In this document: piece by piece, positions 1 through 64,000 of the stretch | How positions within the stretch are numbered: position 1 is the first letter of the stretch | How the letters are laid out: each line of letters opens with the position of its first letter | NCBI RefSeq assembly: GCF_001276715.1 | Contig: NZ_LIUQ01000019.1 | Span: 24,441-88,440, forward strand | Direction: 5' to 3' | DNA from: Planktothricoides sp. SR001 | Lineage (GTDB): Bacteria; Cyanobacteriota; Cyanobacteriia; Cyanobacteriales; Laspinemataceae | DNA: 64,000 bases | Notes under the pieces: generated by a model | What the model was told of the DNA's origin: nothing | The model's input: the letters and a program-made list of their open reading frames with translations, nothing else | Database searches by the model: none | Position numbers and translations under genes: made by a program

Positions 1-86
1 CCTGAAGCTCCTGAAGCTCCTCATCCCCTCCGCCCCTCTGCACCTCTGCCCCGAAAGCTCCGAAAGCTCCCCATTTAAAATATGAT

Positions 87-305
87 TCAATTTTGCCGTT
101 GCTTTAGAGCCGCTTGTAGCTGGTGCAACAAAGTGTCGGCTTCGACGTGGAGATGCAGCAACTTAACCTGATGATCGGCTTGGTAAACGGATCTCATCAA
201 GTGAATGAGGCGATCGCCCTCTGCGCCATGACCAGAACCGTGACGATGCTGCGGTGTGCTAACGGTGGGTGAAGTTTCTCGGCTTGATAAGACAACGGTA
301 GACAT
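87..305 (-). CDS. Small conserved cyanobacterial protein, function unknown
   Basis: A 72-residue protein with a Ser/Thr-rich start and an amphipathic helical second half (about residues 35-70, with VKLLHLHVEADTLLHQLQ) that could be a short coiled coil. There is no signal peptide, membrane segment or known catalytic motif. It is divergent from thrC with about 285 bp between them, so the two may share a promoter region. It resembles small helical proteins I associate with cyanobacteria, but I cannot name a family. The leader carries short repeats (CCTGAAGCT, CCGAAAGCT) at 1-80 beyond its 3' end. Confidence 0.55.
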   Translation of the reverse strand: MSTVVLSSRETSPTVSTPQHRHGSGHGAEGDRLIHLMRSVYQADHQVKLLHLHVEADTLLHQLQAALKQRQN

Positions 306-590
306 TTGCGTTTTAATAGTAATTTTTACTTATTTACAATAGTTAAATATTCTACAGCGATCCGCGAAACATTGTGCAACAAATTTGTCATTTTGCCAAA
401 TTCTTTGCCCCAGGCTTCAGGGGAAACCGGGCAAAAAAATATAAAATAAATGTTGCAAAAATGTAAATTATAAAATTTATCCTAATTTTTACGCCTGATC
501 CAAGGGAGAACGCCCGCGATCGCGGTACACTAAAAATAGACTTCGATTGTATCCAAGTCTATGTGAATTCGACCCCCAACATGAACTACA

Positions 591-1724
591 GTGACCCTGA
601 GTTTATCTACGACTGAATCTAACGTATCTACTTCTAAATCCGGCGCTGGTGCCACATCAGCGCATTCCGCATGGCCAGGTTTAATTGAAGCCTATCGCCC
701 GTATCTGCCGGTGAGTGAAAACACGCCGGTAGTCACCTTAAAAGAAGGCAACACCCCACTGATTCCCGTGCCAACGATTGCCGAAATCATTGGCAAGCAA
801 GTAAAAGTGTTTGTCAAATATGATGGCCTCAATCCCACCGGCAGCTTCAAAGACCGAGGCATGACGATGGCCATTTCCAAAGCCAAAGAAGCCGGAGCCA
901 AAGCAGTCATCTGCGCCAGTACCGGCAATACTTCCGCAGCCGCAGCCGCTTACGCCCGACGGGGTGGAATGCGGGCTTTTGTGGTGATTCCCGATGGCTA
1001 TGTGGCTTTAGGAAAATTAGCCCAAGCTCTACTTTATGGCGCTGAAGTGCTCGCGATTAAAGGAAATTTTGACCAAGCATTACAATTTGTGCGGGATATG
1101 GCCAATGATTACCCAGTCACCCTGGTTAATTCCGTCAATCCCTATCGCCTGGAAGGTCAGAAAACAGGGGCTTTTGAATTGGTGGACGCTTTGGGTGATG
1201 CTCCCGACTGGCTTTGCATTCCCGTGGGCAATGCAGGCAACATCACCGCCTACTGGATGGGTTTTTGTCAATATCATCAACTAGGGAAAAGCGATCGCCT
1301 CCCGCGAATGATGGGATTTCAAGCGGCAGGAGCAGCGCCCATTGTCAACGGGGCTCCCGTAGCACATCCAGAAACCATCGCCACGGCGATTCGGATTGGC
1401 AACCCCGCCAGTTGGCAACAGGCTGTGGCGGCGCAACAATCAAGCAAAGGTGAATTTAACATCGTCACGGACGCCGAAATTTTAGAAGCTTATCGCCTCT
1501 TGGCTTGCCAAGAAGGAGTCTTTTGCGAACCCGCATCGGCGGCATCGGTGGCTGGCTTACTCAAAGTCAAAGACCAAGTGCCTCAAGGGGCGACCATTGT
1601 TTGTGTCCTGACGGGCAACGGACTCAAAGATCCTGATACCGCCATCAAGCACAGCAATAACAATTCCTTTAAACAAGGTATTGAACCTAATCTAAAGGCG
1701 GTAGCTGAAGCAATGGGCTTTTAA
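591..1724 (+). CDS. thrC: Threonine synthase
   Basis: PLP enzyme that converts O-phospho-L-homoserine to L-threonine and phosphate, the last step of threonine synthesis, in the cytosol. The 377 residues fit the short bacterial and cyanobacterial form. Seen: the PLP-lysine motif [10 protein letters not shown] (Lys87), the [14 protein letters not shown] phosphate-binding stretch, and [12 protein letters not shown], which contacts the cofactor. The start is GTG at 591; no ATG lies upstream in frame, and the first 25 or so residues are a Ser/Thr-rich tail that is variable in the family. The last 38 bp overlap the convergent coiled-coil gene. Confidence 0.95.
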
Positions 1725-2265
1725 CCGACTCCAAAGCAGTGGCAGGCCGATCGCTGGCAGGAACAGAAGATCCGGGGAGCGTTGGTTCTGGACGTTTCTT
1801 CTTTGCGGCAACAGTGGCTTGGGTCAACAGTTCTACCGTATCACCCAAGGCTGTGGTTAGACTTTTGCGGGTTTGCTCGTGAGCGATTTGCTCTTGCCTG
1901 AGGGCTTCCCGCAGTCGCTCCGCTTCTGCTTTGCCTTGGTCGATTTGGGCGATCGCCTCCAAGAGTTTCTGTTTAATTTCGTCAGTTTCCAGACGGTTTA
2001 ACTCCTGCCAAAGCTGCCGCTCAGTGGCTGCTCGCTCCTCTGGAGATTTTCCCCCCTGTTTCAACAATTGGATTTCTGATTGTAAAGTATCGATCCTGTC
2101 TTGGTAGACCTTAGTTTCTTTCCGCCGCTGTTCCGCTTCTTGGTTATACAATTCTCTCCAGCGATCAATTCGCGATTGCGCCTCCTCATACTCTTGTTGT
2201 AGTTGAGCAACTTGTTGTTGTAAAGATTTAATTTCCGCTAACCATTGGGCGATATCCTGACTCAT
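1687..2265 (-). CDS. Coiled-coil protein, function unknown
   Basis: 192 residues, almost all heptad-like charged helix (about residues 10-145), rich in Gln, Glu, Leu and Arg. A short Pro/Ser-rich tail (residues 155-192) ends in LLQLPPLD. No signal peptide or membrane segment, so it is probably a cytosolic scaffold or structural protein. The 3' end overlaps the 3' end of thrC by 38 bp on the opposite strand. I recognise it only as a cyanobacterial conserved hypothetical type; no enzymatic role is visible. Confidence 0.75.
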
Positions 2266-2343
2266 AACCGGGGAAATTTAAGAGTTTAAAGAGCTTTTAG
2301 AAAGATTTTACCGCTTTAAAGACGAATGGAAAATTAGTAATGG

Positions 2344-2446
2344 TTGATTGTTGATTGTTGATTGTTGATTGTTGATTGCCAACATTTAATAATTAATATT
2401 TTTTCAATCAACAAATAACCAATAACAATCAACAATCAACAATCAT
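2344..2446. repeat. Heptamer array with inverted copy
   Basis: Five direct copies of TTGATTG (2344-2378) face three inverted copies, CAATCAA twice and then CAATCAT (2426-2446). The arms can pair into a long AT-rich hairpin. It lies between the convergently placed upstream regions of the coiled-coil gene and the 3' end of the small membrane protein gene. Confidence 0.8.
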
Positions 2447-2522
2447 GCACATTATTTGTGCCATGATTTTCTCAATTTTAGAGCCAAGAATGAGTCCCAG
2501 GAAAAAATATTAACCAAAAATA

Positions 2523-2720
2523 TTAATAGCGTTTGGTGGCCGAAAAAAGAGCGATCGCTCCCAGACCCATTGATAACAGCAACAACACCCAAATCACCCC
2601 TGATGAGAGGAAAGGCAGAATTTGTAACCCCCGAAGCACCCAAACAAACAGGGTAATCAGCAGTAAACAACCAAACCAGCAAAACCAAATGAAAGTTTCA
2701 GACTTGTTAAATTGAGTCAT
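2523..2720 (-). CDS. Small two-helix membrane protein
   Basis: A 65-residue protein that is nearly all hydrophobic. One membrane helix spans about residues 9-31 (IWFCWFGCLLLITLFVWVL) and a second about residues 38-60 (GVIWVLLLLSMGLGAIALF). It starts MTQFNKSET and ends with basic residues TKRY. The composition and two-helix layout match real small cyanobacterial membrane proteins rather than random frame. The role is unknown, and it stands alone in its direction. Confidence 0.6.
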   Translation of the reverse strand: MTQFNKSETFIWFCWFGCLLLITLFVWVLRGLQILPFLSSGVIWVLLLLSMGLGAIALFSATKRY

Positions 2721-3192
2721 AAGGCAAAATAGTCGGTTTTAGAGTCAAGATAAATTTCAGAATATTTTATGATTTTTGCATACAAATCAGTTGCATAATG
2801 AAGATAACCAGAGTGTTATATTTCAATAGAGCATGAATCAGGGATGCGACTCAGCCGTCGGTGGGCGATCGAGATGCAAATTCGATATATCCGCTTTGAT
2901 TGGTTATGGATTCGTGGTTATGGGAGCGAAACAACCAATAACTAATTCGTAATAACTAATTTCTGATCAACAATCAAGCAAAAAAAATGACTAAATCTTG
3001 GAGGTCGTTCCAATCTCTGACGATTTGCGATCCTGAAGAACCTTAAGTCCAGCCACGCAAATCTGTGCAAATCTGTTGATGTCTGTCAAGGTTTGCTGAA
3101 AAAAGTTGGCTGTTTGTTATCAGTGATTACACCCTTGACAGTTAACATAACTTCATGCAACGCTGTCATCTAAAAATATATATAGACCAGTT
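2721..3192. other. Intergenic region, no gene seen
   Basis: About 470 bp, AT-rich, with short scattered repeats such as AATAACTAATT. It probably holds the promoter of the RodZ-like gene, but no convincing -35/-10 pair could be fixed. Confidence 0.5.
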
Positions 3193-3867
3193 ATGTCAGA
3201 AGCAAATATCCGATTCAGTTTATTACCCAATTCCTTATCAGATACAACGTTTGTTGACTCATCGGTCAATCAAACTAGCATCTCCGAGGAAACTGAAGTA
3301 TATTCTACCAATGATCGTCAAACGGAAATTCCTCGGCACAGGGGACCAATGACCTGGGAAGATCGCCTCCGTGAAATTGGTCGAGAATTCGCGGAAATCC
3401 GCACAGCCCAGGGAATTTCTGTCTATCAGCTTCATGCCCAAACCCTCGTGCCATTGCATACAATCCAAGCTTTGGAAAAAGGGGACTTCAAGCGATTGCC
3501 GGAGAAAATCTACGTCCAAGGGTTTGTACGGCGGATTGGCGATTACCTGGGCTTCGATGGGGCTAAACTGGCGGATTCTTTACCTCCAGATGAGGCGATC
3601 GCCCCTGTGTCACAACGGAACCATTTCTGGACATTTCAGGGATTTTACTTCACCCGTTTTCATTTATACCTGAGTTATATTGCCCTGTTGATTGCCGCAG
3701 TCAGTGCTTTGAGTGCGATCTCGAATCCATCACCCCAAGAATCCTCGGCACAAAAATTTATCAATCCGGTGACTGATGCCGAAACACCAGCCTCAGAACC
3801 ATCCGGCGCCAAAAAATCAGGAACAGAAACATCAGGAGCAGAAAAACCATCAACAATTAAAAAATAA
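3193..3867 (+). CDS. RodZ-like helix-turn-helix membrane protein
   Basis: 224 residues. A disordered N-terminus (1-52) is followed by a Cro/C1-type HTH of the HTH_25 (RodZ) kind at about residues 55-128 (REIGREFAEIRTAQGIS, then LPEKIYVQGFVRRIGDYLG). One membrane helix follows at about 157-176 (FHLYLSYIALLIAAVSALSA), then a Pro/Ser/Thr/Lys-rich periplasmic tail. Domain order is that of RodZ, which anchors the MreB cytoskeleton, though the periplasmic part here is short. The next gene starts about 110-150 bp downstream on the same strand and encodes a Pro/Ser-rich exported protein, so the two may act together at the envelope. The family is clear; the exact role is inferred. Confidence 0.8.
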   Translation: MSEANIRFSLLPNSLSDTTFVDSSVNQTSISEETEVYSTNDRQTEIPRHRGPMTWEDRLREIGREFAEIRTAQGISVYQLHAQTLVPLHTIQALEKGDFKRLPEKIYVQGFVRRIGDYLGFDGAKLADSLPPDEAIAPVSQRNHFWTFQGFYFTRFHLYLSYIALLIAAVSALSAISNPSPQESSAQKFINPVTDAETPASEPSGAKKSGTETSGAEKPSTIKK

Positions 3868-4016
3868 TTCGCCCTAACTATCTATACCGGATTGGCGGTT
3901 GAGGAAACCTTATGGTTTTTCTCCGTAGTCATAATGAGAGGATTCGGAATGTATTTTTCTAAATCTTAAGTAATAGCTAATTGCTTTTATATAGAAAAAA
4001 GAAATGGAGATTTAAA

Positions 4017-5294
4017 TTGAGTCGAATGAGTCAAAGTCATATACTTAAATTTGGTCTAATTCCAGCGATCGCGATCGTCACCCTTGTGGCTACGGCTCAA
4101 GGGTTGACAACTTTATCAGCCGATGGACATGGGCAGACTGCCAGCCAGCCTAATGTTGAAAAAACTAAAGTATTCAGTAGTTTGACCACTGCTCGTGGTT
4201 CGGATAAATCTCAAACCGAATCGGCAATTATTCAACCATCAGTGAAAATTGCGGCGGAAAAAAATAATTCTGTCGAGCCAAAAGTTGAGCAAAAACAAGA
4301 ATTATCCTCGGCAGAGATATCGGCGGGAAAAAACAGTGCCACGAGTTCAACGAACCCCGGACAAAAGTTATCCGCAGTTCCATCAGCAACAACCCCGGTT
4401 GCCGATAGATCCAAACCAGAACTCCCGGAATTAACACCGGGTAAAAACCCTCTACCAGAAAAAGATGCCCCAAAATCTACCCCGCTAAAATCTCCGCAGT
4501 CTGAGTCCCCAAATCCATCTGGGTCGGTGGAAAAACCCCATACAGTTTCAGATTCTCAACCAGAAACTAATTCTCTGGATAGCCAGAAACCAGCAAGCAG
4601 CCCGGTTGTGGTTCCCTATCGGGAACTGCCTCCGATGCCGCAGCCACAAACCACACCTGTTGTGGTTCCATATCGGGAACTGCCTCCGATGCCGCAGCCA
4701 CAAGCCACTTCAGAAACAAATTACCATAAAATTATTCCGACAGATTGGTCGGAAAATAATGTGCTGTTTGAGTTATTTGCGACTCCTGATGCTCCTGGGG
4801 TGCTGGCGATTGGGACAGCCGAAGGAACAGTCACGGCCAGCGGTCAGTTAAATTCAAGCTATTGGGGTCATACAGATCCGGGGAATGGCGCAAATAATTT
4901 GGGGACTTTCAGTTACCAACATGGAGCACCTACACCGAGACAGGCTGATTGGCGTCAGCTTAGACGATTGCAGAGGCAGGTGGAAACGATCCTGGGTCAA
5001 GCTCAAGAGCAGAATGTTAAGCTTTCCGCCCTGGAGTTGGTTGCGGGTGCGGATTTGTTGAACCAAGCACCGGCAGCGGGGATGAGCTATGTGGAGAATT
5101 TAAAAAAGGCTCGCGCCAGGGGTAATCAAGGAATTAATGCCGTGTTAGAAGCTCGTGTGATGAGTTTTGTTAACCCCGAAACCGGAGTTCTCGAGGCATC
5201 CGGTTTTGGCAATAATTGGGAAGTGCTCAGACAAGACCAATGGCGTCGGTTAGTGGAATTGCACCAAACTTTGCAGTTGCATGGGGCGATCTAA
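4017..5294 (+). CDS. Exported Pro/Ser-rich protein of unknown function
   Basis: About 425 residues: a hydrophobic N-terminal helix (ILKFGLIPAIAIVTLVATA) that is a signal peptide or anchor, a long low-complexity Ser/Pro/Glu/Lys region, then a folded C-terminal domain of about 190 residues starting near IIPTDWSENN, with GTAEGTVTASGQ and WGHTDPGNG. An 18-codon unit (VVVPYRELPPMPQPQ) occurs twice in tandem, 54 bp apart, near 4605 and 4659. The start is uncertain: TTG 4017 has TGGAGA about 7 nt upstream and is chosen here; ATG 4026 and TTG 3981 are alternatives. The C-terminal domain looks like a conserved cyanobacterial domain, but I cannot assign an activity. Confidence 0.7.
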   Translation: MSRMSQSHILKFGLIPAIAIVTLVATAQGLTTLSADGHGQTASQPNVEKTKVFSSLTTARGSDKSQTESAIIQPSVKIAAEKNNSVEPKVEQKQELSSAEISAGKNSATSSTNPGQKLSAVPSATTPVADRSKPELPELTPGKNPLPEKDAPKSTPLKSPQSESPNPSGSVEKPHTVSDSQPETNSLDSQKPASSPVVVPYRELPPMPQPQTTPVVVPYRELPPMPQPQATSETNYHKIIPTDWSENNVLFELFATPDAPGVLAIGTAEGTVTASGQLNSSYWGHTDPGNGANNLGTFSYQHGAPTPRQADWRQLRRLQRQVETILGQAQEQNVKLSALELVAGADLLNQAPAAGMSYVENLKKARARGNQGINAVLEARVMSFVNPETGVLEASGFGNNWEVLRQDQWRRLVELHQTLQLHGAI

Positions 5295-5446
5295 AGCAAT
5301 ATTTTAAAATCTACCGGGAGCAAATTTGTTTAGAGCGATCGCCCATGTGGAGCGATCGCGAGCGCGTTGCGTAGCAATCTCGCCATATTGTTTGGAATTG
5401 CCGTAATCCTAAGCGCATCCGCGCCGCGATAGCGCTCCGCGAACGG

Positions 5447-7594
5447 TTAATTCTGAGGATTATCCAATGGTAAAGACGGAGGAGTTGGCGGGGCCACGGG
5501 ACAAGATAATGTGACTTTATGGCTTTCTCGTTCCGTCTGCATTTCCACCGCGATCGCCGTAAGCTCAATTTCTACTGTCCCATAAGGAATCAGCAACTGC
5601 ATCGTTGCCTCCATATCCCCCATTCCCGTAGCCCAAAAATCCGTAATCCAGTGCGGGCCATCCAGCAGAGTGCGAGTTTGCCGGTCATGCAGCCATAATT
5701 TCACATAAATGCGGGGTTCCAGTTCTGGCAATAGCACCAGCAACTTTACCGGACGACCGGCGATTAATTCCCCTGGTGGCAACTCCAGGTGTGGGTTGGG
5801 TACGGGTTCATCTTCGGGCAAAAGTAATCCCACACTCGACAGATTGGCTTTCTTGTCGCCCACGGAAAGCTGAGTTTGGCTAGTGACTTCCGTTTCCAGT
5901 TCATCATCCACCACAATCTCTTGATCTTCAGAGTCGATCTCCTCCTCTTCAACTTCAGAGTCGATCTCCTCTTCTGGCGGATTTTCCACCCCCATTCGAT
6001 CGGCCACCGGATGTTCCTCAGCTTGGGGACTTTCTAGCTCAGAAAAATGACTCTTTAACCATTCAGATAACTCATCATCACTCGCCAAAGCATTGAGGCG
6101 AGAGAAAAATCTTTGTTGTAAATTTAGCTTTTGAAAAGCTGTTTCTAACAAAGAAGGTTTGCGAGGTTCTGGGGTAGAAGGTTCCGGGGAAATTGTCAGA
6201 CTATCTGACGAAAAAGACTCAAGAGATTGATCTTTTTGTTTGGCTTTTTGCTGAATTTTTTTCGTAAAGTCAATCACATTGGTCGCCTCGGCAGTTTTCT
6301 CTGCGGGCAATTCCGGCTCCGGTTCTGGGTCAGGAGACTGAGCCGGATCCTCTGGAGGATTCTGATTTTTCACCGGAAACTGTGGTTGACGAGCAAACAC
6401 CGGAAATTCAATCGATTTAAATGGTGAAGGTTGATCCGGCGGCAATGGTAGGTCTATTTTGGGGGGAATTGCCGGTTTTTTCACCCGTTGAAATGATATG
6501 GGTTCAGGATTTTTCAGGGTTTCTACGATATTTAAAAAAGCTTCATCAATCCTCGTTAAATTATGTTTAATGGTCGATTCTCTGGATAAGTCTAAGAGTT
6601 CTTCCTCGATTAAATTATCAGAAATTTCTTCCATCAACTGATTGACATCGGCTGTAATGGAAAACGATGCACTGGCTAAGGACACAGGGGCATCCTGTTG
6701 ATTTGATTCTGCGGGTGCATAGAGGTTGACTTCTCCTAAAAGTAAACTGGTGTTGCACTTTAAGGGAATATCCACGTCACAGGAAAAGGGTACTGGTAGC
6801 TTTTGGGCAAATAAGGGTTGCTGTACTTCGGCTAACCATTTGCCGGTTTCCGGATTGCGTAAACCAATGTGCAGTTGACCTGTAACCACAAACTCGCCTT
6901 GCTCGGTGGTATCGGCCTCAATTCGACCAGAGAGGGTAAACCGTTCGCCGCAATTGACGATATAGGACTGACGCGCTAGGGTCAATTTGACTCCTGGGGC
7001 TGCCAAAAAATTTTGAACTTGGGGCGCGGGAGGTTTCCCAGATGATGGGCTGGGTTCTGGATCGGCAGTGGAATCAAAGGATGAGTCTTCACCGTTGCTG
7101 CTTGGGGCTGTTTCTGGCTGATGGATAGTTTGATTTGTCCCCTGGGTGGGAGCCGGTTCAGATAAGAAGGTGGGGGGCTGTGTTGGTTCTAAATCTAAGT
7201 GCTTCCGCACCGCTCCGCGAACGTCCAGTTCTGCATCTTCATCAATGGGTAAGACCTGTAAACGCACGGATTCTTGCCAGGTTTCTTCCTGGCCATCGGG
7301 GTTTACGTCACCGACACAGCGCAGTTCCCAAATGCCCGGTTTGAAGCGCATAAATGGAATGACCACCATTAATCCTTCGGGACTGGTGCGATTGGTTCGT
7401 TTTTGGACTCGACGTTTTGGCGGGAATTCTTCCGGGGGAGTTTGATGGGTAATCCTAATTTCTACGGGCACGTTGTGCCGACTCGATCGCGCAACCAGCC
7501 GATATCTACCTTCTAAAATTTCCACATCAGCGGTTTCTAGAGGTAGCCAGGAGCGATCGCCCTCTTTTTGTATGAGAAATTCCCAGTAATCCAT
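5447..7594 (-). CDS. Large acidic Pro-rich protein, function unknown
   Basis: 715 residues with no signal peptide. The N-terminal block (1-125, beginning MDYWEFLIQKEGDRSWLP) looks folded and beta-rich, as does residues about 205-325 (an immunoglobulin-like stretch, SYIVNCGERFTLSGRIEADT). The middle is a long Pro/Glu/Ser-rich acidic linker with EEEIDSE repeats. The C-terminus (about 600-715) is again beta-rich (VKLLVLLPELEPRIYVKLWL). It resembles a conserved cyanobacterial hypothetical family, with no catalytic motif that I can recognise. A 19-bp sequence is present identically just outside both ends (5411-5429 and 7705-7723). Confidence 0.75.
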   Translation of the reverse strand: MDYWEFLIQKEGDRSWLPLETADVEILEGRYRLVARSSRHNVPVEIRITHQTPPEEFPPKRRVQKRTNRTSPEGLMVVIPFMRFKPGIWELRCVGDVNPDGQEETWQESVRLQVLPIDEDAELDVRGAVRKHLDLEPTQPPTFLSEPAPTQGTNQTIHQPETAPSSNGEDSSFDSTADPEPSPSSGKPPAPQVQNFLAAPGVKLTLARQSYIVNCGERFTLSGRIEADTTEQGEFVVTGQLHIGLRNPETGKWLAEVQQPLFAQKLPVPFSCDVDIPLKCNTSLLLGEVNLYAPAESNQQDAPVSLASASFSITADVNQLMEEISDNLIEEELLDLSRESTIKHNLTRIDEAFLNIVETLKNPEPISFQRVKKPAIPPKIDLPLPPDQPSPFKSIEFPVFARQPQFPVKNQNPPEDPAQSPDPEPEPELPAEKTAEATNVIDFTKKIQQKAKQKDQSLESFSSDSLTISPEPSTPEPRKPSLLETAFQKLNLQQRFFSRLNALASDDELSEWLKSHFSELESPQAEEHPVADRMGVENPPEEEIDSEVEEEEIDSEDQEIVVDDELETEVTSQTQLSVGDKKANLSSVGLLLPEDEPVPNPHLELPPGELIAGRPVKLLVLLPELEPRIYVKLWLHDRQTRTLLDGPHWITDFWATGMGDMEATMQLLIPYGTVEIELTAIAVEMQTERESHKVTLSCPVAPPTPPSLPLDNPQN

Positions 7595-8087
7595 TGCTTG
7601 CCGTGGAGATAGTGTCTGCCTGACAGGTGATCAAAATTTTCCTGAAGCCAGTGTAACCTAGTTTTGCCTGATTGCGTCTGCCACCGGATTCTTTTCTGGG
7701 GCGAAAGCGCATCCGCGCCGCGAGAGCGATCGCCCGATCCTATAGGCTTTGACAAGTTCGTTGGTTCTAAAATCGAGTGTTAATTATTAATTGTTAATTG
7801 TTAATTGTTAATTGTTAATTTTTGACATGATTGGTGATTTTGCTTATGTTTCCAGGTAAAGTTAAGTCAATATTTACCCGTTAATTTTTGCCTGTTTAAT
7901 TAAATTCAATTTAAATAATTGAATGGTTTTTTTTTATTAACTCAAACATATTTATTTTTTTAAAATAAACTTAACAAATACTTGATAAATAACCCCTATA
8001 AATTAATTGTTCGATATGTCGTAATTCCTATGCCGTAAGTCCTATGGCTTTTTGAACATACAAATCATTCTGAAAACATTGTAGCAT
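7595..8087. other. Intergenic region with TTAATTG array
   Basis: No gene seen. It holds the upstream region of the 715-residue protein gene, a run of TTAATTG heptamers (about 7780-7825) and a very AT-rich stretch (7880-8000). Its left edge has one of the two 19-bp repeats that flank the neighbouring gene. Confidence 0.6.
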
Positions 8088-8140
8088 AAAAATGCGGTTA
8101 ATTTATGCATATTAAATTACATGAATTAACCGCATTTTTT
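8088..8140 (-). terminator. Hairpin terminator after ugd
   Basis: AAAAATGCGGTTAATT (8088-8103) pairs with its complement at 8124-8139 across a 20-nt loop. On the minus strand the stem is followed by a T-run. It lies about 70 bp beyond the ugd stop codon and is symmetrical enough to work in both directions. Confidence 0.75.
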
Positions 8141-8208
8141 CTTAGTTGGATATTTCTAGGTTAGGATGAAATGTACTCACAACTATACGCACAACTAGGA
8201 TAGAAAAG

Positions 8209-9588
8209 TTATGATCGACCAATACCGACATAACGGAAACCGGCGGCTTCAATGGCCTTGCGATCGAGGAAGTTCCGGCCATCAATCATCACCGGATTAT
8301 TCATCGATTTAGCCATCGACCCATAGTCTAAATGCCGGAACTGGTTCCAGTCAGTAATTAAAACTAGGGCATCACAGCCAAAAGCCAGTTGTTCGGCGTT
8401 GGTTTCCACAAGTACCCCAGAAAGTCCTTGACCAATCCCACTTTGAGAGACAATTGGGTCATAAGCTTTGACTTTTGCCCCTAAGCGGTTGAGTTGTTCA
8501 ATAATATTCAACGCGGGGGCATCGCGCATATCATCGGTATCGGGTTTAAAGGTCAAGCCTAACAAACCAACAGTTTTGCCTTTGAGGATTTTCAGTTCAT
8601 GCTGAAGTTTTTCGATCGCAATCACTCGCTGGTGTTTGTTGACTTCCACAGCGGACTTGAGTAGCTTGGCATCATAGCCATAGTCGTCAGCAGTGTGAAT
8701 CATCGCCGAGACATCTTTGGGGAAGCAGGAACCACCCCAACCAATGCCCGCTTGTAAGAATTTCGGGCCAATCCGAGAATCTAAGCCAATGCCTTTGGAG
8801 ACTTGTACCACATCGGCGCCTACGCGATCGCAAATATTGGCAATCTCATTAATAAAGCTAATCTTCGTAGCCAGGAAGGAATTCGCCGCGTATTTAATCA
8901 TCTCCGCCGAACTCAGGTCTGTTTTCACCACCGGCACTGGAGGCAACGAAGGATCTTCGCCAAACTCCCGCTGAATTAGGGGTTGATAAAGTTCTTCCAT
9001 CAGATTCAGCGCCCGCTGGCTATTGCCACCGAGGACAATTCGATCCGGATTAAACGTATCGTAAATCGCTGAACCTTCGCGCAAAAATTCGGGGTTGCTC
9101 ACCACATCAAATTCAATTCCCAATTTAGCGGCGATTTCATCCCCGTTAGCGCCAGATTTTTCGCGTTCGGCCAGTCCATCGAGGACAATCATCCGCACCC
9201 AGTCCCCAGAACCAATCGGCACCGTGGATTTATTCACAATCACCTTGTAGCCTTTTTGCAGGTGACTACCAATCCCACGGGCTACCGCTTCCACATAGCG
9301 AGTATCGCTTTCTCCCGTGGGTAAGGGTGGAGTTCCCACGGCAATAAATAAAATTTCTCCGTGATTTACCCCAGCGGCTAAATCACTGGTAAATTCCAGC
9401 CTTCCCGCACTGGTAGATGACTGCATCAGTTCTGAAAGTCCCGGTTCATAAATCGGGGACAGTCCAGATTTCATCATCTTGACTTTTTCTTCGTTGTTAT
9501 CCACACAGATCACATGATGCCCTGTATGAGCCAAGCAAACACCTGTGACTAAACCAACATATCCTGTACCAATGACGCAAACGCGCAT
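8209..9588 (-). CDS. ugd: UDP-glucose 6-dehydrogenase
   Basis: Oxidises UDP-glucose to UDP-glucuronate with two NAD+, in the cytosol. The 459 residues fit the family. Seen: the N-terminal NAD-binding motif GTGYVGLVTG (residues 7-16), the NKSTVPIGSG strand, SNPEFLREGSA, and the catalytic cysteine in GWGGSCFPKD (Cys288), then the C-terminal UDP-binding domain (TFKPDTDDMRDAPA). The start at 9588 is preferred because GAGGAG stands 10 nt upstream; an ATG at 9606 overlaps that ribosome site and would add six residues. It lies downstream of the decarboxylase gene on the same strand, so the two make UDP-xylose from UDP-glucose. Confidence 0.95.
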   Translation of the reverse strand: MRVCVIGTGYVGLVTGVCLAHTGHHVICVDNNEEKVKMMKSGLSPIYEPGLSELMQSSTSAGRLEFTSDLAAGVNHGEILFIAVGTPPLPTGESDTRYVEAVARGIGSHLQKGYKVIVNKSTVPIGSGDWVRMIVLDGLAEREKSGANGDEIAAKLGIEFDVVSNPEFLREGSAIYDTFNPDRIVLGGNSQRALNLMEELYQPLIQREFGEDPSLPPVPVVKTDLSSAEMIKYAANSFLATKISFINEIANICDRVGADVVQVSKGIGLDSRIGPKFLQAGIGWGGSCFPKDVSAMIHTADDYGYDAKLLKSAVEVNKHQRVIAIEKLQHELKILKGKTVGLLGLTFKPDTDDMRDAPALNIIEQLNRLGAKVKAYDPIVSQSGIGQGLSGVLVETNAEQLAFGCDALVLITDWNQFRHLDYGSMAKSMNNPVMIDGRNFLDRKAIEAAGFRYVGIGRS

Positions 9589-9872
9589 ATATGGGTAACT
9601 CCTCATTTATTATCAGTGAGCGGTTCTTAAGCGAAAAGAAGCCTGATTTCCGATTATTGACGATTGATGAAGTGGAAAAAAACGATGCACCTGTATTTCT
9701 GTGATTCTCAAGCCCTCGAATTATTGATTTTCAAGGGTGTTTCCCGGGCAGTTCCCGAAGATGAGCGATTCCTTCCGGGACGCTTCGCGAAGGGATCGTG
9801 ACTTTTTGCCAGAAACCATCTTTACTGGTCGCTATTATATGACTCAGGATGCCGTAAAAAGCAATTGTTAAA

Positions 9873-11801
9873 TTAAGTCGAGGAAAGGCGATCGCGGAAA
9901 TCTTGAATCATCAACTCTAACCCTTGATCCAAAGGCACCGTCGGCTGCCACCCTAGGTAATGCTTGGCCTTAGTAATATCCGGTTGGCGCTGACGAGGAT
10001 CGTCTTGGGGCAGGGGCTTAAACTCAATTTGGGCATCGGGATTAATCATCTTTTGAATCTTCTCGGCCAACTCTAAAATAGTATATTCGCCCGGATTTCC
10101 CAGATTCACCGGCCCAATATAATCCCCATTCATCAACCGAATCAGTCCTTCGACTAAATCCGACACATAGCAGAAACTGCGGGTTTGGGAACCATCCCCA
10201 TACACCGTCAGAGGAATTCCCTGCAAAGCTTGCACCACGAAATTACTCACCACTCGTCCGTCATTTTCCAACATTCGAGGGCCATAAGTGTTGAAGATTC
10301 GCGCTACCCGAATATCCACATTATTTTGATGATGATAGTCAAAAGCCAGGGTTTCTGCGACTCGCTTCCCTTCGTCATAACAGTTACCGCACCAAGCAGC
10401 CCGTCCGTTGCGACGCACGCAGATCACATGATTACGGACATTCACGCAATACACTTTGCCCACATAGCGAACGCGGTCGGGGGAAACCAGGTGAGCGTCA
10501 ACAGCCGGTCGAATATTAACGTGATAAATATCCCGTCCTGCGGCGTGGGAAACTACTGATGCCGCATATCCGCAACGCAACGCTAACTCTTGCACATCGT
10601 CAGCAAGCTGCTTTGACTTGGTGTAATAAGTGTAACAATTGCCTCTTTGGGAGCCATCTCCGAGAATCAGCGCTTTTAGCAAAATCCAGGACTGTCGCGG
10701 TGATAGCTGAAGCAGTTCTCGCGGAATGTATTTGTCTCCTGACTTGCCAAATGGCAAGAGAATTTCCGCCAGTTGCTTGCTGCAAATTCTAAACTGGTGG
10801 TCGTCGGATTGGAAAAATTTGAAGCCCAGACGACTGAGACAAGCCGCTATTTTTGCCCGTCCTTCTGGGTTTTCTTGAGCAATCAAGATGTTGTAGTCAG
10901 CCACATCGTAGTCGGATCCATTGACGACGCGCCCCCGTTGGCGGACATGGACGCATCCTTCAGAAATGTAGTAACCGAAGAATTCCAGCCAGTCATCCAT
11001 CGCAATGCGTTCTACGCTGACTTTGGCATTTCGAGGAGGCTGACCTAGCTCAAACCATTCTGGTTCTTCTCCGACAAACTCCCCACCTGTAAGCACGCGC
11101 CACGAATGCCAGTGTTTGTCTTCATCAGCGCGGACAAACTTCAGAACGCCGGTTTTACTACGGACGTACATCCAGTGATTGGGGGTGACGCAAAAATCGA
11201 ATTTGGCATTGGCAAAATGTAGCAATTCGCCAATATAAGGCTGCTCGATATATTCGTCCGGGATATGGTATTCGACTTGGTTATTTGGATCTAGGGTGGC
11301 TACGCGAACCCCCGGTTTTAAATCCGGGAAAGCTACCCAGCCTTCCTCTGTTAAAATTTCGGTTTTTGAGTCGTAACATGATCTCGGTCCAATACAGTTC
11401 ACATTGCCCCGATACTCTTCGGTCTGGGGATGCACATCCGGGTCGCCATAGACCTCAGAGGTAGACGCTAGGAGAAATCGCGCCTTAATCCGCTTGGCTA
11501 ACCCCAGCATATGCATCGTCCCGATTACGTTGGTTTTAATCGTTTTGACGGGATTGTATTGATAGTGAACTGGGGAAGCGGGACAAGCGAGATGATAAAT
11601 CTGATCTACTTCCAGGCGAATCGGTTCGGTGACATCATGGCGAATCAGTTCAAAGTAAGGATTATCCATCCACTTGAGGATATTCCGCTTATTGCCGGTA
11701 AAAAAGTTATCTAGGCAAATAACATCGTGTCCTTGCTCCATTAATCGGTCGATCAAGTGGGAACCAATAAACCCCGCCCCACCCGTGACTAATATTCTCA
11801 T
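9873..11801 (-). CDS. UDP-glucuronate decarboxylase interrupted by an intein
   Basis: NAD-dependent short-chain dehydrogenase of the UXS type, converting UDP-glucuronate to UDP-xylose. The precursor is 642 residues; removing the intein (142-473) leaves 310, the usual length. Seen in the exteins: [11 protein letters not shown] (6-16) for [12 protein letters not shown] (113-121) and, after the intein, CYDEGK, which supplies the catalytic Tyr475 and Lys479 of the YxxxK pair. The enzyme is therefore inactive until the intein is removed. ATG 11801 gives a Rossmann fold starting at residue 2, so the start is firm. ugd follows 285 bp downstream on the same strand. A UDP-glucose/dTDP-sugar epimerase is the alternative, but [11 protein letters not shown]-type residues and neighbour favour UXS. 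Confidence 0.93.
10383..11378 (-). other. Intein with LAGLIDADG homing endonuclease
   Basis: 332-residue in-frame insert, precursor residues 142-473. N-terminal splice block [14 protein letters not shown] starts with Cys1; block B is VTPNHWM with the Thr-x-x-His pattern; the C-terminal end is NGRAAWCGN followed by Cys as the +1 extein residue. Two endonuclease motifs are visible: [11 protein letters not shown] (272-282) and [11 protein letters not shown] (374-384). The penultimate residue is Gly instead of the usual His, and the terminal Asn is present. Junctions read ...GPRS/CYDSK... and ...[10 protein letters not shown].... The intein's first three residues (CYD) are the same as the first three of the downstream extein. 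Confidence 0.93.
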
Positions 11802-11953
11802 GCTTTTCAGATCCTAAATTGCTGAATGTAGCAGACTCTAGGATAGCAATTCTCAGGGGGTTATTCATAGGATTATATTTAACAAAACAATTACAGGCGA
11901 TAGAATATCTAAGCAAACCCTGTTGGGGGAGATTGGTAAATTACGGCAAACGG

Positions 11954-13045
11954 ATGAATCAATTAAACTACGCCTTTACTCTGTGGATGAGTCTTTTAGT
12001 CGAAGCAATTCCTTTCTTGCTGCTGGGGGTAATCTTCTCCAGTGTGCTTTTGTTGTTTGTGGAAGAGCGCAAGCTGATCGCGAAGTTGCCGCGCAACCCG
12101 ATCCTCGGTGCGTTTGTGGGCAGCTTGATTGGCTGTATCTTTCCGGTGTGTGAATGTGGGAATGTACCCGTGGCCCGTCGATTGTTGGTTCAGGGCGTCC
12201 CACCCCCGGTGGCGATTGGGTTTTTGTTTGCGGCGCCGACGGTAAATCCGATTGTGGTTTGGTCTACTTGGACTGCGTTTCGGGAGTTGCCGGAAATGGT
12301 GGTGTTGCGGTTGGGCTTTTCTTTGGCTATTGCCACTCTGTTGGGCTGGTTGTTTAGTGTGCAGCAAGATTTACGACCATTTCTCCAACCAGCGGTGATT
12401 CGGGCGATGCCAAAGTCGATGAGTCCGGCGGATTTATTCGGGGCTAAATCGGACAGTGGCGCATCTCAGGAATCTCAGGACGAGCCGATTTCTCCTCTGT
12501 TACAGTCTGGCAGTTTTTTGCTGGGGGAAACCGGCGGTCCTCAAAGGTTAGAAACGAATATTTTGCAGAGTGGCTGGACTGCGGTGAACGATAGCGGTCA
12601 AAATTTCGGGTCTAAATTGTCTCGTCGGCCCCGTTGGGTGCAGCAGTTGCCGATGGTGGTGGATAATATGGTGCTGGAACTGCGGGAACTGGGCGGGGTG
12701 TTGATTCTGGGTAGCGCGATCGCGGCGATCGTTCAGATTTTCGTCCCCCGTGAAATTATTATCAATTTGGGACAAGGCCCCGTCAGTTCGATTATTGCCA
12801 TGTTGATTTTGGCCACAGTGGTGTCCATTTGTTCAACGGTTGATGCGTTTTTTGCTCTATCATTTGCCTCTACTTTTACCACTGGTTCCTTACTGGCCTT
12901 TTTGGTTTTTGGGCCGATGATTGATATCAAAGCGATTGGTTTGCTGTTGTGGATTTTCCAGCCGAAAACCGTGGCTTATTTAATGATTATCGCCGCGCAA
13001 CTCACCTTTGTGGTCTGTCTGGCCTATAACCTGAATATTAGCTAA
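11954..13045 (+). CDS. YraQ/ArsP-family permease
   Basis: 363-residue membrane protein of the DUF318 (PF03773) permease family. About eight hydrophobic helices are visible; the conserved cysteine motif PVCECGNVPVARRL lies near residue 60 and FLFAAPTVNPIVV follows. The central loop is hydrophilic (residues about 150-225). An ATG at 11819 would add 45 residues of poor quality, so ATG 11954 is preferred, because MNQLNYAFTLWMSLLVEAIPF fits the family start. The partner gene begins 44 bp downstream. In the family some members export organoarsenicals; the substrate here is unknown. Confidence 0.85.
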   Translation: MNQLNYAFTLWMSLLVEAIPFLLLGVIFSSVLLLFVEERKLIAKLPRNPILGAFVGSLIGCIFPVCECGNVPVARRLLVQGVPPPVAIGFLFAAPTVNPIVVWSTWTAFRELPEMVVLRLGFSLAIATLLGWLFSVQQDLRPFLQPAVIRAMPKSMSPADLFGAKSDSGASQESQDEPISPLLQSGSFLLGETGGPQRLETNILQSGWTAVNDSGQNFGSKLSRRPRWVQQLPMVVDNMVLELRELGGVLILGSAIAAIVQIFVPREIIINLGQGPVSSIIAMLILATVVSICSTVDAFFALSFASTFTTGSLLAFLVFGPMIDIKAIGLLLWIFQPKTVAYLMIIAAQLTFVVCLAYNLNIS

Positions 13046-13089
13046 ATTAGCTAACTCTCCGTAAGACAATCCCTAGAACAAATTTCATC

Positions 13090-13920
13090 ATGGCTATATT
13101 TAATGAATCAAACTCTGCTCTCTGGAAACAAGTCCAACCTTGGTTAGACGTTGTAGCTATTTTCGCTTGGGGAGTGTTACTGATTAAACTCTGGGTGACT
13201 GGGGAGTTAGCGATGCTGATCCATCCCAATTACTTTGGCCTGACGGTGTGTGGGGGTCTGGGGTTAATCGCTATTGCTGGCTTCAAAGCATGGCAATTTG
13301 TACTTATGGGTCGCCGTAAGCAGAAGACTCAGAGTTTAAACACCCCAAGTCCGATGCCACATCTCAGTTCAAAAGCCTTGGGTTGGAGTGGTGCGGTGTT
13401 TTTGGTGTCGGCTTTGGTGGGTTTTATGATCAAACCGACGGTTTTTGCCAGTGATAAAGCTCTGCAACGACAGGTGACGGATTTCGTGCCTTTGGCGGGT
13501 CAGACTGTCAGTGGTGATTTGACGGCGCTTACCAAACTCAGACCCCAAGCTTTTAATGGGAATAATAAGCCGGAAGAGCGATCGCTCATTGGCTGGGTTA
13601 GGACACTGACGGTTTATCCCGAACCCGATGCTTATACGGGTCAGCCGGTGAATGTTCAAGGGTTTGTGATTCATGCCCCGGAACTGCCCGAAAGATATAT
13701 TTTATTGTCCCGATTTATTATTACTTGTTGTGCCGCCGATGTTTATCCCGTCGGTTTGCCGGTGAAACTGAAGGAAAATCGCAGTGCTTATCCCCCAGAT
13801 ACTTGGTTAGAAGTCAAAGGGGTGATGATTACCGAGAAATTTGGCGATCGCCGACAATTAACTATCCAAGCCAATTCGATTACACCCATCCCCAAACCGA
13901 AGAATCCTTATGATTCTTAA
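13090..13920 (+). CDS. TIGR03943-family membrane protein
   Basis: 276 residues: three or four membrane helices in the first half (AIFAWGVLLIKLWV, FGLTVCGGLGLIAIAG, SGAVFLVSALVGFMI), then a soluble beta-rich domain with the conserved RFIITCCAADVYPVGL motif and DTWLEVKGVM. This is the usual partner of the DUF318 permease upstream; the 44-bp gap suggests one transcript. The paired cysteines hint at metal or redox chemistry, but the function is not established. Confidence 0.85.
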   Translation: MAIFNESNSALWKQVQPWLDVVAIFAWGVLLIKLWVTGELAMLIHPNYFGLTVCGGLGLIAIAGFKAWQFVLMGRRKQKTQSLNTPSPMPHLSSKALGWSGAVFLVSALVGFMIKPTVFASDKALQRQVTDFVPLAGQTVSGDLTALTKLRPQAFNGNNKPEERSLIGWVRTLTVYPEPDAYTGQPVNVQGFVIHAPELPERYILLSRFIITCCAADVYPVGLPVKLKENRSAYPPDTWLEVKGVMITEKFGDRRQLTIQANSITPIPKPKNPYDS

Positions 13921-15411
13921 AAGTTATTCCTTTGCCAATGTTTAACCCGTGCCAGTAGTTCCTTTAATTGCTGGAGTAATTGCGGAATCTCTTGCGGTTT
14001 ATTTTGTTGAGCATACTTTTGTACCTTGGCAGCAATTTCTGGCATGAAACGCACCCCGACCGTAGATGAACTGCCCTTGATTTGGTGTGTACGAAGGGCT
14101 AAGGTTTCCATATCGTTACTGGCAAAGGCGGCGATCGCTTGTTCCAGATACATTTCTGTATTGCTGATAAATGCCCCCAGCAATTTTTCTAGGAACTGTC
14201 GATCTCCAAAGCTAATTTGTTGTAGGCGATCGCTGTCTATAATGTTGTCTGTAATGCTGTCTGTAACTTTGTCAAGGATTAAATCATCAGCCGTTGCCGT
14301 TGTCGAGCGAGCGCCTGGGGGTTAGGTTGTTTGCCACCGAGAAATTTTCCCTAAATGCTCCCTATATTCTGCCGATGAACCATTCCGTAACTTTAAATCA
14401 GCCACATAATTCTTTAACTGCTGTAAAAGACTATTTAACTGATTTAACTCACCGATTAACCCATCGGCAACTTTGATGTGATGGGATTTAGCATTTGCTT
14501 GCAAACTTCTGGCAATTTCTGCAATATCTTCGATGCCAACATTCGCACTAGCCCCTTTAATTTGATGCGCCAGTTTAGCCACCAATACCGCATAATAATT
14601 TATCAAACCTTTCTTTAAATCCGCCAAATATCCTTCAGTTTGTTCCAGATAAATTGCCAGTAATTTGATTTCAAAAGCTTTATCCCCGCCGCTAATTTCT
14701 GCCCAACGATGGGGATTAATCAAAGCTAATTTTTCTCCCGGTATTGTTGGGGAATCCATTTTTGCAAAAGCCAAGCTCTTGAGTTGTCACAGGTTTAGTC
14801 AGATAATCATCCATTCCCGCATCCAGGCATTTTTCGCGATCGCCTTTCATCGCATAAGCCGTAAAACCCACCACCACCCTAGGGGCATTTTCTCCTTCCC
14901 GTTGCCGCAGCAACCGAGTCGCTTCATATCCGTCCAACACCGGCATATGACAATCCATCAATACCAGATCATAAGCTTGTAAAGCTAACCGATCCAGGGC
15001 TGCTTGTCCATTTTCCACATCATCCACTTCATAAGCAGGTGAACATAATTAATTGCACTTTTCGCTCCCTGGCGTAAATCCTTGGATTCCCGCCTGTAGG
15101 AAGGAGAGAGAATAGAGAAGAGAGAGTAGAGAATATATTTCCTCTTTCCTATGCATCCTCTTTCCTCTTTCCTCTGATGGGGTCTGTGGTGAATTTATTA
15201 CATCTACTTATCCTAGTTGTTTAAGTTGATTTCGGGTTAATTTTCGATTTATGGGAATATCTTCAAACAATAAAATTTTGATTGAGTCATAATCTTTTTG
15301 GCGGTCAAAATCAGTCAATACATAGTCAGAATAAATAGAAATTTTGCTGGAATTTGTTAACATAGTGTCCTCCGGGATCAACCCCTTACTGGCATTTTGA
15401 TCGTCCCTCAC
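13917..15411 (-). pseudogene. Broken response regulator-HPt-HPt gene
   Basis: Pieces of one signalling protein in gene order. N-terminus to IKILLFEDIPINRKLTRN (from 15411) is the start of a receiver domain; after a MITE (15034-15208) it resumes at YEVDDVENGQAALDRL and contains the phospho-acceptor motif LVLMDCHMPVLDGYEA and the lysine motif LTKPV. A frameshift near 14770 then leads to a first HPt domain (LAHQIKGASANVG) and, after an in-frame TAA at 14322-14324, a second HPt domain (RTHQIKGSSSTVG) ending at 13917. Three separate lesions make it very unlikely to yield the full protein. The final HPt piece overlaps the end of the TIGR03943 gene by 4 bp. Confidence 0.85.
15034..15208. mobile_element. 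MITE copy 1 (175 bp), inside the response regulator gene
   Basis: Ends AGCAGGTGAACATAATTAAT on the left and ...CATCTACT on the right, imperfect terminal inverted repeats, flanked by TA on both sides (15032-15033 and 15209-15210). Removing the element and one TA restores the receiver reading frame (GGA TAT GAA GTG on the coding strand), which proves insertion and gives the target duplication. The middle carries AGAGAATAGAG and CCTATGCATCC repeats that are absent from the other two copies but present at 36350-36440. Confidence 0.9.
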
Positions 15412-15849
15412 TCCCCCTGACTTTTAATTCTGGGGAATTATGGAAGATCGATGATGATTGGATGTTGTGATTTAGGGCATTTTTGGGGTTTCACTGGATT
15501 TGGTCAATTTTACTGAATTCGCCCTAACTCAATTTGGCTGGGTTAATCCTTTTTTTTGATTCAATATTAATTGAACGTATTTTCTCTTTTTTTTACCTTA
15601 ATTTACCAGACTTTATTAAAAAATTAAATAGATATAATAATTATATTTATCTACCGATAAAAACAAGTTATGTTTACCAATTAAATTTAAATAAAACAAT
15701 AAAAATCACGAATTAATTCGTAAAAATACTATCAGTAATAATCCCAAATTGATTAGACTAAATACGGTCAAACCAGCCGGGTAAAGGCGCTGGATAAATT
15801 TGTGATGTCTCCTCCCTATATCGATTGATTTTTCCGGGTCTTAGCAGGG

Positions 15850-15909
15850 GAGGAGTTAGGAGAGCAGTTAGGAGAGGAGTTAGGAGAGGAGTTAGGGGAG
15901 GAGTTAGGG
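15850..15909. repeat. 12-bp tandem repeat, five units
   Basis: Units of GAGGAGTTAGGA with small changes (one GAGCAGTTAGGA, two ending GGG). It is G/A-rich on the plus strand, so one strand is pure enough in purines to form unusual structure. Confidence 0.85.
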
Positions 15910-16106
15910 GAGGGAGGGGACACCTCTTTCTTAAGCAGCAGTGGGGGTTGACTCCTGAGAAAGAACGTTGGGGCATTTGGTAGGTTTGAACCAAAAGTGA
16001 AATGGATCGAACAAATAGGATTTTCCAGCAGTTCTGTGTGGTGAAATCTTCTAAGACCCGTGAGTCAGGGGATGAATTGTGCGGCAACAAGGTAAAAGTC
16101 CAGTGG

Positions 16107-16154
16107 GCGATTCCCTCGCCTGAGCAACGCGCGATTCCCTCGCCTGAGCAACGC
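16107..16154. repeat. 24-bp direct duplication
   Basis: GCGATTCCCTCGCCTGAGCA plus ACGC occurs twice head to tail without a spacer, followed by a HIP1 octamer. Confidence 0.9.
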
Positions 16155-17011
16155 GCGATCGCACCCCCCGATTAAACCCACCATGAAAAGTCCACTCCCT
16201 GAGTCATGGTCAAAACCAGATCAATCTATCAATCTATCTACCAATCTATATATATGATATATATGTGGCGTTTGTTGTTGAAGCCTGGATAAGTTTTTTC
16301 CGTATTTTTACTGAGTTAGCAACAACTGTCGATGATAAACCGGGTTATGCGATCGCGCCGACCGGATTAACCCGATGTGATTAAATGGATCGCCAGACCA
16401 TAAATCTTGGTTGACCCAGGAAACTGTCTGATTTTTCCCCAATCATCATCCAGCCCAGGGGCGATCGTTATAGGACGAACCCCTCAAATCTTATCGGTTA
16501 ATGTCAGCAGTTTGTGACGATAGTTTTGCCCGTCGTCTTGGTTGGATCCCATCAGTCTGCATCGGCAAAAGTTTTAGGGCTGACCATCATTACTCGGAGA
16601 TTTATTAGCCTCCTCCCCTGGGTTTGCATGGGACAATTCTCTGCGGGGATTTGATGATTGCGACTGAATCAGCCCCTTGACCATTGCCACTGAATCAGGG
16701 GATGATGTGGAACTGCGTAACGCCTCCTTCTAGGCGATCGCACCTCAAATGCCGCCGCTGAAAATATCTTTCTATCGCTATTTTTCTCTACTGGAACCTC
16801 TCGGACAGGGAATTGCCCAACCATCACTGGATCGTTGGACTGATTTTGCCCAGATTCTCTTTAGCTTTCCACGTCTGGGTTGTTTCGCCTGATTCGGTGG
16901 TTTACTCCATCCGGGCTAAATTGTTCCAAAAAAATATTGATGGATAAATTGGATAAATTTTTACAGAATTAATGATACAATACTTTCAGTTGTCGAATAG
17001 GAAATCAAAAA

Positions 17012-17398
17012 ATGTCTAATCAACCAACCCCGCTTACTGGAGAAGAACTGCTCAAAAAAGTTAAAGAGTTAGAAAAAGCCAGCAAAGAGGAAAAAGCCAA
17101 AGCAGCCGGGTACTACACTGTCACCAAGAATGGTCTGGAACGGGTGAATATGATGGCGTTTCTGAATGCTCTAATTGATGCTGAGGGCATTACTTTAGAT
17201 AGTACCGGCACTGGAGAAGGCCGTCGGGGAGGCCGTCAAGCCAGCTATCGGATTACAGTCCAGTCCAATGGGAACTTGTTAATTGGCTCTGCTTACACCA
17301 AACAGATGAATCTCACCCCAGGAGATGAGTTTGAAATTACCGTCGGACGTAAGCATATTCACTTGAAACAAGTTGAGCCATCCTCAGACAGTAAATAA
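17012..17398 (+). CDS. cyAbrB-type transcriptional regulator
   Basis: 128 residues. Cyanobacterial AbrB-like DNA-binding protein: N-terminal TGEELLKKVKELEKASKEE, GYYTVTKNGLERVN, then the C-terminal DNA-binding swapped-hairpin segment (QASYRITVQSNGNLLIGSAY to GDEFEITVGRKHIHL). Members of this family control carbon, nitrogen and hydrogenase genes in Synechocystis. The residues around KEEKAKAAGYYTVTKNGLE look more like the cyAbrB1 (CalA) branch than cyAbrB2, from memory. ATG 17012 starts the protein. It is monocistronic, with large gaps on both sides. Confidence 0.9.
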   Translation: MSNQPTPLTGEELLKKVKELEKASKEEKAKAAGYYTVTKNGLERVNMMAFLNALIDAEGITLDSTGTGEGRRGGRQASYRITVQSNGNLLIGSAYTKQMNLTPGDEFEITVGRKHIHLKQVEPSSDSK

Positions 17399-18254
17399 TT
17401 TAGTTGTGGCGCTAAATAATTGTTAAACTGGGATTCCCGTTTTTTAAGCTGCGATCGCCTGTTATACCTGTAGGTGTTTTCAGTCCGTTGTCATGGTTTG
17501 TTGCGTTTTAAGGATTTTCTGGACTATTCTTGGCCAATACTCGACGATGGCCTACAGGTAAACAGAGAATGCGGATTCCTAAATCACTCAAAAGTCTAAA
17601 CATAATATCCACATAAGCACCAATAGAGGTACAAACAGTACCTCTATTGGTGTTGGGAATTAGATCCCGTTGTCCATCTGTCGATCATATGTCGATCTTA
17701 GGACTTACGGAAATTTTGTGATTTTTTCCTTTGATCCATTTAGGTCAGGAGAATGACTTCATCTCATAGAAAGCAAAAATACTAGGGAACAGTCAGGGTA
17801 GCGAAGGGTGGGGGGGGGTGGCAAGAGTGGGGATTTTATTAGTGTTTTTGGTTAATCACACAATTGAGATACTCCAGGGGCAATTGAAGAAGATTCTCAA
17901 TTGACTGAGGAACAAAATTGAATCTTTGATGGAAACATTGAGGGAATTAGGGACAAGGCAATAGGGAATTGTCCGTCATCAACCAGAGAGGGACTATATG
18001 AATGATACAGAAGCAATCCGGGTCTTGGTGGCAAGTTCTATCAAGAAAAATGGTTGTTTAGGGGCGTATGCAATACGCCCCTAGAAACCGACCTTGACGG
18101 GGGCTGGGTTATAAATCAGCGGACTATTACCAGCGAACAGCGAACCATTACACCAAACCCTGATGAAAAAGCGGATGCTTCAGCAAAGTCTAACAAGTAA
18201 TTTTAACCAGTATTTTAACCATTAATTTTCTTTGATCCATAAGCGAGACAGGCA
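17399..18254. other. Intergenic region with perfect 15-bp inverted repeat
   Basis: CACCAATAGAGGTAC (17618-17632) is the exact complement of 17638-17652 across a 5-nt loop; no T-run follows, so it may be a structural RNA element, a processing hairpin or an operator rather than an intrinsic terminator. A second, weaker pair (ACCTGTAGG near 17466, CCTACAGGT near 17550) flanks 17460-17560. A G-run lies at 17808-17820. No coding frame is convincing. Confidence 0.6.
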
Positions 18255-19613
18255 ATGAAAACCACTGCTCAGTTAAGATTAGCTGCCGCAGCTTTGTTTA
18301 TTTCTTCGACGATCAGTTTGGGTTCTGTGTATTATTTTCTTAATCAGATCAGAAATGTTGTCCGAGGGGTGAATACAGCGGGAATTGTCAGAGGTAGGAC
18401 GCAGCGACTGGTTAAGTTAGAGTTAGCTGGGCAACGGTCTGATGAGTTAATTGCGGAAATCGATCGCCTGACTGCTGGACTGATTAACGGGGATGTCAGT
18501 TTGGGGTTGCCTCGGGTTCAGGATCCAGAGGTTTTGCAGCAATACCAGGCGATCGCGAAATCTTGGCATAACCTGAAACGATTTATTGCTGATTTCCGCA
18601 CCAATCCCACTGCCAAAGATAGTTTGATAAATTACAGTGAGAATTATTGGGAGATTACTAATGACGGGGTGACGGCAGTAGAAAATTATTCTAGCACTAA
18701 ACTTTTCCGGTATCAAGTCAATATCTTAATTATATTTGCCCTTAACTTAGTGGTTGCATCCGCCCTGGTCGGGATAATTTTTCATCTGCAAAATAACTTA
18801 AAAAATAACCTGAAGACTTTGGCCAATTATTCTACGGAAATTGCCAGCACGATTATAGGCCAAGAATTGCTAACCCAAAAACAGGCGATCGCGGTTGACC
18901 AAACTAAAATAATCATGGGGAAGCTGAATCATTTTTCTCAAGATTCAATTGAGCAGGTAATTCAAGTAAATTATAGGGCGGAGGAAGTAAAAAATTTAGT
19001 TGAACATAGTCATAAAACAGAAGAAAAAATTTTGGCTGATCTGGTTGTTTTAAGCGATAACATAGAAAAATTTTACACGGAAATTGTCGATATACGGGAG
19101 CAAACGAAACAAATTGCCACCATATCTGAGTTAGTCAGTGAACTGGCAAATCATACGAATATGCTGGCTTTAAATGCTTCAATGGAAGCCACTCGTGCCG
19201 GGGAAAAGGGGAAAGAATTTGCCTTGGTAGCTAAAGAAATTCGTCAGTTAAGCAATCAAAGTCAAAAAGCTGGAGAAAAAATTTACTTATTGATTGCCCA
19301 AGTTAAACAAAATATTAAGTCTACGGTGAGTTTCACCGATAATAGTCGGCAAATTTTTCAGCAAAAACTTAAGATAACGAGGAAAATGCTCAATGAATTT
19401 GAGCAAATTGTTGAGGCAATGAATGCAGTGTTTCTTAATAGTGAAGAAATTACCGCGATCGCCCGACAGCAAGGGGCAATTGTCCAAGAAGCCTTGGCCG
19501 CGATTCAAGAAATTAATCGCGCTGCCCAAGCAAGTGCTGCGGGTATGAGTGAGGCGAAAAAAGAAATGGAGCAGTTGGAAAAGGTGGCGAGTAATTTAAA
19601 GGCGATTATTTAA
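18255..19613 (+). CDS. Methyl-accepting chemotaxis-type receptor (PilJ-like)
   Basis: 452 residues in the inner membrane: first helix about 8-30, a periplasmic part (31-150) of the helical type IV pilus methyl-accepting kind (GIVRGRTQRLVKLELAG), second helix about 154-176 (ILIIFALNLVVASALVGIIF), then a cytoplasmic signalling coiled coil. The hairpin tip is ELANHTNMLALNASMEATRAG, a variant of the usual NLLALNAAIEAARAGE. No HAMP domain is obvious. It probably signals to a CheA-type kinase for phototaxis or pilus motility, but no che or pil gene is nearby. The start has no clear ribosome site. Confidence 0.85.
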   Translation: MKTTAQLRLAAAALFISSTISLGSVYYFLNQIRNVVRGVNTAGIVRGRTQRLVKLELAGQRSDELIAEIDRLTAGLINGDVSLGLPRVQDPEVLQQYQAIAKSWHNLKRFIADFRTNPTAKDSLINYSENYWEITNDGVTAVENYSSTKLFRYQVNILIIFALNLVVASALVGIIFHLQNNLKNNLKTLANYSTEIASTIIGQELLTQKQAIAVDQTKIIMGKLNHFSQDSIEQVIQVNYRAEEVKNLVEHSHKTEEKILADLVVLSDNIEKFYTEIVDIREQTKQIATISELVSELANHTNMLALNASMEATRAGEKGKEFALVAKEIRQLSNQSQKAGEKIYLLIAQVKQNIKSTVSFTDNSRQIFQQKLKITRKMLNEFEQIVEAMNAVFLNSEEITAIARQQGAIVQEALAAIQEINRAAQASAAGMSEAKKEMEQLEKVASNLKAII

Positions 19614-19647
19614 TTTTTATTTATCCACGGTTGCTAAGGCTGGACAA

Positions 19648-19710
19648 ACGACGGACAACAGACGACGGACAACAGACGACGGACGACGGACGACGGACGA
19701 CGGACGGCGG
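19648..19710. repeat. 7-bp tandem repeat, nine units
   Basis: ACGACGG repeated, with two ACAACAG units and one ACGGCGG, between the receptor gene and glcD. Confidence 0.9.
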
Positions 19711-19759
19711 ACACTAGATGTACTATTAAATTAAATCATATCCTCTCAAATACCTGACC

Positions 19760-21247
19760 ATGCTGACTTCAGAAACAACCACAGCCACGATGACACCAAG
19801 GAACTGGAAACCCATCATCCAAGAATTTGAACGGGCGATCGGTAAAGATGGGGTGATCCAGCGGAAAGAAGAATTGCTGACTTATGAATGTGATGGGTTA
19901 ACCAGCTATCGGCAACGTCCAGCCCTGGTAGTCCTACCCCGGACTACGGAACAAGTCGCCGCAGCAGTGAAAATCTGCGATCGCTACGAAATCCCCTGGG
20001 TAGCGCGAGGGGCAGGAACAGGACTATCTGGAGGCGCCTTACCCGTAGAAAACTGCGTCCTTATTGTCACCGCCCTCATGCGGAAAATCCTTTCCGTTGA
20101 CCTAGAAAACCAGCGGGTGGTGGTACAACCGGGAGTAATTAACAACTGGGTCACACAAGCAGTCAGCGGTGCCGGATTTTATTTTGCTCCCGACCCGTCC
20201 AGTCAAATTATTTGCTCCATTGGCGGCAACATTGCCGAAAATTCTGGTGGAGTTCACTGTTTAAAATACGGCGTCACCACCAATCATGTTTTAGGGTTAA
20301 AATTAGTCCTCCCCGATGGTTCAATTGTCGATGTGGGCGGCGAAATTCCCGAAATGCCCGGATACGATCTAACGGGTTTATTTGTCGGTTCCGAAGGCAC
20401 CCTCGGTATTGCCACAGAAATCACTTTACGCATCCTAAAAACCCAAGAATCAATCTGTGTTTTATTAGCGGATTTTACCAGTATGGAAGCGGCGGGGGCG
20501 ACGGTTTCTGATATTATTAGTGCGGGCATTATTCCTGGTGGTATGGAAATCATGGATAACCTGAGCATTAATGCCGTAGAAGACGTAGTAGCCACTGGCT
20601 GTTATCCCCGTGATGCGGTCAGTATTTTATTAGTAGAAGTGGACGGTTTGCAAGTAGAAGTAGATGCAAATAAAAAGCTGATTACGGAAATTTGTCAAAA
20701 AAATGGGGCGCGTAATGTCACCACTGCCAGCGACCCGGAACAACGCTTAAAACTATGGAAAGGAAGGAAAGCGGCTTTTGCGGCGGCGGGGCATATCAGT
20801 CCAGATTATTATGTGCAAGATGGGGTAATTCCTCGGACGCAACTGTCTTATGTCCTCAAAGAAATTGAAGCTCTCAGCGAAAAATCCGGTTATAAAATTG
20901 CCAATGTGTTTCATGCCGGTGATGGCAACTTGCATCCGTTAATTCTTTACGATAATTCCGTGCCGGGTGCTTTGGCAGAAGTGGAAGAAGTGGGGGGCGA
21001 AATTCTGAAAATTTGCGTCAAAGTTGGCGGCAGTCTGTCTGGTGAACATGGCATTGGGGCTGATAAAAAATGCTATATGCCGAATATGTTTACGGAGACG
21101 GATTTAGAAACGATGCAATGGGTGCGAGAAGTTTTTAATCCCAAAGGTTTGGCTAATCCAGGGAAAATGTTCCCCACTCCGCGCACTTGTGGGGAGTCTG
21201 CTAATGCTCAAGCCCAGAAAAAGTTTGAAGGAGTTGATTTATTTTAA
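19760..21247 (+). CDS. glcD: Glycolate oxidase/dehydrogenase FAD subunit GlcD
   Basis: 495 residues, FAD-binding type 4 oxidase of the GlcD family, oxidising glycolate to glyoxylate in photorespiration. Seen: VVLPRTTEQVAAAVKICDRY, the FAD pyrophosphate motif ARGAGTGLSGGALP (about residues 89-102), PDPSSQIICSIGGNIAENSGG, GSEGTLGIATEITL, and the C-terminal HAGDGNLHPLILYD and GGSLSGEHGIGADK. D-lactate dehydrogenase is the main alternative, as the two cannot be separated by motif. No glcE or glcF gene is adjacent. Confidence 0.92.
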   Translation: MLTSETTTATMTPRNWKPIIQEFERAIGKDGVIQRKEELLTYECDGLTSYRQRPALVVLPRTTEQVAAAVKICDRYEIPWVARGAGTGLSGGALPVENCVLIVTALMRKILSVDLENQRVVVQPGVINNWVTQAVSGAGFYFAPDPSSQIICSIGGNIAENSGGVHCLKYGVTTNHVLGLKLVLPDGSIVDVGGEIPEMPGYDLTGLFVGSEGTLGIATEITLRILKTQESICVLLADFTSMEAAGATVSDIISAGIIPGGMEIMDNLSINAVEDVVATGCYPRDAVSILLVEVDGLQVEVDANKKLITEICQKNGARNVTTASDPEQRLKLWKGRKAAFAAAGHISPDYYVQDGVIPRTQLSYVLKEIEALSEKSGYKIANVFHAGDGNLHPLILYDNSVPGALAEVEEVGGEILKICVKVGGSLSGEHGIGADKKCYMPNMFTETDLETMQWVREVFNPKGLANPGKMFPTPRTCGESANAQAQKKFEGVDLF

Positions 21248-21278
21248 GACAGCAGTTTACTCTGCTATACATCTCGAT

Positions 21279-21318
21279 CCCCCAACCCCTCCTTCAAAGG
21301 CGAAGGGGGGGTTGGGGG
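21279..21318. repeat. GC-rich 17-bp perfect inverted repeat
   Basis: CCCCCAACCCCTCCTTC (21279-21295) faces its exact complement at 21302-21318 with a 6-nt loop, 30 bp after glcD. It could end transcription or stabilise the 3' end; related CCCCCAACC elements occur at about 41380-41405. Confidence 0.8.
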
Positions 21319-21429
21319 ACTTTATTTGCGTCCCTATTGGCTGGCCCCCGTTCCCCGTTCCCCGATCCTTCCCTACACTTGACGAGAGGATTTCCCGATC
21401 TGACGGGGAGCAGGTGTAGATTATTCTAA

Positions 21430-21480
21430 AGATTAGATGGTAAAGGTTAGATGCTAAAGATTAGATGCTAAAGATTAGGC
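21430..21480. repeat. Short AT-rich repeat run before the TPR gene
   Basis: GATTAGATG(G/C)TAAAG units occur four times in tandem with small changes, about 75 bp upstream of the TPR protein start. Confidence 0.7.
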
Positions 21481-21552
21481 AGCAGATCGCGCTGTTTTTT
21501 CACCGATTACGTTTATATGTTCCTCTCTCACACATAAATCAAAAATATTGTT

Positions 21553-22812
21553 ATGTTTCGTCGATGTTTAATTCTGTTATTAACCCTATCTTTGGGGGCA
21601 ACCCCCCAAATAGTGACGGCTCAATCCGTTGAAAATTACAGGGAAGTTTTATCCCTGGAAAGTTTGCTTGAAGCGGGTAAGTTGGCTCAAGAAGCAGGTA
21701 ATTATGAGCAGGCAGAGTCTTTGTGGCGTAAAGCAATTTTCCTGGATCAAGATAATGCGATCGCTTATTATAATTTGGGCAATAGTCTTTATGCCCAAAA
21801 TAAATTAGATGAGGCGATCGCGGCTTATCGAGAAACGATTAAATTAGACCCTAATTATGCCCCAGGTTATTATAATTTGGCCAATGCACTGCATAATTTG
21901 GGTGAGTTCGATGAGGCGATCGCCAATTATCGTCAAGCGATTTCCCAAGATGCAAATTATGCTCAAGCCTATAATAATTTAGGCAATGCCCTGAGAAAAA
22001 ATGGTGAATTAGATCAGGCGATCGCAACTTATCGCCAAGCCATTGAACGCCTGCCCAATTATGCTGCTGCTTACTATAATCTGGGCAATGCTCTTTACAA
22101 TCAAACCAAAATTGAAGAGGCGATCGCTGCTTACCAGAAAGCTTTAGAATTTGAACCGAATAATGCCCCAGCTTATTTTAATTTGGGGAATGCCCTTTAT
22201 AATCTCAATCGGATGAGAGAAGCAATTGTGGCTTACCAGGAAGGATTGAAACTAGACCCCAATCATACCTCTGCTTATTATAATTTGGGCAATGCTTTAC
22301 GACACCAGGGGAACTTTGCGGAAGCGATCACCGCTTATCGGCAAATGTTGGCGATGAATCCTGATTTACCTCAAGCTTATGTGGGGTTGGGGATTACTTT
22401 CAAACATCAGGGGCAATTGAATGAGGCGATCGCCGCTTATCAACGGGCAATTGAGTTAGATCCCCAGGAAGGTTTAGCCTATTATCATTTAGGAATTGCT
22501 TACAATGAACAGGGAAAAATTACCGAGGCGATCGCAGCTTATCGTCAAGCCATCCAAATCAATCCCAATAATGCCGGTGCTTATGGAAATCTCGGTTTGC
22601 TGCTGCGAAAACAGGGCAATCTTGCGGAAGCAGAAGCGGCATTTCGAGAGCTAATTTTGCTCAGACCCAACTTACCTCAAGCTTACAATGATTTGGGAGA
22701 AACCCTGAAATTGCAAGGTAAATTATCGGCAGCGAGGGCACAGTTTGAGCAAGCTTTAGAAATCGATCCGAACTTTCAATCAGCCCAAAGAAACCTTCGT
22801 ACTCTTCAGTAG
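21553..22812 (+). CDS. Exported TPR-repeat protein
   Basis: 419 residues. Signal peptide 1-24 (MFRRCLILLLTLSLGATPQI, cleaved near VTA/QS), then about eleven tandem 34-residue tetratricopeptide repeats with the recurring AYYNLGNAL...EAIAAYRQAI pattern from residue 40 to the end. It acts as a protein-binding scaffold outside the cytoplasm. Several repeats are very similar in DNA (AGGCGATCGC in each), so the array may have grown by duplication. A second TPR gene with a similar signal peptide follows 270 bp downstream. Confidence 0.88.
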   Translation: MFRRCLILLLTLSLGATPQIVTAQSVENYREVLSLESLLEAGKLAQEAGNYEQAESLWRKAIFLDQDNAIAYYNLGNSLYAQNKLDEAIAAYRETIKLDPNYAPGYYNLANALHNLGEFDEAIANYRQAISQDANYAQAYNNLGNALRKNGELDQAIATYRQAIERLPNYAAAYYNLGNALYNQTKIEEAIAAYQKALEFEPNNAPAYFNLGNALYNLNRMREAIVAYQEGLKLDPNHTSAYYNLGNALRHQGNFAEAITAYRQMLAMNPDLPQAYVGLGITFKHQGQLNEAIAAYQRAIELDPQEGLAYYHLGIAYNEQGKITEAIAAYRQAIQINPNNAGAYGNLGLLLRKQGNLAEAEAAFRELILLRPNLPQAYNDLGETLKLQGKLSAARAQFEQALEIDPNFQSAQRNLRTLQ

Positions 22813-22925
22813 TCTTCAGTAATCGTCAGTATTCATGGAAGTAGTAGGGTGGGCAAAATTTTGCTATAAAATAAAGTATCTATTCTATATTCAGTAGAAA
22901 AGTAGGGGCAATTCCTAAAGGCGGT

Positions 22926-22984
22926 GGTTGCCCCAAACATCCCCGGTTGCCCCAAACATCCGTCCGTGGTTGCCCCAAACATCC
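22926..22984. repeat. 17-bp repeat, three copies
   Basis: GGTTGCCCCAAACATCC at 22926, 22945 and 22968, spaced 19 and 23 bp, in the gap between the two TPR genes. Confidence 0.85.
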
Positions 22985-23032
22985 CCTGCCCCCAATATCC
23001 CCCAATATAGAATCAATAGGTAACTCCTGAAC

Positions 23033-23076
23033 AAGTTAAAATTAAGTTAAAATTAAGTTAAAATTAAGTTAAAATT
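23033..23076. repeat. 11-bp tandem repeat, four units, before the TPR start
   Basis: AAGTTAAAATT four times exactly, ending 6 bp before ATG 23083. The period is close to one helical turn and the array takes the place where a ribosome site would be, so it may affect promoter or leader function. Confidence 0.9.
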
Positions 23077-23082
23077 TTCATC

Positions 23083-23724
23083 ATGCGACAACTCTACCGA
23101 TTTTTGCTAACTTTATCCCTCACCTTGACCCCTTCTGTGGTCGGTGCTCAATCTCTCGATCAACTGTGGCAAATGGGTTTGGAAGCTGCTAATGCCCAAA
23201 ATTACGCTCAAGCGGAATTGATTTGGCGTCAAATTGGTCAAAGTCGTCCCACGGATCCAGGGGTTTATAATAATTTAGGTTTGGCGTTAATGAATCAAGG
23301 GAAATTGGATCAGGCGATCGCCTCATTTACTCAAGCCATTCAGCGCGATCGCACCCTAGTAGCCGCCTATAATAACTTAGGTTTAGCACTGGCTCAACAG
23401 GGAAAATTGAATGATGCTGGGGCTATTTATATGGAAGGAATTAAGCTAAATCCTAACTTAGCAGCCCCTTATACAAATGTGGGTGATGTCCTCAGAAAAC
23501 TCGACAGAGTTGAAGAAGCAATTTCTGCCTATCAACTGGCACTAAATTTACCAGATATGATGGGAATCCCGGCTAGTTCTCATACTTTAGCCCATTATGG
23601 TTTGGGTTTATTGTACCAAAAACAAGGGCAATTATCTCAGGCCATCGCGGAATTTCAGCAAGCCTTGAAAATTAATCCTAATTATCAACCCGCCCAACAA
23701 AGTTTGCGTCAGATTCAACCGTAA
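23083..23724 (+). CDS. Exported TPR-repeat protein (short)
   Basis: 213 residues with a signal peptide (MRQLYRFLLTLSLTLTPSVV, cleaved near VGA/QS) and about five TPR units (YNNLGLALMNQGKLDQAIAS, AYNNLGLALAQQGKLNDAGA). It is a probable paralogue of the preceding TPR gene, as the leader and the repeat consensus are alike. No Shine-Dalgarno is seen; the start is set by the signal peptide. Confidence 0.85.
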   Translation: MRQLYRFLLTLSLTLTPSVVGAQSLDQLWQMGLEAANAQNYAQAELIWRQIGQSRPTDPGVYNNLGLALMNQGKLDQAIASFTQAIQRDRTLVAAYNNLGLALAQQGKLNDAGAIYMEGIKLNPNLAAPYTNVGDVLRKLDRVEEAISAYQLALNLPDMMGIPASSHTLAHYGLGLLYQKQGQLSQAIAEFQQALKINPNYQPAQQSLRQIQP

Positions 23725-24002
23725 AATTTTTAGTCACTTTCATTAGTCAAGTTCAAAAGTCACCTTGAAGCATCAAGTTAAAATTTTTTCATTTTTTCGT
23801 CAAAGCAAATTTTTCTGCATTTGTTAATGTTCTCCAATGGCTATTATTAGGACAAAATAAATGCTGGTTTTAACCTTTTGGTTAATCATCCAAAGTTTAT
23901 AACTTTTTAGAACTATTAATTTGGGCGATATCTGAAATTAAAACTAGAATTAAATCCGGATTAATTGTCCTAAAAAAAGAGGTGAAAAAGAAAAAAATTA
24001 AG

Positions 24003-24146
24003 ATGTTTTTGTGGCAATTGCAGGTGATGTTAAGGGCGGTATGGGAAGTGGTAGTTCAAGGGGTGTGGCTACTGGTTCAGGTTATTTCTTTAATTCTCTG
24101 GGCGGTGGAACTATTTCTAAAATCTCGTTCTGGCCCCAAAAAATAA
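24003..24146 (+). CDS. Possible 47-residue single-helix membrane protein
   Basis: ATG 24003 opens 47 codons ending TAA at 24144-24146: a hydrophobic stretch (GVWLLVQVISLILWAVELFL) bounded by a Trp-rich start and a basic tail KSRSGPKK. Positive-inside topology and the clean helix favour a real small protein, but there is no good ribosome site (GAGGTG is about 20 nt upstream). Unrecognised; it could be chance. Confidence 0.35.
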   Translation: MFLWQLQVMLRAVWEVVVQGVWLLVQVISLILWAVELFLKSRSGPKK

Positions 24147-24208
24147 ACCGGGTTTCTTCTGTGAATATCAACAGTTATCTGTGGGATGAAAAAAAACCCG
24201 GTTTCTAG
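24147..24208. repeat. AAACCGGG inverted-repeat element
   Basis: AAACCGGGTTTCTTCTGTGAATAT... closes with AAACCCGGTTTCTAGGTT. The same ends bound the element at 25257-25374. Confidence 0.7.
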
Positions 24209-24280
24209 GTTCATTCACAGGCGATCGCTAATGGTAAAATTTTGGGGATATAATTGGGGATATAATATTGACATTAATAT

Positions 24281-24577
24281 TTGGATATGGCAAGTTTAGC
24301 CGGGAGGCAAGCATGGGAACGCATCATACAAGCTGTGATTATAGGTAGTCAGCCAAAAGCCAGTGACTTTATCATTTGGGCTGAAGCGCAAAAAGGCTGG
24401 CAGCCAACTCAAACCCCGAACGGGCCGTTAAAATATGTTGATAAAAATGGAATCACCAGATTAACTTTAAAACAAGGAAGTCAGCGAACACCTGGAAGCC
24501 ATCATCCCCATGTTGAACTAAGAAATGCTAAAAATCAGCGCATCGATCCACAAGCAAATCTTGTTTCCAGACTATAG
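24281..24577 (+). CDS. Orphan C-terminal polymorphic-toxin-like domain
   Basis: 98 residues from TTG 24281 (or ATG 24287). The second half, GITRLTLKQGSQRTPGSHHP followed by HVELRNAKNQRIDP, looks like the C-terminal module of a polymorphic toxin, with a His-rich core. It lacks the long N-terminal delivery region usual for such proteins; the frame has a stop (TAA 24275) just upstream, so it is either a free-standing domain or a remnant. The next gene, 35 bp downstream on the same strand, is where an immunity gene would sit. Domain naming is from memory. Confidence 0.5.
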   Translation: MDMASLAGRQAWERIIQAVIIGSQPKASDFIIWAEAQKGWQPTQTPNGPLKYVDKNGITRLTLKQGSQRTPGSHHPHVELRNAKNQRIDPQANLVSRL

Positions 24578-24611
24578 CTAATCATACTCCGATTAATTGG
24601 GATATTTAACC

Positions 24612-25235
24612 ATGCAACACTTAAATTATTGGCAGTTTCCGGGATTTGAAAATATTTATTTATAAGATAGCTATGTTCTCGGTTGTAAGGCGAAAAAAGC
24701 CTCGGTAGAAATCTTTATTGAAGCGGTGATTACGGAAAATCATCCGTTATATAGTCAACCATTACCAGGGGAAGTCTATTGTTATCGACGGATGAAAATC
24801 CAATTTCCCCGATCGCAACGCTATCATTTAATTCCTAATCCGATGAATCCTATTCCCAATGCAGATGGTAGCATTGATTGGGGCAATATCGATGAATTTT
24901 TTCTCGCTGATGATGGCACATATCACCTGATCGGAGAATGGGGAGAAATTGCGATCGCTTCCGAAGACCCTAAGCTGATTTTGGATGCAATATTAGTCAA
25001 GAATGGGGACGATTTAATTCAAATTGATAAAGATAAAATTCGTGCCTTAGAATGGAAAGCAGAAGGGGCGATCGCTTTAGTTTATGAGGACGATTTGGGT
25101 AATCCTAGATCCGCGCAGATCGATCGCCACCAAAATGCCGAAGCATTTGCCGCCGCTTTAGGATACTTGGGCGAACTTCAAGGAGGATTTGTCACTGATT
25201 TTACTGGGGTTACAGAACTAACCTTTTCTAAATAA
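24612..25235 (+). pseudogene. Conserved cyanobacterial protein interrupted by TAA (possible immunity protein)
   Basis: Frame opens at ATG 24612 (MQHLNYWQFPGFENIYL), stops at TAA 24663-24665, and continues in the same frame as DSYVLGCKAKKASVEIFIEA and on to 25235 with a clear folded domain (YCYRRMKIQFPRSQRYH, DWGNIDEFFLADDGTYHLIG). In relatives that I recall the stop position is a Glu. Translation could restart at GTG 24726 (169 residues), losing the first strand or helix. The last 85 residues (ILDAILVKNGDDLIQIDKD) may be a second domain. Position after the toxin-like gene suggests an immunity role; that is inference. Confidence 0.6.
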
Positions 25236-25256
25236 TTCAATAACCTATCCTAAGAA

Positions 25257-25374
25257 AAGAAACCGGGTTTCTGCTGTGAATATGTAGGGGCGTCCTTGCG
25301 GAGCCCATGCCGTCAGGCTATATGGCCATTCGCCCCTACTGTGGCATGAGAAAAAGAAACCCGATTTCTAGGTT
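25257..25374. repeat. AAACCGGG element with nested GTAGGGGCG hairpin
   Basis: GAAACCGGGTTTCTGCTGTG ... GAAACCCGATTTCTAGG form outer arms; TAGGGGCG (near 25286) and CGCCCCTA (near 25331) form inner arms. It lies between two convergent genes and could end transcription from both. Confidence 0.7.
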
Positions 25375-25377
25375 TTG

Positions 25378-26607
25378 TTACGCAAAACCGATCGCCTCTA
25401 TCGCCGCTTCCAGAGCGATCGCGACGTGAGTCCAATGAGTACCCCCTTGGCAAAACACCACATAAGGTTCACGCAAGGGTCCATCCGCCGAAAACTCCGA
25501 CGTACTGCCATCAATAAACGTCCCTCCAGCCATCACCAACTCACTCTCATATCCGGGCATGGGGGCGGGAATTGGATCTAAATATGACCCAATCGGCGAA
25601 TACTTTTGAATCGCCCGACAAAAAGCAATTAACTTATCTGGAGAACCTAATTTAATCGCCTGAATCACATCACGCCGAGGGGCAAAAGGATCGGGTTTTA
25701 CCGGATAGCCTAACTGGTCAAACACATAAGCAGTTAAATGAGTACCTTTCATAGCTTCTCCCACCATTTGGGGGGCTAAAAATAAGCCTTGAAACAATAG
25801 CCGATTTTGATCCAAAGTTGCGCCCCCACTACTGCCAATTCCCGGCGCCGTCAACCGACAAGCCGCAGCTTCGACTAACTCAGCCCGTCCTGCCACATAG
25901 CCCCCAGCAGTAACAATTGTCCCACCGGGATTTTTAATCAAAGAACCGGCAATTAAATCCGCACCCACTGCGGGCGGTTCCCGGTCTTCAATAAATTCCC
26001 CATAGCAGTTATCCACAAAACAAATAGTCTGGGAATTTTGGGCTTTGACAATTTGGACAATTTTTTCAATATCTGCGATCGACAAAGAACTGCGCCAAGA
26101 ATAACCGCAAGACCGTTGAATCAACACCAAACGAGTATTTGACCGGACGGCGGTTTTCAACCCTTCCCAGTCAATTTCTCCCGTATCCGTTAACTCCAGT
26201 TGTCGATATTGAATCCCAAATTCCATCAGGGAACCTTGGCCTTGTTCCCGCAAACCAATCACTTCCTCTAAAGTATCGTAGGGCGCACCAGCTACCGCCA
26301 GCATTTCATCCCCAGGACGCAACACCCCAAACAAAGCAGAGGCGATCGCATGAGTACCGGACACAAACTGGATCCGGACTGCTGCCGCTTCCGCCCCCAT
26401 CACCTCAGCAAACACTTGGTCTAACGTATCGCGGCCCAAATCATCATGGCCATAGCCGGAAACACTAGCAAAATGATGGACTCCCACACGATAACGCCGC
26501 AAGGCATCCAGCACTCGTTTAAGATTTTGCTTGACCTGAGCATCAATTCTAGAGAAAATAGGTAAGAGCTCTTTCTCTGCTTCTCGCAGCTTTTCGGAGC
26601 TATTCAT
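25378..26607 (-). CDS. Methionine gamma-lyase family PLP protein (aluminium resistance family)
   Basis: 409 residues from ATG 26607 (a TTG at 26640 would add 11). Fold type I PLP enzyme of PF06838: ASVSGYGHDDLGRDTLDQVF, SGTHAIASALFGVLRPGD, IQRSCGYSWRSSLSI, and the PLP-lysine region GSLIKNPGGTIVTAGGYVAG. The family is annotated as methionine gamma-lyase or aluminium resistance protein; the true substrate is not known to me. It is divergent from desC with a 128-bp shared upstream region. Confidence 0.88.
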   Translation of the reverse strand: MNSSEKLREAEKELLPIFSRIDAQVKQNLKRVLDALRRYRVGVHHFASVSGYGHDDLGRDTLDQVFAEVMGAEAAAVRIQFVSGTHAIASALFGVLRPGDEMLAVAGAPYDTLEEVIGLREQGQGSLMEFGIQYRQLELTDTGEIDWEGLKTAVRSNTRLVLIQRSCGYSWRSSLSIADIEKIVQIVKAQNSQTICFVDNCYGEFIEDREPPAVGADLIAGSLIKNPGGTIVTAGGYVAGRAELVEAAACRLTAPGIGSSGGATLDQNRLLFQGLFLAPQMVGEAMKGTHLTAYVFDQLGYPVKPDPFAPRRDVIQAIKLGSPDKLIAFCRAIQKYSPIGSYLDPIPAPMPGYESELVMAGGTFIDGSTSEFSADGPLREPYVVFCQGGTHWTHVAIALEAAIEAIGFA

Positions 26608-26735
26608 TTCAGTTGATAATTCTTCCTTGGAAACGATCAAAAAGGATTTTACACGAGATAGTGACAGTCCGAAGTGAAATCTCTAGGTCTTCCCTGGTTG
26701 ATTCTCTTCTAGTTATTCGTGGAAAGGTTAATTTA

Positions 26736-27602
26736 ATGACAATTGCTCCTGCAACAAACGCAGAAAAACAGACTGCCCCTGAACCATTAGACTACAACTG
26801 GCCGATCATCATTTTTATGCTGATCGTTCATGCCGGTGTCCTATTGGCTTTGATTCCCGGCACTTTTAGCTGGGCTGGAGTTGGGGTAGCTTTATTTCTG
26901 CACTGGGTAACAGGCGGTTTGGGGATTACCCTGGGATTTCATCGCCTAGTTACTCACCGCAGTTTTGAATCTCCCAAGTGGTTGGAGTATTTTCTGGTTT
27001 TGTGCGGCACCCTCACCTGTCAAGGGGGGCCAATTGATTGGGTAGGACTGCACCGCATCCACCATTTATATTCAGACCAAGCCAACGATCCCCATGATGC
27101 CAACAAAGGATTTTGGTGGAGTCATATCGGTTGGCTCATGTATGAAAATCCCAGTTCAAAAGATATCCCTCGGTTCACCAAAGATATTGCCGATGACCGT
27201 TTTTATCAATTTTGCCAATCCTATATGTTACCGATTCAAATTGTCTTAGGTGTGCTGCTCTACTTTGTAGGCGAAGCTGTTTCACCAGGACTCGGATGGT
27301 CTTTTGTGATTTGGGGCGTTTTCGTGCGTTTGGTGTTAGTTTACCACTGCACCTGGTTTGTCAATAGCGCCACCCATAAATTTGGTTATCAAACTTATGA
27401 TGCTGGGGATTTGTCCACCAATTGCTGGTGGGTAGCTTTGACCACTTATGGCGAAGGCTGGCATAACAATCACCATGCTTTTCAATATTCTGCCCGTCAT
27501 GGCATGGCGTGGTGGGAAATTGACATCACCTGGATGACCATTCAGTTGCTGAGTTTAGTAGGTCTAGCCAAAAATATCAAACTGCCTAAAACAGAATCCT
27601 AA
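26736..27602 (+). CDS. desC: Acyl-lipid delta-9 fatty acid desaturase
   Basis: 288-residue membrane di-iron enzyme that puts the first double bond into lipid-bound acyl chains. Three histidine boxes are seen: HRLVTH (69-74), HRIHH (106-110) and HNNHH (243-247), with hydrophobic helices at 22-42, 45-65, 82-100 and 165-205. ATG 26736 is chosen since GGAAAGG stands 8 nt upstream; the open frame runs 41 codons further upstream but without a conserved sequence. Cold-induced in other cyanobacteria. Its 3' flank has a set of alternative hairpins. Confidence 0.93.
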   Translation: MTIAPATNAEKQTAPEPLDYNWPIIIFMLIVHAGVLLALIPGTFSWAGVGVALFLHWVTGGLGITLGFHRLVTHRSFESPKWLEYFLVLCGTLTCQGGPIDWVGLHRIHHLYSDQANDPHDANKGFWWSHIGWLMYENPSSKDIPRFTKDIADDRFYQFCQSYMLPIQIVLGVLLYFVGEAVSPGLGWSFVIWGVFVRLVLVYHCTWFVNSATHKFGYQTYDAGDLSTNCWWVALTTYGEGWHNNHHAFQYSARHGMAWWEIDITWMTIQLLSLVGLAKNIKLPKTES

Positions 27603-27617
27603 TCATTAAGATGATTT

Positions 27618-27710
27618 AGTTTACTGTTGACGGTTCACAGTAAACTGTTAACAGTGAAACCTTAACAGTTTACTGTGAACCGTCAACAGTAAACTGTTAA
27701 GGTTTCACTG
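27618..27710 (+). promoter_or_regulatory. Two mutually exclusive perfect hairpins after desC
   Basis: Hairpin A: 27618-27651 pairs perfectly with 27662-27695 (34 bp, 10-nt loop). Hairpin B: 27652-27676 pairs perfectly with 27686-27710 (25 bp, 9-nt loop). The right arm of A and both arms of B overlap, so only one can form at a time. A weak A/T run follows (ACAAAAAATT). It could be a terminator, a switch, or a cruciform-forming repeat; direct evidence is only the base pairing. Confidence 0.85.
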
Positions 27711-27819
27711 ACAAAAAATTACCAAAACATAATACCCAATTCATCAAACATTCCCCCATCCTCCCTATACTCCCCATCCTCCTTATTTCGCTTCACCAAT
27801 TAAAGTAAACGCCGCCCAA

Positions 27820-27960
27820 TAGAAGGCGGGGGTTTAAACGTTGGCGGCCTCATAGCTAAAGTCGGTTGAAACCGACTGAAAATTCGATTTTTCATGCTTC
27901 ATAACAGTCGGTTTTAACCGACTTGCGCTATTCGCCAGGGATTTTAATCCCTGGCGGTCT
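27820..27960. repeat. AGTCGGTT-family palindromic repeat, copy 1
   Basis: Contains AGTCGGTTGAAACCGACT (27860-27877) and AGTCGGTTTTAACCGACT (27906-27923), flanked by CCAGGGATTTTAATCCCTGG. Related arrangements occur near 34129-34290 and 62041-62140. The remainder of the 27711-28119 gap has no gene. Confidence 0.85.
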
Positions 27961-27972
27961 TTCTCTTCTTTC

Positions 27973-28070
27973 CCTGGGATTTTTCCCGAAGCCATCCCGA
28001 CGGCCAAAGCAGATGTTGCAGAAAGGTTTCCTGTAGGCGTTGGGCTGGCTCGTTCAAAATATTTGGCTAC
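27973..28070. repeat. Lectin-flanking direct repeat, copy A
   Basis: Begins CCCTGGGATTTTTCCCGAAG and matches copy B at 29310-29405 over about 97 bp at roughly three-quarters identity by eye. The two lectin genes lie between the copies. Confidence 0.75.
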
Positions 28071-28119
28071 TCAAATATTTTGAACCTTGGCCGATCGCTC
28101 TACTTGGCGAAAAGGTATC

Positions 28120-28419
28120 CTACTCTCCGTAAGCTACCCAATTAGTCCAGACCGAATACAGAACCGTATCATACCAGGTTTTGTATTCCACTACAAACCC
28201 GCTTTCCGTTATATTCTTAGCCGTCACTTGCACGCGATTATTCTTAGTTCCATCCACATCTAGCCCACTCAGTCCAATCACAACTTTGGGCGGCTGCGCG
28301 AATTTCGACTCAAAGGTCACAGCCCGCGTGAAAATTCGCTCTCCCACAGGCCCTTGATTGAGCTTCCAAGTATTATCTTGATAGGAGCCGTTGTAGGTGT
28401 TGCCGGATTGCAGCTTCAT
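28120..28419 (-). CDS. H-type lectin domain protein
   Basis: 99 residues made of a single H-type lectin domain (PF09458-like): GPVGERIFTRAVTFESKF, PPKVVIGLSGLDVDG, NRVQVTAKNITESGFVVEY, then the conserved end TWYDTVLYSVWTNWVAYG. No signal peptide. AGAGGT lies 8 nt upstream of ATG 28419. It is a shorter paralogue of the C-terminal domain of the next gene, from which it is separated by 108 bp in the same direction. Confidence 0.85.
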   Translation of the reverse strand: MKLQSGNTYNGSYQDNTWKLNQGPVGERIFTRAVTFESKFAQPPKVVIGLSGLDVDGTKNNRVQVTAKNITESGFVVEYKTWYDTVLYSVWTNWVAYGE

Positions 28420-28527
28420 AGTTTAATACCTCTTGGTTTGTGAAAATCATACATATGCCCCAATCATCACCAAAAACTGGTTATAACGATACATTTGGGG
28501 CGGCAGAAAGCGATGATGTTTTGCGGT

Positions 28528-29262
28528 CTATTCTCCGAATGCCATCCAGTTAGTCCAGACCGAGTAAAGAATCGTATCATACCAGGTTTTGTATTCCAGA
28601 TCGAAGCCGGATTCGGTGATGTTTTTAGCCGTCACTTGCACGCGAGTATTTTTGCTTTCATTCACATCCAGTCCGCTCAGATCCAGGAAAATCTTGGGAG
28701 GTTTTGTGAATTTGGACTCAAATTGTACGGGTCGGTTGAAAACCCGCTCTCCCACTGGCTCTTCGTGCAGCTTCCAAGTGCTATCTTGATAGGCGCCGTT
28801 GTAGGTGGTGCCGGATTGAATTTTTAGAGCGGAGGCGCTCACCCCCGACCAGTTGACTGTGATGGAACCGCTGTTATCCGAGTAGCCCCCCCACATATCA
28901 TTGAGGACAAAAACTAAAGTTTCACCCGGTTTGACAGGAATGGTTGTGGCTTGCGACACTTCCCCCACCACAGCACCCGTTGCTTTATTGATTGCCAGCA
29001 GGGCAAAGGGGGTATGGTTAGCATATCTCATGTACTGTCCCAGCCCGCCCGGGACAACATCCAGAATCCCTTGCTGAATTTCCGGAGGATAACCTTTGAC
29101 ACCGGCAGCCGTACATCCTGACAGACTGGGATTGTTGACGTTTGGCGTCCAATTGCCGCTCGGAGTAAATGTGTAAGCGACTTCTGTGGTTTGGGTGTTG
29201 GTAAATTCGATGCCAGCTTCCGACGTACCGGGAACTTGAATTTGGCCATCTAATGCTGTCAT
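28528..29262 (-). CDS. Two-domain lectin: LecA-like plus H-type
   Basis: 244 residues. N-terminal domain (about 10-145) has the look of a PA-IL/LecA galactose-binding fold: YTFTPSGNWTPN, then GETLVFVLNDMWGGYSDNSG and SITVNWSG, close to the calcium/sugar loop of that family. C-terminal domain (about 150-244) is H-type lectin, ending TWYDTILYSVWTNWMAFG. No signal peptide is visible. It is probably a multivalent sugar-binding agglutinin; the combination is inferred from sequence resemblance. It is upstream of the one-domain lectin gene and likely its source by duplication. Confidence 0.8.
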   Translation of the reverse strand: MTALDGQIQVPGTSEAGIEFTNTQTTEVAYTFTPSGNWTPNVNNPSLSGCTAAGVKGYPPEIQQGILDVVPGGLGQYMRYANHTPFALLAINKATGAVVGEVSQATTIPVKPGETLVFVLNDMWGGYSDNSGSITVNWSGVSASALKIQSGTTYNGAYQDSTWKLHEEPVGERVFNRPVQFESKFTKPPKIFLDLSGLDVNESKNTRVQVTAKNITESGFDLEYKTWYDTILYSVWTNWMAFGE

Positions 29263-29309
29263 AGGCTTTGGTTTTCCTTCAGTTGTTAGTTATCTGCTAT
29301 GTCTGTTTG

Positions 29310-29405
29310 CCCTGGGATTTTTCCCGAAGCTCTCCCGACAACACAAACAGGAGTTGGAGACCAGTTTCCTGTCGGCTTTTGGCTGGTTCGGTCATACTTT
29401 TGGCT
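29310..29405. repeat. Lectin-flanking direct repeat, copy B
   Basis: Counterpart of 27973-28070, lying 50 bp upstream of the two-domain lectin gene. Confidence 0.75.
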
Positions 29406-29881
29406 ATCCCCAACGCACCGGGTCTGTCATTGGCAACACCTAAATCCCTGCCCATTCTGCCTGCACCCAATTCCAGACTTTAAGTTGAGAATTTGCGATG
29501 TTTACTACCCTGAAATATTTTGGCTCTTACTCAAGATAACTTAGTCCAGAGGCACACAAGAAATTTTATAGACCAGATCTTGCCTGTCCCTATAACTCTT
29601 CTGTCTCTTGGCGTATTCCACGGTGCGGGGATTACTACCATTTATATGAATGTCCTGCTGAGATGCTGTATTCGGGCCGCAGGGTTTGTCACCGATGGCA
29701 AATATAGCGCTATCTCAACAGGTTGTCAATAAAAAAATCCCTCAAAAATTGAATAAAATGCCGTTGATGCGGATTGATTTACGTCCGGCGTTGTGTGGCA
29801 GAGATGTCCGGCGAGCCCCTACTGGTATTGATAAAATCAGGACGGGCTATTGCCCGACGAATTGACAAAAGTTAAAAATTG
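29406..29881. other. Intergenic region, no gene seen
   Basis: About 480 bp with no convincing frame. Without the IS at 29882-30690, this DNA would be the upstream region of the glycosyltransferase gene, joined at AAAAATTG. Confidence 0.5.
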
Positions 29882-30690
29882 GGCGTTGCACACTGGTGGT
29901 ATGCTATAGAGACAGGGTTGGCAATGGCTCTCCAGAGTAAGTCAATGGAATAGGTACATTTTTATGCCTTAAATAATAAATCACTAATCTGACTGATAGT
30001 TGCAACATTAAGAGAGATTTAGAATAACAAAGGGTTTTTCTATGTAACCGATCGCTTGTAATGTCTTAGTCTTGTATTTTCTCCTTCCACACGATTCATG
30101 TATGTTTTACTAATAATATGAGCGGTCTCGTCAATAAATTGGGGATAAACAACATAACCATATTATGTCACATCAAAAAATGATTGCCATCCTTTAATAA
30201 TTTTCCACAATGGTTTAAATGTTGCCGCCGAACGATCGCCTATTACATAAGCTAAAATTACGGCCAACCCTTTGTTTACCGCATTCCTCAGCCATATTTG
30301 ATTTTTTTTACCTATATAAGTCTGTAATTCATCTATTTGAGTCACTTCGGAAATTTCCTGATAATCGGGTTGTTCTGGCAAGCTTAATGCGGCGGCTTTT
30401 ATCCAATTAATAACTGTGTTATGACAAACACCTGTTAATCGTTCTATGGGACGAAGACCATTTCCCTCAGCATAAAGATGAAGGCAATGTTCCTTGACAT
30501 GATCTGGATAGCCTTTCGGAGAATAGCTATCAATAAATTGACGCCCACAATCCTTACAATTTACAATAATGATTTTGTTTTCCTCTTTTATGGCCGTTTT
30601 TCTTAATGTTTGTAGATTGGCATACAGGACAAATCATCGCCATTTTTTGTTTTAATGTTAATCCTTAGCATACTACGAATGTGCAACGCC
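29882..30690 (-). mobile_element. IS1-family insertion sequence, 809 bp
   Basis: Terminal inverted repeats of about 25 bp: GGCGTTGCACACTGGTGGTA at the left, and on the other strand GGCGTTGCACATTCGTAGTA at the right. Flanked by an exact 8-bp target duplication AAAAATTG (29874-29881 and 30691-30698). Ends and duplication are intact, while the transposase inside is broken. It sits 78 bp before the glycosyltransferase start. Confidence 0.92.
30040..30643 (-). pseudogene. Decayed IS1-family transposase
   Basis: N-terminal zinc-binding segment MAMICPVCQSTNIKKNG, a frameshift near 30560, then CKDCGRQFIDSYSPKGYP, HNTVINWIKAAALSLPEQ and the catalytic region TQIDELQTYIGKKNQIW. A TAA (30165-30163 on the minus strand) stops the frame after GWQSFFDVT, and the rest (YGYVVYPQFIDE, NRVEGENTRLRHY) is readable beyond it but has lost the usual end. 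It needs help in trans to move. Confidence 0.88.
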
Positions 30691-30767
30691 AAAAATTGAG
30701 CAGATATCTGGGGGAAGTCTGGTAATATTGTGGAAATCCAAGAAAGGTTGATTGAGCGCGAGGTGAG

Positions 30768-32111
30768 ATGGAAAATCAAATCGCAGGCAAAGCAAATGCC
30801 ACCACCGAAATCGAAACCCTTAACAGTAAAGGCAAACACATTGTATTGACAACATTTGGCTCCCTGGGTGACTTGTTACCCTACATGACGATCGCGCAGG
30901 AATTGCAGGCGCGGGGTCATCGAGCGACGATCGCCACCTGCTCCTGCCACCGCCGCTACATTGAAGCCAGGGGGGTTGAATTCCATCCCGTCAGACCGGA
31001 GAGTGTCGCCAAACTCCAACAGGACTGGGAGTTTTTCACAATGCTTTCCGACAGCCAGAGGGGTATGGAATACCTGATTAGCTACCTGTTGATGCCGCAC
31101 CTGCACGCTAGCTACAGCGACCTGATGGCCGCCTGTGAAGGCGCAGACCTGCTGCTGACGCACCCGCTCACCTTTGTGGCAGCCCTCGTCGCCGAGAAAA
31201 CCGGCATTCCTTGGGTGTCGAGCGTCCTCTCACCGGCTTCGTTGGTGTCCGCCTACGATTTGCCTTCCGCTGCCGCTGCCGCCTCCTTTTACGAACGGGC
31301 GATCGCCGCCGTGGCAAAAGATACCGCCTTGCGCAACTTCCGCTGGCAGGCACGCTTGTGGAGCGCTCCCGTGCGGCAACTGCGGGCCAAACTCGGCATG
31401 AAGCCCAGTGGTGACCCGCTGTTTGAAAGCCAGCACTCCCCCAACTTGCTCCTAGCTTTGTTTTCCCGCACCCTGGCGGCTCCTCAACCTGATTGGCCGC
31501 CCCAGACGCTGGTCACGGGCTTTCCCTTCCCAGAGCTAAACACCGGCACCTCCCTTACAGATGAGCGGCTCCCTCCCGAACTGGAGAACTTTTTGAATTC
31601 CGGACCGCCCCCAATTGTGTTCACCCTCGGCTCGACAGTGGTGTGGACGCCGGGGAACTTTTATGCAGAAGGAGCTACAGCCGCCCAACAGCTTGGCTAC
31701 CGCGCCGTCTTGCTTATGGGAGAGGGAGCGCGCCACATCCCGCCCAACCTGCTGCCAGAGGGGGTAGCCGCCTTTGAGTACGCCCCCCACGGCCAAATCT
31801 TTCCCCGCGCTGCCGCCATAGTGCATCACGGCGGCGTAGGAACCACTGGGCAAGCCCTGCGATCGGGTCGCCCCATGCTCGTCGTCCCCCACAACTACGA
31901 CCAGCCCGACAATGCCGAGCGCGTTGTGCGTTTGGGTGTAGGGCGCACGCTCTCACGCGATCGCTACAGTGCGGCAACTGTGGCAGCCGAAATCCATCGG
32001 CTCTTGTCTGACCCCAGCTATGCAGCGCGTGCGGCGCAATTAAGTCACGAAGCCAGGGCAGAAGATGGCGTCAAAGTTGCCTGCGATGCTCTCCTTTCTC
32101 TGACCAGGTGA
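30768..32111 (+). CDS. UGT-like glycosyltransferase (GT1/GT28 type)
   Basis: 447 residues, GT-B fold. N-terminal part starts ITLTTFGSLGDLLPYMTIA-like (HIVLTTFGSLGDLLPYMTIA), as in sterol and macrolide glucosyltransferases; the C-terminal nucleotide-sugar part has PPIVFTLGSTVVWTP, FEYAPHGQIFPRAAAIVHHG, GGVGTTGQALRSGRPMLVVP and YDQPDNAERVVRLGVGR. It transfers a sugar to a lipid or natural product; the acceptor is unknown. GAGG stands just before ATG 30768. The gene is markedly richer in G+C at third positions than its neighbours, which suggests transfer. An IS1-type element sits in its upstream region. Confidence 0.88.
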   Translation: MENQIAGKANATTEIETLNSKGKHIVLTTFGSLGDLLPYMTIAQELQARGHRATIATCSCHRRYIEARGVEFHPVRPESVAKLQQDWEFFTMLSDSQRGMEYLISYLLMPHLHASYSDLMAACEGADLLLTHPLTFVAALVAEKTGIPWVSSVLSPASLVSAYDLPSAAAAASFYERAIAAVAKDTALRNFRWQARLWSAPVRQLRAKLGMKPSGDPLFESQHSPNLLLALFSRTLAAPQPDWPPQTLVTGFPFPELNTGTSLTDERLPPELENFLNSGPPPIVFTLGSTVVWTPGNFYAEGATAAQQLGYRAVLLMGEGARHIPPNLLPEGVAAFEYAPHGQIFPRAAAIVHHGGVGTTGQALRSGRPMLVVPHNYDQPDNAERVVRLGVGRTLSRDRYSAATVAAEIHRLLSDPSYAARAAQLSHEARAEDGVKVACDALLSLTR

Positions 32112-32356
32112 CAGCCAGATTATAGAAGCCACTGGGGTTCCGCATCCCCCCAGTCCCCCAATGAATCGGGGGGTCAGTTTAGTTCCCAAAGTCATGGTGT
32201 TTGACGGGGAAGCCGATTATGTCACACTGCCAGCGATAAGTGTCAAGCGGGTGGTCTAACTGCGGATGTCAAGCATAATTATGTTCAGAAATATGTGAGT
32301 AAGGATAAGCTTAAAAAGGGGGGGCTTGAAATTGCTCCCCCCCTTAAAAAGAAAGA
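32112..32356. other. Intergenic region, no gene seen
   Basis: Contains CCCCCAGT/CCCCC-type hairpin near 32140-32175 and GGGGGGGCTTGAAATTGCTCCCCCCC near 32316-32342. No gene. Confidence 0.4.
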
Positions 32357-32792
32357 CATGGCATCGAGAAAATTAAAACCATTGGCGATGCTTATATGGT
32401 GGTTGGGGGGCTGCCGGTACATCGCTCGGATCATCCGGAGGATATCGCGCTCATGGCTTTAGATATGCAGCAAGAAATTAACCAATTTAGCGCCGGGCGA
32501 ACCCTTTAGCATTAGAATTGGCATCAATAGTTGGCCTGTGGTTGCCGGAGTCATTGGCTTAAAAAAGTTTACTTACGATTTATGGGGAGATACCGTAAAT
32601 ATTGCCAGTCGTATGGAATCTCATGGCATCCCAGGATCGATTCAAGTCACCCAGGAAACTTATGATATTTTAAAAGATAAATTATTATTTAAAAAGCGGG
32701 GTATAATTCATGTGAAAGGCAAAGGATAAATGACCACCTATCTACTGATTAAACCCCTTTATCCCAGTAATTTTTTCCTAACTGGCGCTTAA
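32357..32792 (+). pseudogene. Remnant of a class III adenylate/guanylate cyclase catalytic domain
   Basis: Readable as HGIEKIKTIGDAYMVVGGLP, then a frameshift near 32490, then [20 protein letters not shown] and [18 protein letters not shown]. After VKGKG a TAA (32727-32729) replaces what is usually Glu before MTTYLL, and the frame goes on to 32792. Only the C-terminal half of the catalytic domain survives, with no sensory part. A second, independent remnant with the same limits is at 51316-51721. Confidence 0.85.
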
Positions 32793-32879
32793 TTTTTTCC
32801 GAGCGTAATTCAGTAATTAAGCATGAGGGCGATCTCGCCTCACTCAGTCGGAAAATAATCAGCATAAAATTTATTTACC

Positions 32880-33087
32880 ACAGAACTCTGTCGGACACAA
32901 AGAAAGATTTTACTCTTTGTCCTTTGTGGTTAAATATCGAAACTAATGGATTCCTAAACTAGGGAGCGGACATGGGCGATCGCTCCTTATTTTTTTGGTA
33001 GGTATGAACCGGGAAACTATGAGAAAAGTTACCGAGAAAATTTACCACAGAGACACAGAGGACACAAAGGGAGATTTCCTTTGTGTC
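32880..33087. repeat. Duplicated hairpin-bearing segment
   Basis: TTTACCACAGA...GACACAAAG...CTTTGTG...GTTAAATAT...AATGGAT occurs at about 32872-32955 and 33041-33120. In the second copy GACACAAAGG (33061-33070) pairs with 33078-33087 across 7 nt. Confidence 0.75.
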
Positions 33088-33121
33088 TTCTCTGTTGTTA
33101 AATATGGAAATGAATGGATGC

Positions 33122-33505
33122 TTAAGCTGGGGAATATTGTTGACCCAGTTCTCGCAGTAATTTAGTCAGACTATCCTGCTCTGATTCATTGCTTAACATT
33201 TTGACTAAATCTGCCATCTTGAATAAGTCCTGCTTAAATTGCTCATCAGATAGCTGTGACACTAATTTTTCTGGGAAAAAACGGACTAAATCAGGATTAT
33301 TAGACCATAGTTCCAGGAGATTCTTTAATTGGGGAAATTTCTGAATTGACTGATTGTTAGTTAAAACAACTAGAGCATCTTTTAGCTTAGACAATTGACC
33401 TTTGTTGATTTGATCGGAAACCAAATCGCCTAACTTCGGTTGAGCATCGGTAATCTTGACTAATTTTTGGAGCTTCCGTAAATTACTTTTGTACTTATCG
33501 TCATA
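33122..33505 (-). pseudogene. Helical protein fragment, start not found
   Basis: The frame reads DKYKSNLRKLQKLVKITD, then QPKLGDLVSDQINKGQLSKL and on to RELGQQYSPA, about 125 residues, all helix-like. There is a stop just upstream (TGA near 33508) and no ATG, only a TTG at 33424. It may be the C-terminal part of a larger gene or a free gene with a rare start. I do not recognise the family. Confidence 0.4.
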
Positions 33506-34572
33506 TCAAATGTCAATTACCTGGCTCAAATGAGATAATTATTCTTGTTTTTTTTGTCAGCAAACAGAACACCTAATTGTTTTTATGTCTTGACAAATGT
33601 GGCTAAATACTGGTAATTAATATTAATAGATTTATTGTTCCAGATAATTCTGTCATCAGTAAATGCAATTCCTCCTGTAAACCCAAAACTACTGGTATCT
33701 ATCAGAGCAATAAATTTTTCGTTATCGTTGTTGATAGATAGCCATTTTTATAAAGCCTTTGAGAGCTTATGCAAGGGAATATTAGGAGCAGAGAAAGTAT
33801 TAGTAAAGCTGTATCTAGGCTATTCTTACTGCTGACTGGCAAACAGACCATAGAAACCGGGCTTTTAGCAAGTCTTACCGGATGAAAGCCTATATTTTGC
33901 GTTGATTTACTCGATTTTTCAGTTAGTTCCCGGATCCAAATGACTAAACCCATCCATAGCTATGTTCTCATAAAAAGTGACATAAATGCTATTAATCTAT
34001 TAAGTTAGCAAATTCTATGGATAAATTCTACAATAGGATTTAGGCAACGACTCTATATCTGGGGTATTGGTGCGTTACTGCTGGGAACAACACCCTACAG
34101 ATAGCTCAACCAGCCTTTGAAATCCCCGCGATCCGGCGGGGATTAAAATCCCCGTAGGGGTCAACGGCCGTTGACCCCTACAGGCGGTTAAAACCGACTA
34201 GGAAGCTGATATTAAAAGCATTTTAGTCGGTTTCAACCGACTTGATGTGTTAGGAATTGATTTTAATCCCCGCCGGTTGTGGCGACTGGTGCAATATTTC
34301 AGATATTTCCGATATTTAAATTTACTAGGTATTCTACCATTTATTTGTGATTGTTGAGTAGAAAAAAATCAACTATTTTTATATGATATCACCGTAAATA
34401 AATCAGTCTATGGTTATATAGCACTTGTCAGAGTTATGAAGTACAAAAAACCTGTCATTCCCGCGTTAGCGAAGCATGCGCGTCAGCGCTATATGCGGGA
34501 ATGACATAGAATACAGCAGATAAATGCTATAATTAACTATAATTAAAGTGAAGTTATTATGAGAAGTTAATT
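33506..34572. other. Intergenic region rich in palindromes, no gene seen
   Basis: About 1.07 kb. 33510-34120 is AT-rich with no convincing frame. It then holds a palindromic repeat block (34129-34290) and a GTCATTCCCGCG element (34455-34507, palindromic ends CATTCCCGC/GCGGGAATG), which recurs at 42920-42955. Confidence 0.55.
34129..34290. repeat. AGTCGGTT-family palindromic repeat, copy 2, with 26-bp palindrome
   Basis: Outer arms GGCGGGGATTAAAATCCCCG and TTAATCCCCGCCGG; inside, TAGGGGTCAACGG/CCGTTGACCCCTA is a perfect 26-bp palindrome (34155-34180), and AGTCGGTTTCAACCGACT stands at 34224-34241. Confidence 0.85.
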
Positions 34573-35148
34573 ATGATCGCTATTCCCCAACAACCGGCAA
34601 AAATGACCGTCGAGGAATATTTCCAGTGGGAAACCCAACAATACCAGCGCTATGAATATGTTAATGGCGAAGTCTTTGCGATGACTGGAGGGACAATTCC
34701 TCATAATGATATTGCCTTAAATTTATATAGTGCGTTGCCCCCTCATATGCGATCGCGGGGTTGTCGGGCAAATGTGTTCGACGTGAAAGTACAAGTCAAT
34801 GATCAAGGCCGTTATTATTATCCTGATGTGGTGGTTAGTTGTGCGTCCCAAGACCAAAGTGATCGTGAATTTATTCAATACCCTAAACTGATTGCGGAAG
34901 TGCTTTCTGAAAGTACCAGCGCCAGAGATCGGGGAGAAAAATTCACCAATTACTTGACAATTACCAGTTTACAAGATTATCTTTTAATTGATTCGGAAAA
35001 AGTCTCCGTTGAGGGTTACTCTCGCGGGGAAGGGAGAATGTGGCTTTATTATCATTATCTGCCGGGGGATGTGATGAATTTATCCTGTTGTAAATTAGAT
35101 TTGCCCATTGAGCTTTTGTATGAAGGTATTGTTTGGGAAAACGAGTAA
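34573..35148 (+). CDS. Uma2-family (DUF820) putative nuclease
   Basis: 191 residues. Pattern of the large cyanobacterial Uma2 family in the PD-(D/E)XK fold: MTVEEYFQWE, RYEYVNGEVFAMTGGTIPHN, CRANVFDVKVQVNDQGRYYY, PDVVVSC, LIAEVLSESTSARDRGEKF and YLTITSLQDYLLIDSE. The core Asp and Glu (PDVVV, IAEV) are kept. The biological role is unknown; copies are numerous in cyanobacterial genomes. Stands alone. Confidence 0.9.
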   Translation: MIAIPQQPAKMTVEEYFQWETQQYQRYEYVNGEVFAMTGGTIPHNDIALNLYSALPPHMRSRGCRANVFDVKVQVNDQGRYYYPDVVVSCASQDQSDREFIQYPKLIAEVLSESTSARDRGEKFTNYLTITSLQDYLLIDSEKVSVEGYSRGEGRMWLYYHYLPGDVMNLSCCKLDLPIELLYEGIVWENE

Positions 35149-35227
35149 AATTTTGATATTTTTATTTGTTTTTTTCACCCTAAAAGACGCAAATAACATA
35201 AAAATGTAGTTATTTCAATTAAGATTA

Positions 35228-35312
35228 GTACAATTATGTAGGGGCGCAAGGATTGCGCCCCTACAGCAAATCAACATATATTGTAGGGGCGCAAGGATTG
35301 CGCCCCTGGCAA
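35228..35312. repeat. TAGGGGCGCAAGGATTGCGCCCCTA palindromes, two copies
   Basis: GTAGGGGCGCAAGGATTGCG then CCCCT occurs at about 35239-35264 and 35283-35308. Each copy folds on itself; they lie between uma2 and the methylase gene. Confidence 0.85.
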
Positions 35313-35464
35313 TGCTTGCGCTTCTGCCAATGCTTGCGGCCCTAGATAATTGTATTAATTTTAATTTAAACAACTATAAATATCCACAATTAGCTACGGC
35401 AATCAGGAAGCGATCGTGCTATTCTGATGATTCACAATGCCTGAATTACTTTTTCTTAGGATAC

Positions 35465-36298
35465 ATGGTTACTCGCACGTCCGATCGCGTTTCTGCCCGT
35501 CCTTTTCTCAAATGGGCTGGGGGTAAAAGACAGTTGATTCCCCAATATGAGCGCTACATCCCCCAAACTTTTGGCACCTATTATGAGCCTTTTTTGGGTG
35601 GAGGAGCGATGTTTTTTCATTTATTACCACATCCAGCGGTTTTAACGGATATTAATGAAGAATTGATTAATACTTATTGTTGTGTACGGGATAATGTAGA
35701 GGAGTTAATTTATCTGTTGTCAAATCATCAGGAAAAGCATGAAAAATGCTCCCATGAGTATTATTATAAAATCCGCGAATCTCATCCGAGGGATAATTTG
35801 AAACGCGCTGCTCAATTTATTTATCTGAATAAAACTTGCTTTAATGGGTTATATCGGGTGAATTCTCAGGGAAAGTTTAATGTGCCAATGGGTCGCTATA
35901 AAAATCCGAAAATCTGCGATCGCGAAGCATTAATAGCCGTATCGGATAGATTGCAGAATGCTACCCTGGAAGTTGCCCCATTTACGGCAGTTTTGGCAAG
36001 AGCGATCGCCGATGATTTTGTCTATTTTGACCCACCTTATCATCCCATCAGCACCACCAGTAATTTCACCGCTTATAGTCGTTATGCCTTCAATGAACCA
36101 GAACAAATTCAACTGCGAGATACCTTTAAACAATTAGCAGAAACCGGGGTCAAAGTAATGCTATCAAATTCTGACTGTGACTTGATTAGAGAAATTTATG
36201 CTGAATTTAAAATTCATAAAATATCCGCATCTAGGGCGATTAATTCTCATGGCAAAAAACGCGGTAAAATCTCAGAAGTTTTAATTACTTCTTATTAA
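35465..36298 (+). CDS. DNA adenine methylase, Dam/DpnM class D12
   Basis: 277 residues. N6-adenine methyltransferase of the alpha class: FLKWAGGKRQL (14-24) at the N-terminus, AdoMet motif YEPFLGGGAMFF (40-51), TDINEELINTY, and catalytic DPPY (189-192) in VYFDPPYHP. The family usually modifies GATC, the core of the abundant HIP1 octamer. ATG 35465 is chosen because the family starts a few residues before FLKWAGGK; the open frame upstream runs through repeat DNA. A PD-(D/E)XK protein gene is convergent 180 bp away, so this may be the methylase of a type II system. Confidence 0.9.
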   Translation: MVTRTSDRVSARPFLKWAGGKRQLIPQYERYIPQTFGTYYEPFLGGGAMFFHLLPHPAVLTDINEELINTYCCVRDNVEELIYLLSNHQEKHEKCSHEYYYKIRESHPRDNLKRAAQFIYLNKTCFNGLYRVNSQGKFNVPMGRYKNPKICDREALIAVSDRLQNATLEVAPFTAVLARAIADDFVYFDPPYHPISTTSNFTAYSRYAFNEPEQIQLRDTFKQLAETGVKVMLSNSDCDLIREIYAEFKIHKISASRAINSHGKKRGKISEVLITSY

Positions 36299-36329
36299 TG
36301 TTTGTTGTTGCTTAAGGGAACGGGAAACG

Positions 36330-36478
36330 GGGTGTAGGGTGTAGGGGGAAGAGAGAAAAGAGAATAGAGAAAAGAGAATAGAGAATTTTCCTATGCATCC
36401 TATGCATCCTCTTTCCTATGCATCCTCTTTCCTATGCATCCTCTTCCCCTACACCCTACACCCTACACCCTACACCCT
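36330..36478. repeat. Large inverted repeat between methylase and nuclease genes
   Basis: GGGTGTAGGGTGTAGGGGGA followed by AGAG (about 36330-36353) faces CTCTTCCCCTACACCCTACA near 36440-36462, with AGAGAATAGAG repeats on one arm and CCTATGCATCCTCTTT repeats on the other, then a run of ACACCCT units. The hairpin stands between two convergent genes and may stop both transcripts. Confidence 0.8.
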
Positions 36479-36479
36479 A

Positions 36480-36962
36480 TTAAAGATGATTATTCGCCCA
36501 AACCATAAATGATGACAGGTCATAGACCGCGAAGAGATTGGGGTTGGAGGGAACTTGTTCTTTTAACCAGGCGATCGCCCCTGGTTTCATCCCGCCCCCA
36601 TCAATCAAAACTATGGCTGGGGCTGAATAACATTTTTCAATATTTAAATTCACATAAGGCAGCTTTTCATCCACCGATCCGCCACTTTGCTGCCACTTAC
36701 ATTCAATAATCAATCCTTTCGGGTATTTCTCTGCATCAATCAGATAAAAATCCACAAAAATATCCGTGTGATAAATGCCCAATCCGATATAAACCTGCTG
36801 GGCATATCGTTTGGGGTTTTCATGGCTATTCAGCAACCAAGTTAATCGCTGTTTTTTGGGCAGATTAGGACAAATGGGGACATAACCATGACCGTCGAGC
36901 ACGGCAGCGACAGTATTTTCTAATACATTACCCGATTGATTCGCCCTAGCACCTGCGGTCAT
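36480..36962 (-). CDS. PD-(D/E)XK nuclease, probable restriction endonuclease
   Basis: 160 residues. Catalytic core visible as TDIFVDFYL (Asp67/Asp71) followed by GLIIECKWQQSGGSVDEK (Glu87-x-Lys89), the classic D...ExK arrangement, and PAIVLIDGGG after it. Length and convergent position next to a Dam-type methylase suggest a type II restriction enzyme; the recognition site cannot be read from the sequence. MITE copy 2 lies 38 bp upstream of ATG 36962 and may influence its promoter. Confidence 0.75.
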   Translation of the reverse strand: MTAGARANQSGNVLENTVAAVLDGHGYVPICPNLPKKQRLTWLLNSHENPKRYAQQVYIGLGIYHTDIFVDFYLIDAEKYPKGLIIECKWQQSGGSVDEKLPYVNLNIEKCYSAPAIVLIDGGGMKPGAIAWLKEQVPSNPNLFAVYDLSSFMVWANNHL

Positions 36963-36999
36963 GGTTATTTCCGGCTAAAGATTTAATAGATTTATTCTA

Positions 37000-37124
37000 A
37001 GTAGGTGAACATAATTAATTGCACTTTTCGTTCCCCGCCAATAGGCTTTGGATTCCCGCCTTCGCGGGAATGACAGCCTTTCTTCTCGTGGGGTCTGTAG
37101 TGCATTTATTTCTGCCCACCTACT
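37000..37124. mobile_element. MITE copy 2 (125 bp)
   Basis: AGTAGGTGAACATAATTAAT ... TCTGCCCACCTACT, flanked by TA on both sides (36998-36999 and 37125-37126). Inside are GATTCCCGCCTTCGCGGGAA and a hairpin. The terminal inverted repeats match about 22 of 27 positions by eye. Confidence 0.9.
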
Positions 37125-37159
37125 TAGCTTTTTGCCGTCACGAGAAATTATTTTAATGG

Positions 37160-37984
37160 CTATTTTAATGGCCACCAGGAAACTTTATCTCTCGTGGCAC
37201 TATAGACGGCTTTTAACGCTTCTGGATCCATCACTTCGACTAAATCCCCGGATGCATCACTATCTTTGATCGCTTTTAATAGACCAATCTGCTGCATCCC
37301 TTTTAACACTTGTTCCACGGTCCGCTGATTCAGTTGACAAGCGCGGGCGATCACATCCACCGGCAGATCAAAAGTATATGTCTGATTGGGGGTGGGTTGG
37401 TTGCCCAGTTCTCGTTCTTGGTAAATCAGGCCACGCAGGAGGGCCGCTACTGCTTGCGGGGGGTAGCTACTACAGTTGAGCATATGATACTGAAATTTCG
37501 TCCGCAGTTCAAAAAGCAGATGGTAGCGATCGCGGAAAGTCTCGCTTTCCTGATAAATCCGCTGCACAGTCTCCAGGGGAATTTTGATCACTTGAGTGGT
37601 TTTGTACGCTTCCACCAGACTGGGAAAAGCCCGGTACGCCATCCCATAACTAAAGGGTAAATTTCTCATGCCAAAGCATCCCCCCGGATAGCTAATGGCA
37701 ATAATCCGGTCAAGCGGGGTGCTGCGGGTAATCACCAGCCCCTCATCCAGAATCACATACAACACATCCAGATATTCATCGGGCAAGTAAGCCGTGTAAA
37801 CCGGACGGTTAGAAAATAATTTCTCGATTTTCAGGCTTTCCGGCGGCAGATAGTCTCTCAGCCACGCTTCATCTAAGCCTCGAAATAAAAAGTTGTGCTG
37901 GATCATCTGCTCCAACAGATTGGGTTCTTGCTGTTTGGCTCGTTTTGCCATCCCTGCAACCTTGCTGAATCTCCCTTCCATCAT
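37160..37984 (-). CDS. Crp/Fnr-family regulator, candidate CysR
   Basis: Up to 274 residues; ATG 37951 (263 residues) has AAGG 8 nt upstream and is as likely as ATG 37984. Cyclic-nucleotide-binding-like beta barrel at about residues 40-165 (LYVILDEGLVITRSTPLDRI, ISYPGGCFGMRN) and a C-terminal winged HTH at about 200-250 (PVDVIARACQLNQRTVEQVLKGMQQIG). It is divergent from the sulfate-binding protein gene. In Synechococcus PCC 7942 a Crp-type regulator, CysR, is encoded within the sulfate transport cluster, so this is probably its counterpart; that link is by position and family only. Confidence 0.82.
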   Translation of the reverse strand: MMEGRFSKVAGMAKRAKQQEPNLLEQMIQHNFLFRGLDEAWLRDYLPPESLKIEKLFSNRPVYTAYLPDEYLDVLYVILDEGLVITRSTPLDRIIAISYPGGCFGMRNLPFSYGMAYRAFPSLVEAYKTTQVIKIPLETVQRIYQESETFRDRYHLLFELRTKFQYHMLNCSSYPPQAVAALLRGLIYQERELGNQPTPNQTYTFDLPVDVIARACQLNQRTVEQVLKGMQQIGLLKAIKDSDASGDLVEVMDPEALKAVYSATRDKVSWWPLK

Positions 37985-38046
37985 GGCATAAAGCCCGATC
38001 CATTACATTTTTTCTTAAAAATTTCTTAAATCACTTTCAAAATGTA

Positions 38047-38075
38047 TTGCAAAACATTTGAACTTGATATATAAT
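38047..38075 (+). promoter_or_regulatory. Candidate sigma-70 promoter of the sulfate operon
   Basis: TTGCAA (38047-38052), 17-nt spacer, TATAAT (38070-38075), 76 bp before the sbpA start. The -10 box is perfect; the -35 box matches four of six. Confidence 0.6.
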
Positions 38076-38150
38076 TTAAATATAAGCTAGGGATTTGGCA
38101 AGCAAACCCCTACGGACAAACATCCGTGACCTGTCAGCAGAGAAACAACC

Positions 38151-39203
38151 ATGCAGAAATACTTACGCTTTACCAGTTGGGTCTTAGTCGGGTTATTGGC
38201 TAGTGGTGCGATCGCTGCTTGCAGTAACTCCGGGCAACAAGCCACCCAAGACACCGGCAATACCGCCAAACCCGTGACCATCACCCTGGTTTCCTACGCG
38301 GTGACTCAAAGTGCTTATGAAAAAATCATTCCCAAATTCGCCCAAAAGTGGGAAGCGGAAACCGGACAGAAAGTTGAGTTTAATCAAAGCTACGGCGGAT
38401 CCGGTTCTCAAACTAGGGCAGTGATTGATGGCTTAGAAGCGGATGTGGTGGCTCTCGCGTTAGCTATGGATACGCAGAAAATTGAAAAAGCCGGACTGAT
38501 TGACCCCGGATGGGAGCAAGAATTCCCCAATGAGTCGATTGTGCATAAATCTGTAGCGGCGATCGTCAAACGGGATGAAAACGTCCAAGTCAGCAAGTGG
38601 TCTGATTTAGCCAGCGACCAGATCCAAGTGATTACCGCCAACCCCAAAACCTCTGGGGGCGCCCGGTGGAACTTTCTCGCCCTTTGGGGTGCTGTGACCC
38701 AAGCGGGAGGAACTGCCCAAGAAGCGGAAACCTTTGTAGAAACCGTCTTTAAAAACGTGCCCCTGTTACCGAAAGATGCCCGGGAAGCCAGCGATGTTTT
38801 CTACAAACAAGGACAAGGGAATATCCTGATTAATTATGAAAATGAGTTAATTTTAGCCCAACAAAAAGGAGAAAAACAACCTTATTTTGTGCCAACAGAT
38901 TACAATATTTCTATTGATAGTCCGGTGGCAGTTGTCGATAAAAATGTTGACAAACATGGCACCAGAAAAGCCGCTGAAGCGTTTGTGGCATTTCTCTTTA
39001 CTCCCGAAGCCCAGAGGGAATTTGCTCAAGTGGGATTTCGTCCCGTAGATCCTAATGTGGCCACAGAATTTACCAGCCTATATCCCAAAATTGATAAGTT
39101 ATTTACGGTAAAAGATTTAGGCGGTTGGGATGCAGTCCAAAAGCAATTTTTTGATGATGGGGCAACTTTTGACAAAATCTTAACCCAAGCAGGCAAATCT
39201 TAA
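38151..39203 (+). CDS. sbpA: Sulfate ABC transporter, substrate-binding lipoprotein
   Basis: 350 residues. Lipoprotein signal MQKYLRFTSWVLVGLLASGA with the lipobox AIAAC (lipidated Cys near residue 23). Periplasmic binding protein of the sulfate/thiosulfate class: YAVTQSAYEKIIPKF, NQSYGGSGSQTRAVIDGLEA, ANPKTSGGARWNFLALWG, DVFYKQGQGNILINYENE, and FLFTPEAQREFAQVGFRP. First gene of the sulfate cluster, with a candidate promoter upstream; expected to be induced by sulfur lack. Confidence 0.95.
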   Translation: MQKYLRFTSWVLVGLLASGAIAACSNSGQQATQDTGNTAKPVTITLVSYAVTQSAYEKIIPKFAQKWEAETGQKVEFNQSYGGSGSQTRAVIDGLEADVVALALAMDTQKIEKAGLIDPGWEQEFPNESIVHKSVAAIVKRDENVQVSKWSDLASDQIQVITANPKTSGGARWNFLALWGAVTQAGGTAQEAETFVETVFKNVPLLPKDAREASDVFYKQGQGNILINYENELILAQQKGEKQPYFVPTDYNISIDSPVAVVDKNVDKHGTRKAAEAFVAFLFTPEAQREFAQVGFRPVDPNVATEFTSLYPKIDKLFTVKDLGGWDAVQKQFFDDGATFDKILTQAGKS

Positions 39204-39304
39204 TTACTAAATACCTTAATCCCTTGATTTGATCCGTGATGTCCGATTGGACTGCAACAATCAATCAGTGAATCATTTATTACCTTTACGGAAAGGATAT
39301 AAAC

Positions 39305-39607
39305 ATGGATAAAACCAATTCTGTAACCCATGATGTGGCTTCTGCACCTCGCTCTACTCAAGTTAGATTAATCGTGAGAATACCTAAAGATTATCATCAC
39401 GATCCGGTGATTAGTAATTTGGCGTCTCAGTATCGTTTAGATGTGAACATTTTAGGCGCAATGTTAGGCGCTCAAGCCCAGGGAGATGGCTGGTTTGATC
39501 TGCAATTAAGTGGGAAATCCGCCCAAATTGATAGTGCTTTGATTTATCTTTCTGATTTGAATGTTGAGATTCTCAGTCGCAGCGATCGCGAAACTGACGG
39601 TTGGTAG
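39305..39607 (+). CDS. NIL-domain protein in the sulfate operon
   Basis: 100 residues. One NIL domain (STQVRLIVRIPKDYHHDP, ISNLASQYRLDVNILGAMLG, GDGWFDLQLSG), a ferredoxin-like fold that in MetN-type transporters binds the substrate amino acid to sense it. Here it is free-standing, between the binding protein and the permease gene. It may act as a sensor or gate for sulfate uptake (inference). The 101-bp gap from sbpA and 41 bp to cysT support one transcript. Confidence 0.85.
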   Translation: MDKTNSVTHDVASAPRSTQVRLIVRIPKDYHHDPVISNLASQYRLDVNILGAMLGAQAQGDGWFDLQLSGKSAQIDSALIYLSDLNVEILSRSDRETDGW

Positions 39608-39648
39608 TCAAGGAGTAAGTAGAGATTTTATGTCTACAAAGTCAAAAA

Positions 39649-40521
39649 ATGATAGAAAAATTGAATTACCCCGTGTACGATAATTTATTCAATGGATTAA
39701 AGCGAATTTTCGGTAAACTGCCCAAAATTTCCCTACCTTGGGTAGTTATGCTGAGTTATTTAGTGCTGATGCTGTTGCTACCGATCGCCGCTTTAGTCAC
39801 CAAATCACTAACATTAGGAATCGGTGAATTTTGGCGCATTGCCACCCAGCCGATCGCCTTATCTGCTTATGAAGTAACATTTATTACTGCATTAGCGGCA
39901 GGCATCATTAATGGGTTCATGGGCACCCTGGTGGCTTGGGTATTAGTCCGCTATAATTTTCCCGGCAAAAAAATTATTGATGCGGCAGTTGATTTACCCT
40001 TTGCCTTACCCACTTCTGTGGCCGGTTTAGTGTTAGCAACAGTGTACAGCGATCGCGGTTGGATTGGACAAATCTTTGCCCCCTTTGGCATCAAAATCGC
40101 CTTTACCCGCTTAGGGGTATTTGTGGCCATGCTGTTTATTTCCTTGCCCTTTGTGGTTCGCACCTTACAGCCGGTGTTACAGGAAATGGAACAGGAAATC
40201 GAAGAAGCCGCCTGGTCGTTAGGTGCCTCGCAATGGCAAACCTTTCGCCGGGTGATTCTGCCCCCATTAATTCCGCCAATTTTAACCGGAATTGCCCTAG
40301 GTTTTTCCCGCGCTGTGGGAGAATATGGCTCTGTAGTAATTGTCTCGTCTAATATCCCTTTCCGCGATTTAATTGCCCCAGTTTTAGTGTTTCAAAGACT
40401 AGAACAATATGACTATGCCGGGGCAACGGTGATCGGTGCGGTACTCTTAATTGTGTCACTGGTGCTGCTATTGGTGATTAATTTCTTGCAACAGTGGGGG
40501 CGTCGTTATGCAGTCCGCTAA
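39649..40521 (+). CDS. cysT: Sulfate ABC transporter permease CysT
   Basis: 290 residues, about six membrane helices, with the EAA loop [20 protein letters not shown] (near residues 190-210) that contacts the ATPase. [15 protein letters not shown] and [18 protein letters not shown] are typical of CysT/CysU. Pairs with CysW to form the channel; 14-bp overlap with cysW shows translational coupling. Confidence 0.95.
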
Positions 40522-41335
40522 ACCTTCAAATCAATATTATAAATTAATCCTTATTTTCTTAGCTGTAGGCTATCTAGCGCTGATTCTGTTTATTCCCGCT
40601 GTCACTGTGTTTTATGAAGCCTTTCATCAAGGATTTAATGCCCTAGGAGAAGCGATCGCCAGTCGAGCTTTTCAATCCGCTGTTTTTTTAACTATTATTA
40701 TTACCGCGATCGCGGTTCCTCTGAATACAGTTTTTGGCCTTTGTACCGCATGGGCGATCGCCCGCCATCAATTTCCCGGTCGTACCTTATTAATGAGTAT
40801 TATTGACCTGCCATTTTCTATATCTCCAGTGGTTGCCGGGTTAATGTTAGTCCTATTATATGGTAAGAACGGCTGGCTCGGCGGAATATTCGACGCAATG
40901 GGCATCAAAATTATTTTTGCCCTACCGGGAATGGTCTTAGCCACCCTATTTGTCACCCTACCTTTTGTCGCTAGAGAAGTCATTCCCGTGATGGAAGAAA
41001 TGGGAGAAGAAGAAGAAGAAGCCGCCCGGACTCTAGGGGCAAAAGATTGGCAAGTTTTTTGGCGAGTTACTCTCCCGAATATCCGCTGGGGATTACTATA
41101 CGGAGTGCTATTAACTAATGCACGGGCAATGGGAGAATTTGGGGCGGTTTCTGTGGTATCCGGGAGCATTATTGGTCAGACTTCAACCCTGCCGCTTTTT
41201 GTGGAACAAGCCTATAAAAATTATCAAACCGAAGCCGCTTTTAGTGCCGCCGTAATTTTGGGTTTACTTGCCGTAGTGACTTTGGTTTTAAAAGAAATTT
41301 TAGAACGAAAGACTGGACATAAGCTGGAATCTTAA
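40508..41335 (+). CDS. cysW: Sulfate ABC transporter permease CysW
   Basis: 275 residues, about six membrane helices; motif [20 protein letters not shown] is the EAA loop, and [20 protein letters not shown] and [15 protein letters not shown] are family features. Overlaps cysT by 14 bp. Followed by about 350 bp of repeat DNA before cysA. Confidence 0.95.
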
Positions 41336-41683
41336 CTCTTAACTGGTAAGGGCAAAGCACTCGCGTAGACATTTCGGTAAAGCCCCCCCTTTTTAAGGGG
41401 GGTTGGGGTGATAGAGATCAGTATGAAAGCATTCTTGTCTAATGTCTACGCGAATAATCAGGGCGAAGCATTCGCGCATAAATATTTCGGTTTAAATTTC
41501 GGTTTAAACAATCTTATGTCTACGGGAATAGGGCGAAGCATTCGCGCATAAATATTTCGGTTTACATAATCAAATTTATACGCGAATGCTTCGCCCCTAC
41601 ACCCAAACCCGACACCCTACACCCTACACCCCAAACCCTACACCCTACACCCTACACCCTATATAAATTGGAGAACAACTAAC
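41336..41683. repeat. Repeat block between cysW and cysA
   Basis: GGGCGAAGCATTCGCGCATA occurs twice (41463, 41528) and its inverse ACGCGAATGCTTCGCCCC once (41580), with a CCCCCCC/GGGGGGG hairpin (41382-41402) and a run of ACACCCT units (41600-41660). No gene. The block separates cysA from the rest and probably weakens read-through. Confidence 0.75.
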
Positions 41684-42691
41684 ATGAGTATTAACATTCA
41701 ACAAGTTTCTAAACTCTTTGGTGACTTTCAAGCCTTAGATAATATTAATTTAGAGATTAAAGACGGGTCATTAGTGGCTTTATTAGGGCCATCAGGTTCG
41801 GGAAAATCTACCTTATTACGGGCGATCGCTGGGTTAGAAACTCCTGACACTGGCTCCATTTGGATCAACGGTCAAGACACCACTTATTTAGATGTCAAAG
41901 AACGGAATATTGGCTTTGTTTTCCAACATTACGCCCTATTTAAACATCTCACCGTCCGGCAAAATATTGCCTTTGGATTAGAAATTCGCAAAACTCCGGC
42001 TAAGTTAATTAAAGAACGCACTGAAGAGTTATTAGAATTAATTCAACTCCAAGGATTAGGAAATCGCTACCCCAACCAACTCTCTGGAGGACAACGGCAA
42101 CGAGTTGCCCTCGCAAGAGCTCTAGCGGTTCGTCCTCAAGTTTTACTCCTCGATGAACCCTTTGGCGCTTTGGATGCCAAAGTGCGGAAAGAATTACGGG
42201 CTTGGTTGCGACGCTTACATGATGAGGTTCATGTCACCAGTGTTTTTGTCACCCATGACCAAGAAGAAGCAATGGAAGTTGCCGATCAGATCGTGGTAAT
42301 GAATCAAGGCAAAATTGAACAAGTGGGCACCTCGACCGAAATTTACGATCATCCCGCCTCCCCGTTTGTGATGAGTTTTGTCGGAGAAGTGAATGTTTTA
42401 CCCAGTCATACTAATTTAGTAAATATCCATAATTCAAACCCCAATACTTACGCTTTTATTCGTCCCCACGAACTAGAAATTCATCGGGTTGAGAATGGAA
42501 ATAGCACAATGGCCGTTGTCCGGCGAATTACCCATTTAGGTTGGGAAATTCAAGTGGAGTTAATGTTAAGCGATCGCCTTGAAGTCATTTCCCACCTGAG
42601 TCGAGAAAAATTTGCCCCGCTAAATTTAGAAGTGGGTCAAAAAGTATTTGTCAAACCCCGGAATACCCATTTTTTCCCCAAAGCCGCATAA
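41684..42691 (+). CDS. cysA: Sulfate ABC transporter ATP-binding protein CysA
   Basis: 335 residues. Walker [10 protein letters not shown] (35-43), signature LSGGQ (133-137), Walker B LLLDEP (154-159), switch His in [12 protein letters not shown], and a C-terminal TOBE-type domain from about 245 ([30 protein letters not shown]). Drives CysT/CysW with SbpA. Preceded by TTGGAGAACAACTAACATG, a good ribosome site, and by repeat DNA that could hold its own promoter. Confidence 0.95.
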
Positions 42692-43161
42692 TCATTGAGT
42701 AAGGGCTTTCGCATTTAGATAACAAATCTTGGCTTTTCATCCATAACGGAATAAGGGCGAAGCATTCCGGTGACAAATCTGGGCTTTTCATCCATAACGG
42801 AATAAGGGCGAAGCATTGCGGTAACAAATCTTGGCTTTTCATCCATAAAATATCTGCCGCAATGCTTCGCCCCTACAGGATTATATAGAAATTGTCATAC
42901 TTAGAAAGTACAAAAAAACCTGTCATTCCCGCGCAGGCGGGAATCCAAAAAACTCTGTACTTCATTCAATAAAAACCGCTATAAGGGCGAAGCATTGCGG
43001 TAACAAATATTGGCTTTTTATCCATAAAATATCTGCCGCAATGCTTCGCCCCTACAGGATTATATTCTACAATTTTTAATAAAAACCGAAAAATTACGGG
43101 AATAAGTTAGGGTTTTTAACTAATAACATATCCCCGTAAAAATTAATTAGTTAATTAACTA
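42692..43161. repeat. GGGCGAAGCATT repeat block
   Basis: Units of TAAGGGCGAAGCATTGCGGT followed by AACAAAT(A/C)TTGGCTTTT(C/T)ATCCATAA appear at about 42755, 42810, 42985, with inverse GCCGCAATGCTTCGCCCCTA at about 42855 and 43035. Between is the CATTCCCGCGCAGGCGGGAA element (42920-42950). No gene. A related copy is at 56935-57005. Confidence 0.8.
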
Positions 43162-43285
43162 AGTAGGTGAACATAATTAACTGCACTTTTCGTTCCCCGC
43201 CGATAGGCTGTGGATTCCCGCCTTCGCGGGAATGACAGTTTTTTTCTCATGGGGTATGTGGTGCATTTATTTCTGCCCGTCTACT
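43162..43285. mobile_element. MITE copy 3 (124 bp)
   Basis: AGTAGGTGAACATAATTAAC ... TTCTGCCCGTCTACT, flanked by TA (43160-43161 and 43286-43287). It is close to copy 2 throughout, including CCGCCTTCGCGGGAATGACA. It ends 12 bp from the 3' end of the next gene. Confidence 0.9.
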
Positions 43286-43297
43286 TAATTAAGCTTC

Positions 43298-44608
43298 TTA
43301 AGCTTCGCAACAAATCCGTTGCCAAGCCACCCATTCAGTTTCTTCCTCATCATCCTCATCGTCATAAAAATTTTCATCGGTATATTCAACTAAATAGGTA
43401 TCCCCTTTGATTTTTTTGATTTCTGCTTCATACCATTCCCCATCACTGTAAAGAACCTCAATTTCATCTCCCACTTCATAGTTACTGCCAGCGGGAGCAA
43501 GATTGGTTTGTGCGATCCATTCATCATCACTCGGATCGTTATTATAAAGATAACGGATTAAACAGAGATTTCCTTGCAGTTCCCGAACCGTCCCTGCATA
43601 CCAATAATCTTCACTGAGAACATCCACTAATTGTCCGACTTTAAATTCCCCATTACCAGAAGCTTGAGAACCAGAAGCTTGAGAACTGGAATCTGGGGTA
43701 GATGCTTCTGATTCATTTTTTACGGATTCGTATGCGGCTAAAATTAAGCTGCGGGCTACAGTTTGAATCCCGGTATGTTCATAATAGTTAGTCGTTTGGT
43801 CAAGGAAAGCCGCCACAAAATCTAACTTATCATCGGCAATTTGGATAAAGCTGCCAATACTTTGTAAAATCGTGTCTGGGGTGACACCCGTTTTACTAAT
43901 TAAACTATTCATCCAACCTTGAACGGCGTTGAAACTTTGGGTAATAAAACCGAATTTAGACGCCGGACTATCTCCTGGTAATGAGTTACTAATTGAGCCA
44001 AAAACCGGATTATCTTTAACGATGGCCGCATCCCCACCATCAATAATCGAGTGAATTTTCTGTAAGAAATCTGGACCTAAAGGCAGAATCCCATCTAGGC
44101 AAACTAAAGCTGCCATCCGCATTAAAGATGCGTCAGTATAGTTGTTAGTTAAAGATTCCACAAAGAGTTGGGGATTGGGTTGAGGAATGCCATTTATTTT
44201 ACAAAAGGCGATAATTTCAACGACAATTTTTAAGACTAAATCAATGGTTTGAGCGACATCAGCTTTAGGAGTGACTCGATTGAGAAATGAGAGAAATTCA
44301 ATTTTTTCCCCGATTTTATTCGCTAAGGCTGCTGTTGCCATTGCTGTATCGGCTTTGTCAATAAGTTGATATAGAGAAATCGCTGATTTATACCCGGTTT
44401 TGTTGTCTTCATAGAGTACCAAGGCACGTTCTTTAATCCGCTGTACCTTCTTGGGGTCATTTTCCCCGGTGACAACCCGAATTGTTTGGTCAAAACCAAC
44501 GGTATTTTGCCATTCTCCAGGGGCAACAAAGTCTAGGGCTTTGAGCACTTTAACGGTAATATTATCTTGCGGGAGTTGATCTACCAGTTGAACTATTGAT
44601 GAACTCAT
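43298..44608 (-). CDS. Cyanobacterial protein with two Tudor/agenet-like domains
   Basis: 436 residues. Residues 1-305 are helical and unrecognised (FDQTIRVVTGENDPKKVQRI, ATAALANKIGEKIEFLSFLN). A Ser/Gln linker (about 295-318, GSQASGSQASG) leads to two SH3-like barrels: domain 1 about 319-372 (KVGQLVDVLSEDYWYAGTVR, IRYLYNNDPSDDEWI) and domain 2 about 376-436 (YEVGDEIEVLYSDGEWYEAE, YLVEYTDENFYDDED). Such barrels bind methylated or charged peptide tails in eukaryotes and are uncommon in bacteria. No signal peptide; the start lacks a strong ribosome site. Function is unknown. Confidence 0.75.
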   Translation of the reverse strand: MSSSIVQLVDQLPQDNITVKVLKALDFVAPGEWQNTVGFDQTIRVVTGENDPKKVQRIKERALVLYEDNKTGYKSAISLYQLIDKADTAMATAALANKIGEKIEFLSFLNRVTPKADVAQTIDLVLKIVVEIIAFCKINGIPQPNPQLFVESLTNNYTDASLMRMAALVCLDGILPLGPDFLQKIHSIIDGGDAAIVKDNPVFGSISNSLPGDSPASKFGFITQSFNAVQGWMNSLISKTGVTPDTILQSIGSFIQIADDKLDFVAAFLDQTTNYYEHTGIQTVARSLILAAYESVKNESEASTPDSSSQASGSQASGNGEFKVGQLVDVLSEDYWYAGTVRELQGNLCLIRYLYNNDPSDDEWIAQTNLAPAGSNYEVGDEIEVLYSDGEWYEAEIKKIKGDTYLVEYTDENFYDDEDDEEETEWVAWQRICCEA

Positions 44609-45104
44609 GGTTTGAGTTTAAATCCTATTTGATGAGTGTGGTCAGCGATTAGCTATGAGCATTGATTATGCACTTATGACTATGCACTTATGACTATGCA
44701 CTTATGACTATGCACTTATAAGTATGCACTCAGTTCTAATTATACTTCACCCATTCTGGGAGATCCGGTAAAGTTGAGATTTTTCCTGCTTGCTGATGGC
44801 TAAATCCTGACTTTACGGTTACATTAAGAATTGTTACGATTAGATGCGTTTAGATGCTGTTTCAGACTTGTGCGATCGGCGAATTATTGTTGAGTAATTA
44901 TACTCGTACTATTTCTAATGAAAGATGTAACATTAGGGGCGCAATGCTTGCGCCCAAATTAACCTCAAAATCGTAGCAATAATTTTTGAAATTGGTATCA
45001 ATTAATGCTTTGGCGATCGCAATTATTGGGCAGTATGGGTTAACTATGCTGTAAGACAAGAACACTTTTGTCGTTAATTGTGGTTTTTTCAGAAATCAAT
45101 CTTT
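44609..45104. other. Intergenic region with 14-bp tandem array
   Basis: TATGCACTTATGAC repeats four times (44667-44722, last unit changed), and the rest is upstream DNA of the Tudor-like gene and the 3' flank of the CHAT gene. No gene seen. Confidence 0.8.
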
Positions 45105-48100
45105 TTACCAAGGACTCCCCACTAAGGTAAATCCAGCCCAATAATAAGGATGCTGAAAAGTTTCTTGGTCTACGGTAATTTCCGGGGGTAAAAGAATATC
45201 ATCATCAGAATTTAGAGCAATTAAATGACCATTTTCAATCCGCACATCTCCCCGCAGCATGGCGATTTGGGCTTCGCGCAATATTTCTGCTTTTAGCTTG
45301 GATTTTTTGTCAGTTTCTCCAGGATTTTCGCTGTCTTGAAATGCCAGCCGAATCTGCCGATACAATTCACTCATTAATCCCAAGGTAGCGCGATCGTCCA
45401 CATACCAAATACTGCCAATGGCGGATTTAACTTTAGCCTGCACTGCCAAACCAGCAAATCCTAATTCTGATGTTTCATTACCAAGAGCAGAATGGCAAGC
45501 CGACAAAATCATTAAATTAATCGGGGATGATCTCTCTAACAGAAACTCTCGCAGTTCACTCAAACTTAACTTGCGATCCCATAACTGAATATAAGAATCA
45601 CTGGGGGCGTCTGGGACAAATTCCGCATGAGTCGCTAAGTGGACAATCCCATAATTATGTTGACTAATTTGGTGGTGGAGATTTTCCCAGGTAAAAGCTT
45701 CATTCAGAAACGAGTCACCAGACCATGCTTGGGTAATAGTAGAAACTTCCAAAGGAACTCCGGGCAAATCAGCCAGATTATGTTCTTTAAATGTAGAAGA
45801 ACCCATTGCTAAAAGTTTGGCATTGGCTAAACTTTGATAGCTAGTATCTGTTAAATTTACACTAGGAATTAATCCCAGACTATACTTTTCAATTAAAAAC
45901 TTTTCTCCATCATGTAAAGCTGCTAAAGGAATGCTGCGTAACTGAGCATCCATGACAAATACTAAAGTGTCAATATTGAGTTGTTCTAGGTCAGGTTCAA
46001 TTGGTTCAATCATCCATTGATAAAGTTGCTGCGCTGATGCTAGATATCGATTGTTTTTTCTGTATCGAGGGCTGGTTATTTTCTCCATAAAATCTTTGAC
46101 TACTGGCAACATATTCTTTCGTCCAGCATCTCTGATTGGTCGATAGATGGGAGCGCCATTAATAGGTACTAAAATTACATCAAGTTGTTCATCCCGGATC
46201 ACCGTATAAACCAGCGCAAATTTTTTCTGAGTCGCTACGGAAATATTTTTTAATTCCTCTTGAATTGACTCAAAAGAGTTTAACTGAGGTTGGCTGGTTT
46301 CAACCTGACTTCCTGCGATGACTTCTTCCGTAAATACGCGATCGATAAAGGGAACAGCTTCCGATATTTCACCGGCATCAATTCGGTTAGCGATTTCAGT
46401 TTTGATCCCTAGAGGAATATTCCTTAGTCCAACTTTGATTGAATTGTCCGGCAATATTTCCCCTACTGTGGTATCGCTGCTAGAGTTTAAAACCGTCTGA
46501 CTGCTATTCTCTGTACTTTCACTTCCAGTCAATACATTAGCAATTTCAGTGGATGAATCTGATGAGATGACAGATTGAGAATTATTTTGTTCGATCGCAG
46601 GGTTTGACTCTACGATAGTTGGTGAATTTGTACTCTCTGGGACGGTTGAGACCGATGGTTCTGCGATCGCATTAACGGTGGTTATTTCTGGTTCTTCTGC
46701 CTGAGATGTTATTTCTTGGGTAGGAGTTTCTTCTATCGGAGTTTCTTCTATCGGAGTTTCTTCTATCGGAGTTTCTTCTATCGGAGTTTCTTCTATCGGA
46801 GTTTCTTCTATCAGAGTTTCTACGGTGGTTTCCTCTGTAGGAGTTTCTACGGTGGTTTCCTCTGTAGGAGTTTCTTCTGTGGTTTCTGAATCAATGGGGA
46901 CTGCTATATCTTCTTCTGGTGGTTCTGAAACTGGATTAGACGTTGTGATAATTGTGATATTGCCTTGAGTGTAAATCCCATCATCATCAACAGGCACCTC
47001 AAAGGTGGGTGAAATGGTTTCCGAACCCGTAGTTAATGCGGCTGCGGTGCCATTGGTGGTGGCATTTCCGACAATAAATGGTGTTTCGCTGCCTCCTGGG
47101 TGTCTGATGCTAATTGACCCACCACTGACTGTACCCGCAGTAGAAATGCTGGCGGTGCGATTATTTTGATCTACAAAACTGCCACGGGCTTGGAAAAAAT
47201 TGCCTGCATTAATATTAACATTGCCGCCAGTTCCATCACTCGCGAGTCCTTGAGCATCGATCGCAAATATGTCAACATTTGTTAATCCATTAATCGTCAC
47301 ATTGCCGCCATTATCAGCACTAGAATTTAACAAGCCCATAATTTGCATATTACCCTGGGCAAAAAGATTAATATCTCCTCCTTGGGTGACGATTCGGTCA
47401 ATGATTAATTGGCCGCCTGAGTTAATAATCACCGGCCCCCCTGGAGTGGAAATCTGACTCACAGAAATATCCCGATTAAGTTGCTCGGAGTCAGAGAGAA
47501 ACGCGGTGTTTATCACGGTCAAATCCGGGGGAATATTCGCCGGATTAGTCAGACTAGAAACGCCGGATCTTAAAATTAATGCTGGGGAGTTGGCCAAGAT
47601 TTCCGCATCAGGATCCGGCAAACCGGATAAAGTCACATCTGGGTTAGTAATAGTGATATTCCCGGCATCAATTCCTCCCGTGGCTTCTACTTTTAAGGAA
47701 ACCCCAGTATATTCATCAAAACTCACATTACCATCAGCACTAATAATTGGGTCATAATAACTGATAAAATCACCGAAATCGCCAGCTACAGTACGAATAA
47801 AGAAATTGCCCTCCGTGGCAAAATGAGCATCGGTGGCAATATTTCCCCCACTAATTAAGGTAATATCACCCCCTGCCTGAAAAGTTGCGCCTTGGTTGAC
47901 AGAATTCAGGGCGAAAATATCAATTTTTTGCAGTCCAGTTAGATTCATATTTCCGCCTGCGATCGCGGAAAATGGGTTTTGACTATCCCGAACAATCAGC
48001 GTATTTTTCGCCAATAAATTTAAATCTTGGCTAGTTTGGATTTCACTCCCGAATAAACTTAAATTATTAGCAGCGGATAAAGTAGCATTTCCTGAGATAA

Positions 48101-49031
48101 TTGTTGCCGATTGATTTGATTGATTCGTGGGTTGAATCACCACATCCCCATTGCCTATCCCCAAGGCAGAACCGGATAAAACTACTTGTCCCGCTTCATT
48201 GAATGTCACCTGGTTGGCATCAATAATATTGCCACCCCCGGTTAATAATTCAGGGAGAGAAAGTGGATTAAAAGCCTCGGTTTTTAAATTGGATAAACTC
48301 ACTTCTAAACTCAGTAAATGTCCGGGCTGACTAATCCGCAAAATACTTTCCCCTGGAACCGCAGTAATAATCAGATTCCCTTGGGGTGCAGCGAGAGACC
48401 CGGTACTGAGTATGGTTCCGCCAATCAAAGATAAAGATTGTCCTGATCGCACCGCTAAATCGGCAAAATTAATCAGACTCCCTGGCTGAATATTGTCAAA
48501 AGAAAAATAAATCGGATTCCCGACTAATGTGGTATAATTATTATTGCCGAATACTTGCAATATTCCGGCATCAAAGCCTAAACTGGTGGCAGTGGTGGCG
48601 GTAAAATCACCGAGGACATTTAAGGCAGCATTTTGACCAAATACTATGCCTGCCGGATTGAGCAAAAAGAGGTTAGAATTTCCACCATTAACTTGAATTA
48701 AACCATTAATTAACGATGGATTACCCCCAGAAATTTGTCCGAGAATATTGACAATTTCTGGACGGGATAAAAAGTTGGCAATTTGTCCATCACTCAGTCC
48801 AAATTCTTGGAAATTGTGAAATAAATTTGCCCCATCTCCAGAGGTTTTACCCCCGGTAATGTTAATCTGATTTCCCTCAGTAGTGACAACGGTTCCCGTC
48901 CCGTCTGTTGCTGGGGTAATTGTTTGGGCAAAGACTAGACCCTTATTAACTCCTAGGGTCAGGAAAAGGACTAAGAAGAATAAGGGATAAAAGGGCGATC
49001 GCCCATCAAAATTAGTAATTCTTCTTTTCAT
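45105..49031 (-). CDS. Two-partner-secretion exoprotein with C-terminal CHAT domain
   Basis: 1308 residues. Signal peptide about 1-35 (LFFLVLFLTLGVNKGLVFAQ), then a filamentous-haemagglutinin TPS secretion domain (about 36-270) with the hallmark NGLIQVNGGNSNLFLLNPAG and IVFGQNAALNV. A beta-helix region follows (to about 680), then an acidic Thr/Glu/Pro linker with IEETP repeats (about 735-775), and a C-terminal CHAT protease-like domain (about 985-1308) with catalytic His1135 (HLATHAEF) and Cys1179 (LSACHSALG). It is expected to be exported across both membranes by a TpsB partner, which is not in the window. The CHAT dyad is intact, so it may be an extracellular caspase-like protease (inference). 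Confidence 0.9.
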   Translation of the reverse strand: MKRRITNFDGRSPFYPLFFLVLFLTLGVNKGLVFAQTITPATDGTGTVVTTEGNQINITGGKTSGDGANLFHNFQEFGLSDGQIANFLSRPEIVNILGQISGGNPSLINGLIQVNGGNSNLFLLNPAGIVFGQNAALNVLGDFTATTATSLGFDAGILQVFGNNNYTTLVGNPIYFSFDNIQPGSLINFADLAVRSGQSLSLIGGTILSTGSLAAPQGNLIITAVPGESILRISQPGHLLSLEVSLSNLKTEAFNPLSLPELLTGGGNIIDANQVTFNEAGQVVLSGSALGIGNGDVVIQPTNQSNQSATIISGNATLSAANNLSLFGSEIQTSQDLNLLAKNTLIVRDSQNPFSAIAGGNMNLTGLQKIDIFALNSVNQGATFQAGGDITLISGGNIATDAHFATEGNFFIRTVAGDFGDFISYYDPIISADGNVSFDEYTGVSLKVEATGGIDAGNITITNPDVTLSGLPDPDAEILANSPALILRSGVSSLTNPANIPPDLTVINTAFLSDSEQLNRDISVSQISTPGGPVIINSGGQLIIDRIVTQGGDINLFAQGNMQIMGLLNSSADNGGNVTINGLTNVDIFAIDAQGLASDGTGGNVNINAGNFFQARGSFVDQNNRTASISTAGTVSGGSISIRHPGGSETPFIVGNATTNGTAAALTTGSETISPTFEVPVDDDGIYTQGNITIITTSNPVSEPPEEDIAVPIDSETTEETPTEETTVETPTEETTVETLIEETPIEETPIEETPIEETPIEETPIEETPTQEITSQAEEPEITTVNAIAEPSVSTVPESTNSPTIVESNPAIEQNNSQSVISSDSSTEIANVLTGSESTENSSQTVLNSSSDTTVGEILPDNSIKVGLRNIPLGIKTEIANRIDAGEISEAVPFIDRVFTEEVIAGSQVETSQPQLNSFESIQEELKNISVATQKKFALVYTVIRDEQLDVILVPINGAPIYRPIRDAGRKNMLPVVKDFMEKITSPRYRKNNRYLASAQQLYQWMIEPIEPDLEQLNIDTLVFVMDAQLRSIPLAALHDGEKFLIEKYSLGLIPSVNLTDTSYQSLANAKLLAMGSSTFKEHNLADLPGVPLEVSTITQAWSGDSFLNEAFTWENLHHQISQHNYGIVHLATHAEFVPDAPSDSYIQLWDRKLSLSELREFLLERSSPINLMILSACHSALGNETSELGFAGLAVQAKVKSAIGSIWYVDDRATLGLMSELYRQIRLAFQDSENPGETDKKSKLKAEILREAQIAMLRGDVRIENGHLIALNSDDDILLPPEITVDQETFQHPYYWAGFTLVGSPW
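46726..46815 (-). repeat. 15-bp coding repeat (IEETP), six units
   Basis: GTTTCTTCTATCGGA on the plus strand, five exact and one changed copy, encoding IEETP units in the linker before the CHAT region of the exoprotein; preceded by VETPTEETT units. Length may vary between strains by slippage. Confidence 0.9.
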
Positions 49032-49072
49032 TTCTCTTCTCTTGTGTCCTCTGTGTCTCTGTGGTTAATATC

Positions 49073-49816
49073 TTAAATAAACTGAATTAAGCTAATTTCA
49101 CTTGGCTGAATTCCTAATAAAATGGCTATATATTCCCCGGTTGCTTGATGCTGAATGATTAGATCGTTAGTATAATTTCCCGTTCCTTGGGTAATATTTA
49201 AGGATTCAGAAGTTAAGCCCCCTGCGGTGGCAGAATCCATTAAATCGATAAAATCTTCCTGCACATTAAAATCAGTAATAACATCTGCTGCTTCTAATGT
49301 CAATCCGTCCATGCCTAAACCGATCGCAAATACATCCCCCGTCCTTGCCCTCCCGTGAGGGTATCTGCACCTAAATCCCCCGATAAATAGTCATTATCTT
49401 TATGACCCAATAGCCGATCGCTGCCATCTCCTCCTAACAGGCGATCGCTGCCACTTTCCCCAAACATTAAATCATTGCCTGCACTACCTTCAATATAATC
49501 ATTGCCCTGACCGCCCCAAATTTTATCATCGCCATCCCCTCCTAAAATATAGTCATCATTCTCCCGACCATATAGGCGATCGCTCCCCCCTTGAGCATCA
49601 ATAAAATCATTGCTTTCTCGTCCATGTAGAATATTCATTTCCACAGTTACAAGGAGGCGATCGTTCAAATTAGTTCCGGCCAAATTTGGGCGATCGTCAC
49701 CTTGAAAAACCTCTCCTAAATCATCATTGTCGCTCACATTAGCGGTTAAATTCACCGTTAAATTATTATACTGAGAATCGCTACTGGTGATAGCATGAGT
49801 AATCTGACTATTGTGC
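49073..49816 (-). pseudogene. C-terminal remnant of a Calx-beta/haemolysin-type calcium-binding protein
   Basis: Reading from the IS border (49816): HNSQITHAITSSDSQYNN, LTVNLTANVSDNDD, the end of a Calx-beta-like repeat, then RTX-like nonapeptides (GRENDDYILGGDGDDKIWGG, GNDLMFGESGSDRLLGGDGS) to 49335. An extra or missing base in a G-run (CGGGGGATG near 49338) shifts the frame; the rest continues as DVFAIGLGMDGLTLEAADVI and ITDFNVQEDFIDL, ending at 49073. The N-terminal bulk of the gene is gone, cut at the ISL3-type element. It lies directly upstream of the CHAT exoprotein gene in the same direction. Confidence 0.85.
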
Positions 49817-51315
49817 GGCTCTTTAGGACTTATGGTGATAAGTTTCTCTAATTTAACATGAGTATTTGCATAAAATTAAAAGGTGAAATTCATATACATG
49901 AACGCTTCTAGCTTCTCATGTTGAAAAAAAAGAGTCTTATAAGTCCGCCAAATCCTGAAAAAATCATTAAATTTAGTTGCCAGGCTCAAAGTTAAGCCCT
50001 AAACTGATAAAATTTAGCTGTTTTGTGAAACTCACCCTTTCACCCTAAAAATTTTTGAGCTTAGGTTTATGGAAAATCATCTCAATGTAATACTGGGCTT
50101 ACCTGAAGTGACCGTTAGAGAATTTACCATGCTAGAAGATGGGATTTGCCTAAAGATTAAATTGACCAAGGAACACACTGTCCTTTATGTCAAAGTTATA
50201 CCACCGAAATCAATCAAAATCGTCCCATCCTAGTCCGAGACCTTCCTTGTTTTGATAAGGTCAATTATTTACATGTCCCCCGTCGGCAATTTTATTCTCG
50301 TCATTGTCAAAAGTATTTCACCGAAAAACTGCCTTGGATAGAGGGGAATCGGCGCCATACTTTGCGATATGAAAAAAATATTTTTGAGCGCGTAAAGTCA
50401 TTAAATATATCTAAAGTTTCATTAGTTGATGGGCTATCTTTTGATGAAGTTCAAGGAATATTTAATCACCGGACTTCTAACATAGCCGAGGAGCAGTGGC
50501 TCGAAGTTAGTCGGATAAGTCTTGATGAAATTGCTATGCGTAAAGGGCATAAAAATTATAAAGCGGTGGTCTGCGATTTAGATAAAAATAAGCTTATAAA
50601 AGTCATTGATGGACGAACCCAAGATTGTTTGATATCAAAGCTTTCAGAACTTCCGCTCCAAGTCAGAAAAGCGGTAAAAGAAGTTAGTGTTGATATGTGG
50701 CATGGCTTTCCAAAAGTTATTTAAGAAATTTTCCCCAATGCTCAAATTGTGACAGACCGATTTCATGTGATGAGACCTCTCATTGAAGAATTAAAAAAAA
50801 TCGCTAAATCTTTAGGAGTTAAAAAACATGAAAACCTGTCTCTAATTTTGAGAAACAAAATTGATTTGGATAATGGAGAACTCACGGAACTGGAAAACCT
50901 CTTATCCTCATCTAAATCTAAGCGGTGAAAAGCCGCCTATGAATATAAAGAAGAATTTCGCCAGATTTATGAAACCAGTCAAACCGTTTTGTCAGGCCAA
51001 AAGCGCTTTCAAGAATGGTTACAAAAAGCTCGAAAAATTTATGGCAAAGTTATTCAAACTATAACCGAAGATATGCCAACTATTTGTAATTACTTTATTA
51101 GTCATTCTAACAGTGTAACTATGGAATGGATTAAGAACAAGATAAAGCTGATAAAACGCCAAAGCTATGGATTTAAAAATTTTGAAAACTTTCGGTTACG
51201 TCTTTTATCAGCTTTTTGATGAGACTCCTTATAAATTACAGATTTAGCCACTCAAAAACATTAAAAATTTGATAACTTGATTAGATAAACTTACCACCGT
51301 AAGTCCTAAAGAGCC
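49817..51315 (+). mobile_element. ISL3-family insertion sequence, about 1.5 kb
   Basis: Terminal inverted repeats of 29 bp with two mismatches: GGCTCTTTAGGACTTATGGT on the left; GGCTCTTTAGGACTTACGGT as the complement of the right end. No matching target duplication: the left flank ends TATTGTGC and the right begins AACCATTG. The element joins two unrelated broken genes, so DNA was lost or exchanged beside it. Confidence 0.88.
50069..51219 (+). pseudogene. Decayed ISL3-family transposase
   Basis: N-terminal HLNVILGLPEVTVREFTMLE, a frameshift near 50190 in the zinc-finger part, then NQNRPILVRDLPCFDKVNYL, RRQFYSRHCQKYFTEKLPW, the catalytic region VSRISLDEIAMRKGHKNYKA and VSVDMWHGFPKVI, an in-frame TAA at 50722-50724, EIFPNAQIVTDRFHVMRP after it, another stop near 50926, and the end QSYGFKNFENFRLRLLSAF. 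At least three lesions; not functional. Confidence 0.9.
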
Positions 51316-51721
51316 AACCATTGGCGATGCTTATATGGTGGTCGGAGGTTTATCAATTCCCAACGAGAATCATCTGATCGCGATCGCGGATATGGCCCTG
51401 GATATGCAGCAGGCGATCGCTCAATTTCAAACTCCCCAAGGAGAACCTTTTCAAATTAGAATTTGCATTAATTCTGGGCTGGTGGTTGCCGGGGTAATTG
51501 GGTCGAATAAATTTATTTACGACTTATGGGGCGACACAGTAAATGTGGCTTCTCGGATGGAATATATGGGAATTACTGGTTAAATTCAAGTAACAGAAAG
51601 CATCTATGAACAGCTAAAAGCATTTTATGAGTTTGAACCCAGAGGTTTAACTCCAGTCAAAGGTAAACGTGAAATGATGACTTACTGGCTTAAAGGTAAA
51701 AAAAATTCGCCACGGGTTTAA
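51316..51721 (+). pseudogene. Second class III cyclase catalytic-domain remnant
   Basis: Starts in mid-domain at the IS border with TIGDAYMVVGGLSIPNENH, continues QIRICINSGLVVAGVIGSNK and [18 protein letters not shown], then an in-frame TAA (51581-51583), then IQVTESIYEQLKAFYEF and VKGKREMMTYWLKGKK to 51721. Only the C-terminal half is left. Same domain section as 32357-32792. Confidence 0.88.
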
Positions 51722-51775
51722 GCCGTGGCTACTGACCGCTGACTGCTGGTATTTAAGGTTTATTTAAAGCTTAAA

Positions 51776-52642
51776 TTACAAACCAGGTCGATCCACCATT
51801 AAACGGTCTAATTCTAACTGCATATGATAGCGGACTTTTTCATAACAAATATCGACATAATCCCGGTCTTTGGCCATTTCTGCCCCATAATATTCAAATT
51901 CAATAGGCCGACAAATGCGAGTTTTAATTTGCATCGGTAAGGGGAAATTTGGTAGGGGGCCAATGCCAATAATCCAAGGCAAACCTAAGTAAATGGGAAA
52001 TACTTCTGGGTCAACATCAAATAACCACGGCATCCCCCATTGATGAAGTTGCCGTATTTGTTCGTAGAAGTCCCCTAAGACAATTAAAGTGTCGTGAGCC
52101 CCTTTGGAAATCACCGGGACAATGGGCACTTCCTGCCGCAGGGCTAGTTTAATAAAGCCTTTGCGTCCGGCTAAGTGAATGCGATCGCGATTATGATGGG
52201 GCCGAAACACATCTTGCGCCCCACCGGGATAAACAAACACACTTGCCCCTTTCTCGAAAGCCGCGATCGCCATTTTCGGATGAGCAATTACAGCCCCCAT
52301 TTGGGCCGCCAATGTCGTCAACCGAGAATCGACTTTCCAAGCATTCCGGTGCATCAAACCATACACCAGACGCTTCGTCCCAAACCGCCGAAACCAGTCA
52401 TACATCACCATCGAGGTATCTGGGGAAGCCAGTCCGCCATTATGGGAACCCACAAATAAACATTGACCCGTCCTGGGAATATGATGCCAACCATCGCTTT
52501 CCACCCGAAAATAGTAGCGATAAAACCATTCCCAAATCGGCATCCAATCTAAAATCACCCGCTCATCGCGCAGGTCTAAAGTCCAACCGGGCTGGTTTTT
52601 TGCAGGCTGGTTTTTTGCAGTTTTGCTCTCAGTCATAGTCAA
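51776..52642 (-). CDS. Lysophospholipid acyltransferase family protein
   Basis: 288 residues, membrane-associated. Acyltransferase motif region FVGSHNGGLASPDTSMVMYD (catalytic His near residue 68), FEKGASVFVYPGGAQDVFRP (glycerol-phosphate binding and the YPGG-type block), GRKGFIKLALRQEVPIVPVI. Resembles the glycerol acyltransferase/diacylglycerol acyltransferase-like group. The acceptor lipid is unknown. N-terminal AKNQPAKNQPG is a small repeat. Upstream is AT-rich DNA with a 12-bp array. Confidence 0.85.
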   Translation of the reverse strand: MTMTESKTAKNQPAKNQPGWTLDLRDERVILDWMPIWEWFYRYYFRVESDGWHHIPRTGQCLFVGSHNGGLASPDTSMVMYDWFRRFGTKRLVYGLMHRNAWKVDSRLTTLAAQMGAVIAHPKMAIAAFEKGASVFVYPGGAQDVFRPHHNRDRIHLAGRKGFIKLALRQEVPIVPVISKGAHDTLIVLGDFYEQIRQLHQWGMPWLFDVDPEVFPIYLGLPWIIGIGPLPNFPLPMQIKTRICRPIEFEYYGAEMAKDRDYVDICYEKVRYHMQLELDRLMVDRPGL

Positions 52643-52968
52643 TTAAATTTGTCAAAGGGTGAAAGACAATGAGGTTTTTTTATATCCTATCTCATGGATC
52701 AATTATTGGGCGATCGCGAGCGATCGTCGCTGATTTTTCAGGCAATTCTCGTCATCCCTGACTGATGTTATACCAATTTTCGTAAATTCCGCAACAAATT
52801 CCGCAACAAATTCCGCAACAAATTCCGCAATAAATTCCGCAATAAATCCAAATTTCTGCTTTTTAATGCGGTTTAGGTGGTGGATTAGTAGTAATTATTT
52901 TTTTTGGTTAATCTTATTGATTATTTCGATAAATTTGATAAATTTAATGGGTGAAAAGCAGCATTAAT
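52643..52968. other. Intergenic region with 12-bp array
   Basis: AAATTCCGCAAC three times and AAATTCCGCAAT twice in tandem (52784-52843), five 12-bp units. Otherwise AT-rich with no gene seen. Confidence 0.85.
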
Positions 52969-54234
52969 TTATGCGACATTTTTTATCACTCTTTTTCTTT
53001 TAGCAATTACATCATAGGGGACATCCCAATAAGCTGAAGCCTGCCCCATATTATAGGTCAAATATTGACTATCAATTTCTGGCAATTCGCGAATTTCTAG
53101 GGTATTTACATCAATATTGAGACATTCAATAATTTCATCGCCCAAACATTTAGATAGCATCGGGATTACCGCATTGCCAATTTCTCTAAAGCCATGCCAA
53201 ATCGTGCGATGAAATTGAAACCAATCGGGAAATGTATGCAGTCTCGCAGCTTCTCGAATTGTAATACATCTCGGTTCGCGATAATGAATCGGTCTAGGGG
53301 CAGTATGCGCCCCTCGATCGCTGCTTGTACCTGCCCGGAGGGTATTACAAAGTCCTGAAGGTGAAAGCTTAAAAAATCTACTGGTTTTTTCTACAGTTCC
53401 CGGTTCAGTTAATAAAAATCTGCTGATAGAGTTGGCGGTATGATTAGAGCCAATATGCCCCCATACTTGGCCATCGGTTTTCCGTTTATGACAAAGATGA
53501 TAAGCTGCCGATGGATGCAAAGCAAAGCTTTTTCTAAAGCCAGAATAATCTAGTTTTCTGGCATCAATGCCTCTATCTTGATTCACAAAAGCCGGTATAT
53601 TAGCTAAATCGGCAATAGCATCCCCGACCGTATTAACCGGATTAATATTTGCCTCGGTTTCCTGATGGGTTTCTAGAGGATAATGGGCTGGCTTTACATC
53701 TTTACGACTGCCAATCAGAATTAAGCGTTTTCTTTTTTGGGGAGCGCCAAACCGGGAGGCATCCAAAATTTTAATTGGTTGAGCAATGACGTAACCAATT
53801 CGCTTAAATTCGCTGATTAATTCATCCAAAAATTGCCGATGTTCACCAGAGGCGATACCGGGGACATTCTCGAAAATAAAATATTTGGGTTTGATGTCTT
53901 TGATAATTCTGACATATTGAAATACCAGCGAATTTCTGGGGTCATCTAACTGCCGTTTGCCAATATGAGAAAACCCTTGGCACGGTGGCCCACCGGCAAT
54001 TAAGTCCACTTCACCGCTAAACCCTTGCTGTTTGATTTGAGCCATTAACTTTTGGGTTTTTAAGTGATTAATATCTTGGCAAATACTGACACTATAGGGA
54101 AAGTTAACATGATGAACTAGAGTATGAATTGGATCCAGTTCTACGGCGGCAGCAATATCAAATCCAGCCGCCTCAAGTCCCAGAGACATTCCCCCACAGC
54201 CTGAGAATAAATCGATCGCGATCGGTCTTTGCAT
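52969..54234 (-). CDS. DNA (cytosine-5) methyltransferase
   Basis: 421 residues, C5-methyltransferase with the ordered motifs: I DLFSGCGGMSLGLEAAGF (8-25), IV GGPPCQGFSH with catalytic Cys85, VI FENVPG (121-126), VIII APQKRKRLILIG, IX-X region IREAARLHTFPDWFQF and EIGNAVIPMLSK. The target-recognition part (about 185-340) decides the site, which cannot be read here. No obvious cognate endonuclease gene is beside it; the downstream DNA has scraps of other methylase genes. A 65-bp near-copy of its 5' end lies at 56776-56840. Confidence 0.93.
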   Translation of the reverse strand: MQRPIAIDLFSGCGGMSLGLEAAGFDIAAAVELDPIHTLVHHVNFPYSVSICQDINHLKTQKLMAQIKQQGFSGEVDLIAGGPPCQGFSHIGKRQLDDPRNSLVFQYVRIIKDIKPKYFIFENVPGIASGEHRQFLDELISEFKRIGYVIAQPIKILDASRFGAPQKRKRLILIGSRKDVKPAHYPLETHQETEANINPVNTVGDAIADLANIPAFVNQDRGIDARKLDYSGFRKSFALHPSAAYHLCHKRKTDGQVWGHIGSNHTANSISRFLLTEPGTVEKTSRFFKLSPSGLCNTLRAGTSSDRGAHTAPRPIHYREPRCITIREAARLHTFPDWFQFHRTIWHGFREIGNAVIPMLSKCLGDEIIECLNIDVNTLEIRELPEIDSQYLTYNMGQASAYWDVPYDVIAKRKRVIKNVA

Positions 54235-54350
54235 TTGTCATCCTTTAATTTAATCAATACTTTTGATATTATCACAAAATTTTGCCGGAAAATATATTAA
54301 TTTTCACATAAAAAATATAATTTTGTAAATATGCCAATAAGTATGCAATC

Positions 54351-54516
54351 CACCCCTATACACGCGCCATTGAATCATCAGTGCCTCATCAGAAATATGA
54401 TTAAGTGCCTGCCACACTTCTTTCAGCAATTCTGGTTTATCTACAAGCACTTTGGCAAGATCAAGTTTAGGATACAACATGAAATAAACACTGGTAGTCG
54501 TTGCCTTTAAAACCAT
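54351..54516 (-). pseudogene. Methylase C-terminal fragment, copy 1
   Basis: Reads DLAKVLVDKPELLKEVWQAL, NHISDEALMIQWRVYRGG. The ending pattern ISDEAL...RVYxGGL is like the C-terminus of type II adenine methyltransferases. Fragment only; no start context of its own. Confidence 0.5.
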
Positions 54517-54534
54517 TAATGTTCTCTGTTTCTA

Positions 54535-54762
54535 GTCGATCGAGATTGGGCAAGTAAAAATGGTCGTTTTCGCTGATAAACTCCGAGAAGTTATTGGCGA
54601 TCTTTCATCCTAACTAATAGGGAAAAAAATCGCGATCGCTTGTAATTTATATCAAAATAATGTGTATTGTTCGTCATTGTTCGTCACAGAAATTGTTTTA
54701 CAGATGCTACACTGTAAGCAATTAACTATTTCACCCCTAATTCTTATGATGGAGATTTCCCT
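54535..54762. other. Intergenic region, no gene seen
   Basis: Short AT-rich stretch before the broken toxin-antitoxin locus; contains HIP1-like GCGATCGC at about 54632 and no gene. Confidence 0.4.
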
Positions 54763-55006
54763 ATGCCCCAAGCCCTGAAAGCGATTTACCATAGTGGTAC
54801 GTTTACCCTTCAAACAGCCTGTGATTTGCCTCTACGGTGTTGAGGTTGAGCTTTTTGTCAAAGCACCTCAAGTCATTCCCCCCAAGATTACTGATATTGC
54901 AACTAGGCAGAAATTTTTAACCTTACTTGTTGAGCGAATGCAACAAAACCCCATTCCCTCTAACGCTCCGCAGTTTACAAGAGATATGCTATATGAACGC
55001 CGTTGA
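54763..55006 (+). pseudogene. Broken AF2212-type antitoxin gene
   Basis: ATG 54763 gives MPQALKAIYHSGTFTLQTAC then DLPLRC and a stop; one base extra near 54828 moves the frame, and the other frame continues GVEVELFVKAPQVIPPKITD to YERR (stop at 55006). The pattern matches DUF104/AF2212-like antitoxins. Its end overlaps the start of a PIN toxin gene (ATG 54993), the usual layout of such pairs. Confidence 0.75.
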
Positions 55007-55139
55007 CACAAATGTTTTAATTTACGTCAATGATTCGCGTGATCCACCCCCCATACACGCGCCCTTTACTCATCAGTGCCTCATCAGAAATATGATTAAG
55101 TCCCTGCCACACATCTTTAAGCAATTCTGGCGGATCTAA
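54993..55139 (+). pseudogene. Truncated VapC-type PIN toxin
   Basis: MNAVDTNVLIYVNDSRDP is the start of a PIN-domain ribonuclease with its first acidic residue, then the frame runs into unrelated fragment DNA (the reverse of the methylase scrap) and stops at 55139. Only about 18 residues are genuine. Confidence 0.75.
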
Positions 55140-55200
55140 AAGCACTTTGGCAAGAACCCGATCGCAATTTTTCGAGTTCCCAGTTTTGCCAAAAAAAATC
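55041..55200 (-). pseudogene. Methylase C-terminal fragment, copy 2
   Basis: Reads DRVLAKVLLDPPELLKDVWQ, GLNHISDEALMSKGRVYGG, closely matching copy 1 at 54351-54516, on the minus strand. It is spliced directly onto the truncated PIN gene. Confidence 0.55.
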
Positions 55201-55275
55201 AGCACCCGATTTTTAGGAAAAACCGGATGCCTGTTATCTCTGCATGGATTCAAATTAATCTAAGTCTTGGGGGAA

Positions 55276-55785
55276 TTATTCTGCTGCCATCATGGAGCTT
55301 TTGCCGGATTTTTTGTAACGATTAGTAATCATTTTTTCTGGATCAATCCCTTCAAAAGTTGGCGGAATCCAGGCACGCACTAAGAGCAATCCGGCTAAAA
55401 CTATTAAAAATGATCCTGTAGCCAGAATTTGCACCCAAGGGGTTTCTAACACTCCTCGCACAATCACTTCTCGCAAAACCGAAACAATAGAAACTTCCAC
55501 CGCAACGCCAATTGAAACCCGCTGTTCTTGTAAGTAAATAATCAGCAGGCGGAATAATTCAACTAAGATTAATAAAAACAGAATATCAGCCGTTACCTCT
55601 TGAAATTCGATGGGAGGCAAGAGGGAGAAAAACATTTCTCGCAACTCCAACACCATGAAACAGAATAAGCCAAGACACAAAGAAATAACGATCAAGTCTT
55701 GGATGGTTTCTAAAAATCGCACAATCTTGGTGCGATTTAACCAGGCGTAAGATTTGGAGGCTGGATTATCTAGGAAATTTTGCAT
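55276..55785 (-). CDS. PsiE-family membrane protein
   Basis: 169 residues with four membrane helices (about 28-50, 62-88, 97-115, 120-142): LIVISLCLGLFCFMVLELRE, ADILFLLILVELFRLLIIYL, SVLREVIVRGVLETPW, ILATGSFLIVLAGLLLVRAW. This is the phosphate-starvation-inducible PsiE family; the function is unknown. The start at 55785 has an ATG. Both sides are decayed DNA. Confidence 0.8.
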   Translation of the reverse strand: MQNFLDNPASKSYAWLNRTKIVRFLETIQDLIVISLCLGLFCFMVLELREMFFSLLPPIEFQEVTADILFLLILVELFRLLIIYLQEQRVSIGVAVEVSIVSVLREVIVRGVLETPWVQILATGSFLIVLAGLLLVRAWIPPTFEGIDPEKMITNRYKKSGKSSMMAAE

Positions 55786-56394
55786 GGATGTAACCTTGAG
55801 AATGTGATAATTTGAGCATAATTCAAAGGGTGGTTATTTTTTACCTGTTGAATGTTTAATTTAGTTATGGGTTTGATTATTAAAATTACGCCTGACCGTG
55901 AAACAAGGTTTTCCAGGGGTTTAGACCTGCCTCTCATTTTCACATCCCCAATCAAGCAGAGGGGCAAGGAGGCAAGGGAGATGGGGAGATTCTGGAAATA
56001 GGACTCGCTTGTTGCCAGAAAAAACACGCTTCGATGCCCCCGAACTTGATATGACTGGCAATATTCCGTAAATAATTAGCAATAGCTTTTTTCCGATTTG
56101 CCCGTTCTGACAAATCAGGTGGCGCATCTTCTATAGCAATCCTATTTCAATCGTAATATTTTTGTAGGGGAAACCGGGGGGACTGCCCCTACAATTACCA
56201 CAACCCCTGCACGGATTGCTATAGCAAATGTTCGGGATGTCCCCCCAACCTTTTCTTTATCCAATTCTATACTTAGTATGACAAACTCTGAGCAATGTGT
56301 ATTTAGAGAAAATTTTAACCTATTTTCGCTATTTTCATTATAAAATAGCTGCAACCAAATGGTTTTTTGGTTTCAACCAGCTTATGCAGTATAA

Positions 56395-56480
56395 CCCCAT
56401 AGAGGCGATCCTCACTTATTAGTGTTTTAGCAGAAATTTGATTAAGTTTCTGCCACACTTATTTACGCAAATATAACTAC
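56395..56480 (-). pseudogene. Methylase C-terminal fragment, copy 3
   Basis: Diverged from copies 1 and 2 (CATAGAGGCGATCCTCACTTAT... GATTAAGTTTCTGCCACACTT on the plus strand). Too changed to translate cleanly. Confidence 0.4.
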
Positions 56481-56775
56481 TTTGCAGCGGTTTTCAGATT
56501 ACTGAACCACGCTAGGGCGAAGCCCAAGCGGTATTTAATTTAATATTTTCAGTAGTAGGGGCGCGATCTTTCCGGCAGTCCATTTAATATTTTAAGCATC
56601 TTCTGGGGCGAATGGCCATTCGCCCCTACACTAGCGGAAAGATCACGCCCCTACACTGCCGGAAAGATCGCGCCCCTACAGGTATTTGTGGTTTACTCGC
56701 GGAGAAAATTGCTGTAAAAGCAATTTTTCAAGAGGTTGATGAAGATATTGTGTCCTTCTGCTGCGATCGCGTCTG

Positions 56776-56840
56776 TCCCCCACAGCCTGAGCATAAATCG
56801 ATCGCGATCGGTCTTTGCATTTGTCACTCTTTAATTTAAT
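56776..56840 (-). pseudogene. Fragment of the 5' end of a second dcm gene
   Basis: Matches 54190-54254 at all but a few positions and encodes MQRPIAIDLCSGCGG before diverging. The 17-bp GTAAATATGCCAATAAG follows both at a similar distance (54326 and 56919), so upstream DNA was duplicated too. Confidence 0.75.
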
Positions 56841-57117
56841 TAAAAATCAACTAAAAAATTTTTTTTAGCGCAAAATATTGCCAGTAAAATTATCAAATTT
56901 TATAAAAAAAATTACTTAGTAAATATGCCAATAAGGGCGAAGCATTCGCGGATAAATCTTCACTATCAACCCAAAAATTATCGGCGCTAATGCTTCGCCC
57001 CAGCACAATAGACATCTCCAATAATTGCCCGTCACAAAGCCATATCAAGGCTTTATATCTGATTTATGGAGATGTCTAATGGTGAGAACCGTGGCAAAAC
57101 CGTTACTCACTCGCTGT

Positions 57118-58515
57118 TTATTCAGCAGTGCTAGATTCTGGGGTGGGATTCGTGGATGAACCAAAGGCAACCCGTAAAAAAGGTGGAGCCAGAAAAGTGG
57201 TCAAGATCACCATGATAATAATCGACACCTCCAAGGGCTTATCCAAAATGCCGCTCGCCGAACCAATCCCCGCAAACACTAGACCCACCTCACCGCGAGG
57301 GATCATGCCAACCCCGATCGCGAGGCGATTGATGTCGGGGATGCCAAATGCTGCCCAGCCGGTTATCAGTTTGCCAGCGATCGCCACTGCTACCAAAAAG
57401 ACAGCAATCAATAGTCCCGCCCGATTCTCCGGTACTGCCGGGTTCAAAACACCGAGGTCGGCACGCGCTCCCACCGTCACAAAGAAGATGGGTACTAGCA
57501 AATCGGCGATGGGTTTGATTAATTCGTCTAACTCTTTCCGGGCATCGGTTTCATCCAGCACCAAACCCGCTGCAAAGGCACCCAAAATCGCTTCGAGATG
57601 AATGGCGTTGCCTAAAAATGCCATAAAGAAAGCGAAGATGAATGCTGGAATAACGATATTCCCACGGGTTTTGAGCCGATCCACGATCGCCACAAAAGTC
57701 TTGTTAAAGACACCACCCAACAAAATTGAGCCAATCAAAAATGCCGTAGCACTGACAATCAAGTAAATGACATTGACGACATCAATTTCACCAGTTTTGG
57801 CTAAACTTGCCACCACTGCCAAGACAATAATGCCGAGGACATCATCAATCACCGCCGCGCCCACAATGATTTGCCCTTCTTTGGATTTGAGTTGACCTAG
57901 CTCTGACAACACTTTAGAAGTAATGCCGATACTCGTTGCCGTTAACGCCGCCCCCGCAAAAATTGCTGGAATTGCCGCGACATGAAACACCAACATCAAT
58001 CCGGCTGTACCGGCGGCAAAAGGTGCCGCGACTCCGACACAGGCGACAACCGTGGCTTGAATTCCCACTTGCTTCAGTTGCCGCAGATCGGATTCCAGTC
58101 CAATTTCAAACAGCAGAATAATCACGCCGATTTCAGCCAGCACCGAAATCACTTCACTTTGGGACTCAAAGATCCGATTCAGTGCTTCTGGCGCAAGCTG
58201 ATTCAATCTTTGCAGCGCCGTCATAATCACCGAGTCAGAGGCAGACAGCCCCCCTTCGGGAAAGATCACCAGGTGCAACGCCGAAACGCCGACAATCACA
58301 CCAGCGACCAGTTCCCCCAGGACGGGCGGAAAATCCAATCGTCTGGCGACCTCTGCGCCGAACTTGCTGGCCAGATAAATCACCACCAGGGTCAGCAATA
58401 CCCCAGACAGAATAATGGGCGAATCCTCAGCAACAGCGGTCGCCAGGAATGGCATCGGGGCCATGAGAGCGGCTATCCCCTCACTAAAAGGAGGCAGAAT
58501 GTGGGACAAAATCAT
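57118..58515 (-). CDS. Na+/H+ antiporter (CPA2, NhaS3-like)
   Basis: 465 residues, about 12 membrane helices. Features of the CPA2/NapA type: FPPVLGELVAGVIVGVSALH in the first part, GAALTATSIGITSKVLSELG, and the acidic pair in VIDDVLGIIVLAVV that binds Na+ or K+. The C-terminal end has LAIGVGMIPRGEVGLVFAG. It resembles cyanobacterial NhaS3 from memory. It follows sbtA and sbtB on the same strand and could remove the Na+ that SbtA brings in; a terminator between them suggests it can be controlled alone. Confidence 0.88.
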   Translation of the reverse strand: MILSHILPPFSEGIAALMAPMPFLATAVAEDSPIILSGVLLTLVVIYLASKFGAEVARRLDFPPVLGELVAGVIVGVSALHLVIFPEGGLSASDSVIMTALQRLNQLAPEALNRIFESQSEVISVLAEIGVIILLFEIGLESDLRQLKQVGIQATVVACVGVAAPFAAGTAGLMLVFHVAAIPAIFAGAALTATSIGITSKVLSELGQLKSKEGQIIVGAAVIDDVLGIIVLAVVASLAKTGEIDVVNVIYLIVSATAFLIGSILLGGVFNKTFVAIVDRLKTRGNIVIPAFIFAFFMAFLGNAIHLEAILGAFAAGLVLDETDARKELDELIKPIADLLVPIFFVTVGARADLGVLNPAVPENRAGLLIAVFLVAVAIAGKLITGWAAFGIPDINRLAIGVGMIPRGEVGLVFAGIGSASGILDKPLEVSIIIMVILTTFLAPPFLRVAFGSSTNPTPESSTAE

Positions 58516-58579
58516 AAGTTTAAAACGATGAAGATTAAGGGTCTGAGGAAGTCATAAAACTGCGGGCAGTTATGAAAAA

Positions 58580-58620
58580 GGCAACCGATCAAGCAAGGTC
58601 ATGCTTTGGATGCGGTTGCC
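58580..58620 (-). terminator. Hairpin terminator after sbtB
   Basis: CGGTTGCC (58613-58620) pairs with GGCAACCG (58580-58587), with an inner pair TGCTT (58602-58606)/AAGCA (58591-58595). On the minus strand CTTTTTC follows the stem. It is 63 bp past the sbtB stop and 65 bp before the antiporter start. Confidence 0.75.
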
Positions 58621-58682
58621 TGGATTGAGACGAGCCTAGCCGTCAATGAGTGACGCGGGCGAACCGCCATCGTCGTCTCGAT

Positions 58683-59063
<381 letters not shown>

Positions 59064-59099
59064 TCAAGGGAGCGCCGACAGACCGCGACCCGTCTGGGA

Positions 59100-60212
59100 T
59101 TAGAGTCCGCCGATCGCTTGGGCAAGACCGATGAAGAACGGGATACACAAGCCGATCGCCACTGGCGTACCAATGGCTGTGGACGCGCCGATATAGGCGG
59201 AGGGATTGGCCGATGGGATACCGGCTCGCAATGTGGGCGGACCTGAGATATCTGAACTAGAGGAAGCGATCACGGCCAGGATCACGACGCCGCCCATGCT
59301 GAAGTTCATGGTGTAGTGGGCAATCATGCCAAGACCGAAGGCGACTAACCCATGTACAAACGGTGCGATTACACTATAAACGACGTACCATTGGGCCACC
59401 TTACGCAGTTCGCCAACTCTTGACCAAGCCTCCATCCCCATGACCAACATCAAGATCGAAAGCAAGCCACGAAAGGCGGGATCGTAGAAGCTTTTATAGA
59501 CACTTTCCGGCTGGGTGAACAATCCAAGAGCGAGACCTAACAACATTGCGGATAAAGCAGGACCCCGGAGGCTTTCCTCGATAATCGGCCATATCTTGAC
59601 TTTGTTATCATCAGGATCCTTCTGCTGGCTGAGATACTCCTGCCGAGTGCTGGGATAATCCCCTGCCGCAACGGGCTGCTTGGTCAAAGACTCCTGCATG
59701 GGAGAGTGGGCTGCTTCTTTAAGTTTCTTCTTGTTGAGATAAATATTGGCCACAACGATCGCAGTGACGAGCGCTGGGATATCCATGAAGGGATAAAGTG
59801 CGCCAGCCCATGCTTCGTATGAAATCTTCTGTTCTTCCAGTACCGTCAGACCAGCAGCCATAGTAGAACCACTCACGGCACCAAACAAACCCCCGGTCGC
59901 GATCGCATCCACGGTTCTGACCTTCGGCAGATTGGCTAATGTATAGCGGGCGATGAATACAACCGCAATCCCTGTTACCACAGCAAACAATGCAGGTAAC
60001 ACCATATCCGCCAGATTAGAATTGCGGATCGCAATTCCACCAGTTAGACCGATTTTGGTGAGCAGCATGAAGACGATGATCGTACAAATCGACTCTGGAA
60101 TTACCAATTCGCTACCAAGGGCGGCAATGATCATCCCACCAATCAAAAAGGCGAGGGTTGGGGACTGCAATTGGGCAATGAAGTCCTTCACGAAAAGGGA
60201 GAAAAAATCCAC
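59100..60212 (-). CDS. sbtA: Na+-dependent bicarbonate transporter SbtA
   Basis: 370 residues, two five-helix repeats, joined by a hydrophilic middle (about 170-225) that SbtB contacts. Family features: MDFFSLFVKDFIAQLQSPTL, GSELVIPESICTIIVFMLLT, GLFGAVSGSTMAAGLTVLEE, and SSSSDISGPPTLRAGIPSAN near the end. It imports HCO3- with Na+ as part of the CO2-concentrating mechanism. GTG 60212 is the start, with AAGGAGGT (60221-60228) 8-9 nt upstream. A palindrome about 135 bp upstream may be an operator. Confidence 0.96.
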   Translation of the reverse strand: MDFFSLFVKDFIAQLQSPTLAFLIGGMIIAALGSELVIPESICTIIVFMLLTKIGLTGGIAIRNSNLADMVLPALFAVVTGIAVVFIARYTLANLPKVRTVDAIATGGLFGAVSGSTMAAGLTVLEEQKISYEAWAGALYPFMDIPALVTAIVVANIYLNKKKLKEAAHSPMQESLTKQPVAAGDYPSTRQEYLSQQKDPDDNKVKIWPIIEESLRGPALSAMLLGLALGLFTQPESVYKSFYDPAFRGLLSILMLVMGMEAWSRVGELRKVAQWYVVYSVIAPFVHGLVAFGLGMIAHYTMNFSMGGVVILAVIASSSSDISGPPTLRAGIPSANPSAYIGASTAIGTPVAIGLCIPFFIGLAQAIGGL

Positions 60213-60345
60213 GAATACCTACCTCCTTGTGTCTCCTCTGATGAGGAATATTGCAATAATCAATGAACTGTAAACGGGAGCCGCTATCGATAAATATCGG
60301 CGGGGAAATGAATCTGGCATCAGCGATCGATCGCGCACTCAAAAA

Positions 60346-60371
60346 ATACTCAACAACAAACTATTGAGTAT
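60346..60371 (-). promoter_or_regulatory. Palindromic operator candidate before sbtA
   Basis: ATACTCAA (60346-60353), 10-nt spacer, TTGAGTAT (60364-60371): exact inverted repeat about 135 bp upstream of the sbtA start. LysR-type CcmR/NdhR controls sbtA in Synechocystis, and LysR sites are dyads of this kind; the match to its site is not exact, so this is a candidate only. Confidence 0.45.
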
Positions 60372-60913
60372 GATTGCCTAACGACTTCAAGCTTTCAAAA
60401 ACTAAGTAATGATAGTTAAATCATTTGGATGTTGTTAACTTTACACTACTCTGATTAGTTATATTGATTTAGCAATTAGAAAAAAATTCTGTTTGCATAA
60501 GTTTTGCTCTATGGTTCTTAGATCCCTGGCACTGCGAAGCCAGCGATCGGGGGTCGCGATCGCTGTCAGCAGCCCAAAAAATTGTTGCAGCGGCAGAATA
60601 CAGATTATTGAGGGGATACACAAGTTTCTCTACCGCTGCTGAACTCAAACGTTAAATGCCCTGATTCCCTGGTTGGGGCTTTTTATGAGTATTTATATTG
60701 TAGGGTGGGCAGGCATTCCACCATCATATATGGTAGGGTGGGCAAAATACCCACCCGAAGAATGTTAGGGGCTGTGGGATGAATTTTTGTAAATGGGATA
60801 ACTTTTTTGCTGAGACGCTCATAAACCAAACCGCCTGACAGGTGAGCGATCGCCCATCCTTTAAAGCAAGAATGTCTTTTATTTCATCTAGACTCCAATC
60901 GATTTCTGGCAGT

Positions 60914-60988
60914 AGGGTGTGTCTTTGCGCTGGAGTTATTTTTACATGAAATAATTAACTTTAATTCAGCGCCGTAACGCACCAAACA
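60914..60988. repeat. 75-bp dispersed repeat, copy 1
   Basis: GTGTGTCTTTGCGCTGGAGT to CGTAACGCACCAAACA, matching 62184-62260 with a few changes. Both also carry GCGTTACG/CGTAACGC type ends. Confidence 0.85.
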
Positions 60989-61173
60989 ATATTTTTTTAC
61001 CACAAAGACACAAAGAAACACAAAGAAAGAAAAGCCAAGTGAGGTTTTTAAGGGGGGTTGGGGCGATCGCTCCGGCATTGTGCCAGAAGTCTGATAAAAA
61101 TCCGCTCCAGTTATATCCATAGCCCCACCAATGGTTGAAAAATCGCTATTATAAGGTCTATTGAGAAAATCCT

Positions 61174-61488
61174 ATGACCTCTACTGTAACTTATCCTCAT
61201 ATTGAGAAAGTTTCTGGCGAACCCGCAAAATTGCAAAGAATTCCCCGCGTGCTTGTAGCTCAAATTGTGATGGACTATCTAGCTTATGGATGGTCAGTTG
61301 AGGAAATTTGCCGTCAACATCCATATTTAAAATTATCAGAAGCTCATGCAGCAATGACCTACTATTTCGAGCATCAACAAGAAATTAACCAAGAAATTCG
61401 CACAGAATGGGAACAAGCAGAACAAGCAAAATCCCAGTTGCTGCGATCGCCCTTTTTTGTTCGGATACAAGCCAAAGGATTACGATAA
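61174..61488 (+). CDS. DUF433 protein, probable antitoxin
   Basis: 104 residues. DUF433 HTH-like antitoxin: PRVLVAQIVMDYLAYGWSVE, EEICRQHPYLKLSEAHAAMT, YYFEHQQEINQEI. It is directly upstream (18 bp) of the DUF5615 toxin gene, the standard order. With the toxin gene interrupted, the antitoxin may be a survivor. No signal peptide; cytosolic. Confidence 0.88.
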   Translation: MTSTVTYPHIEKVSGEPAKLQRIPRVLVAQIVMDYLAYGWSVEEICRQHPYLKLSEAHAAMTYYFEHQQEINQEIRTEWEQAEQAKSQLLRSPFFVRIQAKGLR

Positions 61489-61506
61489 ATTTCTCTAAAA
61501 CTTTAT

Positions 61507-61860
61507 ATGGATGTTCATGTTCCCCAGGCAATTACCGATCAGTTGCGTCGTCGTGGGGTTGATGTTTTAACGGCGCTCGATGATGAATCAGCGACGTTAA
61601 CCGATGAAGAATTACTGGAACGAGTTAGAACACTTGGTAGAGTTATTTTTACCCAAGATATTCTGTTTAAAGCCCTCGCTGAAAATTGGCAACGTCAAGG
61701 TCGAGAATTTGCTGGTTTTATTTTTGGACATCAAATGGGAGGAACAATTGGATAGTATGTCAGAGATTTAGAGATAATTGCTCAAGGCTCTGAAATGGAT
61801 GAATGGCTAAATGCGATCGAACATTTGCCTTTTTCAAAGCGATCGCCTCTGTTTAATTAA
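61507..61860 (+). pseudogene. DUF5615 PIN-like toxin cut by TAG
   Basis: MDVHVPQAITDQLRRRGVDV, LTALDDESATLTDEELLERV, FTQDILFKALAENWQRQG and FAGFIFGHQMGGTIG are the body of a DUF5615 PIN-like ribonuclease. TAG at 61753-61755 stops it, but the same frame continues YVRDLEIIAQGSEMDEWLNA to 61860, as in full-length relatives (there usually Gln). The final helix is lost, so it is likely inactive or suppressed. Confidence 0.82.
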
Positions 61861-62458
61861 CCAAGATGCCGCAGTTCAACAATCACAAATTATCTGTTCC
61901 CTGGGATTATTTACCCCGATGAAATAATAGCCGTAGGGTGTGTTAGGCGTAACGCACCCTATAATATTTTATACTATATTATAGCGGTTTTTAGGTTAAT
62001 AAACTACCTTAACCGCCTGGGAATCGTCTTCCCGCCGCTAGAGAGCGAAAGTCGGTTTTAACCGACTGAAATGCTTTTAATATAATGCTTGTAGTCGGTT
62101 TTAACCGACTTTCGCTATGAGGCGGGGGTTTTAACCCCCGACGGATGTGATTTACTTTTATTTAAGAGAAATAAAGAGAAAAGTATGGTGTGTCTTTGCG
62201 CTGGAGTTATTTTTGCCTCAAATAATTAATCTTAATTCAGCGCCGTAACGCACCAAACACCGATAGATAACCACCGACAAATTTTTCTCATTCTCGATTA
62301 AATTAAGCGTTACGCCGGCTGTTTTAATAAAATTTTGGGGAAAATTTGTTAATTTGTGCCGCCTAACGCACCCTACGATAACTATAATCTTATGTTATAA
62401 GATTTTATACTATATTATTGTATAATAACAACCATAACCCCAATTCAAGCAATAAGTT
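61861..62458. repeat. Palindromic and dispersed repeats, copy 3 of the AGTCGGTT family
   Basis: AGTCGGTTTTAACCGACT at 62050-62067 and 62093-62110, enclosed by GAGAGCGAA and TTCGCTAT arms, then CGGGGGTTTTAACCCCCG (62123-62140). Copy 2 of the 75-bp repeat is at 62184-62260. GTAACGCACCCTA units occur at 61950 and 62370. No gene. Confidence 0.85.
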
Positions 62459-64000
62459 ATGTCCCTAGGTGAAAACTTTTTCCCAAAAAGCCGCGATTTA
62501 CTAAATGATTTTCGCTTTGACGATCTATTTATTCAAGAATTAGGCTGGTCGCAACCTGCAACCACAAAAACTATAACTTTAAAAATAGAATCTCAGACTT
62601 ATGCTTATTCGATAATTGCCCAATTTTCCGGGGTGTTAGTGTTTCAAGTTAACGCAGAGAATGAGCAAATTGCTGATGGAAAATTATGCAAGGCAATTTA
62701 TCAGGAAATTGAACAGCTTTATCGGGAAAATTTGCTGATTTTTGTCGATCGCGATCGCAGTCGGAGTTTATGGTATTGGGTGAAGCGGGACGGGACAAAA
62801 CGATATATTCGCGACCATCTATATATTAAGGGGCAGCCCGGAGATTTATTTTTAAGTAAGTTAAGTTCTCTGGTGGTTGAGTTGTCTGACTGGGAACTGG
62901 GAGAACCGTCAGTTATCGAAATTGCCGATAAGTTAAAAACTGGCTTTGATGTTGAACGAGTCACCAAGAAATTTTATCAAGAGTTTAAATAAGAACACTA
63001 TAATTTTTTAGCCTATATCCAGGGAATTGACCGAGAAAGCGATCGCCGTTGGTACACTTCGGTCATGTTAAACCGCTTGATGTTTGTCTATTTCTTGCAG
63101 CGTAAGGGATTTTTGGATCGCGGCAATTTGGACTATCTGCAAAATCAGTTAAAAGCCAGTCAGCAGCGGGGCAAAGACTTATTTTATCGAGAATTTTTAC
63201 ACACCCTATTTTTTGAAGCTTTTGCCAAACCGGAGAAACACCGGGATGAACAGGTGAAAGCCTTAGTCGGTGAGGTGACATATCTGGATGGGGGATTATT
63301 TCTCAAGCATAAAATAGAACAAGATTATCCTCAAATTAATATTGCGGATGCGGCATTTGAGCACATTTTAGACTTATTTTCTCGGTATTCTTGGAACCTG
63401 AATGACACCCCAGGGAAACGGGATGATGAAATTAACCCATATGTATTGGGTTATATTTTTGAAAAATATATTAACCAGAAAGCATTTGGGGCGTATTATA
63501 CTCGCCCGTAAATTACCGAATATTTATGTGAAAAGACGATTTATCATTGGATTTTGGATCGGTTAAATGCCCATAATCACAGTTTCTTATTTAAAGATAT
63601 TAATCACCTATTGCTAAATTTAGATAGCGATCGCTGTCAATTGCTACTTCAGGAAATATTGCCCCATTTATCAATATTAGATCCCGCTTGTGGTTCGGGG
63701 GCGTTTTTGGTGGCAGCAATGAAGACTCTGATCGGGATTTATAGTGCAGTAATTGGCACAATTCAGCTAAAAGGTAGCCGCGAGTTAAAGCAGTGGTTAA
63801 AGGAAACGGAAAAGCAGCATTCGTCCTTAATTTATTTTATCAAAAAGCGGATTATTACCCATAATTTTTATGGGGTAAATATTATAAAAAAAGCCAGAAA
63901 AATTGCAAAGTTACGGTTATTTTTAGCGTTGGTTTCTTCCGCGCAGTCCGTGGCAGATTTGGAACCGTTGCCGAATATTAATTTTAATATTATGGCGGGG
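62459..64000 (+). pseudogene. Large restriction-modification methylase gene with two in-frame stops (runs off the window)
   Basis: One continuous frame from ATG 62459, interrupted by TAA at 62990-62992 (after YQEFK, before EHYNFLAYIQG) and TAA at 63509-63511 (after FGAYYTRP, before ITEYLCEKTI; relatives have Glu). N-terminal region RSLWYWVKRDGTKRYIRDHL is nuclease/helical-bundle-like, then RLMFVYFLQRKGFL, PYVLGYIFEKYINQKAFGAY and AdoMet motif I DPACGSGAFLVAAM near 63680. The catalytic NPPY motif would lie past 64000. It resembles a type IIG/IIL or Eco57I-like enzyme. No frameshift is seen in the whole stretch. Confidence 0.85.

Follow-up and report, generated by a model that had tools for sequence, protein, structure and literature searches.

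A TA-duplicating MITE family with IS630-type ends and mosaic cores in Planktothricoides sp. SR001

Three short elements flanked by TA lie in the 64,000 nucleotides of Planktothricoides sp. SR001 analysed here (the window), one of them inside a gene for a receiver-HPt protein, and they raise the question of what moved them and of how their cores came to differ. An initial annotation, made from the letters alone, had described the three as sharing both their ends and TA duplications. TA was indeed found on both sides of all three, while the exact 8-bp tips are confined to copy 2 (AGTAGGTG...CACCTACT), copy 3 having AGTAGGTG...CGTCTACT and copy 1 AGCAGGTG...CATCTACT (Table 1). These tips were dropped as evidence for a family, as their matches are at chance level (28 with at most one mismatch against 23.8 expected). 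Copies 2 and 3 form hairpins over almost their whole length (z -4.0 to -7.7, the values for copy 2 being -7.2 and -7.7), and the hairpin of copy 1 was no better than those of shuffled sequences (z -1.05). Copy 1 had also been described as longer, with a different core whose repeats are seen again at 36350-36440, and BLAST bore this out (E 3e-16). An Rfam scan of the window gave no match. The explanation that we put forward, with considerable confidence, is that of a high-copy MITE moved in trans by an IS630-type transposase, with exchange of blocks and changes of apex among the copies during or after its spread.

The window's own genome (G000) is a draft of 165 contigs with an N run in one MITE copy. 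It was compared with a conspecific genome assembled as one 7.2-Mb contig (G047), with a congener that supplied an orthologous gene devoid of the element (G001), and with S07.Bin090 (S07), a public draft from a metagenome assembly. The 30 matches of at least 500 bp between S07 and G000 loci are 92% identical in the median. Equating G001 with S07.Bin090 was considered and dropped, as three loci of G001 found no counterpart among the S07 loci sampled.

Table 1. Coordinates of the elements, their parts and the interrupted gene, as positions of the window
Feature	Position	Strand	Remarks
MITE copy 1, long form with minisatellite core	15034..15208	+	175 bp; tips AGCAGGTG / CATCTACT
TA target duplication left of copy 1	15032..15033		single TA at the empty orthologous site (GGC TAT)
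TA target duplication right of copy 1	15209..15210		read from the sequence
GA/CT-rich minisatellite core of copy 1, in place of the palindrome apex	15092..15177		
MITE copy 2	37000..37124	+	125 bp; exact tips; near full-length hairpin
CGTC-1/dRS3-like palindrome ATTCCCGC-CTTC-GCGGGAAT, apex of copy 2	37052..37071		
MITE copy 3	43162..43285	+	124 bp; right tip CGTCTACT
CGTC-1/dRS3-like palindrome within copy 3	43214..43233		as in copy 2
Free-standing palindrome of the CGTC-1/dRS3-like class	42925..42944		outside any MITE
Stand-alone array, repeats shared with the core of copy 1	36339..36448		BLAST
Receiver gene, 5' part	15209..15363	-	51 codons, then TAA formed at the junction
Receiver domain, 3' part	14716..15033	-	PF00072, E 3.3e-20; same frame without the element and one TA
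HPt remnant of the receiver gene, other frame	14322..14774	-	PF01627

The element within the receiver-HPt gene

The occupied gene reaches a TAA stop after 51 codons, which is made up of the duplicated TA and the first base of the element end. Deletion of the element and one TA in silico restored the receiver frame as GGA TAT GAA GTG, just as the initial annotation had stated. That copy 1 was inserted within the gene is supported by the congener, where receiver and HPt domains are carried by one open frame of 425 aa (first start) or 413 aa (aligned start), with a single TA (GGC TAT) and no element at the corresponding position. The initial annotation took the sequence itself as proof of mobility, which was too strong a claim on its own and became tenable once relatives were compared, through the empty sites in the congener and the conspecific genome. 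The copy 1 site itself is occupied in G047 also, the spans being 175 bp in G000 and 180 bp in G047. The gene bears further lesions, namely a stop codon in frame at 14322 and, between receiver and HPt, a frameshift near 14741-14774, and the element is thus not its sole lesion.

A high-copy family with near-matching ends on IS630 elements of other genera

When the end was extended to a pattern of ~27 bp, 111 matches with at most three mismatches were obtained in G000, as compared with none for a reversed-pattern control. At least 62 paired copies were assembled in G000 (singles lacking a paired right end were left out), 57 of which have TA on both sides, and in the stretches taken from G047 TA was present on both sides of 64 of 68 paired copies. 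Paired copies in the two genomes measure 114-348 bp, mostly 114-130 bp, and encode no transposase of their own; longer end pairs were not found among the S07 loci. The elements are therefore MITEs, being short, multi-copy, bounded by terminal inverted repeats, flanked by a TA duplication and without their own transposase. Copies with non-TA flanks, which the initial annotation had expected to count against such a family, do exist (5/62 in G000 lack TA on one or both sides), and they look like decay of old copies.

Occupied and empty sites were compared between strains, as had been proposed with the initial annotation. The copy at C15:13201 of G000 is matched in G047 by a clean empty site with a single TA, at which the two flank matches overlap by the TA, the 1.5-kb flanks being 99.5 and 99.9% identical; this difference reflects either a gain in G000 or a precise loss in G047. 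Another empty-like site lies in a paralogous stretch that is 86% identical. Since G047 has the element at the corresponding site for 56 of 63 G000 copies (54 shared, one length variant and one more), recent movement rests on the one clean site.

Some loci differ in other respects. A 292-bp unit that bears the MITE stands in tandem, twice in G000 (C64:36943-37359) and three times in G047 (6364745-6365457). The copy at C138:180610 of G000 (L269) has lost its left half, where another repeat is found instead, and is complete in G047. The flanks of the G047 copy at 2119692 are split over two G000 contigs, at C15:202048 and C159:3, one of which starts at the MITE, through either exchange between copies or mis-assembly; MITE-mediated rearrangement at this place was dropped as a candidate, mis-assembly being possible.

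Duplication of TA is typical of IS630/Tc1-mariner transposases. No DDE_3 transposase was found on the window's contig, in keeping with the earlier statement that the window holds none. Across the order, 62 of 291 genomes and 40 of 121 genera have the end pattern, with zero matches to the control in every listed genome. Such ends are present at IS630-related loci from other genera (L215, L218, L219 and L220). At L215, a 331-aa IS630 transposase lies between two inverted ends spaced ~1.18 kb; it matches DDE_3 and scores 212.7 bits against the NCBIfam NF033545 IS630 equivalog (cut-off 100), and a search of solved structures with the transposase returned 0 matches. At L218 and L219 the ends adjoin transposase-like reading frames, as judged by eye. 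The MITE ends are hence common to IS630-family elements, all in other genera, and the proposal of a TA-duplicating MITE with IS630-type ends is upheld by a complete IS630 transposase between near-matching ends. The search for an IS630 with matching ends succeeded only in part, as none was found among 23 DDE_3 places in G000 and 26 in G047. One fossil relative has retained no more than the inner box. The partner is thus missing, divergent or in an unsampled strain.

Both strains carry a resident IS630 (L136, L411, L412) with ends TAAGTAGGTAGGTG..., once in G000 and twice in G047. The transposase of the G000 copy is divided between two overlapping reading frames, the first of which recurs in both G047 copies, so that the frameshifting may be programmed.

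The MITE usually has as its core a palindrome, ATTCCCGC-nnnn-GCGGGAAT, which carries a TGTC tag and a CCA tail. This palindrome has the layout of the CGTC-1/dRS3 class, namely a TGTC/CGTC tag, an 8-bp stem, a 4-base loop and the CCA tail. CGTC-1 repeats correspond to dRS3 of Neisseria, and the survey that described CGTC repeats, in the text available to us, placed them in five other phyla and identified no transposase dedicated to them (PMC3733652). Cyanobacteria are absent from the phylum list in that text, and free-standing CGTC-1/dRS3-like palindromes were observed here both in the window (42925-42944) and in G047. In long forms the apex is replaced by a minisatellite or by other palindromes, and at several sites common to G000 and G047 the minisatellite is not of the same length in the two genomes.

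Two other accounts of the mobile unit were weighed against this background. The elements might belong to the resident IS630, which is at hand in the genome, has paired ends ~1.19 kb apart and matches the tips at 7/8 bases after the TA. Its ends, however, share only the outermost bases, diverge inside the first 8 and accumulate 9/27 mismatches, whereas the IS630 ends at L215 and L220 match along the whole end with 1-5 mismatches to the generic family end. We regard this assignment as unlikely. As far as sequence comparison can tell, the transposase that moved the MITE was probably a lost relative of the IS630s of other genera, and the resident element is the less likely source. Alternatively, the palindrome could itself be the mobile unit, as in REP/RAYT-type elements, with the ends incidental to it. 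Apart from its CGTC-1/dRS3 layout, this account draws on the palindrome's occurrence outside paired copies; ~1 Mb of G047 holds 38 such palindromes within paired copies and 37 elsewhere, with the tag in 37/37 of the latter, and among the 25 outside palindromes listed at least six are unpaired MITE pieces by context, as judged by eye. Most copies, however, end exactly at TA with IS630-like 27-bp inverted ends, and long copies without the palindrome still have both ends, which disfavours the REP/RAYT account to the point that we give it almost no credence. A MITE with IS630-type ends, of which the palindrome is a replaceable apex, is the reading retained below.

Copies are mosaic, and some differ in place between strains

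The usual model of a MITE family is one of clonal descent from a master copy. Among the present copies, block alleles (left GATAG/TAAAT, apex type, ATATGG/ATGGGG and right tip) were found in most combinations, and linkage persists to some extent between neighbouring blocks, as it does for ATATGG/ATGGGG and the block that follows. The same block alleles are carried by S07.Bin090. Mean r2 across the three genomes was 0.41-0.51 for sites 1-2 bp apart, 0.07-0.09 for those 11-20 bp apart and 0.03-0.06 for those 21-40 bp apart, so that linkage is near background past ~20 bp; this sample comprised 47/62 copies of G000, 55/68 of G047 and 99/101 of S07, copies without a recognisable palindrome being left out. 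Mantel correlations between left-part and right-part distances, calculated on unique copies with a recognisable palindrome (41, 50 and 90 in G000, G047 and S07, respectively), were r=0.17 in G000 and 0.06 in S07, the value for G047 being given below. The left and right halves of one copy thus appear to be inherited almost independently. A PHI-type test on all sites gave p values of 0.03, 0.0005 and 0.0005, and a conservative haplotype bound with complex alleles required only 3 (G047), 4 (G000) and 10 (S07) events.

Real clonal comparators were sought and rejected, other G047 repeats being too short, tandem or coding-repeat-like, and a MITE family in a genome of another genus (G265; L374-L403) having nested and block-like cores too. 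The G265 family has the same end type, and its nested cores are palindromic.

Comparison of 56 ortholog pairs between G000 and G047 revealed changes in place. The apex or loop was changed in 4/56 pairs, one of them by an exact loop inversion (CTTC to GAAG), a kind of event that has been described as a product of template switching (PMC8794818). In the C11 copy, a block that differs between orthologs matches other family copies, with 0 differences in 300 flank bases. Both alleles were present elsewhere in the family for 9/30 ortholog difference blocks (the C15:202048 pair being left out), and for 4/7 non-apex differences in short copies, 8.5% being the share of random substitutions expected to match another copy.

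These patterns could also have arisen if the copies were non-recombinant, as old star-like descendants of one master whose shared alleles came from recurrent mutation or from the import of several diverse founders. The PHI-type test was not significant when sites were thinned to at least 4 bp, and 38/56 ortholog pairs are identical, which makes any exchange slow on the strain time scale. Against this, multi-base alleles (GATAGGC and TAAATC, unrelated apexes, CACCTACT and CGTAAACT) occur in all four combinations, which are hard to make by recurrent point mutation and unexplained by founder import. Moreover, clonal simulations on the inferred tree gave a mean r of 0.50-0.56, and in none of the three genomes did any of 100 simulations (0/100) give a left-right correlation as low as that observed. 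Clonal descent is thus distinctly improbable. An artefact of short-read assembly could likewise shuffle the blocks, given the many contigs and the N run of G000 and the metagenomic origin of S07, but the single-contig G047 gives the same pattern with its 50 unique copies (r=0.04, beside 0.27-0.77 in clonal simulations), and we consider such an artefact highly improbable. On balance, we favour, somewhat beyond even chances, a reading in which the MITE copies of one genome form a recombining population, with blocks 20-60 bp apart near linkage equilibrium through repeated ectopic exchange and through flips and swaps of the hairpin apex, and in which the MITE doubles as a vehicle for palindromes of the CGTC-1/dRS3 type, a class with no known transposase, and as their partner in exchange.

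In the history that we propose, an IS630-type transposase acting in trans would have recognised ends of ~27 bp (TAAGTAGGTGnnCAnAATTAATTGCAC) and inserted the MITE at TA, which was duplicated, and one long copy would have broken the receiver-HPt gene before the split of the two conspecific strains. After or during this spread, short blocks would have been exchanged between copies, and the CGTC-1/dRS3-like palindrome at the apex would have been inverted or would have given way to other palindromes or to minisatellites. The exchange may have proceeded by ectopic heteroduplex with patchy repair, or by template switching at the hairpin.

The MITE itself is ordinary; it is the shuffled structure of its population that is unusual, the mechanism of exchange being inferred. 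Three points go beyond the initial annotation: the IS630s of the own genome mismatch the ends, a minisatellite stands in the long core in place of a REP-like palindrome, and the copies have a mosaic structure. If dispersed copies of ~125 bp swap blocks of 10-20 bp freely, copy trees and ages would be unreliable for such families, and ectopic exchange between very short repeats would be more effective than is usually assumed. REP palindromes of an orphan class may have their carrier in this family, which also offers a natural system for hairpin-apex mutation, in which two conspecific genomes and a draft relative make the rate of exchange measurable.

Comparison with known systems

Among the titles and abstract openings searched, which most subscription papers lay outside, none describes a bacterial MITE family in linkage equilibrium. 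The present family resembles IS630/Tc1-mariner-type MITEs in its TA target duplication, ~27-bp inverted ends, non-coding nature and disruption of a gene. It differs from them in that no matching autonomous element was found in the host genome, and in that its cores are mosaic, with nested palindromes or minisatellites. Among cyanobacterial MITEs, Nezha is reportedly active. The MITEs of Anabaena sp. 90, likened here by description alone, comprise 147 complete or partial copies of 77-541 bp, and share with the present family the breakage of genes, the hairpin folds and the lack of an IS with similar inverted repeats in the genome; in contrast, neither block exchange nor matching IS630 ends elsewhere are described in the available text of that report (PMC3542288). 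BrickBuilt of Porphyromonas gingivalis likewise holds a minisatellite within a MITE, with a 23-nt unit, and the available text raises recombination from site to site as a possibility (PMC4596501). It belongs to another phylum, and the minisatellite is here one of several alternative apexes of one family. Finally, the apex shares with CGTC-1 REPs and dRS3, as described in the accessible text, the 8-bp stem, 4-base loop, CGTC/TGTC tag and CCA tail (PMC3733652), the difference being that the palindrome is here also carried inside an IS630-type MITE, and in a cyanobacterium.

What the first reader, a model, noticed from the sequence alone, without database searches (positions are those of the whole stretch)
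45105..49031. Two-partner-secreted CHAT protease with an expandable linker
One polypeptide joins a TPS export domain, a beta-helix shaft, an IEETP/VETPTEE repeat linker and an intact CHAT His/Cys pair. A caspase-like protease carried outside the cell on a haemagglutinin shaft would be an unusual effector. CHAT proteases in bacteria act as immune effectors (established for CRISPR-linked and gasdermin-linked systems), but those are cytosolic.
Basis: partly seen in the sequence, partly recalled or inferred. Interest (0 to 1): 0.6.

Follow-up and report, generated by a model that had tools for sequence, protein, structure and literature searches.

The report
Exported caspase-like protease of cyanobacteria
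This cyanobacterial gene encodes a large protein built to be exported through the outer membrane, with a caspase-like protease on its end; it belongs to a multi-copy family I found only in cyanobacteria and in no paper searched, suggesting that such proteases also work outside the cell.

Summary
ORF 45105-49031(-), 1308 aa, is a signal peptide, TPS secretion domain, beta-helix, conserved cap, P/E/T-rich repeat linker and C-terminal CHAT domain with His1135/Cys1179. The CHAT model (pLDDT 92) matches Csx29/TPR-CHAT, separase, gingipain and caspases. All 54 fusion ORFs surveyed keep His and Cys. Fusion CHAT domains hold almost no cysteine except the catalytic one (59 in 19,818 aa), and in 32 of 54 it is the only cysteine of the mature protein. 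In this genome, exported CHATs have lost other cysteines and cytosolic ones have not (p=3e-4). That argues for real export and a catalytically important Cys. The linker does expand: the sister genome has 8.5 versus 6.6 copies of the 15-bp unit. It is not a one-off: two paralogues in the genome and dozens of relatives. No TpsB is nearby; the genome has two elsewhere, and relatives have TpsB beside such fusions. Exported CHAT genes here cluster with DUF928 and CHASE2 sensor genes. CDI-type toxin delivery is disfavoured. Secretion, activity and substrate are untested, and whether CHAT ends outside or in the periplasm is open. A close relative's copy is frameshifted.

The parts
45105..49031 (-). 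TPS-CHAT fusion gene, 1308 aa
48927..49031 (-). signal peptide, residues 1-35, predicted cleavage VFA|QT
   Evidence: read from sequence; a hydrophobic segment precedes TPS in 51 of 53 testable fusions
48255..48908 (-). TPS secretion domain, residues 42-259, with NPAG motif at 125-128
   Evidence: PF05860 2.8e-38; profile matches HMW1, EtpA and FHA structures
47382..48206 (-). beta-helical shaft, residues 276-550
   Evidence: AlphaFold model mean pLDDT 80; Foldseek HxuA, EtpA, HMW1, FHA, HpmA
46941..47381 (-). conserved cap module, residues 551-697
   Evidence: alignment; full-length only in the three CHAT fusions of this genome
46392..46940 (-). P/E/T-rich variable linker, residues 698-880
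46723..46821 (-). 15-bp tandem array coding (IEETP)n, 6.6 copies at 98%
   Evidence: 8.5 copies in sister genome L027
46041..46391 (-). pre-CHAT segment, residues 881-997, no TPR
45114..46040 (-). CHAT peptidase domain, residues 998-1306
   Evidence: PF12770 9.7e-59; model pLDDT 92.1 and Foldseek
45627..45629 (-). catalytic His1135 codon
   Evidence: His in 121 of 121 comparable CHAT domains
45495..45497 (-). catalytic Cys1179 codon
   Evidence: Cys in 121 of 121 comparable CHAT domains; only Cys of residues 39-1308

Best explanation
A TpsA-type exported protein whose C-terminal passenger is a catalytically competent CHAT cysteine protease. Steps: (1) Sec export by the N-terminal signal peptide (sequence evidence). 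(2) The TPS domain is recognised by one of the genome's two unlinked TpsB pores and the chain is threaded out unfolded, folding into a beta-helix shaft (inferred from homology). (3) After the shaft and cap, a disordered P/E/T-rich repeat linker of variable length holds the CHAT domain away from the shaft (inferred from sequence). (4) CHAT folds like Csx29 and separase, with the His1135/Cys1179 dyad, and cleaves one or a few sites in a surface, matrix, neighbouring-filament or self substrate (inferred). (5) In many loci exported CHATs sit beside CHASE2 sensor kinases/cyclases and DUF928, so the family may be the proteolytic arm of an envelope-sensing system (inferred; not adjacent in this window). 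The confidence refers to steps 1, 2 and 4 up to catalytic competence, not to the substrate.
For: Domains and dyad. CHAT model pLDDT 92.1; Foldseek best Csx29 1.1e-14, then separase, SAVED-CHAT, gingipain RgpB, caspases. TPS+helix model matches HxuA, EtpA, HMW1, FHA, HpmA. 54 of 54 fusions keep H and C. Cysteine stripping: 59 Cys in 19,818 aa of 54 fusion CHAT domains (54 of them catalytic) against 1.14% background; 32 of 54 have no other Cys in the mature chain; exported versus cytosolic CHATs of this genome p=3e-4. CHAT dN/dS 0.10 against 0.27-0.34 elsewhere in the gene, leaving out the signal peptide. TpsB tail-to-tail within about 150 bp of fusion genes in L034, L040 and L061, and adjacent in L122. 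Of 59 genomes, all 55 with the CHAT subfamily have TpsB, and the 3 without TpsB lack it. CHASE2 near CHAT 8 of 15, p~1e-7.
Against: No secretion or activity data. No TpsB adjacent; 18 TPS matches share 2 TpsBs. His-Cys distance not measured (coordinates not available). The sister genome's orthologue is frameshifted after the Cys by a 23-bp insertion, so it is dispensable there or misassembled. The neighbouring RTX ORF also looks broken. Low Cys is common among exported proteins, so it supports export more than activity.
Confidence: 0.62

Rival explanations
1. Periplasmic variant: the shaft is exported but the C-terminal CHAT stays in the periplasm behind the linker, as the C-terminal parts of FHA and CdiA do, and cuts envelope proteins there.
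For: CHAT is always C-terminal, hence last to exit; signal-peptide-only CHATs without TPS form a cluster inside the fusion tree, so an exported but not necessarily surface location is tolerated; proximity of CHASE2 sensors.
Against: No known arrest motif sought or found; the low-Cys, long flexible linker is equally compatible with full exit.
Confidence: 0.25
2. Self-processing protease: CHAT cuts its own linker or cap to release the shaft or itself.
For: Linker next to the protease is variable in length and repeat-rich; autoproteolytic roles proposed for caspase-like domains in secreted proteins (PMC3482391).
Against: Linker repeat unit differs between paralogues and relatives, so no conserved cleavage site there; internal releasing peptidases normally precede a separate toxin domain, and nothing follows CHAT here.
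Confidence: 0.2
3. Contact-dependent toxin: CHAT is a CdiA-CT-like toxin delivered into neighbours.
For: TpsA architecture with a C-terminal enzymatic domain; caspase-like C-terminal toxins proposed in polymorphic toxins (PMC3482391).
Against: The C-terminal domain is not polymorphic (CHAT in all fusions, about 48% mean column identity); no recurrent small downstream immunity gene; several paralogues per genome, some in tandem.
Confidence: 0.08
4. Dead enzyme: CHAT serves only as an adhesin or structural tip.
For: One orthologue is frameshifted.
Against: H and C invariant in 121 of 121; catalytic Cys retained while nearly all other Cys are lost; CHAT is the most constrained part.
Confidence: 0.05

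Closest known systems
TpsA proteins of two-partner secretion (FHA, HMW1, HxuA, EtpA)
   Same: Signal peptide, TPS domain, NPxG motif, beta-helix; structural matches
   Different: Carries a C-terminal CHAT protease and a repeat linker; no adjacent TpsB
LepA of Pseudomonas aeruginosa (TPS-secreted protease)
   Same: A protease exported by two-partner secretion (PMC5422565)
   Different: LepA is trypsin-like (from memory); this one has a caspase-fold cysteine peptidase
Csx29/TPR-CHAT of Craspase
   Same: Closest solved CHAT fold; dyad spacing 44 here against 42 (H585/C627) and 43 (H615/C658); Glu at His+2 (E1137; E617 in Csx29)
   Different: No TPR, no CRISPR partner nearby, exported, no cysteine but the catalytic one; residue after Cys mostly Arg in the family
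HetF of Anabaena (CHAT prototype)
   Same: Cyanobacterial CHAT protease outside immunity (PMC8406250, PMC12288457)
   Different: HetF has TM and TPR regions and acts at the divisome and on PatU3
Gingipain RgpB and other clan CD secreted proteases
   Same: Caspase-fold cysteine protease outside the cell; Foldseek 4e-5
   Different: Different family and secretion route

Membership tests
TpsA / two-partner secretion exoprotein | Sec signal peptide followed by TPS domain (PF05860) with NPxG motif | tested here: met
TpsA / two-partner secretion exoprotein | right-handed beta-helix shaft | tested here: met
   model pLDDT 80 and Foldseek to TpsA structures
TpsA / two-partner secretion exoprotein | cognate TpsB in the same locus (usual, not obligatory) | tested here: not met
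   none near the gene; two TpsBs elsewhere in the genome. Other arrangements and shared TpsBs are known (PMC5422565); relatives have adjacent TpsB
TpsA / two-partner secretion exoprotein | secretion to the surface or medium | not testable with these tools
   no proteomic data for this organism
CHAT peptidase (PF12770, clan CD) | profile match above gathering score | tested here: met
   199.6 bits, cut-off 24
CHAT peptidase (PF12770, clan CD) | His/Cys dyad in a caspase-like fold | tested here: met
   H1135 in strand 247-258 and C1179 in strand 293-301 of the model; 121 of 121 conserved; Foldseek Csx29/separase/caspase. Atomic distance not measured
CHAT peptidase (PF12770, clan CD) | proteolytic activity | not testable with these tools
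   needs enzyme assay
Craspase Csx29 / TPR-CHAT | N-terminal TPR and type III-E CRISPR partner | tested here: not met
   no TPR in the protein and no cas gene among the ten window ORFs scanned; the whole genome was not searched for cas genes
CDI (CdiA) / polymorphic toxin | variable C-terminal toxin with adjacent immunity gene | tested here: not met
   C-terminus always CHAT; no recurrent downstream gene

The most novel reading that the evidence does not exclude
Multicellular cyanobacteria carry a large, undescribed branch of exported caspase-like proteases, some on two-partner-secreted shafts and some on signal peptides alone. Its members keep only the catalytic cysteine and work with CHASE2 sensor proteins and DUF928 as an envelope or extracellular proteolytic signalling system.
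Probability: 0.35. Interest if true: 0.75.

Novelty: new variant of a known kind. Interest (0 to 1): 0.55.

Why it matters
Bacterial CHAT proteases are best known as intracellular immune effectors (Craspase, SAVED-CHAT, gasdermin-linked systems) and, in Anabaena, as the divisome protease HetF. A widespread exported branch, with many copies per genome in filamentous cyanobacteria, would move caspase-like proteolysis to the cell envelope or surface. It would also make testable what these many proteases do in filament communities. The cysteine-stripping pattern gives a simple sequence test for exported versus cytosolic CHAT proteins.

Tried and rejected
Sequence-only search of PDB with the whole protein and with the CHAT profile found no relative; only fold comparison did. 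PADLOC gave only a weak BovA match, so a named defence system was not supported. Literature search found no paper on TPS-CHAT fusions; a large part of subscription literature is not held. A single 10-residue peptide (SLSLLGGTVV) assigned to a Nostoc 'CHAT domain-containing protein' in a sonicated water extract (PMC9895726) fits a TPS domain, which suggests a fusion of this kind, but the assignment (E 0.012) is too weak to count as detection. Assembly chimera was rejected: the same domain order occurs in independent genomes, including the near-identical L027. CDI-type toxin was rejected as the leading idea (no immunity gene, no C-terminal polymorphism). A first attempt to compute dN/dS downstream of the L027 frameshift was misaligned by one codon; the corrected comparison (90 of 96 aa identical, 13 nt differences, 10 at third positions) suggests the break is recent or an assembly error.

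Full report
OBSERVATION. The window comes from a cyanobacterial genome of 7.07 Mb (G000; the closest named relative found is an Oscillatoriales MAG). The ORF at 45105-49031, minus strand, is 1308 aa. Pfam gives TPS (42-259, 2.8e-38) and CHAT (998-1306, 9.7e-59). A signal peptide ends at VFA|QT; NPAG is at 125; HLATH ends at His1135; SAC ends at Cys1179; six IEETP units start at 741. In DNA the linker is a 15-bp tandem array of 6.6 copies at 98% identity.

ANATOMY. Alignment with two paralogues in the same genome (2705 and 2317 aa, L023 and L024) shows the same order with a much longer shaft and different linker repeats. A conserved cap of about 147 aa (551-697) lies between shaft and linker. 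In this genome full-length cap matches occur only in the three CHAT fusions, at 168-194 bits; all other matches are partial and below 30 bits. In relatives where the cap is found nearly in full, the cap-to-CHAT gap mostly runs from about 60 to 550 aa, with one longer case at 940 aa, and the linker repeats differ by lineage, e.g. PTPEP, NPNNPDNP, ETPGG. 17 fusions show no cap match at all. The sister genome L027 has 8.5 copies of the 15-bp unit against 6.6 here. So 'expandable linker' is right, as a fast-changing low-complexity spacer.

FOLD. The pre-CHAT+CHAT region (881-1308) modelled with 59 sequences reaches mean pLDDT 92.1 and pTM 0.92. Foldseek against PDB gives Csx29/TPR-CHAT (1.1e-14), separase, SAVED-CHAT, gingipain RgpB and caspases. 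His1135 and Cys1179 sit on two strands of the model. Their spacing, 44, compares with 42 and 43 in TPR-CHAT (H585/C627) and Csx29 (H615/C658). Glu1137 occupies the position of E617, which positions the Csx29 His. I could not measure the dyad distance. The TPS+shaft+cap model (36-700, pLDDT 80) matches HxuA, EtpA, HMW1, FHA and HpmA.

FAMILY. A scan of one genome per species returned 276 relatives; the best 80 gave 78 loci, all titled as cyanobacteria. 55 of 59 relatives' genomes have the CHAT subfamily. A stricter, cap-based search finds fusions in 38 of 59 close relatives and in 15 of 116 genomes drawn across the phylum, mostly in the same order. All 54 ORFs with both TPS and CHAT keep His and Cys, as do 121 of 121 comparable CHAT domains overall. 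In a quick tree the CHATs with only a signal peptide form essentially one cluster inside the fusions (3 changes against 16.4 shuffled), with modest support on the deeper branches.

EXPORT AND CATALYSIS: THE CYSTEINE TEST. Proteins threaded unfolded through the envelope tend to avoid cysteine. In 54 fusions the CHAT domains contain 59 cysteines in 19,818 aa, 54 of them catalytic, against 1.14% in cytosolic-like ORFs of the window (about 226 expected). In 32 of 54 the catalytic Cys is the only cysteine of the whole mature chain, including the window protein. Within this one genome, 10 signal-peptide CHATs have 0-0.6 non-catalytic Cys per 100 aa and 6 CHATs without signal peptide have 0.6-2.6 (one-sided Mann-Whitney p=3e-4). 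The two sets differ in subfamily, so this is an association, but keeping just this Cys while losing the rest points to a working thiol enzyme outside the cytosol. Between the window and L027 the CHAT region up to the frameshift has dN/dS 0.10, against 0.27-0.34 for TPS, shaft, cap and linker.

TpsB. No TpsB lies near the window gene; the genome has two clear ones, on other contigs, for 18 TPS matches. Sharing of TpsBs and unlinked arrangements are known (PMC5422565). In relatives, TpsB lies tail to tail with the fusion, about 110-150 bp away in L034, L040 and L061, and likewise adjacent in L122. All 55 relatives with the subfamily have TpsB, and the three without TpsB lack the subfamily; shared ancestry weakens this test.

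NEIGHBOURS AND WORKING MODEL. In this genome 8 of 15 CHASE2 genes lie within 3 kb of a CHAT (p about 1e-7, although two are identical contig ends), often with DUF928 beside them; three loci pair a TPS gene with a nearby secreted TPR-CHAT-type gene. In Laspinema and two Oscillatoria relatives the fusion is followed 79-80 bp downstream by a CHASE2 protein, identified as a histidine kinase in one of them. This suggests that exported CHATs belong to an envelope-sensing module. The window gene itself has no CHASE2 or DUF928 neighbour. Substrate, activation and final location are not shown.

LIMITS. The orthologue in L027 carries a 58-aa repeat insertion in the shaft and a 23-bp insertion after IWYVDD that breaks the CHAT frame; reading downstream, 90 of 96 residues are still identical. 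This is either a recent loss or an assembly error in a MAG. I found no paper on TPS-CHAT proteins in the library searched, but most subscription papers are missing, and public annotation already names such proteins 'CHAT domain-containing'. The claim is therefore a new variant, not a new category.

Noticed in passing
window 49073-49755 (-): RTX/hemolysin-type calcium-binding repeat ORF directly upstream is split into two frames (49315-49755 and 49073-49312), so it looks frameshifted.
   Followed up: partly
window 43298-44608 (-): Downstream neighbour carries an Agenet domain (2.4e-16), a Tudor-like domain best known from eukaryotic chromatin proteins.
   Followed up: no
L027 8115-8240: 58-aa insertion in the beta-helix of the sister orthologue, starting FMDSRLRGND, followed by a 7-copy 18-bp array; looks like a REP-derived repeat that entered a coding region in frame.
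   Followed up: partly
L027 about 10850-10880: 23-bp insertion breaks the CHAT frame just downstream of the catalytic Cys.
   Followed up: partly
L086 5723-11029; L089 4565-11032: A family 2 glycosyltransferase lies in the same ORF upstream of the TPS domain in two genomes; either a real fusion or a lost stop codon.
   Followed up: partly
G000 C88, C64, C76, C87, C115, C118, C77: Recurrent CHAT-DUF928-CHASE2 gene cluster; 9 of 16 DUF928 lie within 3 kb of a CHASE2 gene (p about 7e-13).
   Followed up: partly
G000 C88 and C126: CHAT and CHASE2 matches at identical coordinates on two contigs suggest a duplicated contig start in the assembly.
   Followed up: no
L099 8058-11050 (Nostoc sp. FACHB-973): A CHAT ORF that begins at the cap end, apparently a truncated fusion, sits head to head with a TpsB ORF of 463 aa.
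   Followed up: no
L023 1712-8383: A 2223-aa ORF next to one paralogue looks TamB-like at its C-terminus (by eye only).
   Followed up: no
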